From: Clostridiales bacterium
GTDB lineage: Bacteria > Bacillota > Clostridia > Christensenellales > Borkfalkiaceae
Length of the DNA: 37,629 nucleotides
Assembly (NCBI GenBank): GCA_015055865.1
Contig: SVHK01000015.1
Span: 1-37,629 of the forward strand
Direction of reading: 5' to 3'
Shown here: positions 1-37,629 of the stretch, one piece after another
Layout of the letters: the number at the start of each line of letters is the position of its first letter
Numbering within the stretch: the first letter of the stretch is position 1
Translations under genes and position numbers: made by a program
Notes under the pieces: model-generated
Database searches by the model: none
Told to the model about the DNA's origin: nothing
What the model saw: the letters and a program-made list of their open reading frames with translations, nothing else

Positions 1-27
1 AACGCCGATAACTTCAGTAATTTTCAT
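1..27 (-). CDS. 5' end of an unidentified gene, cut by the window edge
   Basis: Only nine codons are visible on the minus strand, reading MKITEVIGV. The start is supported by an AAAGGAG ribosome binding site a few bases upstream and by a good promoter (separate entry at 99-126). The product cannot be identified from nine residues. It is transcribed in the same direction as spoIIE but from its own promoter, which lies between the two genes. Confidence 0.6.
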
Positions 28-98
28 ATCGTATTCTCCTTTGGAACGGGTAAATTTTTATCCGCCAAAGCCGTCCGCTGTTTGCATCGCGCAATTTA

Positions 99-126
99 AT
101 TATACTAAAAACTTTGCACTTGTCAA
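99..126 (-). promoter_or_regulatory. Sigma-A promoter of the truncated first gene
   Basis: On the minus strand TTGACA (121-126) and TATAAT (99-104) are both perfect consensus boxes, separated by 16 bp. They lie about 70 bp upstream of the start codon at 27. Confidence 0.75.
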
Positions 127-144
127 TCCCCCACTGCCAATTTT

Positions 145-2451
145 TTAGCAGGCGTTAAAAACCCGTACGGCGACGATAGTCATATCGTCCATCGCAACGC
201 CACCGTAAGCGGAAAGGGCACGTTCTAAAAGTCCGTCGGCGAGAAGTTGCGGATTGGACGTGGGTACGGTTTTCAAGATTTCGTAAAGGTCGGACGTGGA
301 CGGGAATGCGGACGTGATGCCGTCGCTCAAAAAGAGCAAAACGTCGTCCGATTCGAGCACGTGCGTGGCGCTGGTTGGACGTAGCGCGTCTAAAATCCCG
401 AGCGGTAGGGACGCACTTTCAAGGATTTTCAGGCTAGACCCTGAAAGAATAAAACCGCTTGGCGAGCCGATTTTGATAACGTCCGCTTTGCCCGTGTCCA
501 AATCGATTATCGCAATATCCACGCAGGCGAACGTTTCTTCTTTTGAAAAGGTGAGCAGTTTATTGACCGTTGACAGGACGGTGGCGGACGGCATTTTCGC
601 GCGGTAGAAACTTTCCAAAAGCGCGATGGTGCTTTCCGAGATTTGTTTCGCGTACTCACCGCTACCCATTCCGTCCGAGAGCGCGACCATAAATTTCCGT
701 TCGTCGATTTTTACGACGGAGTGCGTATCTCCGCTTTTCGTTTCGCCTGCTTTCGTTCTCGTCGCGACTCCGAACGCCGCGTCTAATCGCGGTCGGCGTT
801 TTAAAATGCAGGAAAATTTGTTTTTGGAAAGGGCTATTTTTTCGGATACTATCATCGGTAGATTGAAATACTCCGACGCGATTTTTCCGATTTTTTTCAC
901 GTTGATTTCCCCAAAACTGACCAAGGAAAGGGTAAAATCCCCTTCTTCGCCCGATACCAAAATTTCCGAACAAACGACGCCTGATTTTAAAAACGCGATG
1001 GAAAGTTGTTTTTCTTTTTCGGTGTAACTTGCGACGGGTTTGCTCTGTTCGAGCGCGAGATTTTTCAAAATTTCACTCACGCCTTGGGCTTGGCGAGCGA
1101 GTAGCTCCCTGCCTGCCGCGGCGTTTTCCGCTTCCAACATATATTTATGATAGTCGGCGATTTGTCCGTTTACAAAGAACAATAAATCGCTTTGGCGCGC
1201 GCAAACGGACGCGAGTGGGGTGGGAACGTCGATTAAACTGACTTTTCCTTTTGCACAACCGATATCGACTAATTTATATAAATTTTCGTCGCGGTTTTTA
1301 TGTAGACAGGTTTTATAATCGTCGCAATTTTGGCATACCGTCGCCGTCGTTTGGCGACAAATATACGCTTTAGCGTTCTCTTGCGCTTCGTTGCCACCAA
1401 GGGTTAAAAAAGCGCTTTGAATTTCTCTAAATACCCCCGAAATTTCAAACAATCGTTCCCCTATTGCCGAACGGTTTCTGTTAATCGCGACTCTTGGTAA
1501 ATGCTTTTCTTTATAAAATACGAGCGCCCATTCCATTTTCCGAAGTACGGCGGTGGGGCAAAGGATAAAAAGTATCGCAGGGATTGACGCGCTTAAAACG
1601 ACGGGGAGCAATAGATTGGAAGAAACCAAAAACGCGCCGTCTAAAAACCCGTAAAAAAAGGTCACGCTAAAGAGCGCGAACACGGAAGCGAGCCTTCCGT
1701 ATCTTGAAAAAACGAAAAGCGCGACGCCGTAAAAGAAAAACCGTTCGACGCTAAGCCCGTGGACGAGCGCAGGGGGTAGACTTAAAAGAAAGGAAGCGAA
1801 AATCACGCTCGCGTCTTTCGTAACGACGGTATAGACGAGTAGGGTAAGAAACGCGATGCCCAGGTATGCGTACAAGCCTAAAAACCGACAACAACCCAAG
1901 CCGACTACGAGCAGGAAAAGCAAGGCAAAACACAGTTCTTCGCCCGAAAAACGGCATTTGAGTAGTTTAAAGAGAAGTGCTTTCACGCCGACGAGCGAAG
2001 TCGCGGAAAAAAGAAAGATAACGAACGCAACGCTTATCTTTTGGGTGAGCGCGAAAGAGAAAAACCCCCCGAACGAACTGGGGAGCTCGTAGGGAATAAA
2101 CGGCGAAAAGACAACGAAAAGCGTTAGGGCGACGGCAAGGGATAAAAAGGGGAAAAGCACCCCGTCGTCGCCCGTCTTTTCGTGGCGGTTTTTTTCTAAA
2201 AGGAAACCGAGCAATAGGGCTACCGTTTGGAAAAAGGCGATTAAAAGCAGTTTAAAATCCCATAAAATAAGTACGCTTAATAGGTAAAAACAACCGCAAA
2301 CGAGCGGAGAAAGTCCGCTAAAAATCAAAGAAAAAAGAGCGGTTAGGGCGAAAGGTTCGCCGTTTTCGCCAATGAATTGTAAAAACACGAAAGCGGGAAA
2401 AAAAATTAAGTGCAACGGCAGAGAAAAGCCTTTGTTTTTTTGAGCGCGCAT
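145..2451 (-). CDS. spoIIE: Stage II sporulation protein E (PP2C-type phosphatase)
   Basis: In the known family this membrane serine phosphatase dephosphorylates SpoIIAA-P at the asymmetric septum, which releases sigma-F in the forespore. The 768-residue protein has the expected layout. About ten hydrophobic segments fill residues 10-310. A middle region contains a Cys cluster (CRQTTATVCQNC, then C five residues on). The C-terminal PP2C domain carries DGMGSG (about 593-598), LSDGITSAF (about 709) and DDMT (about 755), the metal-binding Asp motifs. Length is close to the usual 800 or so. The start has a GGAGG site at 2459-2463. A TGTCAAA heptamer on the minus strand at 2505-2511 is one mismatch from a Spo0A box, but no clear -35/-10 pair was found. 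spoIIR, which acts in the same sigma-F pathway, lies at the other end of the window. Confidence 0.93.
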   Translation of the reverse strand: MRAQKNKGFSLPLHLIFFPAFVFLQFIGENGEPFALTALFSLIFSGLSPLVCGCFYLLSVLILWDFKLLLIAFFQTVALLLGFLLEKNRHEKTGDDGVLFPFLSLAVALTLFVVFSPFIPYELPSSFGGFFSFALTQKISVAFVIFLFSATSLVGVKALLFKLLKCRFSGEELCFALLFLLVVGLGCCRFLGLYAYLGIAFLTLLVYTVVTKDASVIFASFLLSLPPALVHGLSVERFFFYGVALFVFSRYGRLASVFALFSVTFFYGFLDGAFLVSSNLLLPVVLSASIPAILFILCPTAVLRKMEWALVFYKEKHLPRVAINRNRSAIGERLFEISGVFREIQSAFLTLGGNEAQENAKAYICRQTTATVCQNCDDYKTCLHKNRDENLYKLVDIGCAKGKVSLIDVPTPLASVCARQSDLLFFVNGQIADYHKYMLEAENAAAGRELLARQAQGVSEILKNLALEQSKPVASYTEKEKQLSIAFLKSGVVCSEILVSGEEGDFTLSLVSFGEINVKKIGKIASEYFNLPMIVSEKIALSKNKFSCILKRRPRLDAAFGVATRTKAGETKSGDTHSVVKIDERKFMVALSDGMGSGEYAKQISESTIALLESFYRAKMPSATVLSTVNKLLTFSKEETFACVDIAIIDLDTGKADVIKIGSPSGFILSGSSLKILESASLPLGILDALRPTSATHVLESDDVLLFLSDGITSAFPSTSDLYEILKTVPTSNPQLLADGLLERALSAYGGVAMDDMTIVAVRVFNAC

Positions 2452-2561
2452 AAGAAAACCTCCGCGAATTTTTCGTATAGTTTAACAAACTGCGGAGTGT
2501 GGAATTTGACAAAATAATAAGTTTTTTCACTATTTTTGCCGAACGAACGACGTTCGAATTA

Positions 2562-2912
2562 TCATTGATTGACGGGAAAGCCTAAGCTAATTAAAATGGC
2601 GCGGTTGACCCGTACCATCGTCGCCGGCGGAAGTTCGCCGATGCGTTCCTTTAAACGCCGTTTGTCGAGCGTTCGAATTTGTTCGAGCAAAATAACGCTG
2701 TCTTTCGCTAAGCCGTAAGCGGACGGGAGTTCGATATGGGTGGGCAATTTCGCCTTATTGATTTTGCTTGTAACCGCCGCCGCTATGACGGTCGGGGAGT
2801 ATTTATTGCCGACATCGTTTTGAACGACGAGAACGGGTCGAATTCCGCCCTGTTCGCTCCCGACGACGGGGGATAAATCCGCGTAATATAGTTCGCCTCG
2901 TTTTACTATCAT
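2562..2912 (-). CDS. ndoA: MazF/NdoA-type mRNA interferase (PemK family)
   Basis: This family comprises sequence-specific, ribosome-independent endoribonucleases. The 116-residue protein is full length. It starts with the family signature [20 protein letters not shown]-like segment (here beginning [13 protein letters not shown]), followed by [10 protein letters not shown] with the conserved Arg, the VTSKI segment with the conserved Thr, and [14 protein letters not shown]. In Bacillus the gene follows the antitoxin ndoAI, but no antitoxin-sized frame lies upstream in the 260 bp before fhs or downstream before spoIIE, so it appears to be an orphan here. The ribosome binding site (GAGG at 2921-2924) is modest and the upstream -10-like TATAGT (2939-2944) has no good -35. 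Confidence 0.92.
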
Positions 2913-3132
2913 TTTTTTTACCTCGCGTGGAAACCCTTACTATATCCTATGCAGGAAACGGTGTTTTCGGGTAGTTTTAGTATTGCCGAAAGGCGAGAAA
3001 ATAAACGCAAAAAAAGGAAAAAAACGGAAAGTGTTTGAAGGCGTAGGCGAAAAAAGCGAAAAAAACTCAAAAAAACCGAAAAAAATTTGGAAAAGTGTAG
3101 GGTTATTTATTCCCATTTCTAAAAATATATGT

Positions 3133-3172
3133 TATAATGTAAGACGAAAGATTATTTTTCAAGAGGTGTACT
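3133..3172 (+). promoter_or_regulatory. Extended -10 promoter and ribosome binding site of fhs
   Basis: TATAAT at 3133-3138 is preceded by TGT, giving an extended -10. No convincing -35 box is present. The AAGAGGTG site at 3161 precedes the ATG at 3173. The rest of 2913-3130 is purine-rich and shows no gene, and no ZTP (pfl) riboswitch-like fold was recognised, although this RNA class often precedes fhs. Confidence 0.5.
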
Positions 3173-4828
3173 ATGCTCTCCGATATCGAAATTGCCGAAA
3201 GCGCCGTTTTATCCGACATTCGCGAAATCGCGAAAAAACTTAATTTGACGGAAAACGAATTGGAGCTTTACGGTAAATACAAAGCTAAAATTTCTCTCCC
3301 CAAAAACGCGAAAAGAAACGCGAAACTCGTGCTCGTAACCGCGATTAACCCCACTGCGTCCGGTGAAGGTAAAACCACCGTATCCATCGGTCTTGCAGAC
3401 GGACTTTCCAAAATCGGCAAAAGCGCGTGTTTGGCGCTCCGCGAACCTTCGCTCGGTCCTGTGTTCGGGATTAAGGGCGGTGCGGCTGGCGGTGGCTACG
3501 CGCAAGTCGTTCCAATGACGGAAATCAACTTGCATTTCACGGGTGATTTGCACGCGATTACCGCGGCGAATAACTTGCTTTGCGCGTTGATGGATAACCA
3601 TATTTTCCGCGGTAACGAACTCAATATCGATACGGATAATATCTATTTCCACCGTTGTATGGATATGAACGAACGCCAACTTATCAATATTACGATAGGC
3701 GGTAAAGGTCGCGGTGTAGAAAGAGAAGACCATTTCGACATTACGGCGGCGAGTGAAATTATGGCGGTGCTTTGCTTGGCGACGGATATCGACGATTTGA
3801 AAAAACGTCTTGGCAATATCATCGTCGGCTTGAATAAGAACGGCGACTACGTTCGGGCAAGCCAAATCCCCGGCGCGGTCGGGTCGATGGCGGTGCTTTT
3901 AAAAGACGCGATGAAACCCAATTTGGTGCAAACGCTCGAAGGTACGCCTGCGATTATCCACGGCGGTCCGTTCGCGAATATTGCGCACGGTTGCAACAGC
4001 GTTCAAGCTACTTACGCGGCGATGTCGCTTGCCGACTATGCGGTAACCGAAGCGGGGTTCGGCGCGGACCTTGGCGCGGAAAAATTCTTGGATACCAAAT
4101 GCAGAGCCGCAGGGATTGAGCCTGATTGCGTCGTTATCGTAGCGACGGTAAAAGCACTTAAATTGCACGGTGGCGCGACCAAAGAAACGCTTACGGAAGA
4201 AAATCTCGACGCGCTTGCAAAGGGTATGCCTAACCTTTTGAAACATATCGAAAACGTTAAGAACGTTTATAAAAAACCCGTCGTCGTGGCGATGAACAGA
4301 TTCTTCACCGACACGCAAGCGGAAACGGACTACGTTATCGAAACGGTTAAGTCGGCTGGCTCGGTTGCGGTGTTTACCGACGTGTTCTTGAAAGGCGGAG
4401 AAGGCGGTAAGGAACTTGCCCAAGAAGTCGTTAAGGCTTGCGAAATTCCGTCCAAGCTTTGCCACCCTTACGAATTAGACGAAGGGGTTTGTGAAAAAAT
4501 CGAAAACGTAGCGAAAAAGATTTACGGCGCGGACGGCGTAGATTTCTCCGACGAAGCGCTTGAGAAAATTAAAACCATCGAAGAAAAAGGCTGTGGTAAC
4601 TTGCCCGTGATTATCGCAAAAACGCAATATTCCTTATCCGATAACGCAGAGCTGTTAGGCAGACCTACGGGCTTTAGAGTATTCGTTCGCGACATCGTTT
4701 TAAAAGGCGGAGCAGGGTTTATCGTTGCGATTGCCGGTAAGATTATGTTAATGCCCGGACTTGGCGCGCACCCTGCGGCGGAAAAGATAGACCTTTTATC
4801 CGACGGCACGATTGTGGGCTTATCTTAA
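3173..4828 (+). CDS. fhs: Formate-tetrahydrofolate ligase
   Basis: The enzyme makes 10-formyl-tetrahydrofolate from formate, ATP and tetrahydrofolate in the cytoplasm, feeding purine synthesis or the methyl branch of acetogenesis. The 551-residue protein matches the family length of about 555. The ATP-binding P-loop-like TASGEGKTT lies near residues 61-69. Further family segments are [33 protein letters not shown], and [17 protein letters not shown]. No other one-carbon genes (folD, purH) are adjacent, so the pathway direction cannot be read from context. The start agrees with the family N-terminus and has an AAGAGGTG site. Confidence 0.97.
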
Positions 4829-4852
4829 GAAAACTTAAACGCGTATAACCGT

Positions 4853-4920
4853 CGCAATACGACGTTGAGCTGTGGCAACTTTCGGTCGTTTACGCAAAAA
4901 GGCAAGGGTATTGCGTTTTT
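4853..4920 (+). terminator. Possible structured 3' end of the fhs transcript
   Basis: CGCAATAC (4853-4860) is complementary to GTATTGCG (4908-4915), which is followed directly by five Ts. The interior has a smaller hairpin, GTTG paired with CAAC. The long interior makes this a weak terminator call. It ends just before the AGGAG site of the next gene, so it may instead be a leader structure. Confidence 0.3.
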
Positions 4921-4934
4921 AGGAGAAAAGGGAA

Positions 4935-5522
4935 ATGAAAAAGTTGTTAAAAATTTTTTCAATTGCATTAAGCACCTGTTTGTTTGTATTGTTTTCAAGC
5001 TCTTGTTGGTTGTGGGGTGGCTATAATAAAATTATGTATGAATATTTTAGCAATCCCGATAACTATAAAACAATGGACGTTATCGTACAAGAAGCATGTT
5101 TTTTTGCTAGAGATGAAGAAAGTTATTTTTGGGGGGCGTTGTTTGAAAATTCTTCAACTAAGTATTCTTATAGAGATTATAAAGAAGTTGACGTAATAAG
5201 CGTTTATATTATTGTACGTTATGCTAATAGGGAATCTTGGGCGATTGAGGATTGGTGGGATGAGACCGATAATTGGCAAGAGTGTTTGATGGAATATGAA
5301 ATAACGTCGGACACGGAGTTATTCAATAATCTAAAACAAGATTCTTTTGACATATTAAAACCTAATTCCGAAATAACGATAAGAGCTTGCAATTGGGTTT
5401 ATGGAGATGCTGATTGGAGATGGATACTTATGCTCGAAAAGGATGGAGTGTATTATTCAGATTTTGAAACAGAATTAAAAGCTCTTATTAAAAGGATGGA
5501 CGAAAATAGAAGCCTTTTCTAA
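4935..5522 (+). CDS. Putative AT-rich lipoprotein of unknown function
   Basis: I do not recognise this 195-residue protein. The N-terminus is a basic KK start, a hydrophobic stretch (residues 7-20) and SSSC at about 21-24, so it looks like a secreted lipoprotein with a weak lipobox (Ser rather than Leu at -3). The mature part is rich in Trp, Tyr, Asp and Glu, with no motif I can name. Codon use is visibly more AT-rich than its neighbours: A/T-ending codons such as AAT, GAT, TAT and ATT dominate, while the flanking genes favour C or G. That suggests recent acquisition. It has a good AGGAG site (4921-4925) and sits alone between fhs and glnS. Confidence 0.75.
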   Translation: MKKLLKIFSIALSTCLFVLFSSSCWLWGGYNKIMYEYFSNPDNYKTMDVIVQEACFFARDEESYFWGALFENSSTKYSYRDYKEVDVISVYIIVRYANRESWAIEDWWDETDNWQECLMEYEITSDTELFNNLKQDSFDILKPNSEITIRACNWVYGDADWRWILMLEKDGVYYSDFETELKALIKRMDENRSLF

Positions 5523-5553
5523 CTAAAAGGAAAATATTAATTGTAAGAAAATT

Positions 5554-7188
5554 ATGGAAAAAGTAGAAGCTACGAATTTTATTGAACAAATTATTAACGA
5601 AGATATTCAGCAGGGGAAGATAACGGAAATTCAAACCCGTTTCCCCCCCGAACCCAACGGTTATTTGCATATCGGGCACGTAAAGAGTATGCTCGTCAAT
5701 TTCGGTACGGCGAAGAAGTACGGTGGTAAATGTAACCTTTTCTTCGACGACACCAACCCGTCCAAAGAAAAGACGGAGTTCGTTGACGCTATCCGCAAAG
5801 ATATCGCGTGGGTGGGCTACGATTGGGCGAAAGAAGTGTACGCGTCCGATTTCTTTGAAACTATCTACGAATACGCGGAAAAGCTCATTACGGACGGCAA
5901 GGCGTTCGTGTGCGACTTATCCCCCGAAGAAATTAGCGCGACGCGCGGTACGCTCACGGAAGCCGGCAAGGAAAGTCCTTTTAGAAACCGTACGGTAGAA
6001 GAAAATTTGACTTTATTCCGCGAAATGCGCGCAGGGAAATATCCCGACGGAAGCAAGTGTTTGCGCGCGAAAATCGATATGGCGTCGCCCAATATGAATA
6101 TGCGCGACCCCGTTATTTACCGTATTTTGCGCAGTACCCACCACCGCACGGGCGACAAGTGGTGTATCTATCCTATGTACGACTACGCGCACCCCATTTG
6201 CGATTATTTGCAAGGGGTAACGCACTCCCTTTGTACGCTTGAATTTGAGGACCACCGTCCCCTTTACGATTGGGTTGGTATTAATCTTGGGTTTAGCCCT
6301 AAGCCCCGTCAAATCGAGTTTGCCCGTCTTGCAATTACCAATACGGTAATGTCCAAGCGGTATTTGAAAAAGCTCGTTGAAGAAGGGCACGTACACGGTT
6401 GGGACGACCCGCGTATGCCGACGGTAACCGGTTTAAGAAACCGTGGCGTACCCCCTCAAGCGCTCTTGGATTTCTGCACGAAAATCGGTATCGTGAAAGC
6501 GAACTCCGAATGTCAACTTTCCTATTTGGAAGCATGTATTCGCGATTACTTGAACGAGAACGCCGAACGCGCAATGGCGGTGTTAAACCCCTTAAAGGTA
6601 ACCCTTACCAATTACCAAGGCTCGGAAGAGCTTGAAACGGCGGTTCATCCGTTAAAGCCCGAGCTCGGTACGAGAAAACTTAAGTTTTCGTCCGTGGTAT
6701 ATATCGATAAATCCGACTTTACGCTTGACCCTCCGCCCAAGTATCAACGCTTAAAACCCGACGGGTACGTTCGATTGAAAGGCGCGTATATTATCCATTG
6801 CGACGAAGTGGTGCAAGACGAGAACGGCGAAGTGGTAGAACTTAAATGCTCGTACGTGGAAAACAGTCGTTCGTCGGCGGATACGAGTGGGATTAAAGTA
6901 AAAGGTACGATTCAATGGGTGGACGGAGAAACGGGTGTGGACGCGGAAATCCGTCGTTACGGCGTACTTTTGAAAGACGCGGAGTATCCTGGTCAAGACT
7001 TCGGTGAAAGAATGAACTTGGATAGCGAACATATCTTCTACGGTAAAGCAGAACCCTATCTTGCGAGCGTGGAAAACGACAAAGCGTTCCAACTTATGCG
7101 CGTAGGGTATTACAAGAAATGCGTAAACGAAAAGGGCGGTTTGGTGTTGAGCGAAATCGTGTCTTTGAAAGATAATTTCAACAAATAA
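5554..7188 (+). CDS. glnS: Glutaminyl-tRNA synthetase
   Basis: This class I synthetase charges tRNA-Gln directly with glutamine. The 544-residue protein shows TRFPPEPNGYLHIGH, with the HIGH motif at 39-42, then NLFFDDTNPSKE and the KMSKS-loop equivalent VMSKR near residue 265. The C-terminal anticodon-binding beta-barrels follow with family segments such as DFTLDPPPKYQRL. The N-terminus aligns with bacterial GlnRS from ATNFI onward, which supports the ATG at 5554 although the ribosome binding site is weak (AAAGG about 24 bp upstream). Most Firmicutes lack GlnRS and use GluRS plus GatCAB. Bacterial glnS is known to be of eukaryotic origin and spread by transfer. Confidence 0.97.
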   Translation: MEKVEATNFIEQIINEDIQQGKITEIQTRFPPEPNGYLHIGHVKSMLVNFGTAKKYGGKCNLFFDDTNPSKEKTEFVDAIRKDIAWVGYDWAKEVYASDFFETIYEYAEKLITDGKAFVCDLSPEEISATRGTLTEAGKESPFRNRTVEENLTLFREMRAGKYPDGSKCLRAKIDMASPNMNMRDPVIYRILRSTHHRTGDKWCIYPMYDYAHPICDYLQGVTHSLCTLEFEDHRPLYDWVGINLGFSPKPRQIEFARLAITNTVMSKRYLKKLVEEGHVHGWDDPRMPTVTGLRNRGVPPQALLDFCTKIGIVKANSECQLSYLEACIRDYLNENAERAMAVLNPLKVTLTNYQGSEELETAVHPLKPELGTRKLKFSSVVYIDKSDFTLDPPPKYQRLKPDGYVRLKGAYIIHCDEVVQDENGEVVELKCSYVENSRSSADTSGIKVKGTIQWVDGETGVDAEIRRYGVLLKDAEYPGQDFGERMNLDSEHIFYGKAEPYLASVENDKAFQLMRVGYYKKCVNEKGGLVLSEIVSLKDNFNK

Positions 7189-7225
7189 AACTTGGACGGG
7201 TGAAAACGTTTAAGTTGTAGTTCCC

Positions 7226-7245
7226 GTTCGGGGGAAAGCCCGAAC
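7226..7245 (+). other. Small hairpin between glnS and the next gene
   Basis: GTTCGGG (7226-7232) pairs with CCCGAAC (7239-7245) around a six-base loop. There is no T-run, so it is probably not a terminator. It may separate the two translation units or stabilise an mRNA end. Confidence 0.35.
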
Positions 7246-7270
7246 AAAATCGAAAAAGGAGAGAGAAAGA

Positions 7271-8542
7271 ATGATACATTCCGTTTTAGCGGGTTTTTCC
7301 GATTGGAATTTAGTTTTAAATATCATAAACCTTTTGCCAATCGTAGCCTTGCTCATCGGTGGGCTTATCGGTTTTTCCAGAGGCGCGCGTCGGCTTTCGT
7401 GGGTGGGCGACTCTTGGATGTTTGCCGTGTTCTTATACATAGTATTCCTTGGTATTATGGAAGGAATATTGCCCGAACTTGACCCTGCCGTACCCGTTAT
7501 TATCGCCGCGGTCGTATGTTCGGCGGTTGCGTTGTTCTTCTTTACAATCGTAAGGCTCGTTTTAAAACCGCGCGAGAAGAAATTCGATAATTTGCAAATG
7601 CAAAAATTCTTGCGTAGAGAAGAACGTTTCCGTATTATAGAACGTGAAGAGTTCGAAGAACTCGAAGACCCTTACGACGAAGAAGCAAGAGAAAAACTTG
7701 AAAAAATGCAGGATAAACGCCGTAAAAAATACCTTGACAAGCTCGACGGTAGACCGGGGCTTTTAAGCCGATTATTCGCCGCTGCGTTCGAGGGGTTGGA
7801 CTATGCGTTTGTTACCAACGTAGTAATCGACGTACTTGCGATAATTCTTATGTCCACTCCGCTTGCAACGGGTTTATTGGCGGATTTTTGCAACTTGGAC
7901 GGTTTTAAGGTTATTTATAACGAAGCGGATAGAACGGCGCTCGACCATTTGTTTATCGGTATAATTATGTGTTCCGTTTGTATCGGCTATAAAAAAGGCG
8001 TACTCTCGTCCGTTTACGGCTTATTGTCGGGGATTGCGACTATCGGCGTCGTCGGATTCTCTTTCTACATACCTTTCTCTCCTTTGACGGGCGACGGGCA
8101 ATTCTTGTCCTTTATCGGCGCTATGTCTAAAGGTATCGGCGACGGGCTCGGCGGTATGCTTGCAGGGACTATTCCTTTTGAAATCCCGTCCGAAGTTACG
8201 CTCGTAATCGGTCAGCTTGCGTCCGGGCTTATTCTCTTTATCGTATTACAAATTTTAATGACGATATTATTGAAAGTTCTCGCAGGCGCGGTTATCGTTT
8301 CCGAAGAAAATCCCGTATTCCATATTGTTGACGGTATTCTCGGCGTCGTACTCGGCGCGGCGATTTGTACGCTCGCGTTATCGGCGGTAATGTTCGTCTT
8401 ACTCGTTTTGGAAGGCAAGGGCTGGTACTACGCAAGCACGATGCTCTTTGAAGGTACGGACTTGTTTAGCGTATGTTATCAAAGCGTGTCGAATTTGTTG
8501 GGCTCGATTGTTGAGCAGGTTATTTCCGCGTTACCTTTCTAA
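7271..8542 (+). CDS. Polytopic membrane protein, tandem CvpA-like
   Basis: This 423-residue protein has about ten hydrophobic segments and a long charged cytoplasmic insert (about residues 98-160, rich in E, K and R). Two segments resemble the start of CvpA proteins: LIGGLIGFSRGARR near residue 35, and CIGYKKGVLSSVYGLLSG near residue 236. They suggest a duplicated CvpA-like fold. CvpA was first named in colicin V production, and its biochemical role is unsettled, so no function is assigned. It has an AAAAAGGAGAGAG site and follows glnS by 82 bp. The similarity is by eye and could be misleading. Confidence 0.8.
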   Translation: MIHSVLAGFSDWNLVLNIINLLPIVALLIGGLIGFSRGARRLSWVGDSWMFAVFLYIVFLGIMEGILPELDPAVPVIIAAVVCSAVALFFFTIVRLVLKPREKKFDNLQMQKFLRREERFRIIEREEFEELEDPYDEEAREKLEKMQDKRRKKYLDKLDGRPGLLSRLFAAAFEGLDYAFVTNVVIDVLAIILMSTPLATGLLADFCNLDGFKVIYNEADRTALDHLFIGIIMCSVCIGYKKGVLSSVYGLLSGIATIGVVGFSFYIPFSPLTGDGQFLSFIGAMSKGIGDGLGGMLAGTIPFEIPSEVTLVIGQLASGLILFIVLQILMTILLKVLAGAVIVSEENPVFHIVDGILGVVLGAAICTLALSAVMFVLLVLEGKGWYYASTMLFEGTDLFSVCYQSVSNLLGSIVEQVISALPF

Positions 8543-8554
8543 AATAAAAACTGT

Positions 8555-8590
8555 AAGGGCAGGTGTGCGTTGAATCGCAAACTTGCCTTT
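8555..8590 (+). terminator. Terminator after the CvpA-like gene
   Basis: AAGGGCAGGT (8555-8564) pairs with ACTTGCCTTT (8581-8590) with two G-U pairs, and the stem continues inside with TGCG/CGCA. It ends in TTTTAT. The TATAAT at 8591-8596 directly after it may be the -10 of the following gene, with a poor TTGAAT -35 at 15 bp spacing. Confidence 0.6.
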
Positions 8591-8639
8591 TATAATAGGT
8601 TTTGACGGTATCTTAGAAATTTTAAAAGGAAGAAAAACA

Positions 8640-9776
8640 ATGAACGGGGAATTGTATCAAGATTTTACGCTACTTATCGACGGAAAAAACGCTTTTCCCG
8701 TTATTTTGGACGCCGTAGAAAACGCGGAAAAATCCGTGGAAATTAATATGTTTATTTGGCGCGACGACGAGATAGGAAATCGTTTGGCGCAAGCCGTTTT
8801 AAAGTCGGCGGACAGGGGTGTGAAGGCGACGATATCCGTTGATAAATACGGCTCGGTATTGGAACATTTGGAAGAAAGCAGGAAGTCGTTTTTTCATAAA
8901 AAATTAAACGGGACGGAAAAAATCAAAATTTGGGGTTTGTCCGTATTTTATCCGGAACACAGAGCGAAAGGAAAAGAAAAGGATACGCTTAGCGATACTT
9001 ATCGTCAGCTACTTTCGCATCCGAATATCAAAATACAAAAAGACGTGTTCAAAGCCGACCATTCCAAGTACTATATCATCGACGGAAAAACGCTTATTTT
9101 AGGTGGAATCAACGTAGAAGATAAGGAGAACGGAAAGGATAGACAGGGTAGAGAATACCAAGACTATATGGTGAAAATCGACGGGGAACGGCACGTCGAA
9201 AATTTTAAAGCTAAGCTTTTCAAGGGCGAGAATTTATCGAGCGAATATTACTTTGGCGTAAACGTCAAGAACGGTAAGCCGTACCGCTTTGAGATGAAAG
9301 AAGAATATCTTTATTTAATCCGCAACGCAAAAAAAGAGCTTAGTTTCGTAATGGCGTACTTTTCGCCGTTGAAAAATTTTATGGAAGAGATACTTTTAGC
9401 GTCAAAGCGCGGGGTACGGGTACGCGTAATGCTCCCCCTTAGAGCGAATTTCCAAAACGATACGAACCACAAAACGGCGCGTAAGTTACTCGAAAAATCA
9501 AACGGAAATATAGAGATATATTTCACGCCGAAAATGGCGCATACCAAACTCGTTTATACGGAAGATTGGCTCTCGTTCGGTTCGACGAATATTACGAGCA
9601 AAGCGTTTAAGCAGTTGGCGGAATTAAACTTATTCGTCAAAAACGAGCCTTGTGCGTTTGCGGATACGTTAAAGCAAAGCGTAGAAGAAAACTTCGCGTT
9701 GGCTCAACGGGTAACCGATTTTAAGCAAATCAAATACAATCGCTTGAAAACGCTCGTCGAAGGTTTGCTCGTATAA
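8640..9776 (+). CDS. Phospholipase D-superfamily enzyme, cardiolipin synthase-like
   Basis: PLD-superfamily enzymes transfer phosphatidyl groups through a covalent phosphohistidine. The 378-residue protein has two HKD regions. The first is HSKYYIIDGKTLILGGINV at about residue 141. The second is HTKLVYTED at about residue 301, where Glu takes the usual Asp position and Asp follows it, ending in FGSTNI. It lacks the N-terminal membrane segments of long cardiolipin synthases and resembles the shorter ClsB-type proteins. The frame is open from a TTG at 8583, but ATG 8640 is preferred because AAAAGGAAG (8624-8632) lies at good spacing and family similarity begins here. Cardiolipin synthesis is the likeliest role. 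A nuclease or other PLD activity is not excluded. Confidence 0.88.
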   Translation: MNGELYQDFTLLIDGKNAFPVILDAVENAEKSVEINMFIWRDDEIGNRLAQAVLKSADRGVKATISVDKYGSVLEHLEESRKSFFHKKLNGTEKIKIWGLSVFYPEHRAKGKEKDTLSDTYRQLLSHPNIKIQKDVFKADHSKYYIIDGKTLILGGINVEDKENGKDRQGREYQDYMVKIDGERHVENFKAKLFKGENLSSEYYFGVNVKNGKPYRFEMKEEYLYLIRNAKKELSFVMAYFSPLKNFMEEILLASKRGVRVRVMLPLRANFQNDTNHKTARKLLEKSNGNIEIYFTPKMAHTKLVYTEDWLSFGSTNITSKAFKQLAELNLFVKNEPCAFADTLKQSVEENFALAQRVTDFKQIKYNRLKTLVEGLLV

Positions 9777-9814
9777 TTAATATAATAAGGTATATAAAAT
9801 AAGGTATATAAACG

Positions 9815-9862
9815 AATAAAACGGCTTTCGTAAGGTGAATTCTTACAAGGGACGTTTTTATT
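9815..9862 (+). terminator. Terminator after the PLD-like gene
   Basis: AATAAAACG (9815-9823) pairs with CGTTTTTATT (9853-9862). An inner stem, GTAAG with CTTAC, closes the loop. Imperfect, but followed by more Ts. Just upstream (9784-9811) is a short tandem direct repeat of ATAAGGTATATAAA. Confidence 0.6.
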
Positions 9863-9931
9863 TTGCCGAAATTTAACGATTTCAAAAAAAAATTTAAAAA
9901 AGCTGTTTAAGGGCGTTTTGCTTGGGTTACA

Positions 9932-11782
<1,851 letters not shown>

Positions 11783-11791
11783 GTCGATTAA

Positions 11792-11858
11792 ACCGCGTTT
11801 AGCGGTGGTATAACGAAACGAAATTAAGTTCAACGGGTTTGGTGAATACCGAACCCGT
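11792..11858 (+). other. Hairpins in the dnaK-dnaJ spacer
   Basis: A short stem, ACCGC/GCGGT (11792-11806), is followed by an 11-bp stem with one G-U pair (left arm 11833-11843, loop GAAT, right arm 11848-11858). No T-run follows, so full termination is unlikely. Such a structure could set the dnaK:dnaJ transcript ratio by processing or partial pausing. Confidence 0.5.
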
Positions 11859-11878
11859 ATGGCATTTAAGGTATAAGT

Positions 11879-13024
11879 ATGGCAGAAAAGAAAAATTATT
11901 ACGACGTTCTCGGCGTGGATAAAAAGGCAACGCCCGAACAAATTAAATCGGCGTATAGAAAATTGGCGATGAAATATCACCCCGACCGCAACCAAGGCAA
12001 CGCGGAGGCGGCGGAAAAATTTAAGGAAATCAACGAGGCGAACGAAACGCTTTCCGACGAACAAAAACGCGCCGCTTACGATTACGAACTCGAACACCCC
12101 GGTATGGGCGGATTCGGTGGTTTCGGTGGCGGTGGATTCGAAGGTGGATTCGGCGGTTTCGAAGATATTTTCTCTAGCTTTTTCGGCGGTGGATTCGGCG
12201 GTGGCGCAAGAACGGCGCAGTCGGAAGTCGGCGAAGATATTCAAAGAGAAATGACGTTGTCGTTTATGGACGCTGCAAAGGGTTGCACAAAGACCTTTTC
12301 CTATACGCGCAACGCGCCTTGTGAAGCTTGTAAATCGACGGGCGCAAAGGGCGGTACGGAGTATAGTACTTGTTCGCGCTGTCAAGGTAAAGGTATCGTG
12401 CAAACGGTACAAAACACCGTATTCGGACGTACGATTCGTCAATCGCCTTGTCCCGATTGCGCGGGGACGGGTCGCGTTATTAAGGAAAAATGCCCCGATT
12501 GTAAGGGTAAGGGTTGGCAAAGAAAAGAAGAAGAACTTTCCTTTAATATCCCTGCCGGCGTGGATAAGAATAGTTACATTAAAAAGAAAGGGTTTGGACA
12601 CGCGGCGCGTGGCGGTGGTTTGCCTGGCGATTTGATTATCACGTTCCGCATCGAACCGCATAAGATTTTCGTGCGCGACGGGTTTGACTTGCATATCGAT
12701 TTGCCCATTTCGTTCAAGACGGCGGCGCTCGGCGGTACGGTCAAAGTCCCGACCATTGACGACACGTTCGATTTTACCATTCCCGAAGGCACGCAAAGCG
12801 GTCAAGTCTTTACCGTTCGCGCTAAAGGGATTAAATCGGCGCGTGGCGGTACGGGGAATTTGATTTTGAAAGTGTTCGTCGAAGTCCCGACAAAACTCTC
12901 TAAAGACCAGAAAAAGAATTTCGAAAAGCTGTACGACGAAGTAGAAATCAAACAGTACGATAAGATGAAACGGTATTCGGACAACGTAGAAAGTTTTTAC
13001 GGCAAGAAACCGTACTCTAAATAA
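11879..13024 (+). CDS. dnaJ: Co-chaperone DnaJ
   Basis: DnaJ stimulates DnaK ATPase activity and delivers substrates. The 381-residue protein has the J domain with HPD at 34-36, a Gly/Phe-rich linker (about 78-110), and four zinc-binding repeats: [24 protein letters not shown] and CPDCKGKG. The first repeat has Ser in place of the usual first Gly. A C-terminal substrate-binding region follows. Length and order are those of type I DnaJ. The ribosome binding site (AAGG at 11868) is weak, so translation may be low or depend on read-through from dnaK. Confidence 0.98.
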
Positions 13025-13140
13025 ACGTTTTTGCTAAATTTTGCTTAAAAATCGCCAAAAAACACTTTTCTTTTTAAAGCCGAAAAGTAAAAGAATTTTT
13101 TAAAAAAGTAATTTTTCAATGAAAAATGTCATAAAAAATA

Positions 13141-13196
13141 TTGACAACTCTTTTCGCGCGTGCTATAATAATAGAGTATTAGAGATTAAAAAGGAG
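13141..13196 (+). promoter_or_regulatory. Consensus sigma-A promoter and ribosome binding site of the PH-domain gene
   Basis: TTGACA (13141-13146), 17 bp, TATAAT (13164-13169): a perfect consensus. AAGGAG is at 13191-13196. An ATG at 13201 in another frame gives an eight-codon reading frame (MGKNGKKN, stop) that overlaps the true start at 13211. Confidence 0.85.
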
Positions 13197-13210
13197 TGGT
13201 ATGGGCAAAA

Positions 13211-13882
13211 ATGGCAAGAAGAATTAGAGAAGACCATCTTTTTACAGTTGAAAAATCCATTTTTGCGAACAGCCACGTGTTGTTTTTCTGGGTTGCCTGG
13301 GTTATCGTTTCGATTGCGACTATTTGGGCCGTGCCTCTTATTATCGATAGAGCTTTGACGGACGATGGAAACCTTTGGAACGCGTTGCTCGGTTTGTACG
13401 TAACTCCTGACCTTTTAGCGTTCGCAAAGTCGCCTATTTTAGCGATTATTTGCGGTTCGTCGGCGCTCGTTGGCGTGATTGTCGCGGTATTCGTTATCAT
13501 TAATATTAAAATGTATAAGGCGTTTTTCTATACCGACCGTATCGTTATCAAGGGCGGGTTCATCGCGAGATGGGAAAAACAAATGCCTTTGACGCCGATT
13601 GTCGGCGTACATATGGACCAAAGCTTTTTCGGCCGTATCTTCGATTACGCTTCGTTCACGGTAGAAAAAATCGGACACGACGAATGGAGTTTGGCGTCTG
13701 ACGGTAAAGTCGGGGAATTGAACGGACCTGAAAGTATTTTGTTCCGTGTTTCCGAAGCATCGGCGATTAAGGAATGTTTGGAAGAACTCGTCATTCGTAC
13801 GAAAGGCGATATTTCGACGATTATGGGCAACCACGAAACGAAACAGGGCGACCGTATCGCTTCCTTAAGACCTATTTGTTAA
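13211..13882 (+). CDS. PH-domain membrane protein (YdbS/bPH2-like)
   Basis: This 223-residue protein has two membrane segments (about residues 20-45 and 72-100). A soluble part follows with KAFFYTDRIVIKGGFIARWEKQMPLTPIVGVHMDQSFFGRIFDYASF in outline, the typical bacterial PH (bPH2) pattern in which a hydrophobic anchor leads into a small beta domain. The function of this family is not established. ATG 13211 is chosen over GTG 13196, because the GTG lies inside the AAGGAG site. The 14-bp spacing to 13211 is somewhat long. The gene is monocistronic, with a perfect promoter and a strong terminator, so expression is probably high and constitutive. Confidence 0.82.
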   Translation: MARRIREDHLFTVEKSIFANSHVLFFWVAWVIVSIATIWAVPLIIDRALTDDGNLWNALLGLYVTPDLLAFAKSPILAIICGSSALVGVIVAVFVIINIKMYKAFFYTDRIVIKGGFIARWEKQMPLTPIVGVHMDQSFFGRIFDYASFTVEKIGHDEWSLASDGKVGELNGPESILFRVSEASAIKECLEELVIRTKGDISTIMGNHETKQGDRIASLRPIC

Positions 13883-13897
13883 TCAACTTAAAAAATC

Positions 13898-13932
13898 ACA
13901 CCGCTTTCGCAATACGCGAAAGCGGTGTTTTT
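13898..13932 (+). terminator. Strong terminator of the PH-domain gene
   Basis: A perfect 13-bp stem (13898-13910 with 13916-13928), loop AATAC, then a T-run. Confidence 0.93.
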
Positions 13933-13942
13933 AATGCTATAA

Positions 13943-13978
13943 AATACGGCGTTCCAAGGGGGATTGGAACGCCGTATT
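13943..13978 (-). terminator. Strong 15-bp hairpin, probable terminator of the EF-G-like transcript
   Basis: The perfect inverted repeat has arms 13943-13957 and 13964-13978 with a six-base loop. Read on the minus strand it is followed by TTTTAT, which suits a terminator for the gene ending at 14183. Confidence 0.7.
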
Positions 13979-14182
13979 CGACGGTTACGCACGGGAGGAC
14001 CGAGCGTAACGCCGAGGAGTAAGGGTGCAAGAGATTTTAGGGCAATATCTCTTGCATAAAAGCATAATTAAGTTTTGATTTTGTTCTCTACGCCGTTAGT
14101 CGTAAATCAGAACCAAGATTTTGAGTGATAAAATCGTAAGAATACTGCGTTAAAACTTGAATATGCGCAGGGTACTCGTTAA
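13979..14182 (-). other. Structured gene-free region downstream of the EF-G-like gene
   Basis: This 200-bp stretch has no plausible gene but is rich in inverted repeats. GTTACGC pairs with GCGTAAC around a 13-base loop (about 13984-14010). A 10-bp stem has arms 14026-14035 and 14047-14056. GATTTT pairs with AAAATC near 14120-14135. AAGTTTT near 14070 could pair with AAAACTT near 14153. It may be a structured 3' untranslated region or a small RNA ending at the 13943-13978 hairpin. I do not recognise a known RNA family. Confidence 0.35.
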
Positions 14183-16243
14183 TTAGTCTTTATTTGCTTT
14201 TGCCGCGGCTACCTTTTCCGCAATCATCGGCGGTACTTCTTCATAGCCTAAGAATTCGGATACGAATTTACCGCTACCACGGGTAAGGGAACGAAGTTCC
14301 ATCGTATACGTCTTAATTTCCGCAAGCGGAATTTCCGCGATAACGATAGTGGTTTCGCCTTCGGTGTTCGTGCCCATAATCCGACCGCGACGTTTGTTGA
14401 CGTCGCCCATAACGTCGCCGAGATAAGAATCGGGGATAGCAATCTTCAAGCTGTGAATCGGCTCTAAAAGAACGGGTTTTGCGTTCTTCAAGCCTTCCTT
14501 AACGGCAATCCCTGCCGCCATTTTGAAAGAAAGTTCGTTAGAGTCAACGTCGTGATAACTTCCGTCGTAGAGTACCGCTTTTACACCGATAACGGGATAG
14601 CCTGCAATAGGACCGGTTGCCATTGCTTCGCGTAAACCTTTTTCAACGGCGGGGAAATAGTTCTTGGGCACTGCGCCACCAACGACTTCTTCTTCGAAAA
14701 CGAATTCTTCTTCGCAAGGCGAGAAACGAATCTTACAATGACCGTATTGACCGTGTCCGCCCGATTGTTTCTTATGTTTACCTTCCGCTTCCGTCGTACC
14801 GCGGATAGTTTCACGGTAAGCAACCTTAGGTTCGCCGAGTTTCATATCCACGCCGTAGCGCATCTTAACTTTTTTAACGAGCATTTCAAGTTGCATATCG
14901 CCTTGACCACCGAGCAAGATTTCGCCTGTTTCGACGTTCTTTTCCACGGAGAACGTGTAGTCTTCTTCCGCGAGTTTGCCAAGACCTGCGAATACTTTGT
15001 CTTCTTCGCCTTTCTTTTCCGCCGTAACCGACATAAACAACGTCGGCTTAGGGAAGTAGATAGGCGTAAAGCGAACTTTCGCGTTCGGGTCGCAAAGGGT
15101 ATCGCCCGTGTTGGTGTTGTTGAGTTTATTGACCGCGCCAATGTCGCCTGCAACGAGTTCGTCAACGGGTTCCATCTTCTTACCACGAAGAAGATATACT
15201 TGCCCAATCCGTTCTTCCTGTTCGGTGTTCGCGTTCCAAACGGTTGAACCGCTCTTAAGCGTACCGCGGAAACTCTTTAAATAGCTAAGTTTTCCCGAAT
15301 ACGGGTCGATGACCGTCTTAAAGACTTGCGCTGCGAACGGCGCGTTTTCTTCCAAGGTAACGTTAATGACTTTATCGTTGTCCAAATCGTCCGCAAGCGT
15401 ATTCGTACGTTCTTGGGCTTGGGGCATATACGTAACGATTTCGTTCAAAAGATTGATAACGCCACGGTTTTGGAGCGCCGAGCCTGCCATAACGGGAATG
15501 GTGTTTACCGTCGCGATACCCATACGAATACCGCGAATGGTTTCTTCTTTGGTAAGTTTTCCGTCTTCGAAGAATTTATCGAGCAATACTTCGTCGTTTT
15601 CTGCCGCCGTTTCCATCAACGCGTTTTGCATTTCTTCTACTTGCGCTTTGAGTTCTTCGGGAATAGGAATTTCTTGCGGTCCGCCTTCCTTAAATAAATA
15701 CGCGCGTTCTTGCAATGCGTTGATACAACCTTGCATTTTGCCGTTTTCCATAATAGGAATTTGAATAGGCGCAAGCTTACCGGCGTATTTAGCGCGAAGC
15801 GCTGCAACCGTGCCAACGTAATCTGCGTTTTCTTTATCCATACCGTTGATAAAGATAATGAGCGGTTTGCCGAGTTTTAAGCAATAATCGACCACGCTTT
15901 CCGCACCGATGGGGATAACCCCGTTCGCGCCGATAACGAGCAACGCGCCGCCGGCTGCACGCAACCCTTCGTTGCGTTCGCCTTCAAAATCATAAAAACC
16001 GGGCAAGTCGAGAAGGTTAATCTTAACGTCTTTCCAAACGAGATAGGAGCAAGACGTGTATATGGACATCTTTTTACTGCGTTCGAGTTCGTCGTAGTCG
16101 GACACCGTCGTGCCGTCACCGACCTTACCCATACGGTCGATTGCGCCACCGTTAAAAAGCATTGCTTCGCAAAGCGTGGTTTTACCTTCGCCACCGTGTC
16201 CGATGACCGCAATGTTGCGGATATTTTCGCCTGTGTAATTCAT
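14183..16243 (-). CDS. Elongation factor G-like GTPase (EF-G paralogue)
   Basis: This is a translational-type GTPase of 686 residues with EF-G domain order. The P-loop GHGGEGKT is at 15-22. The switch II region reads DLPGF (79-83), with Phe where EF-G has the catalytic His. The base-recognition motif reads NGMD (133-136) rather than NKMD. The domain IV segment SGGHGQYGHC and a normal domain V follow. These changes fit the EF-G-like family distinct from the canonical FusA, which normally sits in the str operon. The frame reaches a GTG at 16282, but the ATG at 16243 has AAGGGGG ten bases upstream and matches the family. Its exact role is unsettled. Confidence 0.92.
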   Translation of the reverse strand: MNYTGENIRNIAVIGHGGEGKTTLCEAMLFNGGAIDRMGKVGDGTTVSDYDELERSKKMSIYTSCSYLVWKDVKINLLDLPGFYDFEGERNEGLRAAGGALLVIGANGVIPIGAESVVDYCLKLGKPLIIFINGMDKENADYVGTVAALRAKYAGKLAPIQIPIMENGKMQGCINALQERAYLFKEGGPQEIPIPEELKAQVEEMQNALMETAAENDEVLLDKFFEDGKLTKEETIRGIRMGIATVNTIPVMAGSALQNRGVINLLNEIVTYMPQAQERTNTLADDLDNDKVINVTLEENAPFAAQVFKTVIDPYSGKLSYLKSFRGTLKSGSTVWNANTEQEERIGQVYLLRGKKMEPVDELVAGDIGAVNKLNNTNTGDTLCDPNAKVRFTPIYFPKPTLFMSVTAEKKGEEDKVFAGLGKLAEEDYTFSVEKNVETGEILLGGQGDMQLEMLVKKVKMRYGVDMKLGEPKVAYRETIRGTTEAEGKHKKQSGGHGQYGHCKIRFSPCEEEFVFEEEVVGGAVPKNYFPAVEKGLREAMATGPIAGYPVIGVKAVLYDGSYHDVDSNELSFKMAAGIAVKEGLKNAKPVLLEPIHSLKIAIPDSYLGDVMGDVNKRRGRIMGTNTEGETTIVIAEIPLAEIKTYTMELRSLTRGSGKFVSEFLGYEEVPPMIAEKVAAAKANKD

Positions 16244-16324
16244 AATATTTGTTCCCCCTTGAAACTTAGAAATTTTTTTCACGCGCCCGTAGATTAAAAT
16301 TTTGCGTTCGCGTTACTTTCTACC

Positions 16325-16353
16325 ATTATATTATATTTTTTAACATTTTTCAA
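16325..16353 (-). promoter_or_regulatory. Promoter of the EF-G-like gene
   Basis: On the minus strand TTGAAA (16348-16353), 17 bp, TATAAT (16325-16330). Together with the divergent promoter at 16469-16497 this accounts for the 304-bp gene-free stretch 16244-16547, whose centre is AT-rich with A/T tracts and no gene. Confidence 0.75.
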
Positions 16354-16468
16354 GGGTTTTTTGAAAAAAATTTTTAATTTTATTTGAAAAATTTTTAAAA
16401 CGTACAAAAATTAGCTTAAAAAGGGAAAAACGGTCGGGATTTTTCGGAAAATACGGCGTTGGGAAAGG

Positions 16469-16497
16469 TTGACAAACGAAAAAAAAGCGTTTATAAT
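16469..16497 (+). promoter_or_regulatory. Consensus sigma-A promoter of the cysteine desulfurase gene
   Basis: TTGACA (16469-16474), 17 bp, TATAAT (16492-16497). The leader contains CCCTTT pairing with AAAGGG, then a GGGGAGAAGG site before the ATG. No Rrf2/IscR-type box was recognised. Confidence 0.85.
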
Positions 16498-16547
16498 AAA
16501 GGAGTAAAGCCCTTTGCGGTTGTAAAAGGGGAGAAGGTAAAGCAAAA

Positions 16548-17699
16548 ATGGAAGGAAAGATTTATTTAGACCACGCGGCGACGACTCCGCTGGATAGGGA
16601 AGTATTTGAGAAAATGATTCCCTTTTATACGGACGTTTTCGGAAACGCCGACTCTCTGCATTCGTTCGGGCGTAGCGGTCAAAACGCCGTCGATAACGCG
16701 CGGGATAAGATTGCGGAATTAATCGGCGCGAAACCGAGCGAAATTTACTTCACTTCGGGGGGTACGGAAAGCGATAATTGGGCGATGCTTGGCGGTGCGT
16801 ACGCGATGAAAAAACAGGGCAAAACGCATCTTTTGACGTCGTCAATCGAGCATCACGCCGTTTTGTCGAGCGCGGAACGTTTGGAAAAGGACGGGTTTGA
16901 CGTCGAATATTTGCCTGTGAACGCAGGTGGTAGAGTGGAAATAGCGGAAGTGCAAAAACGGTTGAGAGCGGATACTGCGCTCGTCGCGGTAATGGGCGCG
17001 AACAATGAAACGGGCGCGATTCAGCCAATCAAAGAGATTGGCGAGCTCGTAAAGAAAAACGGCAGTTTGTTTTTTACCGACTGCGTGCAATACGCGCCCT
17101 ATCGCAAAATAAACGTAGCCGATATCAACGCGGATATGATTTCCATATCGTCGCATAAGTTCTACGGTCCGAAAGGTTGTGGCGTTTTGTACGTTAAAAA
17201 GGGCGTAGCGGTGGAAAAACTCATTGCCGGCGGTGAGCAGGAACGGGGTATGCGTGGCGGAACGCTGAACGTACCGTCTATCGTCGGGTTTGCCTACGCG
17301 TTTGAAAAATGCGTTCAAGAACAAGAGCGGAACGCGGAAAAATTAAAAACTTTACGCGAAGTTTTTTTGCGTGAACTTTTAAAAATCGACGGGGTAACTT
17401 TAAACGGCGAATTTGTGGAAGAAAAAAGTGTTCCGTCGGTCGTGAACGTACGCATTGAAGGCGTGGACAACGGCACGTTCCTTTATAATATGGATTTGAA
17501 CGGGATTGCCGTGGCGGCGGGTTCGGCGTGCGCGAGCGCGTCGTTAAAACCCAGTCACGTGTTGACGGCAATGGGGTTGACGGAAAAACAAGCCAAGTCG
17601 TCCGTGCGGTTTAGTTTCGGGAAAGACAATACGAAAGAAGAATTGCTTTTTACCGCCAAGACGGTAGAAAAAATCGTGAAAAAATTAAAAAGTAAATAA
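16548..17699 (+). CDS. Cysteine desulfurase (NifS/IscS family)
   Basis: This PLP enzyme takes sulfur from cysteine for Fe-S clusters or tRNA thiolation. The 383-residue protein shows YLDHAATTPLD at the N-terminus, the EHHAV segment with the PLP-stacking His, the PLP lysine in SSHKFYGPKG (K204), and the catalytic Cys loop GSACASASLKPSHV (C328). The GSACAS form with an extended loop is the class I (NifS/IscS) type. No iscU follows. The next gene is a ferredoxin on its own promoter, so the sulfur acceptor is not shown by context and a specific symbol is withheld. Confidence 0.95.
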   Translation: MEGKIYLDHAATTPLDREVFEKMIPFYTDVFGNADSLHSFGRSGQNAVDNARDKIAELIGAKPSEIYFTSGGTESDNWAMLGGAYAMKKQGKTHLLTSSIEHHAVLSSAERLEKDGFDVEYLPVNAGGRVEIAEVQKRLRADTALVAVMGANNETGAIQPIKEIGELVKKNGSLFFTDCVQYAPYRKINVADINADMISISSHKFYGPKGCGVLYVKKGVAVEKLIAGGEQERGMRGGTLNVPSIVGFAYAFEKCVQEQERNAEKLKTLREVFLRELLKIDGVTLNGEFVEEKSVPSVVNVRIEGVDNGTFLYNMDLNGIAVAAGSACASASLKPSHVLTAMGLTEKQAKSSVRFSFGKDNTKEELLFTAKTVEKIVKKLKSK

Positions 17700-17726
17700 A
17701 AAATCGTCAAAAAAGCTTTGCAATTC

Positions 17727-17755
17727 TTTACTAATGACAAAAAAAGTGTTATAAT
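17727..17755 (+). promoter_or_regulatory. Promoter of the ferredoxin gene
   Basis: TTTACT (17727-17732), 17 bp, TATAAT (17750-17755), followed by a GGAGG site at 17783-17787. Confidence 0.7.
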
Positions 17756-17795
17756 TAAAAAGTAATAAAAAAACAAAAACTTGGAGGTAAATAAA

Positions 17796-17966
17796 ATGGC
17801 ACACGTAATTACGAACGAATGCGTTGCTTGCGGAGCTTGCGAAAGCACCTGCCCCGTAGAAGCAATTAAACTTGGCGAAGAAGGTATCTACGTTATCGAC
17901 CCCGATACCTGCGTTGATTGTGGCGCTTGCAAAGACGGTTGCCCCGTTGGCGCGATTAACGAATAA
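17796..17966 (+). CDS. 2[4Fe-4S] ferredoxin
   Basis: This small clostridial-type electron carrier has 56 residues and two CxxCxxCxxxCP cluster motifs: CVACGACESTCP and CVDCGACKDGCP. They hold two low-potential [4Fe-4S] clusters. The ATG at 17796 is chosen because GGAGG lies nine bases upstream. An upstream in-frame start at 17781 would overlap that site. It follows the cysteine desulfurase, but has its own promoter and terminator, so it is probably a separate and abundant transcript. Confidence 0.97.
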   Translation: MAHVITNECVACGACESTCPVEAIKLGEEGIYVIDPDTCVDCGACKDGCPVGAINE

Positions 17967-17986
17967 TCGTTTTCTAAAGATAAAAA

Positions 17987-18016
17987 ATCAGTCCTTTCAC
18001 AGGGCTGATTTTTTTT
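17987..18016 (+). terminator. Terminator of the ferredoxin gene
   Basis: A nine-bp stem (17987-17995 with 18001-18009, one G-U pair), loop TTCAC, then a run of eight Ts. Confidence 0.92.
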
Positions 18017-18076
18017 ATAAAAGGTTTGAGCCGTTGGGATTATACCGCCTTTAATTGGGTACACTATTAGTATTAC

Positions 18077-18082
18077 TATAAT
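18077..18082 (+). promoter_or_regulatory. -10 element of the sugar symporter gene
   Basis: TATAAT with a poor TTGGGT -35 (18055-18060) at 16-bp spacing. A weak -35 would suit an activated, substrate-regulated promoter. Confidence 0.5.
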
Positions 18083-18098
18083 AAGGCGGAAAGAAAAA

Positions 18099-19484
18099 AT
18101 GGAAAAAATAGTAACGGCTAAACCGTTCGGGGTAAGGGACAAAGTCGGGTATATGTTCGGAAACGTCGCGAACGATTTTACGTTCACGTTTGCGAGTATG
18201 TTTTTAACGGTTTTTTATACCGACGTTTTAAAAATTAACGCAGGGCTCGTCGGAACGATGTTCTTGCTCGCAAGGGTTTTAGACGCGTTTACCGATACCT
18301 TGATGGGCAGAATTGCCGATAAAGTAAAATCAGGCAAAGGGGGTAAATTCAAGCCGTGGCTATTGCGTATGTGCGGTCCGGTTGCACTTGCGAGTTTTTT
18401 AATGTACCAAACGGGTATGGCGAACGCGCCGTTAGGGCTTAGAATCGCGTATATGTTTTCAACCTATTTGCTTTGGGGGAGCGTATGCTATACCGCAATC
18501 AATATCCCCTACGGTTCAATGGCGTCGGTAATGAGTAACGAAGCGGACGATAGGGCGTCGCTTTCTACCTTTCGTGGCGTTGGTTCGTTGATACCGCAAG
18601 TGGTGGTAGGCGTAATTATGCCGATGGTGCTTTATACGACGCTTGCGGACGGCACGAAGGTCGTGAACGCGCCTGCGTTTTTGAGCGTGGCGTTCGTTTT
18701 GGCGGTGGCGAGCGTGGTTTGTTATTTAATTTGCTATTTTATGTGCACCGAGCGAGTCGAGTTGACGCAAAAACGTAAAAAAGTTCCGTTCAAAGTAACG
18801 TTAAAGACGTTGCTTGGCAACCGCGCGTTAATCGGTATCGTCATCGTTTACGTGTGTTTTCTCGGCGCGCAAATGCTCAACCAAACGATTAACAATTATA
18901 TCTTTAAAGACTATTTCGAAAACACGATGGGCTTAACCATATTAAACGCGGTTGGTTTCTTACCTGTCCTTGTGCTTTCGCCCGTCGCCGTACCGTTGAC
19001 GAGAATGTTCGGAAAAAAGGAAATCGGCGTCGTTGCGTCCGTTTTGGGCGCAATTTCGTATAGTTTATTGTTTATCTTGCAAACCAATAATATGTGGGTG
19101 TACGTCATACTCAGCATCGTTGGGTCGGTTGGGTTTGGGTTGTTTAACTTAATCGTATGGGCGTTTATTAGCGATATTATCGACGACCACGAAGTTCGCA
19201 CGGGGAATAGGGAAGACGGTACGATTTACGCCGTTTGTTCCTTTTCAAGAAAACTCGGTCAGGCGCTTGCGAGTGGGTTTGGCGGTTGGTCACTCGCGTT
19301 GATAGGGTACGTGGAAGGCGCGTCTAAGCAACCTGCATCCGTCAATTTGGGTATTTACAATATCGCGACGCTCGTACCTGCCTTGTTGTATGTCGCCGTA
19401 GGCGTTACGCTTGCGTTCGTCTATACGCTCAATAAAAAGCGAGTGCTTAAAAACGTAGAAATTTTAAAAGAAAGGCGAAGATAA
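18099..19484 (+). CDS. GPH-family sugar:cation symporter (MelB-like MFS)
   Basis: Members of this family import glycosides, pentosides or hexuronides with Na+ or H+. The 461-residue protein has about 12 membrane segments. Its start KPFGVRDKVGYMFGNVANDFTF is typical of the family, and the conserved cytoplasmic loop LLARVLDAFTDTLMGRIADK contains the cation-site Asp residues. Later segments IPYGSMASVMSNEADDRASLSTFR and SDIIDDHEVRTGNREDG are also family signatures. There is no glycosidase or sugar regulator next to it, so the substrate is unknown. The ribosome binding site is AAGGCGG. Confidence 0.92.
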   Translation: MEKIVTAKPFGVRDKVGYMFGNVANDFTFTFASMFLTVFYTDVLKINAGLVGTMFLLARVLDAFTDTLMGRIADKVKSGKGGKFKPWLLRMCGPVALASFLMYQTGMANAPLGLRIAYMFSTYLLWGSVCYTAINIPYGSMASVMSNEADDRASLSTFRGVGSLIPQVVVGVIMPMVLYTTLADGTKVVNAPAFLSVAFVLAVASVVCYLICYFMCTERVELTQKRKKVPFKVTLKTLLGNRALIGIVIVYVCFLGAQMLNQTINNYIFKDYFENTMGLTILNAVGFLPVLVLSPVAVPLTRMFGKKEIGVVASVLGAISYSLLFILQTNNMWVYVILSIVGSVGFGLFNLIVWAFISDIIDDHEVRTGNREDGTIYAVCSFSRKLGQALASGFGGWSLALIGYVEGASKQPASVNLGIYNIATLVPALLYVAVGVTLAFVYTLNKKRVLKNVEILKERRR

Positions 19485-19520
19485 ATAAAACGCGTGATAT
19501 TCATCACGCGTTTTATTTAT
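19481..19520. terminator. Bidirectional terminator between the symporter and plsY-like genes
   Basis: A perfect 18-bp inverted repeat (19481-19498 with 19503-19520) and a four-base loop serve both convergent genes. Both stop codons lie within its arms. Confidence 0.95.
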
Positions 19521-20140
19521 TGGTTTTCATTGTTTTCGTCTGTTTTTTTCTTTTTAAAAGCCGTTAAGACTTTCTTTTCCGTGCCGTTTATGATTCGTTT
19601 GATATTCTCGATATGTTTCCAAATAATAACGCCTAAAATTACTAACGAGAAAATTCCTGCGAGCCATTGACTCGTGCAAAATAAGTACACGGTAATGGCA
19701 AGTGAAGTTGTAAACGAACCGAAAATAATGTAGTTCGTGAGCAAAATAACGGCGATGACGACGGGGGTCATACTAAGCGCGTATAAGGGTGCCATCGTGT
19801 AAATCACGCCGACGCAGGTTGCGTGGCCTTTTCCGCCTTTGAACTTATTATAAAAGGGAAAAATGTGTCCAAGTACCGCCGAAAAACCCGTAAGCCAATG
19901 CGCTAACGTAACGTCAGGGAAAAGGAGTTTCATCAATAAAATCGCAAAAACCGCCTTAAAAACGTCGTGGAAAAAGACCAAAAGTCCCGCTTTCCAACCA
20001 ACCTGCGTAACGGTATTGCTCGTCGTGAGCGCGCCCGTGCCTTCTTTGTTTAGATTGATTTTCTTAAATTTCGAAACGTAAAAAGCCATATTCGAACAGC
20101 CGAATAAATAGCCGATTACGACGGCGAGTACGTATTCCAT
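19517..20140 (-). CDS. PlsY-like glycerol-3-phosphate acyltransferase
   Basis: PlsY transfers acyl groups from acyl-phosphate to glycerol-3-phosphate at the membrane. The 207-residue protein has five or six membrane segments and the strongly conserved GHIFPFYNKFKGGKGHAT loop (motif 2). The first conserved loop is divergent: NKEGTGALTTSNT stands where PlsY normally has a GSGNxGATN motif. It may be a paralogue with altered substrate or activity. The frame extends upstream to 20242, but the ATG at 20140 has a GGGGG site and begins at the first membrane segment. It lies 11 bp behind the XRE regulator gene, so the two form an operon. The C-terminal tail is charged. Confidence 0.85.
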   Translation of the reverse strand: MEYVLAVVIGYLFGCSNMAFYVSKFKKINLNKEGTGALTTSNTVTQVGWKAGLLVFFHDVFKAVFAILLMKLLFPDVTLAHWLTGFSAVLGHIFPFYNKFKGGKGHATCVGVIYTMAPLYALSMTPVVIAVILLTNYIIFGSFTTSLAITVYLFCTSQWLAGIFSLVILGVIIWKHIENIKRIINGTEKKVLTAFKKKKTDENNENQ

Positions 20141-20151
20141 AAAATTACCCC

Positions 20152-20352
20152 CTAAGTTAAAATTCCGTCGAAAGTTTCTTCGAATATTTCGCAAAGCATT
20201 GCCAACAAATAAAAATTCGGTTCGCATACGCCTTTTTCCCACGCGCTAATCGTACGTTGGTCCACGGACAGTTTTTCCGCAAGCTCTTTTTGCGTCATAC
20301 CCGTGCTTTGGCGTAAATGCTTTAAATTTTCCGCAAAATTGATTTGTTTCAT
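20152..20352 (-). CDS. Small XRE-family transcriptional regulator
   Basis: This 66-residue protein is almost entirely a Cro/CI-type helix-turn-helix: LKHLRQSTGMTQKELAEKLSV then DQRTISAWEKGVCEPN. No effector or dimerisation domain is present beyond a short final helix. It is followed after 11 bp by the plsY-like gene. Two palindromes in its promoter region (20381-20397 and 20406-20430) are likely operators, so it probably represses its own operon. Confidence 0.9.
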   Translation of the reverse strand: MKQINFAENLKHLRQSTGMTQKELAEKLSVDQRTISAWEKGVCEPNFYLLAMLCEIFEETFDGILT

Positions 20353-20380
20353 ATTTATGCTCTCCCCACAACAATTATGT

Positions 20381-20430
20381 TACCAAAATTATTGGTATAT
20401 TGTATTATTTACCAAAAACTTTGGTAAATA
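20381..20430 (-). promoter_or_regulatory. Two operator palindromes upstream of the XRE-plsY operon
   Basis: Site 1 is TACCAA-N5-TTGGTA (20381-20397). Site 2 has 11-bp arms, 20406-20416 and 20420-20430, around AAC, with core TTTACCAAA/TTTGGTAAA. Both share the ACCAA half-site, and their centres are 29 bp apart, about three helical turns. A candidate minus-strand promoter, TTACCA-N17-TACAAT, overlaps them, which fits repression. Confidence 0.75.
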
Positions 20431-20452
20431 TGAGTTAAGATTAAATAAAAAA

Positions 20453-20474
20453 GCCGTTTGCAGAAACAAACGGC
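20453..20474 (-). terminator. Second terminator downstream of gap
   Basis: GCCGTTTG pairs with CAAACGGC around a six-base loop, followed on the minus strand by six Ts. It resembles the first gap terminator in its CCGTTTG core and would act as a back-up protecting the XRE operon from read-through. Confidence 0.75.
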
Positions 20475-20501
20475 AAAAGTGGGGAAAGAAATGGGTAATA
20501 A

Positions 20502-20535
20502 AAAAACCCGTTTGCCGAGTGGCAAACGGGTTTTT
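20502..20535 (-). terminator. First terminator of gap
   Basis: A perfect 15-bp stem (20502-20516 with 20521-20535), four-base loop, and a T-run on the minus strand. Confidence 0.92.
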
Positions 20536-20554
20536 GTTTAATTGAAACTCAAGA

Positions 20555-21574
20555 TTAAAGTTCAGCGAAGTACTTAATCGTTCTAACCATTTGGCTGGTG
20601 TAGGAGTTTTCGTTGTCGTACCAAGAAACGACTTTAACGAGCGTAGAGCCGTCGCCCATAGGCATGCACTTGGTTTGCGTAGCGTCGAAGAGCGAACCGT
20701 AGGTGATACCAACGATATCGGAAGAAACGATTTCTTCTTCGGTGTAACCGAAAGATGCGGAAGCCGCGTTCTTCATTGCTGCGTTTACGGTAGCTGCGTC
20801 AACTTCGCCTTCGCAGATAGCTACGAGTTGGGTAAGCGAACCGGTGGGAACGGGAACGCGTTGAGCGCAACCGTCAAGTACGCCGTTGAGTTCGGGGATA
20901 ACAAGACCGATAGCCTTTGCAGCGCCGGTGGAGTTGGGAACGATGTTCGCAGCGGCAGCGCGTGCACGACGGAAGTCGCCCTTTCTGTGAGGTCCGTCGA
21001 GAACCATTTGGTCGCCCGTGTAAGCGTGAATGGTGGTCATATAACCTTTCTTGATTTTAGCAAGCTTGTTCAACGTGTTTGCCATAGGAGCAAGACAGTT
21101 GGTGGTGCAGGACGCTGCGGAGATGATGTTGTCTTCTTTCGTCAACGTCTTTTCGTTTACGCTGTAAACGACGGTAGGAAGGTCGTTGCCTGCGGGAGCG
21201 GAAATAACGACTTTCTTTGCGCCTGCTTTGATGTGCGCTTCGGACTTAGCTTTGGACGTGTAGAAACCGGTACATTCCAAAACTACGTCAACGTTGAGTT
21301 CTGCCCAAGGGCAGTTTACTGCGTCTTTTTCTGCGTAGATTTTAATGGTTTTGCCGTTAACGGTAATCGTACCTGCGGTATCGTCAGCGGATACGGTGTC
21401 AGCGAGCGCGTATCTGCCTTGAGCAGAATCGTACTTAAGAAGATGCGCGAGCATGGAAGGGCTCGTCAAGTCGTTAATAGCGACTACTTCGTAACCTTCT
21501 GCGCCGAACATTTGTCTGAACGCAAGACGACCGATACGGCCGAAACCGTTGATTGCAACTTTTACGTTTGCCAT
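20555..21574 (-). CDS. gap: Glyceraldehyde-3-phosphate dehydrogenase (type I)
   Basis: This glycolytic enzyme oxidises glyceraldehyde-3-phosphate with NAD+. The 339-residue protein has the Rossmann motif NGFGRIGR, Asp35 in INDL (the NAD-preferring residue), the catalytic Cys156 in SAASCTTNC, and His183 in [13 protein letters not shown] lies upstream of the ATG. It is monocistronic with a good promoter and two terminators, in line with high expression. fba, another glycolytic enzyme, lies nearby on the same strand but is separated by the DUF1538 operon. Confidence 0.98.
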
Positions 21575-21663
21575 GATGAATTTCCTCCAAATTTATGAAA
21601 ATTTTATTTAGTGCCTATTGAATCGAACGTGGCTAAAGATTTAAACCGCATTCAACCGATTAC

Positions 21664-21692
21664 ATTTTACCATACTTTTCAAGTTTCGTCAA
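21664..21692 (-). promoter_or_regulatory. Promoter of gap
   Basis: On the minus strand TTGACG (21687-21692), 17 bp, TAAAAT (21664-21669). The rest of 21575-21909 (335 bp between divergent genes) is AT-rich with no gene. Confidence 0.8.
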
Positions 21693-21851
21693 TCGTTTCA
21701 ACGGACAAGCCGAAAAATATTTTTAATGAAAAGGTCGCGCTTTTTTTCGGCGAATTGCGTAATTTTTTCAAAATTTATGATAAATTTTGTCAAGGCTGAA
21801 AAAATCGTTCATTTTTCAACGCCTTTTCACATATATTTAACGGGCTAAAAG

Positions 21852-21880
21852 TTGACAAATTTTTATCTATATTATATAAT
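21852..21880 (+). promoter_or_regulatory. Consensus promoter of the DUF1538-PII operon
   Basis: TTGACA (21852-21857), 17 bp, TATAAT (21875-21880): perfect consensus. The leader is short, about 25 bp. Confidence 0.85.
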
Positions 21881-21909
21881 TATGTAAAAGATAATTTAGG
21901 CGGCAAACT

Positions 21910-23436
21910 ATGTTAAAATCTTTATGGCATAAATTGAAAGAATCGGCGGTGAGCGTTTTCCCCGTCGCCGTTATCGTTATGCTATTGAATTTGACTCCGC
22001 TCGTGCGCTTTACTTTGACGGAAACTATCGTCTTTGCCATTTGTTCGCTTGCGCTCGTGATGGGTATGGCGCTTTTCAATCTTGGCGCGGATATGGCGAT
22101 GACGCCGATGGGCGAGCAAGTCGGTTCGGGCTTGCCCAAGTCGGGGAAATTCTCGCTTTTACTTCTCGTTGCGTTCGTAATGGGCGTTTGCGTTACCATC
22201 GCTGAACCTGATTTGACCGTACTCGCATCTCAAGTGAAAGAAATTATCAACGGTACGACCTTGATTGTAACCATTGGTATCGGCGTGGGGGTGTTTTTGA
22301 CTTTAGGGTTGTTAAGAGTAGTGTTTAGACTTAATCTTGCGCACCTTATGACCTTTTTCTATATGCTCCTTTTTGCGTTTGCAGGCTTAATTTTGGAGAA
22401 CGGGAACGGAAGTTTTTTGCCACTTGCTTTCGATTCGGGCGGGGTAACGACGGGTCCGATTACCGTTCCGTTTATTATGGCTCTCGGCGTGGGCGTATCG
22501 TCCGCACTCGGCGATAAACACGACAAGGAAAGCAGTTTCGGTTTTATCGCGCTTTGCTCGATTGGACCTATTCTTGCGGTTATGCTCTTAGGTCTTTTCA
22601 CGAGCGGAACGGTTGATTATCGTTTGCCCGATTATACGATGCAATCGGGCGCAGGCGAGATTTTAAAAACGCTTTGGCATACGAGTGGAGAAGTCGCGAT
22701 TGCGGTTTTACCCATCGTCGCGTTCTTCTTTTTGTTGCAGTTTTTGCTTTTAAAACTCCCTAAAAAACGTATTATCCAAATCGTCGTCGGCGTTTGCTAT
22801 ACTTTTTTTGGACTGGTTATTTTCCTTTCGGCGGTGTCGATTGGATTCGTGCCCATTGGCTATAAAATGGGTACGCAACTTGCCGAACAATCCCCCGCGT
22901 TACTCGTTTTATTCGCGTTCTTGCTCGGTCTTACCGTCGTACTTGCCGAACCGGCGATTCACGTTTTGAACAAGCAAGTGGAAGAAGTTACGGGCGGTGC
23001 GGTCAAGAAATCTTCGATGATGATTGCTTTATCTGTCGGCGTGGGCGTGGCGATTGCTTTGTCCGTCGTGCGCGCGATTTTCGATTTTAGCATTTTGTAT
23101 TATCTGATTATCGGGTATTTTATCTCGCTGGGGCTTTCTTTCTTCGTACCCAAACTGTACACGGCGATTGCGTTCGACTCGGGCGGTGTTGCAAGCGGTC
23201 CGCTTACGTCCAGCTTTATTTTGCCGTTCCTTGTGGGCGTGTGCGCGGTATTGCAGGGGGAGAGTAAAGTGCTTTTGGACGCGTTCGGGCTCGTTTCGAT
23301 GGTTGCGATGACTCCGCTTATCTCAATACAGGTACTCGGTTTTAAAGCGGTGGCGACCAAGCGCGTGCGTGAAAAACTCGCGATGAAACGTATTTTGGCG
23401 GCGGACGACGAGCAAATTATTAAATTTATGAAATAA
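21910..23436 (+). CDS. DUF1538 membrane protein with two repeats, probable cation/proton antiporter
   Basis: This 508-residue polytopic protein consists of two homologous halves. Each half ends with the same kind of signature: AFDSGGVTTGPITVPF near residue 173 and AFDSGGVASGPLTSSF near residue 421. Each half also contains a similar segment, MGVCVTIAEPDLTVLASQV or TVVLAEPAIHVLNKQV. This is the DUF1538 family. From memory, a two-gene member from Halomonas (UmpA and UmpB) was reported as a Na+(Li+, K+)/H+ antiporter. Here both halves are fused. The duplicated halves suggest an inverted or pseudo-symmetric transporter fold. The two following genes encode PII-like proteins at 12-bp spacing, so transport is probably controlled by a bound nucleotide or metabolite signal. 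The ribosome binding site is TTAGGCGG. Confidence 0.85.
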   Translation: MLKSLWHKLKESAVSVFPVAVIVMLLNLTPLVRFTLTETIVFAICSLALVMGMALFNLGADMAMTPMGEQVGSGLPKSGKFSLLLLVAFVMGVCVTIAEPDLTVLASQVKEIINGTTLIVTIGIGVGVFLTLGLLRVVFRLNLAHLMTFFYMLLFAFAGLILENGNGSFLPLAFDSGGVTTGPITVPFIMALGVGVSSALGDKHDKESSFGFIALCSIGPILAVMLLGLFTSGTVDYRLPDYTMQSGAGEILKTLWHTSGEVAIAVLPIVAFFFLLQFLLLKLPKKRIIQIVVGVCYTFFGLVIFLSAVSIGFVPIGYKMGTQLAEQSPALLVLFAFLLGLTVVLAEPAIHVLNKQVEEVTGGAVKKSSMMIALSVGVGVAIALSVVRAIFDFSILYYLIIGYFISLGLSFFVPKLYTAIAFDSGGVASGPLTSSFILPFLVGVCAVLQGESKVLLDAFGLVSMVAMTPLISIQVLGFKAVATKRVREKLAMKRILAADDEQIIKFMK

Positions 23437-23448
23437 GGAGAGGTAGGT

Positions 23449-23838
23449 ATGGCTTTAAAGACGGTTAAAAAACCTAAAAAAGAGAAATCCGCCTCGACGG
23501 ATTTCAAAAAACTCAAACTTTTGGTTGCCATCGTAAACCGTAATAAAACGGAGTTCTATATGGACTTTTTAAGCGGTTTCGAAGTGAATTTCCAAACGGC
23601 GGCGTTGGGGCGCGGTACGGCAAAATCGGAGACGCTACACTTGCTTGGTTTGGAAGAAACGGATAAAGGGGTAATTTTTAGCGTAATCAAAGAAGAACGG
23701 ACGGAAGAAATTTTACGCGAGCTTGAAAACAAATTCCAAACGCTCAAAAAGGGCAAAGGCGTTGCGTTTACCGTGCCTTTGACGAGCGTAATCGGCGTAG
23801 CGATTTACCGCTTTTTAAGTAACAATAGAACGGTGTAA
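23449..23838 (+). CDS. PII-like signalling protein 1
   Basis: This 129-residue protein has a basic N-terminal tail (about 20 residues rich in Lys) and then a PII-like alpha/beta fold pattern: KLLVAIVNRNKTEFYMDFLSG, then AALGRGTAKSE, GVIFSVIKEE and GKGVAFTVPLTSVIGVAIYRF. It resembles the neighbouring second PII-like protein in strand order and in the GRGTA and GxGVAFxxP segments. The T-loop is short and lacks the uridylylated Tyr of GlnB. Its AAGGAG site overlaps the stop codon of the DUF1538 gene, so translation is probably coupled. The assignment is by eye. Confidence 0.75.
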   Translation: MALKTVKKPKKEKSASTDFKKLKLLVAIVNRNKTEFYMDFLSGFEVNFQTAALGRGTAKSETLHLLGLEETDKGVIFSVIKEERTEEILRELENKFQTLKKGKGVAFTVPLTSVIGVAIYRFLSNNRTV

Positions 23839-23850
23839 GGAGAAAGACGA

Positions 23851-24186
23851 ATGAAATATACTCATCAAGCAATCATTTGTATCGTAAATAGCGGTTATTC
23901 GGGCGAAGTTATGGACTCCGCAAAGAAATTCGGAGCACGTGGCGGTACGGTATTAAACGCACGCGGTACGGCGAATAAGGACGCGGAAAAGTTCTTCGGG
24001 ATTTCCGTCGAATCGGAAAAGGAAATCGTTTTAATCGTCGTTCAAAGCAATCTCGTGGACGATATTCTCCACGCTCTTTATCAGGAAGTTGGGCTGAATA
24101 CGCCCGGTCAGGGCATTGCCTTCGCTCTGCCCGTCGACAACGTCGTCGGTATCGCAACCGAAACGAACGAAAAACAAGAAAAATAA
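23851..24186 (+). CDS. PII-like signalling protein 2
   Basis: This 111-residue protein matches the PII pattern well: AIICIVNSGYSGEVMDSAKKFGARGGTVLNARGT, EKEIVLIVVQSNLVDDILHAL, and PGQGIAFALPVDNVVGI. The usual GlnB T-loop Tyr is absent and the loop is short (ANKDAEKFFGISVESEKE). It is likely to bind a nucleotide in trimer clefts, as PII proteins do, and to contact the DUF1538 transporter encoded first in the operon. Spacing to the first PII-like gene is 12 bp, with AAGGAG. Confidence 0.85.
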   Translation: MKYTHQAIICIVNSGYSGEVMDSAKKFGARGGTVLNARGTANKDAEKFFGISVESEKEIVLIVVQSNLVDDILHALYQEVGLNTPGQGIAFALPVDNVVGIATETNEKQEK

Positions 24187-24201
24187 GGTTAAAAGAATTA
24201 T

Positions 24202-24237
24202 AAAAAGGACTTGGATTGAGAAATCCAAGTCCTTTTT
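24202..24237. terminator. Bidirectional terminator between the PII operon and fba
   Basis: A perfect 16-bp inverted repeat (24202-24217 with 24222-24237), loop GAGA, A-tract on one side and T-tract on the other. It serves both converging units. Confidence 0.95.
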
Positions 24238-24257
24238 GGGTTAGTTGTCGTTTGAAA

Positions 24258-25196
24258 TTAGAACGCTTTACCTGCCGAACCAAGCACGTTGACAATCTTG
24301 TGTTTTACCATTTCTTTCATCATCATACGCGCGTCGCCAAGGTATTGACGGGGGTCGAAGTGGCTAGGGGATTCGTTGAAGTGCTTTCTAATCGCAGCGG
24401 TGAACGCTACGCGAAGGTCGGAGTCGATATTGATTTTGCAAACCGCCATTTGAGCGGCTTTTCTAAGTTCGCTTTCGGGAATACCGATAGCGTCGGGCAT
24501 GTGTCCGCCGAATTGGTTAACGATAGCAACCTTATCTTGGGGAACGGACGACGCGCCGTGAAGAACGATGGGGAAGCCGGGCAATCTCTTGCCGATTTCT
24601 TCTAAGATATCCAAACGGAGTTTGGGGTCTTGACCGGGCTTGAACTTATACGCGCCGTGGCTCGTGCCGATTGCGATTGCAAGCGAGTCGATGCCCGTCT
24701 TTTGGGTAAATTCTTCTACTTCGTCAGGGGAAGTGAATTGCGCGTCAGCCGCGTCAACGTTTACGTCGTCTTCGATACCTGCGAGTTTACCGAGTTCCGC
24801 TTCAACGACTACGCCGTGGTCGTGCGCGTATTCAACGACTTTCTTCGTAATAGCGATATTTTCTTCCCAAGGATGGGACGACGCGTCAATCATAACGGAA
24901 GTGAAACCGCTGTCGATAGACGCTTTGCAGATTTCGAAGTCTGCGCCGTGGTCAAGGTGCATAGCGATGGGAATTTCGTTCGTTTCAACCGCAGCTTGTA
25001 CGAGATGCTTTAAATATACGGGGTTCGCATATTTTCTCGCACCGGCGGAAACTTGCAAAATAACGGGAGATTTTTCTTCGTTTGCTGCTTCCACGATTGC
25101 TTGAATCATTTCCATATTGTTTACGTTGAAAGCGCCGATAGCGTATTTTCCAGCGTAAGCTTTTTTAAACATTTCGGTAGTGGTTACCAAAGGCAT
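24258..25196 (-). CDS. fba: Class II fructose-bisphosphate aldolase
   Basis: This zinc enzyme cleaves fructose-1,6-bisphosphate in glycolysis. The 312-residue protein has MHLDHGAD, with catalytic Asp82 and zinc ligand His83, then GTSHGAYK, VLHGASSVP and NIDSDLR, which carry the remaining zinc and phosphate contacts. The open frame reaches a TTG at 25211 inside the GGAGG site. The ATG at 25196 gives correct spacing and the usual MPLVTT start. Monocistronic with its own promoter. Confidence 0.97.
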   Translation of the reverse strand: MPLVTTTEMFKKAYAGKYAIGAFNVNNMEMIQAIVEAANEEKSPVILQVSAGARKYANPVYLKHLVQAAVETNEIPIAMHLDHGADFEICKASIDSGFTSVMIDASSHPWEENIAITKKVVEYAHDHGVVVEAELGKLAGIEDDVNVDAADAQFTSPDEVEEFTQKTGIDSLAIAIGTSHGAYKFKPGQDPKLRLDILEEIGKRLPGFPIVLHGASSVPQDKVAIVNQFGGHMPDAIGIPESELRKAAQMAVCKINIDSDLRVAFTAAIRKHFNESPSHFDPRQYLGDARMMMKEMVKHKIVNVLGSAGKAF

Positions 25197-25232
25197 AGGT
25201 GAGTCCTCCAAATTTTATTTATTACCGAAAAC

Positions 25233-25261
25233 ATTATAGCTTATTTTTTAATAAAAAGCAA
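25233..25261 (-). promoter_or_regulatory. Promoter of fba
   Basis: On the minus strand TTGCTT (25256-25261), 17 bp, TATAAT (25233-25238). Confidence 0.75.
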
Positions 25262-25305
25262 ACAAAACGGCGCGCTTTCATAAAAATGTTTTTAATTTTG
25301 AATAA

Positions 25306-25341
25306 ATACGTACGCGCGCGCATACGCGCGTACGCGTATAT
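25306..25341. repeat. 36-bp alternating purine-pyrimidine tract with internal palindrome
   Basis: Every base from 25306 to 25341 alternates purine and pyrimidine, mostly CG and TA steps. Within it CGTACGCGCG (25309-25318) pairs with CGCGCGTACG (25325-25334) around a six-base loop. It lies between the divergent promoters of fba and rplM. The surrounding 25262-25449 is A/T-rich and shows no gene. Confidence 0.9.
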
Positions 25342-25449
25342 TATTAAAGGAATAAAGGGTTAAAAAAAGGCAAATCTTTTGAAAATTAAAGGGAAAACAA
25401 AAAAAATCAAAAAAAATAAAAAAAAATGAAAAAACCGACGCAAAACAGC

Positions 25450-25478
25450 TTGACTAAATTTTCGTTTCATAATACAAT
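25450..25478 (+). promoter_or_regulatory. Promoter of rplM-rpsI
   Basis: TTGACT (25450-25455), 17 bp, TACAAT (25473-25478). The 125-nt leader has a hairpin (ACCGTTT 25511-25517 with AAACGGT 25532-25538). It could be an L13-type autoregulatory leader, but I could not match it to the known consensus. Confidence 0.75.
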
Positions 25479-25603
25479 TATTAGGCAAGTTAAGGAAAGG
25501 GCGAAAAAATACCGTTTTTCCCCGTTAGTTTAAACGGTAAATTCCCCCGAATTTTAACGCTGAATAAGAAAAAAATACACACGAACATAAGGAGTAACAA
25601 GAT

Positions 25604-26035
25604 ATGAAAACCTATATGGCTAAAGCCGAAACGGTTGAAAGAAAATGGTATGTCGTAGACGCTGAAGGTCTTACCCTTGGTCGTCTTGCGTCCAGAGTTG
25701 CTGCGGTTCTCCGCGGTAAAACGAAACCCAACTACACTCCCAACGTTGATACGGGCGATTTCGTTATCGTTATCAACACCGATAAAGTAGTTTTGACGGG
25801 TAAGAAGTTGGAAAACAAATTTTATAGATACCACACCGGTTACATCGGCGGGCTCAAAGAAATTCCTTACAAGAAGATGATGGAAGAAAAGAGTGACCTT
25901 GCCGTTTACGAAGCGGTGAAAGGTATGTTGCCCAAGAACAGCCTTGGCAGAGCGATGATTAAAAAGCTCCGCGTATATAAGGGTAGCGAACATAACCACG
26001 CAGCGCAAAAACCCGAAACGCTTAAAGTTGACTAA
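25604..26035 (+). CDS. rplM: Ribosomal protein uL13 (L13)
   Basis: Large-subunit ribosomal protein that binds 23S rRNA early in assembly. The 143-residue length is usual. Family segments seen are [51 protein letters not shown] and the C-terminal [22 protein letters not shown] precedes the ATG. rpsI follows by 15 bp, the usual two-gene operon. Confidence 0.98.
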
Positions 26036-26050
26036 GGAGAGTATTGAATT

Positions 26051-26464
26051 ATGGCTAAATCGAATTTGAAAAAGAAACTTCAATTCTGGGGAACGGGTAG
26101 AAGAAAGAAGGCGATTGCTCGTGTTCGTCTTATCCCCGGTGGTAACGGCACGATTGTAATCAACGACCGCGCTTTCGAAGACTACTTCCCTCAAGGAACT
26201 CTTCAATACATCGTTAAGCAACCTATCGCGTTGCTTGAAGTTGACGGCAAATACGATATTTTCGTAAACGTTGTCGGCGGTGGTTACACCGGTCAAGCAG
26301 GCGCTATTCGTCTTGGCGTAGCACGCGCGCTTTTGGAAGCTGAAGAAAACAGCCGTCCCGCGCTTAAGAAAGCAGGTTTCTTAACCCGCGACCCGAGAGC
26401 AAAGGAAAGAAAGAAGTACGGCTTGAAGAAAGCTCGTCGCGCACCTCAATTCTCGAAGAGATAA
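26051..26464 (+). CDS. rpsI: Ribosomal protein uS9 (S9)
   Basis: Small-subunit ribosomal protein whose C-terminal tail reaches the P-site tRNA. The 137-residue protein shows [60 protein letters not shown], with the invariant basic tail ending KR. Its last 30 coding bases, stop codon and a few following bases are duplicated exactly at 26662-26696 (see the repeat entries). Confidence 0.98.
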
Positions 26465-26469
26465 GAAAA
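26435..26469 (+). repeat. 35-bp direct repeat, copy 1 (3' end of rpsI)
   Basis: Starts CGTCGCGCACCTCAATTCTC and runs through the rpsI stop codon to AAGAAAA. Identical to 26662-26696. Candidate attL-like site. Confidence 0.95.
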
Positions 26470-26473
26470 AAAC

Positions 26474-26503
26474 GAACGTACCCTTGTGGTGCGTTCTTTT
26501 TTT
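26474..26503 (+). terminator. Terminator following rpsI copy 1
   Basis: A nine-bp stem with one G-U pair (26474-26482 with 26488-26496), loop CTTGT, then seven Ts. Confidence 0.85.
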
Positions 26504-26661
26504 CTTAATTTTATAAAACGAAGCGACGAGCTTTCTTAAATTGTAGGGCTCCCAAAAAAGATTTGCGAAGCAAAGATTTTTAGGGATAAAGTCGGAGCAA
26601 CGGAGAAAGTGGCAAGCCCACGAACAGTGGGATTGCTAAAAAACGGCGTTAGCTCCGACGA
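26504..26661 (+). other. Structured segment between the two rpsI-tail repeats
   Basis: No gene is seen. A near-perfect hairpin spans 26550-26586: TCCC/GGGA and AAAAA/TTTTT arms, a symmetric GA/GA internal loop, and TTTGC-GAA-GCAAA at the tip. A second fold spans 26591-26659: GTCGGAGC pairs with GCTCCGAC and encloses CCCAC-GAACA-GTGGG with a flanking TGGCAA/TTGCTA stem. It may be the remnant of a mobile element or a palindromic repeat unit. Confidence 0.55.
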
Positions 26662-26696
26662 CGTCGCGCACCTCAATTCTCGAAGAGATAAGAAAA
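26662..26696 (+). repeat. 35-bp direct repeat, copy 2 (duplicated rpsI tail)
   Basis: Exact second copy of 26435-26469, including the rpsI stop codon, but without an open frame in front of it. Followed by its own terminator. Candidate attR-like site. Confidence 0.95.
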
Positions 26697-26698
26697 TG

Positions 26699-26726
26699 GA
26701 GATACGATTTTCGTATTTCTTTTTTT
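26699..26726 (+). terminator. Terminator following rpsI-tail copy 2
   Basis: GAGATACG (26699-26706) pairs with CGTATTTC (26712-26719), one G-U pair, five-base loop, then seven Ts. It may be the original rpsI terminator. Confidence 0.85.
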
Positions 26727-26748
26727 ATACAAAGCCGTCTTATTTTAC

Positions 26749-26777
26749 TTGACAAAGTAAGGTTGAACTAGTATAAT
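26749..26777 (+). promoter_or_regulatory. Consensus promoter of the AbrB-ABC operon
   Basis: TTGACA (26749-26754), 17 bp, TATAAT (26772-26777): perfect consensus. Such strength without regulation would be costly for an exporter, which fits repression through the repeats just downstream. Confidence 0.87.
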
Positions 26778-26813
26778 AAGTATGACAAGTATGAAAAGTA
26801 TGAATTTTCATAC
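26778..26813 (+). promoter_or_regulatory. Operator-like triple repeat over the transcription start
   Basis: AAGTATGA occurs at 26778, 26787 and 26796, a strict nine-base period. The last copy also forms an inverted repeat, GTATGA-N4-TCATAC (26798-26813). The array begins directly after the -10 box and covers the expected start site. A likely binding site for the AbrB-like protein encoded next. Confidence 0.65.
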
Positions 26814-26833
26814 CAAAAGGAGCAAACGAAAAA

Positions 26834-27022
26834 ATGGATAAGAATAAATACGTTGGGATTTGTAAGGTTGGAGAAAAGGGGCAAATCGTAATCCCCAAAG
26901 AAGTGAGAACGATGTACGATATTAAGCCGGGGGATAGCATTGTTTTGCTTTGCGATACGAAAAAAGGTATTGCGTTGGTTAAATCGGACTTTATCGAAAA
27001 TTTAACGGATAAAATTCTTTAA
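26834..27022 (+). CDS. AbrB/SpoVT-type DNA-binding regulator
   Basis: This 62-residue protein is a single AbrB-type swapped-hairpin domain: VGICKVGEKGQIVIPKEVRTMYDIKPGDSIVLL. Such proteins dimerise and bind DNA, as transition-state regulators or antitoxins. There is no toxin gene beside it. Instead an ABC-2 exporter follows by 12 bp, so it probably controls that exporter and itself. The ribosome binding site is AAAAGGAG at about 26815-26822. Confidence 0.92.
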   Translation: MDKNKYVGICKVGEKGQIVIPKEVRTMYDIKPGDSIVLLCDTKKGIALVKSDFIENLTDKIL

Positions 27023-27034
27023 CAAGGGGTAAGT

Positions 27035-27754
27035 ATGAGTATTATTACTATTACCGACGTAAGCAAAAATTATAAAGAAAAAAGGGCGCTAAATAACGTT
27101 TGTTTACAAATCGAACAGGGGGAATTGTTTGGGCTTTTGGGGGTAAACGGCGCGGGGAAAACGACTTTGATAAAAATTCTTTGCGGATTGACTAAAAAGA
27201 CGGGCGGAACGGTAACGCTCGACGGGTTTGATTTGGATACGCAAATGGACAAAATCAAAGAAATCGTGGACGTTTCTCCGCAGGAGACTTCCGTTGCAAA
27301 CAATTTGACGGTCAAAGAAAATTTAGAGTTTATCGCGCAAATTTATGATAATAACGACGAAACCGCCGTCAACGAAATCGTGGAAATTTTTAGTTTAGGC
27401 GAAGTGTTAAACCAACGCGCGAAAACGCTTTCGGGCGGATATAAAAGACGACTTTCGATTGCGATTGCGCTCGTTTCCAAGCCTAAAATTTTGTTCCTTG
27501 ACGAGCCGACGTTAGGGTTGGACGTTTTTGCGCGTCGCGAGCTTTGGCGGATTATTGAAAAGCTCAAAAAGAGCGTAACAATTATTCTCACGTCCCATTA
27601 TTTAGAAGAAATAGAGCATTTGTGCGACAGAGTGGCGATTTTATCTAAAGGAGAACTTTTACAAGTGGGTACGATTGAGCAAATCAAACGGCAAACGGAG
27701 TCGAACACGTTCGAAGACGCGTTTATCAAGTTGGTGGAGAAGTCGAATGGATAA
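27035..27754 (+). CDS. ABC-2 type exporter, ATP-binding subunit
   Basis: The nucleotide-binding subunit of an ABC exporter, 239 residues. Walker A GVNGAGKTT lies near 36-44, the signature LSGGYKRR in the middle, Walker B ILFLDEPTLGLD, and the switch His in TSHYLEE. It resembles DrrA/NatA/BcrA proteins used for drug, peptide or Na+ export. The permease gene begins within its last codons (8-bp overlap), so the two are made as a pair. The substrate is unknown. Confidence 0.95.
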   Translation: MSIITITDVSKNYKEKRALNNVCLQIEQGELFGLLGVNGAGKTTLIKILCGLTKKTGGTVTLDGFDLDTQMDKIKEIVDVSPQETSVANNLTVKENLEFIAQIYDNNDETAVNEIVEIFSLGEVLNQRAKTLSGGYKRRLSIAIALVSKPKILFLDEPTLGLDVFARRELWRIIEKLKKSVTIILTSHYLEEIEHLCDRVAILSKGELLQVGTIEQIKRQTESNTFEDAFIKLVEKSNG

Positions 27755-28529
27755 AATAATTAATTTTTATAAAAGGAATTTAAAAGAAGTTTTGCGTGAC
27801 CCGATTATTTATATTTTTTGTTTGGGTTTTCCGCTCGTTATGCTCGTGTTGTTTCAAGTGATTAACCGATACACGGGCGGAAGTACGCCGACGTTTGAGC
27901 TTCGCGCGTTATTGCCTGGGATTATTATGTTTTCCTATACCTTTGTTATGCTTACGATGGCGTTGTTGGTTTCAAAAGACAGACAAACGTCTTTTTTGAA
28001 ACGCTTATATTCTTCGCCGATGAAAGCCGAGCATTTTATTTTAGGCTACGCGTTGGTTGGCGTTAGCGTTGGGTTGGCGCAAACGCTGATTTGTATTGCA
28101 ACGGGTTGGGTGATTGCCTTAATTTCGAGCGTCGACTTCTTATCCTTTGGGCAAATCTTGCTTTTAATCGTTAGCCAACTCCCCATACTGCTCACGAGCG
28201 TGTTTTTCGGGGTTTTGTTCGGGGTAATTTTTAACGATAAGTCCGCGCCTGGGATTTGCTCGGTGTTTATAAGTTTGGCGGGTATGTTAGGCGGTTGCTG
28301 GATGCCAGTGGAACAGATGGGGGATTTTGAAACGTTTTGCCGATTTTTGCCGTTCTACCCGTCCGTGTATATCGGTAGAGTGGTTACGCACGCGGAAAAA
28401 CTGTTTCAAGAATCGTATACGTTCGACGGCGTCGCGTCTTTGGGACTCATTCCAATCACCGTATTTATGCTTGCAGGGATTATTTTATCGTTCGTCGTCT
28501 TTAAACGGAATATGGTGAGCGATAAATAA
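27747..28529 (+). CDS. ABC-2 type exporter, membrane subunit
   Basis: A 260-residue permease with six membrane segments, of the ABC-2 family. The N-terminal NFYKRNLKEVLRDPIIYIFCLGFPLVMLVL and the loop SKDRQTSFLKRLYSSPMKAEHFILGY are typical of these subunits. The frame is open further upstream, but ATG 27747 has GGTGGAG at good spacing and starts at the family N-terminus. The overlap with the ATPase gene points to translational coupling. Confidence 0.93.
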   Translation: MDKIINFYKRNLKEVLRDPIIYIFCLGFPLVMLVLFQVINRYTGGSTPTFELRALLPGIIMFSYTFVMLTMALLVSKDRQTSFLKRLYSSPMKAEHFILGYALVGVSVGLAQTLICIATGWVIALISSVDFLSFGQILLLIVSQLPILLTSVFFGVLFGVIFNDKSAPGICSVFISLAGMLGGCWMPVEQMGDFETFCRFLPFYPSVYIGRVVTHAEKLFQESYTFDGVASLGLIPITVFMLAGIILSFVVFKRNMVSDK

Positions 28530-28571
28530 AAATAGCGGGGCTTGTCTATGAAGTAAACTCCGATTTATTTC

Positions 28572-28604
28572 AACGCTGAACTTTGTGGTTCAGCGTTTTT
28601 TTTG
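28572..28604. terminator. Terminator of the ABC exporter operon
   Basis: A perfect ten-bp stem, AACGCTGAAC (28572-28581) with GTTCAGCGTT (28588-28597), then eight or more Ts. The small minus-strand frame ends inside it. Confidence 0.93.
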
Positions 28605-28832
28605 TCTACCTGCGCGAATTTCGTGACGTAAAAGAAAATCCGAGCAAGCGTTGGGTTTTTCTTGATTGGTTTCGTCCGTTTTAGGGTTTTCGGGGTTTGA
28701 AACGTGGTCGGTCCGTTCGTTTTGTTCGTTCGTCGGCAAAGGGTTTTGGACGGAAGAAAGTTGGTCGGCGGAATCGGGATTTTCGGAAAAAAGCGTAGAT
28801 TTGAGTAAATTGAACAGGGCAAAGGGTTGCAT
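28590..28832 (-). CDS. Possible small protein of unknown function
   Basis: An 80-residue frame, beginning MQPFALFNLLKSTLFSENPD and then strongly hydrophilic (N, E, P, T, K, R). A GGAGG lies 12 bases upstream of the ATG. That spacing is long but usable. The frame is convergent with the ABC operon and stops inside the shared terminator, as a real gene might. No homologue is recognised. The overlapping 85-residue frame at 28565-28822 has a Pro/Thr/Lys-rich composition that looks less like a protein. The rest of 28530-28999 holds the terminator and a promoter only. Confidence 0.4.
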   Translation of the reverse strand: MQPFALFNLLKSTLFSENPDSADQLSSVQNPLPTNEQNERTDHVSNPENPKTDETNQEKPNACSDFLLRHEIRAGRQKKR

Positions 28833-28898
28833 AAAGAAAAAAAACCTCCATTTTCACAAATTTCACTTAAATTAGCGAAAAAAACAAGCTGTTTTTGA

Positions 28899-28927
28899 TT
28901 GATTTAATTGACGAATTGAGTTATAAT
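28899..28927 (+). promoter_or_regulatory. Promoter of the large surface protein gene
   Basis: TTGATT (28899-28904), 17 bp, TATAAT (28922-28927). AAGGAG follows before the ATG at 29000. Confidence 0.78.
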
Positions 28928-28999
28928 AGAATATGCGTTAATATAGTCGGAAAATACACTTGTTTTCCGATTTAGCAAATTTTTAAGGAGTCCTAACTT

Positions 29000-31315
29000 A
29001 TGCGGGATAAATTTAAAAAACTTATCGGCGTTGCGCTTGCGGGTACGATGATGCTCGGCGCTCTTGCCGGTTGTAGTGAAGAGAACTATCAAGGCGACAA
29101 ACTTGACGGGTTTGACGCCACGGCGGAAGTAAAGCAAGGCACGAACGGTGGTTTTGCCGTTCAAAAGGGCGATTGGATTTACTTTATTAACGGACACGAA
29201 GATTATACGGCGGAAAACGTGTACGGCGAAGTCGTAAAAGGCTCGTTGCTCCGTATCAAAGAAGCTGATTTGAAAGCGAAGAACTATTCCAAGACCGACG
29301 TGGTCGTTCCGATGTTGTTCGTTGCGCAAAACTTCGACGCTGGTATTTATATCTACGGCGATAGAGTTTATTTTGCAACGCCTACGACGGATAAAGACCT
29401 TGACGGTAACACGGAAAATACTTGGCTTGACTTTAAGAGCGCGAAACTCGACGGTACGTCGACGATGAAAGGCAACTATTTCCGTTTGGAAAACAACGCG
29501 GTACAATACCGTTTTGTGGAAGAAAACGGCGTAGTTTACTGCTTATACGTGGAAGATAGTACGCTTTATTCGTACAACACGAATACGAACGAAACGACCA
29601 CGCTCGTTAAGGGCGCGTCCAACTATTATTTTGATGAATCGGATGCGGAAAACCCCAACGTTTACTATACGATGAGCGTAACGTACGATATTGATTCCGA
29701 CCATTCGACTTCTGCGGACTATAACCAAGTCTATATGGTAAACGCAGGCGCTACTGCAACGACGAGCGAAGCGGACGGGCTTATGAAGTACACCGTAAAG
29801 GACGAAACGGGTAAGGAGTACAGAACGTACGAATTCAAGAAATCCTTTATGGAAGACAAGAACGAAGAAGCGAAAGAAGCGGATAAGAAAATTTCTAAGG
29901 AAGATTTGCCTTACGATTTGAGCGATTATTCGACCTATCCCTACGTGAACTTGGGTAAACTCGTGCTCGACGGTAAAGGTAGCTTTGCGGAAGCGAACCC
30001 TTCGACGCAATACAACGACGCGCAAGCGGGTGAAGCGGACGCGCCTTACGGTTACACCTACACCGTACAATCCTACGAAAACGGCGGTTTGTTCTTTAAG
30101 AGAAAGGACAATATCTCTGCGAAAGAATATCTTTATTACGTTGCTAACGACGCGGTAAAGGCGGATACGTGGAAGTCCGTTAGCGGTAACGCAAGCGCGT
30201 TGCTCGTATCCAAGGATTTGACGACGGCGACGGCTGACGCGGTATATTATTCGACCGCTTACGGCGACCAAGCGTATATCTACTTTGCGGACGGTAAGAT
30301 TACGAGAGTGGAAAACGGCTCGTCCATTGTAATGGAACAATCTGCCGGCGAAGCGACGCTTTGGATGATTCAAGGCGATTACCTTTACTATTATACCGCT
30401 GGTACGAACGGTAATAATTTGAAACGTATCAACTATACCGGTAACGCAACCGATTACAACCTTGCGTTCGGTAGCGAAGAATACTTCACTTCGACGGTTG
30501 GTTTTATCGATTGGAACTCGGCTTGGTATAAGCCTGAATTCTTCGGCAACGTACTTTTGTACTCCAACGCGCAAGCGGTTGGCGACGCAAGCTATAACTA
30601 CGTATGGGCGTTCGATATGACGGGCGCGGACGGAATGATGACGGCGGAAGAACTTAACGCAGTCGTTGATAAGTACGAAGACGCTCAAGAAAAAATTAGC
30701 GAAATCGCGGATGCCGATAGCAAAGTTAAAAACGTACTCGATTACGTATTTGCTACCGATTCGACTTCCCTTTACGATACGATTAAGGACGAAGAAGATT
30801 ATTTCGACGACGACCAAAAAGAATTGGTTAAGGGCTTTAAAGAAGACGAAACGGACAGTTATAGACAAAACTACTACGTGAACTTGGTAGGTAAGGTTAG
30901 CGAAAGCGACGCGGAAGCGATGGAAGAAGCGTGGTTGACGACCATCACGCCCGCAAGCGATGAAGAAGAAACGACGGAAGAAGATACCGGACTTGAAACT
31001 TGGGCAATCGTTCTTATCTGCGTAGGTAGCGTTCTCGTAGCAGGCGGTATTGCGTTTGCAATTTGGTATTTCGTATCGGCAAACAAGAAGAAGAAAGCTG
31101 CTTTAAAGGCTGCGGAAGCTACCGTAAACGCTTACAAAAAGCGCATCGACACGACGGACGATAAATCTATCGACGTTTACGCAGACGAAGAAACGACGGA
31201 AGAAACCGTTGAAGAAACTGCTGAAGAAACGGTTGAAGAAACGGTTGAAACGGAAGAAGTGACTGAAGCGACGGAAGTTGTTGAAGAGCAAATTTCTGAA
31301 GAAACAAACGAATAA
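29000..31315 (+). CDS. Large lipoprotein-like surface protein with C-terminal anchor and acidic tail
   Basis: I do not recognise a named family for this 771-residue protein. The N-terminus is a lipoprotein signal (KKLIGVALAGTMMLGALAGCS, lipobox LAGC near 22-25). The long outer part is rich in Tyr, Asp and Thr, with repeated GDWIYFIN, GDRVYFAT, GDYLYYY and GVVYCLY blades, a pattern seen in beta-propeller or DUF5050-like proteins. A membrane segment follows at about 668-690, then KKKK and an 80-residue cytoplasmic tail with Glu/Thr/Val repeats (EETVEETAEETVEET). Being anchored at both ends, it could sense or brace the cell envelope. It is monocistronic. Codon use matches the neighbours. Confidence 0.85.
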   Translation: MRDKFKKLIGVALAGTMMLGALAGCSEENYQGDKLDGFDATAEVKQGTNGGFAVQKGDWIYFINGHEDYTAENVYGEVVKGSLLRIKEADLKAKNYSKTDVVVPMLFVAQNFDAGIYIYGDRVYFATPTTDKDLDGNTENTWLDFKSAKLDGTSTMKGNYFRLENNAVQYRFVEENGVVYCLYVEDSTLYSYNTNTNETTTLVKGASNYYFDESDAENPNVYYTMSVTYDIDSDHSTSADYNQVYMVNAGATATTSEADGLMKYTVKDETGKEYRTYEFKKSFMEDKNEEAKEADKKISKEDLPYDLSDYSTYPYVNLGKLVLDGKGSFAEANPSTQYNDAQAGEADAPYGYTYTVQSYENGGLFFKRKDNISAKEYLYYVANDAVKADTWKSVSGNASALLVSKDLTTATADAVYYSTAYGDQAYIYFADGKITRVENGSSIVMEQSAGEATLWMIQGDYLYYYTAGTNGNNLKRINYTGNATDYNLAFGSEEYFTSTVGFIDWNSAWYKPEFFGNVLLYSNAQAVGDASYNYVWAFDMTGADGMMTAEELNAVVDKYEDAQEKISEIADADSKVKNVLDYVFATDSTSLYDTIKDEEDYFDDDQKELVKGFKEDETDSYRQNYYVNLVGKVSESDAEAMEEAWLTTITPASDEEETTEEDTGLETWAIVLICVGSVLVAGGIAFAIWYFVSANKKKKAALKAAEATVNAYKKRIDTTDDKSIDVYADEETTEETVEETAEETVEETVETEEVTEATEVVEEQISEETNE

Positions 31316-31322
31316 ATTGGAT

Positions 31323-31356
31323 AAAAATAGTCGATTTTGAAAAATCGACTATTTTT
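31323..31356 (+). terminator. Terminator of the large surface protein gene
   Basis: A 16-bp perfect stem (31323-31338 with 31341-31356) with a nominal two-base loop, so the tip pairs open in practice. Ends in five Ts. Confidence 0.9.
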
Positions 31357-31421
31357 GTTATAAGAAAAGTAAAAAAAATTGAAAAAGTCGTAAAAATATA
31401 TAAAAAAAGACTAAAAAACAG

Positions 31422-31450
31422 TTTACAAAATCGATAAATATTAATATAAT
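31422..31450 (+). promoter_or_regulatory. Promoter of the acidic zinc-ribbon gene
   Basis: TTTACA (31422-31427), 17 bp, TATAAT (31445-31450). Confidence 0.78.
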
Positions 31451-31507
31451 ATAGCAAAATATATAGAAAGCTCTAAGGTTTAGAGCAAGGGAGAAAAAGG
31501 TAAGGGT

Positions 31508-31987
31508 ATGGCGAATTATATTTTATGTCCGAGATGCGAGTTGAATTTTATCGACGCAGACGAACAAGACTATTGCGAAGTATGTTTAAAAGAATTGACC
31601 GGCGTAAAATCTTTTGTGGATAATCTCGAAGAAGAAGAGAGCGGTGAAGAAATGGAACTTTGTCCGCTTTGTGGCGAAAACCGTATGCGGTTTGGCGAAG
31701 ATATGTGCGACGAATGTAAAAAGAAATCCGTTTACGAAGACGAAGTGGACGAAGGCGAAGAAACGGACGACCCCGACAAAACGGACGCCTGGAGAATGTT
31801 CCAAGACGACGAAGAAGAACCGCTTGATATCGGTATCGACGAAAGCGAATTTGAAGACGAATACGAAGACGAAGAAGAAATGGAAGAAGAATCCGTTGAA
31901 GACGATTTCGAATACGTATCCGCCGACGATTACTCTGCTGACGACGACGATGACGACGATGACGACGACGATGACGACGATTTCTAA
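31508..31987 (+). CDS. Zinc-ribbon protein with a long acidic tail
   Basis: A 159-residue protein with two four-Cys zinc-ribbon-like units: C7, C10, C23, C26 and C52, C55, C67, C70. From about residue 72 on it is almost entirely acidic and ends in 14 consecutive Asp residues before a final Phe. No family is recognised. The acidic tail could mimic nucleic acid, bind basic proteins or bind divalent metals. The Asp run is coded by mixed GAC/GAT codons, so it is less prone to slippage than a pure repeat. The gene stands alone with its own promoter and terminator. A GGGAGAAAAAGG site lies upstream. Confidence 0.85.
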   Translation: MANYILCPRCELNFIDADEQDYCEVCLKELTGVKSFVDNLEEEESGEEMELCPLCGENRMRFGEDMCDECKKKSVYEDEVDEGEETDDPDKTDAWRMFQDDEEEPLDIGIDESEFEDEYEDEEEMEEESVEDDFEYVSADDYSADDDDDDDDDDDDDDF

Positions 31988-32002
31988 TTAAAGTAAAATG
32001 CA

Positions 32003-32040
32003 AACGACCTTTTCGGTGAGTACCGAAAAGGTCGTTCTTT
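32003..32040 (+). terminator. Terminator of the acidic zinc-ribbon gene
   Basis: A perfect 15-bp stem (32003-32017 with 32022-32036), four-base loop, then CTTTCC. It can act in both directions for the converging minus-strand unit. Confidence 0.85.
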
Positions 32041-32053
32041 CCTTTACGATTTA

Positions 32054-32203
32054 CTATAAATCGTCCGCGTCTTGAACGGGTTTTTCGCCGTTCTTAGGAT
32101 TGCCCGTATAACTACCTAAAACGTCTGTTTTTGACTCAAAGTCAAGCACGTCTAACGCTTTTTTAGTAGGGGCAGGTACGCGATTTTTAAATTTAGTCTT
32201 CAT
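32054..32203 (-). CDS. Small 49-residue protein, last gene of the rubrerythrin unit
   Basis: Reads MKTKFKNRVPAPTKKALDVL, continues with DFESKTDVLGSYTGNPKNGE and ends KPVQDADDL. The start codon lies inside the end of the upstream 40-codon gene (ATGAAGACTAA overlap), so translation is probably coupled. The C-terminal DVLGSYTGNP...PVQDADDL pattern seems familiar from clostridial small proteins, but I cannot name a family. A soluble protein with a basic N-terminal half and an acidic end. Confidence 0.72.
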   Translation of the reverse strand: MKTKFKNRVPAPTKKALDVLDFESKTDVLGSYTGNPKNGEKPVQDADDL

Positions 32204-32315
32204 TTTTTTCGTTCATTTTGTTCTTGGAAGAACAGTTCTTAGAACCGCAATTTTTCGAACCGCAATTCTTGGTTTTGTTGTTTTGTTTGTTGTTCATTTT
32301 GTTTTGCTTGTCCAT
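32193..32315 (-). CDS. Small 40-residue Asn/Lys/Cys repeat protein
   Basis: A 40-codon gene. The protein has a repeated SKNC unit (KNCGSKNCGSKNCSSKN) between Asn/Lys/Gln-rich ends, so three Cys are evenly spaced five residues apart. A GGGGG site sits at good spacing before the ATG at 32315. It lies 49 bp downstream of rubrerythrin on the same strand and overlaps the next small gene by 11 bp. The Cys repeats could bind metal or form disulfides. This is inference. Confidence 0.68.
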   Translation of the reverse strand: MDKQNKMNNKQNNKTKNCGSKNCGSKNCSSKNKMNEKNED

Positions 32316-32364
32316 TAAATTAACCCCCTTTGAAAAATAGTTTATCAATCCAAAGGCGCGGAAA

Positions 32365-32961
32365 TTACATTCTCACGCCTTCGAAAGGCAAATGAAGTTC
32401 GACGTAGCCCTGTTTTGCTTTGCAAAGCGGACAAACTTTCCACGCTTCGGTGGAAACGTGCGAATGACCGCATTCGCTACAAATCCAAAGGATAGGGCTA
32501 TCGTTTTTATACAGCGCACCGTCTTTTACCGCGCCTGCCAAATATTTAAATACCGCTTGATGTTGTTCTTCTACTTTCGCGACGAGTTCAAAGAGCTTTG
32601 CAACGTCTTTAAAGCCTTCTTCTTCCGCGATTTTTGCGAAATTAGGATAGATAGCCGTCGCTTCGTCCTTTTCGTCGCTTTCGGCGAATTTAAGCCCTTC
32701 TAAAAGCGTACCGGCGTGGAAAGGATAACCTGCGTCAAGTTTAATATTTTCTTTGCTACCGCCCTTTTCAATAATATGATTGAAAAATTGCGTCGCGTGG
32801 AGCGTTTCGTTTTTTGCGATATGACGAACGGTATCCGAAAGCGTTTTCAGTTCTTCTTGCATGGCAAGTTTTGCAATCATTTGATAGCGCATACCCGCTT
32901 GACATTCGCCTGCAAACGCGGACGCGAGATTTTGATAAGTTTTAGTTTTTGTAAAGTCCAT
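32365..32961 (-). CDS. rbr: Rubrerythrin
   Basis: This non-haem iron protein reduces hydrogen peroxide in anaerobes. The 198-residue protein has a ferritin-like diiron domain with the metal ligands in FAGECQAGMRY, AKNETLHATQF and VAKVEEQHQAVF. A C-terminal rubredoxin-like domain carries CSEC and CPLC. Domain order and length are those of classical rubrerythrin. An AAAGGAG site precedes the ATG. A weak promoter (TTGTCT at 33027-33032, 16 bp, TATACA at 33005-33010, minus strand) lies upstream. A perR-like gene occurs 4 kb away, and rubrerythrin is a common PerR target. Confidence 0.97.
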   Translation of the reverse strand: MDFTKTKTYQNLASAFAGECQAGMRYQMIAKLAMQEELKTLSDTVRHIAKNETLHATQFFNHIIEKGGSKENIKLDAGYPFHAGTLLEGLKFAESDEKDEATAIYPNFAKIAEEEGFKDVAKLFELVAKVEEQHQAVFKYLAGAVKDGALYKNDSPILWICSECGHSHVSTEAWKVCPLCKAKQGYVELHLPFEGVRM

Positions 32962-33037
32962 AAAATTCTCCTTTATTTGCGTTTGCTATCAGTTTGTTAC
33001 GGTTTGTATAAAATTATTCGACGGATAGACAAAATGC

Positions 33038-33066
33038 TTGCAAAATAATAAAAAAAAGAGTAAAAT
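33038..33066 (+). promoter_or_regulatory. Promoter of trmL
   Basis: TTGCAA (33038-33043), 17 bp, TAAAAT (33061-33066). It lies just outside the divergent rubrerythrin promoter. Confidence 0.65.
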
Positions 33067-33126
33067 GTATAGGTAAAATAAAAGGTTACGTCGCAGGAAA
33101 ATTTTTCAAGCAAAGTAGGAGTAAGT

Positions 33127-33630
33127 ATGTTTAATATCGTATTAGTTGAGCCAGAAATTCCGCAAAACGCGGGAAATATTGCAAGAACGTGCGCCGCAAC
33201 GGGGACAAAGTTGCATATGGTTCGTCCGCTTGGATTTGAAGTTTCGGATAAGTATTTGAAAAGGGCAGGGTTGGATTATTGGCATCTCGTCGATATTTCT
33301 TATTACGACAGTTTCGAAGAGCTTAAAGCGAAATACCCCGAAAGCAGATTTTTCTATTTCACGACCAAAGCTCGGCATCGGCATAGCGACGTTTCTTTTC
33401 AAGACGGGGATTTTCTAGTGTTTGGAAAAGAGACCAAAGGCTTGCCTGAAGAGCTGTTGATGAAAAACGAAGAAACGTGTTTGAGAATCCCTATGTTCGC
33501 GCCCGCGCGCTCGCTCAATTTAAGCAATTCGGTTGCGATTGCCGTGTACGAAGCGCTCCGTCAAACGGATTACGACGGTTTAAAAGAAGAAGGCGAGCTT
33601 CATCATCATAAGTGGGAAGAAGTGAAATAA
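33127..33630 (+). CDS. trmL: tRNA (cytidine/uridine-34 2'-O)-methyltransferase
   Basis: This SPOUT-family enzyme methylates the wobble base of certain leucine tRNAs using S-adenosylmethionine. The 167-residue protein has the family start MFNIVLVEPEIPQNAGNIARTCAATG, the FGKETKGLPEELL segment and the knot motif RIPMFAPARSLNLSNSVAIAVYEALRQ, which forms the AdoMet site. Full length. The AGTAGGAG site precedes ATG 33127. spoIIR follows after 67 bp, separated by a hairpin. Confidence 0.96.
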   Translation: MFNIVLVEPEIPQNAGNIARTCAATGTKLHMVRPLGFEVSDKYLKRAGLDYWHLVDISYYDSFEELKAKYPESRFFYFTTKARHRHSDVSFQDGDFLVFGKETKGLPEELLMKNEETCLRIPMFAPARSLNLSNSVAIAVYEALRQTDYDGLKEEGELHHHKWEEVK

Positions 33631-33638
33631 TTTTTTAA

Positions 33639-33697
33639 GTATATATTTTTAAAAATCAGTCAATAACTTTCGTGTAAAAACACGGAGGTTATTTTTT
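33639..33697 (+). promoter_or_regulatory. spoIIR leader: hairpin burying the ribosome binding site, with a sigma-F-like promoter
   Basis: A 14-bp stem with two G-U pairs (33662-33675 with 33680-33693, loop AAAA) contains the GGAGG of spoIIR in its 3' arm and is followed by six Ts, so it also looks like the terminator of trmL. GTATA (33639-33643), 15 bp and GTCAATAAC (33659-33667) partly match the sigma-F consensus (GTATA, then GGnnAnAnT). Initiation about seven bases later would fall near the end of the 5' arm and free the binding site. Confidence 0.6.
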
Positions 33698-34255
33698 ATG
33701 AAAAATTCTTGCATAATTTTTTTCTTGTCATTCATAATAATTTTAGCGAGCGTTTTCGCGTTCGGGAAGGAAGAAACCCAAAACGTAAACGGGTATTTGC
33801 GTATTCATATCCGCGCGAACTCTAATTTAGAAACGGACCAAAGCGTGAAATATCTCGTGCGCGACGGGATTGTGGAATATCTAACGCCCGTCGTGGCGGA
33901 ATGTAAAACGAAGGAAGAAGCGCAAAGGGCAATTACGGAAAGTTTAGACGAAGTTTCTTTGCTTGCGACGACGATTTTGCGTGAGAACGGGTATTCTTAT
34001 CAGGGTCAAGCTCTTTTAAAAAGGGAAAATTTCCCCACTCGCGTTTACGGAGAATACACTTTGCCCAACGGTGTGTACGACGCTTTAATCGTCGAGCTTG
34101 GCGAGGCGAAAGGGGATAATTGGTGGTGCGTGATTTATCCGCCTTTATGTTTTGCCGGCGGTAACCTTACGGCGGGCAATATCGTGTATAAGAGCAAAAT
34201 CGTTGAAATTATCAATGAATGGAAGAATAAAATGGGCGGGGTAGGTGCGCGTTGA
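33698..34255 (+). CDS. spoIIR: Stage II sporulation protein R
   Basis: SpoIIR is made in the forespore under sigma-F, secreted across the septum, and triggers SpoIIGA to process pro-sigma-E in the mother cell. The 185-residue protein has an N-terminal secretion signal (residues 1-22) and the family pattern LRIHIRANSNLETDQSVKYLVRDGIVEYL, FPTRVYGEYTLPNGVYDALIVELGEAKGDNWWCVIYPPLCF. Its GGAGG is buried in a leader hairpin (33662-33693). sleB and ypeB follow in the same direction, grouping an early sporulation signal with germination genes. Confidence 0.96.
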   Translation: MKNSCIIFFLSFIIILASVFAFGKEETQNVNGYLRIHIRANSNLETDQSVKYLVRDGIVEYLTPVVAECKTKEEAQRAITESLDEVSLLATTILRENGYSYQGQALLKRENFPTRVYGEYTLPNGVYDALIVELGEAKGDNWWCVIYPPLCFAGGNLTAGNIVYKSKIVEIINEWKNKMGGVGAR

Positions 34256-34312
34256 AAATTGAACGACGATAGCAGGGTTGCGTTGAAGTAAATGATTACA
34301 TAGGAGGAGAGT

Positions 34313-35062
34313 ATGAGAAAAAATGTAAAGAAGTACGCTTTACTTGGCGCAACCGTCGTTAGCGTCGCAATCGGAGTAGGCGTATTAAAAATGAACGACG
34401 AGAATAAATTCCCTACGCAAGCAGGGGGGTACGAATACAGCGTAACGACGGCGGTGCTCCGTCAAGGTTCGACGGGTAGCGAAGTCAAGGAAATGCAACG
34501 CAGATTAAAACAATGGGGGTATTATACGGGTAGCGTGGACGGCGTGTTTGGCGCAGCCACGAAAAAGGCGGTCGTTTCTTTTCAAAAGAAGAACGGTATT
34601 ACCGCCGACGGCGTGGTTGGACTTCAAACGTATAAAGCGCTCGGTATGACTTCCGCGTATAACGCGCTTTTGAATCAATCGGGAAATTCTTCTTCCGCAA
34701 GCGGTGTTTCCGATGCGGATTTATATTTGCTCGCAAGAACGATTTACGGCGAGGGTAGGGGCGAGCCTTATACGGGGCAAGTCGCTATCGGCGCGGTCGT
34801 GTTGAACCGAGTAAGAAGTCCGCAGTTCCCGAATACTATTTCGGGGGTAGTGTATCAACGCCACGCGTTTACCGCGGTTTCGGACGGACAAATCAATTTG
34901 ACACCCGACGATAAAGCGATGAAGGCGGCGAAGGACGCGTTGAACGGTTGGGACCCGACGGGCGGTGCGTTGTATTATTACAATCCTGCCGTCGCGACGA
35001 GCGCTTGGATATTCGATAGACAAACGATTACCGTAATCGGTAAGCACGTCTTTGCGATTTAA
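34313..35062 (+). CDS. sleB: Spore cortex-lytic enzyme SleB
   Basis: This lytic transglycosylase degrades muramic-lactam cortex peptidoglycan at germination. The 249-residue protein has an N-terminal signal/anchor (about 8-26), a peptidoglycan-binding type 1 domain at about 45-110 (LRQGSTGSEVKEMQRRL, then DGVFGAATKKAVVSFQ), a Ser/Gly linker and the catalytic Hydrolase_2 domain (about 138-249) with the active Glu in TIYGEGRGEPYTGQVAIGAVVLNRV. It has a very strong AGGAGGAG site. ypeB follows by 13 bp, the usual sleB-ypeB operon. Forespore (sigma-G) expression is expected, but no convincing sigma-G promoter was seen in the 57-bp spacer. Confidence 0.97.
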   Translation: MRKNVKKYALLGATVVSVAIGVGVLKMNDENKFPTQAGGYEYSVTTAVLRQGSTGSEVKEMQRRLKQWGYYTGSVDGVFGAATKKAVVSFQKKNGITADGVVGLQTYKALGMTSAYNALLNQSGNSSSASGVSDADLYLLARTIYGEGRGEPYTGQVAIGAVVLNRVRSPQFPNTISGVVYQRHAFTAVSDGQINLTPDDKAMKAAKDALNGWDPTGGALYYYNPAVATSAWIFDRQTITVIGKHVFAI

Positions 35063-35075
35063 AGGGGGAACGAGT

Positions 35076-36797
35076 ATGAAAGAAGAACAAGAAATTTCAA
35101 AGAATTTTTCGTCGGGCGCGGAAAAGGTAGAAACTATCGCGCAAGCGAACGTCGTTACGGGGCTTGACGGCGTGCCCGTAGGGTCGGGGTTTGAACAAAT
35201 CCCCACTGCGACCGTACCGGCAACTTTTGGCGTCGGTACGCCTATCGGCGAAGAAAAAAAGGATAAGGGAGAAGAACAAGTTTTGCTTGAAAGAGCAAGC
35301 AAAAGGGAATTATATAAAGAACGGGAACGCGCTCGCGCTCAGGAACGGATAAAAAGAGCCCAACTTAAAAAGGAACGCAAGGAAAACGCGAAAAATTCTC
35401 GAAAAAAGATGCAACCTAAAAACGGCAACGATAGTAACGGTAACGGCGGTAAAGATAGCGATAACGATAAAAACCATAGAAGACGTAAAAACGATTACGG
35501 GGGTTGGATTGCGGCGGTCGTCGCGTTGGGGGTAACTACGCTTACGCTCGGCGCGGTCGTAACGGCGGGCGCGATTGATATGAAAGAAACCAAACAAGGC
35601 ATTACCAACGCGTACCGTGGGAATTTATACGAGCTTACGAGTTTGATTGAGAACGTGGACGGGGATTTGGATAGAGTACGCGTATCAGCGTCGCCCGCGC
35701 AACAACAACGGATTTTGACCGATTTGCTCGTGCAAGCAAGATTGGCGGAAAGCGTTATTGAGAAATTACCCATTGACGCGCAAAACAACGGGAACGTAAC
35801 TTCTTTTATTAACCGTACCGCGTTCGTTTGCGAACATTTGCTTTCTAAACTCCGTAAAGGCGAAACGTTGGACGAGAAAGACCAAGAAGTTTTGGAAAAA
35901 CTCTACGAAACCAACCACCGCGTAAGGGGTATGATGGAAGATTTCATTGCAGACCTTCAAGACGAAGATTTGACGGAATATTTAAAGGGTAAGGGTGAAG
36001 ACAAATTCTCGCAAGCGATTCAAAACGTAGAAAACGCGACGATGGAAGAAAATCGCAATCCGACGTTTTCCGAACCGCCCGAAGTACGGGCAGGTGCAAC
36101 GCCGAAAGATAGTCAGGACGAAAAAATCAGTTCGGCAAAAGCGGAAGAGCTTTGCCGTGGATATTTTTCCGAATACGACGTGCAAAAAATCCGCTTTGAC
36201 GGAGAAACTGTTTCGAGAAAATTCCAAGCCTACAACTTCGTTTTAACCGATTCCAACGACGTGGAAATTTTTGCGCAAATTTCCGAAATGGACGGCTCGC
36301 TCATTTCGTTTGACTATTACGAATATTGTACTAAGCAAAATTTGGATATAGAAAATGCGAAAACGGTCGCGTTGAATTTTCTTGAAAAGATGGGTATGGA
36401 AAATATGACCGCGGTTAAGGTTTCGCAAACGGGCGCGACGGCTAGCTTTACGTTCTGCTACGAGCTCGACGGCGATTTGTTTTATCCCGATTCGGTAAAC
36501 GTCAAGGTTTGCGAAGAAAAGGGGGTAGTGGTCGGCTACAACGCGTCGGCATACCTTCGTCACCACAAAGAAAGAACGCCCCTTAAGCCTACCGTGTCAA
36601 TGACGAGCGCAAAAGAAAAATTACACGATAAACTTACGTTAGAAGGTAGCAAGGTCGCGTTGATTAACGTGAAAGGGCGCGAACGGGTCGCGTACGAGTT
36701 TATTTGTTCGTATAACGATGAAACTTATTTCGTCTATATCGACGGGAATACGGGCGAAGAAATTTCAATTTTAAACGCAAAAACGATAATGCGATAA
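35076..36797 (+). CDS. ypeB: Germination protein YpeB with long N-terminal extension
   Basis: YpeB is needed to hold SleB stable and inactive in the spore. The 573-residue protein is longer than the usual 450 or so. The first 140 residues are an extra cytoplasmic region: a low-complexity part, a charged helix (about 70-112, rich in Glu/Arg/Lys) and an Asn/Gly/Asp stretch. The membrane segment lies at about 143-165. The conserved YpeB body follows, with two C-terminal PepSY-like repeats (SSAKAEELCRGYF..., NAKTVALNFLEKMG...). The frame reaches a TTG at 35052 within sleB, but the ATG at 35076 has AAAGGGGG at good spacing. Confidence 0.93.
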   Translation: MKEEQEISKNFSSGAEKVETIAQANVVTGLDGVPVGSGFEQIPTATVPATFGVGTPIGEEKKDKGEEQVLLERASKRELYKERERARAQERIKRAQLKKERKENAKNSRKKMQPKNGNDSNGNGGKDSDNDKNHRRRKNDYGGWIAAVVALGVTTLTLGAVVTAGAIDMKETKQGITNAYRGNLYELTSLIENVDGDLDRVRVSASPAQQQRILTDLLVQARLAESVIEKLPIDAQNNGNVTSFINRTAFVCEHLLSKLRKGETLDEKDQEVLEKLYETNHRVRGMMEDFIADLQDEDLTEYLKGKGEDKFSQAIQNVENATMEENRNPTFSEPPEVRAGATPKDSQDEKISSAKAEELCRGYFSEYDVQKIRFDGETVSRKFQAYNFVLTDSNDVEIFAQISEMDGSLISFDYYEYCTKQNLDIENAKTVALNFLEKMGMENMTAVKVSQTGATASFTFCYELDGDLFYPDSVNVKVCEEKGVVVGYNASAYLRHHKERTPLKPTVSMTSAKEKLHDKLTLEGSKVALINVKGRERVAYEFICSYNDETYFVYIDGNTGEEISILNAKTIMR

Positions 36798-36820
36798 TTC
36801 AATTTTGATAATAATTTGTG

Positions 36821-36854
36821 AACGCCGTAGCAGATTTTTCGCTACGGCGTTTAT
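36821..36854 (+). terminator. Terminator of the sleB-ypeB operon
   Basis: An 11-bp stem (36821-36831 with 36841-36851), nine-base loop, and a short TTTAT tail. Confidence 0.8.
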
Positions 36855-36895
36855 ATCGTACGTTTGAAATTTTTTGAAAATTTTGCGAAAACCCC

Positions 36896-36924
36896 TTGAC
36901 GAACGGATTTTTTTATGCTAAAAT
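36896..36924 (+). promoter_or_regulatory. Promoter of the PerR-like gene
   Basis: TTGACG (36896-36901), 17 bp, TAAAAT (36919-36924). No convincing PerR or Fur box was found in the leader. Confidence 0.8.
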
Positions 36925-36972
36925 AGTATCGTAAATAATATTCAATCTCATTAACAAGAAAAGAAGGTACAT

Positions 36973-37359
36973 ATGCAAGAGAGACAAACGAAACAAAAAA
37001 CGGCGATATATGAAACGTTAAAGAGTTTAGACCATCCGACGGCGACGGAAGTATATACGAATTTGCAAGAGAGTTGTCCGTCGATTAGCAGGGCAACGGT
37101 GTTTAGAGTGCTTGGCGGATTTGCGCAAAGCGGTAGGGCATTGGAATTGCGATTAGCGGGGACGGACGTAAGGTACGATTACAACGTAGCTCCGCATTTT
37201 CACGTACATTGTCGTGGTTGCGGACGAGTGGCGGACGTGTTTTTGCCTGAACTTTTAGGGGTAGGCGAAGAAGTAAAGAGTGCGTGTGGATTCACGGTAG
37301 AAGGGGCGACGGTAGAATTTTTCGGGCGATGCGAGAGTTGTCGCGGAGAAGACGCGTAA
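36973..37359 (+). CDS. perR: Fur-family regulator, PerR type
   Basis: PerR senses hydrogen peroxide through iron-catalysed oxidation of His ligands and derepresses peroxide defence genes. The 128-residue protein has the winged helix with SISRATVFRVLGGF, the regulatory metal ligands His in DHPTATEVY, Asp in RYDYN, His-x-His in PHFHVH and Asp in RVADVF, plus the structural zinc pairs CRGC and CESC. Asp rather than Glu at the two acidic positions favours PerR over Fur. It is shorter than the usual 140-150 residues because the N-terminal helix is cut down, without the VRITPQR segment. Rubrerythrin nearby is a plausible target. Confidence 0.87.
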   Translation: MQERQTKQKTAIYETLKSLDHPTATEVYTNLQESCPSISRATVFRVLGGFAQSGRALELRLAGTDVRYDYNVAPHFHVHCRGCGRVADVFLPELLGVGEEVKSACGFTVEGATVEFFGRCESCRGEDA

Positions 37360-37395
37360 AGCGAATAAAAAATTTAATAAAGAGATAAAAAAGCG

Positions 37396-37424
37396 TTGAC
37401 ATTTTCCTGAAAAAGGGTTATAAT
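37396..37424 (+). promoter_or_regulatory. Consensus promoter of tRNA-Gly
   Basis: TTGACA (37396-37401), 17 bp, TATAAT (37419-37424), about ten bases before the mature tRNA. Confidence 0.9.
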
Positions 37425-37434
37425 GTTGACACTT

Positions 37435-37509
37435 GCAGGTGTCGCCTAGCGGTATGGCGGCAGCTTCCCAAGCTGTTCCCGGCGAGTTCGACTCTCGTCA
37501 CCTGCTCCA
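37435..37509 (+). tRNA. tRNA-Gly (anticodon CCC)
   Basis: The cloverleaf is complete. Acceptor GCAGGTG pairs with CACCTGC. D stem GCC/GGC. Anticodon stem GCAGC/GCTGT with loop TTCCCAA, anticodon CCC at 37467-37469. T stem GCGAG/CTCGT with loop TTCGACT. Discriminator T, and CCA is encoded. It reads the codon GGG. The transcript is monocistronic. Confidence 0.97.
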
Positions 37510-37516
37510 AATAAGA

Positions 37517-37552
37517 AACCTCTTTTGTCTACCACGACAAGAGAGGTTTTTT
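37517..37552 (+). terminator. Terminator of tRNA-Gly
   Basis: A 13-bp stem with one G-U pair (37517-37529 with 37536-37548), six-base loop, then six Ts. The remaining bases to the window end show no supported gene. Confidence 0.93.
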
Positions 37553-37629
37553 AATGCATTTTGGGCGAAAATACGGCAATTTACAGAAAAACAAGCATAA
37601 CACAGGCGTCAAAGAGGCAAACATGGCTT

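What the first reader, a model, noticed from the sequence alone, without database searches (positions are those of the whole stretch)
21910..24186. Fused DUF1538 transporter in one operon with two divergent PII-like proteins
Seen: one promoter, three genes at 12-bp spacing, a DUF1538 protein with two copies of the AFDSGGV motif, then two short proteins with a PII-like pattern but without the GlnB T-loop Tyr. Known: DUF1538 pairs (UmpAB) have been reported as cation/proton antiporters, and PII-type proteins gate transporters such as AmtB and SbtA. Inference: the two PII-like proteins may form a heterotrimer or two alternative trimers that gate this transporter in response to a nucleotide. Two PII-like regulators for one transporter is unusual.
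Basis: partly seen in the sequence, partly recalled or inferred. Interest (0 to 1): 0.72.

Follow-up and report, generated by a model that had tools for sequence, protein, structure and literature searches.

The report
Ion antiporter with paired P-II regulators
A three-gene unit in a gut bacterium encodes a membrane protein of a known ion-antiporter family together with two small P-II-type signalling proteins; the same partnership recurs in many bacteria, which suggests that P-II proteins also control cation/proton exchange.

Summary
Window 21852-24238 is a self-contained operon: perfect promoter, fused two-repeat DUF1538 protein, two proteins that pass Pfam's P-II cut-off, 12-bp gaps, strong terminator. 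The association is a rule, not a quirk. In all 80 named relatives kept by the scan, P-II A follows the transporter, and P-II B follows A in 78 (two contigs end there); other neighbours are hardly shared (7 loci at most). In 144 uncut operons from unnamed Bacillota genomes, 143 have linked P-II. Partner numbers track: single-repeat genes have one P-II (11 of 11), fused two-repeat genes two (91 of 92, one none), two-gene pairs one (21) or two (20). The two P-II domains are often one tandem chain. Charge bias suggests that the two transporter halves have opposite topology. No other P-II and no Amt were found in the genome. The window's P-II proteins lack the ATP-phosphate residues and the modified tyrosine of GlnB/GlnK, so 'nitrogen regulator' is doubtful. 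Best reading: a P-II-gated DUF1538 (UmpAB-type) cation/proton antiporter whose regulator was doubled along with the transporter. Gating, ligand, substrate and heteromer are inferred, not shown. 'Two P-II for one transporter is unusual' is wrong for this family.

The parts
21852..21880 (+). promoter, TTGACA-17 bp-TATAAT
   Evidence: 12 of 12 consensus matches
21910..23436 (+). fused two-repeat DUF1538 membrane protein, 508 aa
   Evidence: PF07556, two stretches, E 1.8e-127; helical model pLDDT 80.4, pTM 0.79
21970..22599 (+). DUF1538 repeat 1 (predicted N-in, C-out)
   Evidence: family search; K+R bias
22714..23343 (+). DUF1538 repeat 2 (predicted N-out, C-in)
   Evidence: family search; K+R bias
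22426..22458 (+). AFDSGGVTTGP motif of repeat 1; its GP end lies at a break between two helices of the model
23170..23202 (+). AFDSGGVASGP motif of repeat 2; its SG lies at the matching helix break
23449..23838 (+). P-II-type protein A, 129 aa, with about 20 aa before the P-II match
   Evidence: PF00543 27.8 bits, cut-off 25; profile homologous to B, hhalign 98.3%, E 2.6e-14
23851..24186 (+). P-II-type protein B, 111 aa
   Evidence: PF00543 33.7 bits; its profile hits solved P-II proteins, best E 1.3e-07
24201..24238 (+). intrinsic terminator, terminator-like on both strands, so perhaps shared with the convergent ORF at 24258-25211

Best explanation
The operon encodes a dedicated, P-II-controlled ion antiporter. 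The 508-aa protein is a DUF1538 transporter whose two halves sit in the membrane in opposite orientations, so one chain does what UmpA plus UmpB do as a heterodimer: exchange Na+/Li+/K+ against H+ (inferred from the family). The two small cytoplasmic P-II proteins, A and B, form trimeric P-II assemblies, mixed or two separate ones, that dock on the cytoplasmic face, most likely through their T-loops, and inhibit exchange until a small-molecule signal releases them, as GlnK does to AmtB and SbtB to SbtA. The ancestral unit probably had one DUF1538 and one P-II; the P-II was doubled along with the transporter. Shown here: operon anatomy, homology, strict linkage, match of repeat numbers, opposite charge bias of the halves, loss of the ATP-phosphate residues. 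Inferred: topology, binding, gating, sign of the effect, substrate, ligand, order of duplications.
For: P-II A follows DUF1538 in 80 of 80 named loci and B follows A in 78, the other two ending there, while other neighbours recur in at most 7 loci. In the window's family, 71 of 71 low-scoring Pfam P-II hits lie within 753 bp of a DUF1538 match; the 19 high-scoring ones do not, and 9 of the 10 of these that I scanned are Amt-GlnK fusions. Repeat numbers match (Fisher 6e-13 on the 9 single versus 89 fused units, phylogeny ignored). Own genome: only these two P-II, no Amt. K+R bias of N and C halves +9.9 and -8.2, 168 each. P-II fold in the model of a tandem homologue. UmpAB is an antiporter heterodimer (PMC5484666, abstract). 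A machine-learning study lists DUF1538 among pH-adaptation genes (PMC13255231, one passage). P-II inhibits Amt and SbtA (PMC10710835, passages; PMC8352866, passages). The intact fused DUF1538 without linked P-II has a tandem P-II elsewhere in its genome; a genome whose DUF1538 frame carries stops has no P-II match.
Against: No direct evidence of contact: no ORF in the loci held carries both domains. No assay of a fused or P-II-linked DUF1538 was found; the NCBIfam UmpA/UmpB equivalog cut-offs are missed by far (160.5 of 490 and 155.6 of 500 bits). The second DUF1538 of the own genome, cut at its 5' side, has no P-II behind it. P-II-gated transporters are said to be restricted to those that can function as trimers; UmpAB is a heterodimer. 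A-type proteins are poor P-II: 14 of 28 reach P-II at E 0.01 in Pfam, and the A profile finds no solved structure at 0.01. In the family-wide Pfam search 11 of 68 DUF1538 genomes gave no P-II match near it; my own profiles found it in the seven of these that I opened, four were not opened.
Confidence: 0.66

Rival explanations
1. The two proteins are ordinary nitrogen-status P-II regulators (GlnB/GlnK) that happen to lie behind a transporter.
For: They belong to PF00543, and plasmid records name such genes 'P-II family nitrogen regulator'.
Against: Linkage in 143 of 144 uncut units; no Amt match in the genome; the K90 column holds Ile, Val, Leu or Met in 246 of 247 domains (one gap) and the R101 column Gly in 207 of 247; a high-scoring P-II exists separately in 8 of the 68 DUF1538 genomes of the family.
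Confidence: 0.08
2. A and B are obligate structural subunits or assembly factors of the transporter rather than signal-dependent gates.
For: Strict linkage and matching repeat numbers; loss of the canonical effector residues.
Against: Halomonas UmpAB worked in E. coli from the two genes alone (PMC5484666, passages), though whether a P-II gene follows umpAB there was not examined; the second B-loop glycine and the K58 column, part of the P-II ligand region as I recall it, stay conserved.
Confidence: 0.15
3. A and B control something else, or relay the transporter's state to the cell, with the transporter as sensor.
For: AmtB sequesters GlnK at the membrane (title in the reference list of PMC10710835); the second DUF1538 of the genome has no P-II of its own.
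Against: The rest of the neighbourhood is not conserved, so no common second target shows.
Confidence: 0.11

Closest known systems
UmpAB, two-component Na+(Li+,K+)/H+ antiporter of Halomonas zhaodongensis (DUF1538)
   Same: Two homologous DUF1538 repeats; the best stretch for UmpA is the N half, for UmpB the C half.
   Different: Two genes, not one; equivalog cut-offs not met; the paper's main text has no 'PII', 'P-II' or 'nitrogen'.
GlnK-AmtB
   Same: P-II tied to a transporter; in the window's own family GlnK is fused to Amt.
   Different: Ammonium transporter, one P-II with the canonical effector residues; here two diverged P-II and another transporter family.
SbtB-SbtA
   Same: P-II-like protein encoded with its transporter, which has inverted repeats; inhibitory.
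   Different: Bicarbonate uptake, one P-II-like protein, trimeric transporter.
PstA/DarA c-di-AMP receptor (PF06153, accession recalled)
   Same: P-II-like, Gram-positive bacteria (listing); the own genome has a diadenylate cyclase domain.
   Different: Neither protein matches any family but PF00543 in the Pfam scan.

Membership tests
DUF1538 (PF07556) | Pfam gathering score 22.6 | tested here: met
   423.2 bits, two stretches
UmpAB antiporter | NCBIfam equivalog cut-offs NF041627/NF041628 | tested here: not met
   160.5 of 490 and 155.6 of 500 bits
UmpAB antiporter | Na+(Li+,K+)/H+ antiport activity | not testable with these tools
   needs a vesicle assay
P-II (PF00543) | Pfam gathering score 25 | tested here: met
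   27.8 (A) and 33.7 (B) bits
P-II (PF00543) | P-II (ferredoxin-like) fold | tested here: inconclusive
canonical GlnB/GlnK | ATP-phosphate residues K90, R101, R103 (numbering and role recalled from E. coli GlnB) | tested here: not met
   Window A has V, G, A and window B I, G, A; K90 column I/V/L/M in 246 of 247 DUF1538-linked domains, one gap
canonical GlnB/GlnK | T-loop tyrosine for uridylylation | tested here: not met
   Leu in A, Phe in B at the YRG tyrosine column
canonical P-II | homotrimer | not testable with these tools
   single-chain prediction only
PstA/DarA | match to its Pfam family | tested here: not met
   only PF00543 at E up to 1
SbtB | AMP/cAMP binding and SbtA partner | not tested
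   the linked partner is another family; ligand not testable here

The most novel reading that the evidence does not exclude
A P-II-controlled cation/proton antiporter, with a two-part P-II assembly (A plus B, often one tandem chain) that reads a non-canonical ligand and matches the built-in asymmetry of an inverted-repeat transporter. This would be a P-II target beyond the trimeric carriers, and a case in which regulator and transporter were duplicated in step, possibly with two separate doublings of P-II (the best tree gives two origins of A; one origin is not rejected).
Probability: 0.33. Interest if true: 0.8.

Novelty: new variant of a known kind. Interest (0 to 1): 0.62.

Why it matters
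[quoted passage not shown] If P-II also gates DUF1538, sodium, potassium and pH balance join the list, in bacteria from gut Clostridia to alphaproteobacterial plasmids. Pfam still calls DUF1538 a family of unknown function; a strict partner gives a handle on it, and genes annotated as P-II nitrogen regulators behind DUF1538 may need another name. The matching repeat numbers make stoichiometry directly testable.

Tried and rejected

Single origin of the A domain: the best tree gives two clades, the AU test does not reject one (p 0.25), so I do not claim independent doublings. The root lies on a long outgroup branch. That tree holds 77 of the 255 domains: random draws, nine loci with long or cut rows left out (L030, L041, L049, L082, L173, L181, L188, L199, L219); the 255 themselves take every fourth named locus and every second locus numbered below 36.

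Dual topology of single-repeat DUF1538: mean bias +3.4, range -1 to +8, 9 proteins; start codons are uncertain, so suggestive only.

c-di-AMP as ligand: a DAC domain is in the genome, but nothing ties it to A or B. Metal: two-gene systems have His in the column aligned with T104 of GlnK in 50 of 53 domains; the window has none there. Both left as ideas.

Conserved partners beyond the trio: none (ORFs of 100 aa or more within 2.5 kb). DUF1538-P-II single-chain fusion: none in the loci held. Literature: searches for DUF1538 (5 papers), UmpAB (7), P-II superfamily and neighbourhood (20), tandem or double P-II (12), PII-like with antiporter and c-di-AMP (12 of 32 listed), PotN (4), SbtB/AmtB (9) and PII-NG (5) showed no report of a DUF1538-P-II link by title or start of abstract. 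Of the five DUF1538 papers I looked inside two for P-II (PMC5484666; PMC13255231). Most subscription journals are not held. Work on a PII-NG group is recalled and was not seen.

Full report
OBSERVATION. A promoter matching 12 of 12 consensus positions starts 58 bp upstream (21852-21880) and a hairpin terminator closes the unit at 24201-24238 (-23.4 kcal/mol, z -7.8). The first protein has two PF07556 stretches; both small proteins pass Pfam's P-II cut-off (27.8 and 33.7 against 25 bits). Profiles of A and B are homologous over 101 columns (98.3%, E 2.6e-14). The B profile finds solved P-II proteins (best E 1.3e-07); the A profile finds none at 0.01. In Pfam 14 of 28 A-type proteins reach P-II at E 0.01, and 28 of 28 B-type ones.

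OWN GENOME. The genome (1.43 Mb, 94.5% complete) has no other P-II match and no ammonium transporter match. It has a second DUF1538 gene, cut by the start of contig C49, followed by a convergent ORF that looks like an IS110-type transposase (my reading, not searched) and no P-II.

LINKAGE, NAMED RELATIVES. In all 80 the next gene is A; B follows in 78, and in L082 and L108 the contig ends right behind A. Titles name Clostridia and other Bacillota, Bacteroidales, Fibrobacter and others, nearly all metagenome assemblies, so single labels may be wrong. Other neighbours (ORFs of 100 aa or more within 2.5 kb) are hardly shared: the largest cluster spans 7 loci.

DUF1538 is in 68 of 101 genomes of the family and 101 of 299 of the phylum, the window's own counted in both. 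I examined loci of 46 of the 68 and at least one locus of each of the 101; genomes with several DUF1538 loci were not always covered in full (the 20 genomes still missing). Leaving out the window, second copies of the same place (L038, L061, L065, L214) and units cut by contig ends: single DUF1538 gene, 11 of 11 with one P-II; two DUF1538 genes, 21 with one P-II and 20 with two (6 as two genes, 14 as one tandem chain); fused DUF1538, 91 of 92 with two (29 as two genes, 62 tandem), one with none (9 + 32 + 90 units, 2 + 9 + 2). P-II was counted with profiles built from the family's own A and B, so a very diverged second P-II could be missed. One fused unit (L187) has its DUF1538 in two frames. 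The exception (L195) has a tandem P-II of 240 aa on another contig. Cut units dropped: L016, L039, L160, L166, L207, L225 and L266, L274-L277, L279. Of these L016, L039, L160, L207, L266, L275, L277 and L279 show P-II; L225, the window genome's second copy, shows none; L166, L274 and L276 run off the contig. G156 carries a DUF1538 frame with stop codons (L278, left out too) and no P-II match.

CONTROL WITHIN THE FAMILY. Pfam P-II matches in the 101 family genomes fall into two sets: 71 of 20-45 bits, all within 753 bp of a DUF1538 match, and 19 of 78-96 bits, none on a DUF1538 contig. I scanned 10 of the 19: nine carry an ammonium transporter domain in front of P-II, L243 shows P-II alone. Against this, 11 of the 68 DUF1538 genomes gave no low-scoring P-II match; in the seven that I opened my own profiles found P-II behind DUF1538, four (G042, G055, G097, G099) were not opened.

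BEYOND. Of nine plasmid records with a match I opened five. All five have P-II annotated directly behind DUF1538: Paraclostridium, Peptoclostridium and Vescimonas one long P-II gene (222, 222 and 224 aa); Methylocystis and Chelativorans (Alphaproteobacteria) a DUF1538 pair with one P-II. In Chelativorans the first DUF1538 gene is only 90 aa.

TRANSPORTER. Positive charges in predicted loops give a bias of +9.9 for N halves and -8.2 for C halves (168 each), about +5 for first genes and -4 to -6 for second genes of pairs (33 each), and +3.4 for 9 single genes. The halves therefore most likely have opposite topology. The tree of 82 repeats separates N-type, C-type and single repeats. The window's model is all-helical, with helix breaks at the conserved glutamate of the EP motif and at the end of the AFDSGGV motif in each repeat; no solved fold matches convincingly. 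UmpAB, a DUF1538 pair, is a pH-dependent Na+(Li+,K+)/H+ antiporter and a heterodimer (PMC5484666; abstract, section 10 and passages seen). DUF1538 is also listed among pH-adaptation genes in a machine-learning study (PMC13255231, one passage). The window protein misses the UmpA/UmpB equivalog cut-offs widely, so its substrate is inferred.

MECHANISM. By analogy with GlnK-AmtB and SbtB-SbtA, where the T-loop blocks or partly blocks the path (PMC10710835 and PMC8352866, passages), I propose inhibition of exchange by cytoplasmic P-II assemblies. Halomonas UmpAB worked in E. coli from the two genes alone, which fits an inhibitory gate better than an obligate subunit; whether umpAB has a P-II neighbour there was not examined. 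The match of repeat numbers suggests that the P-II was doubled along with the transporter; shared ancestry makes the units non-independent, so the Fisher value is only descriptive.

VERDICT. A real, conserved module, not a local oddity. The parts are known families; the partnership and the matched doubling were not found in print in the searches made.

Noticed in passing
L225 2-1048 and 1192-2367 (own genome, contig C49): Second DUF1538 gene, cut at the contig start, with no P-II behind it; a convergent ORF that looks like an IS110-type transposase lies about 150 bp downstream.
   Followed up: partly
L226-L244: High-scoring P-II of this family: nine of ten scanned are C-terminal domains of Amt ammonium transporters (Amt-GlnK fusions).
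   Followed up: partly
L278 (G156): DUF1538 frame with several stop codons in a genome without any P-II match: both partners seem lost together.
   Followed up: partly
P-II of two-gene systems, e.g. L171, L176: They share HE in the T-loop consensus and a His near the C-terminus (50 of 53 domains), a possible metal site absent from the window.
   Followed up: no
L171 and L176: Two complete DUF1538-DUF1538-P-II units one behind the other in one stretch.
   Followed up: no
L255, L256, L257, L258, L259: DUF1538-P-II units on plasmid records, two of them (L256, L257) typed as conjugative or mobilizable; the Methylocystis unit (L257) lies between IS66 elements.
   Followed up: partly
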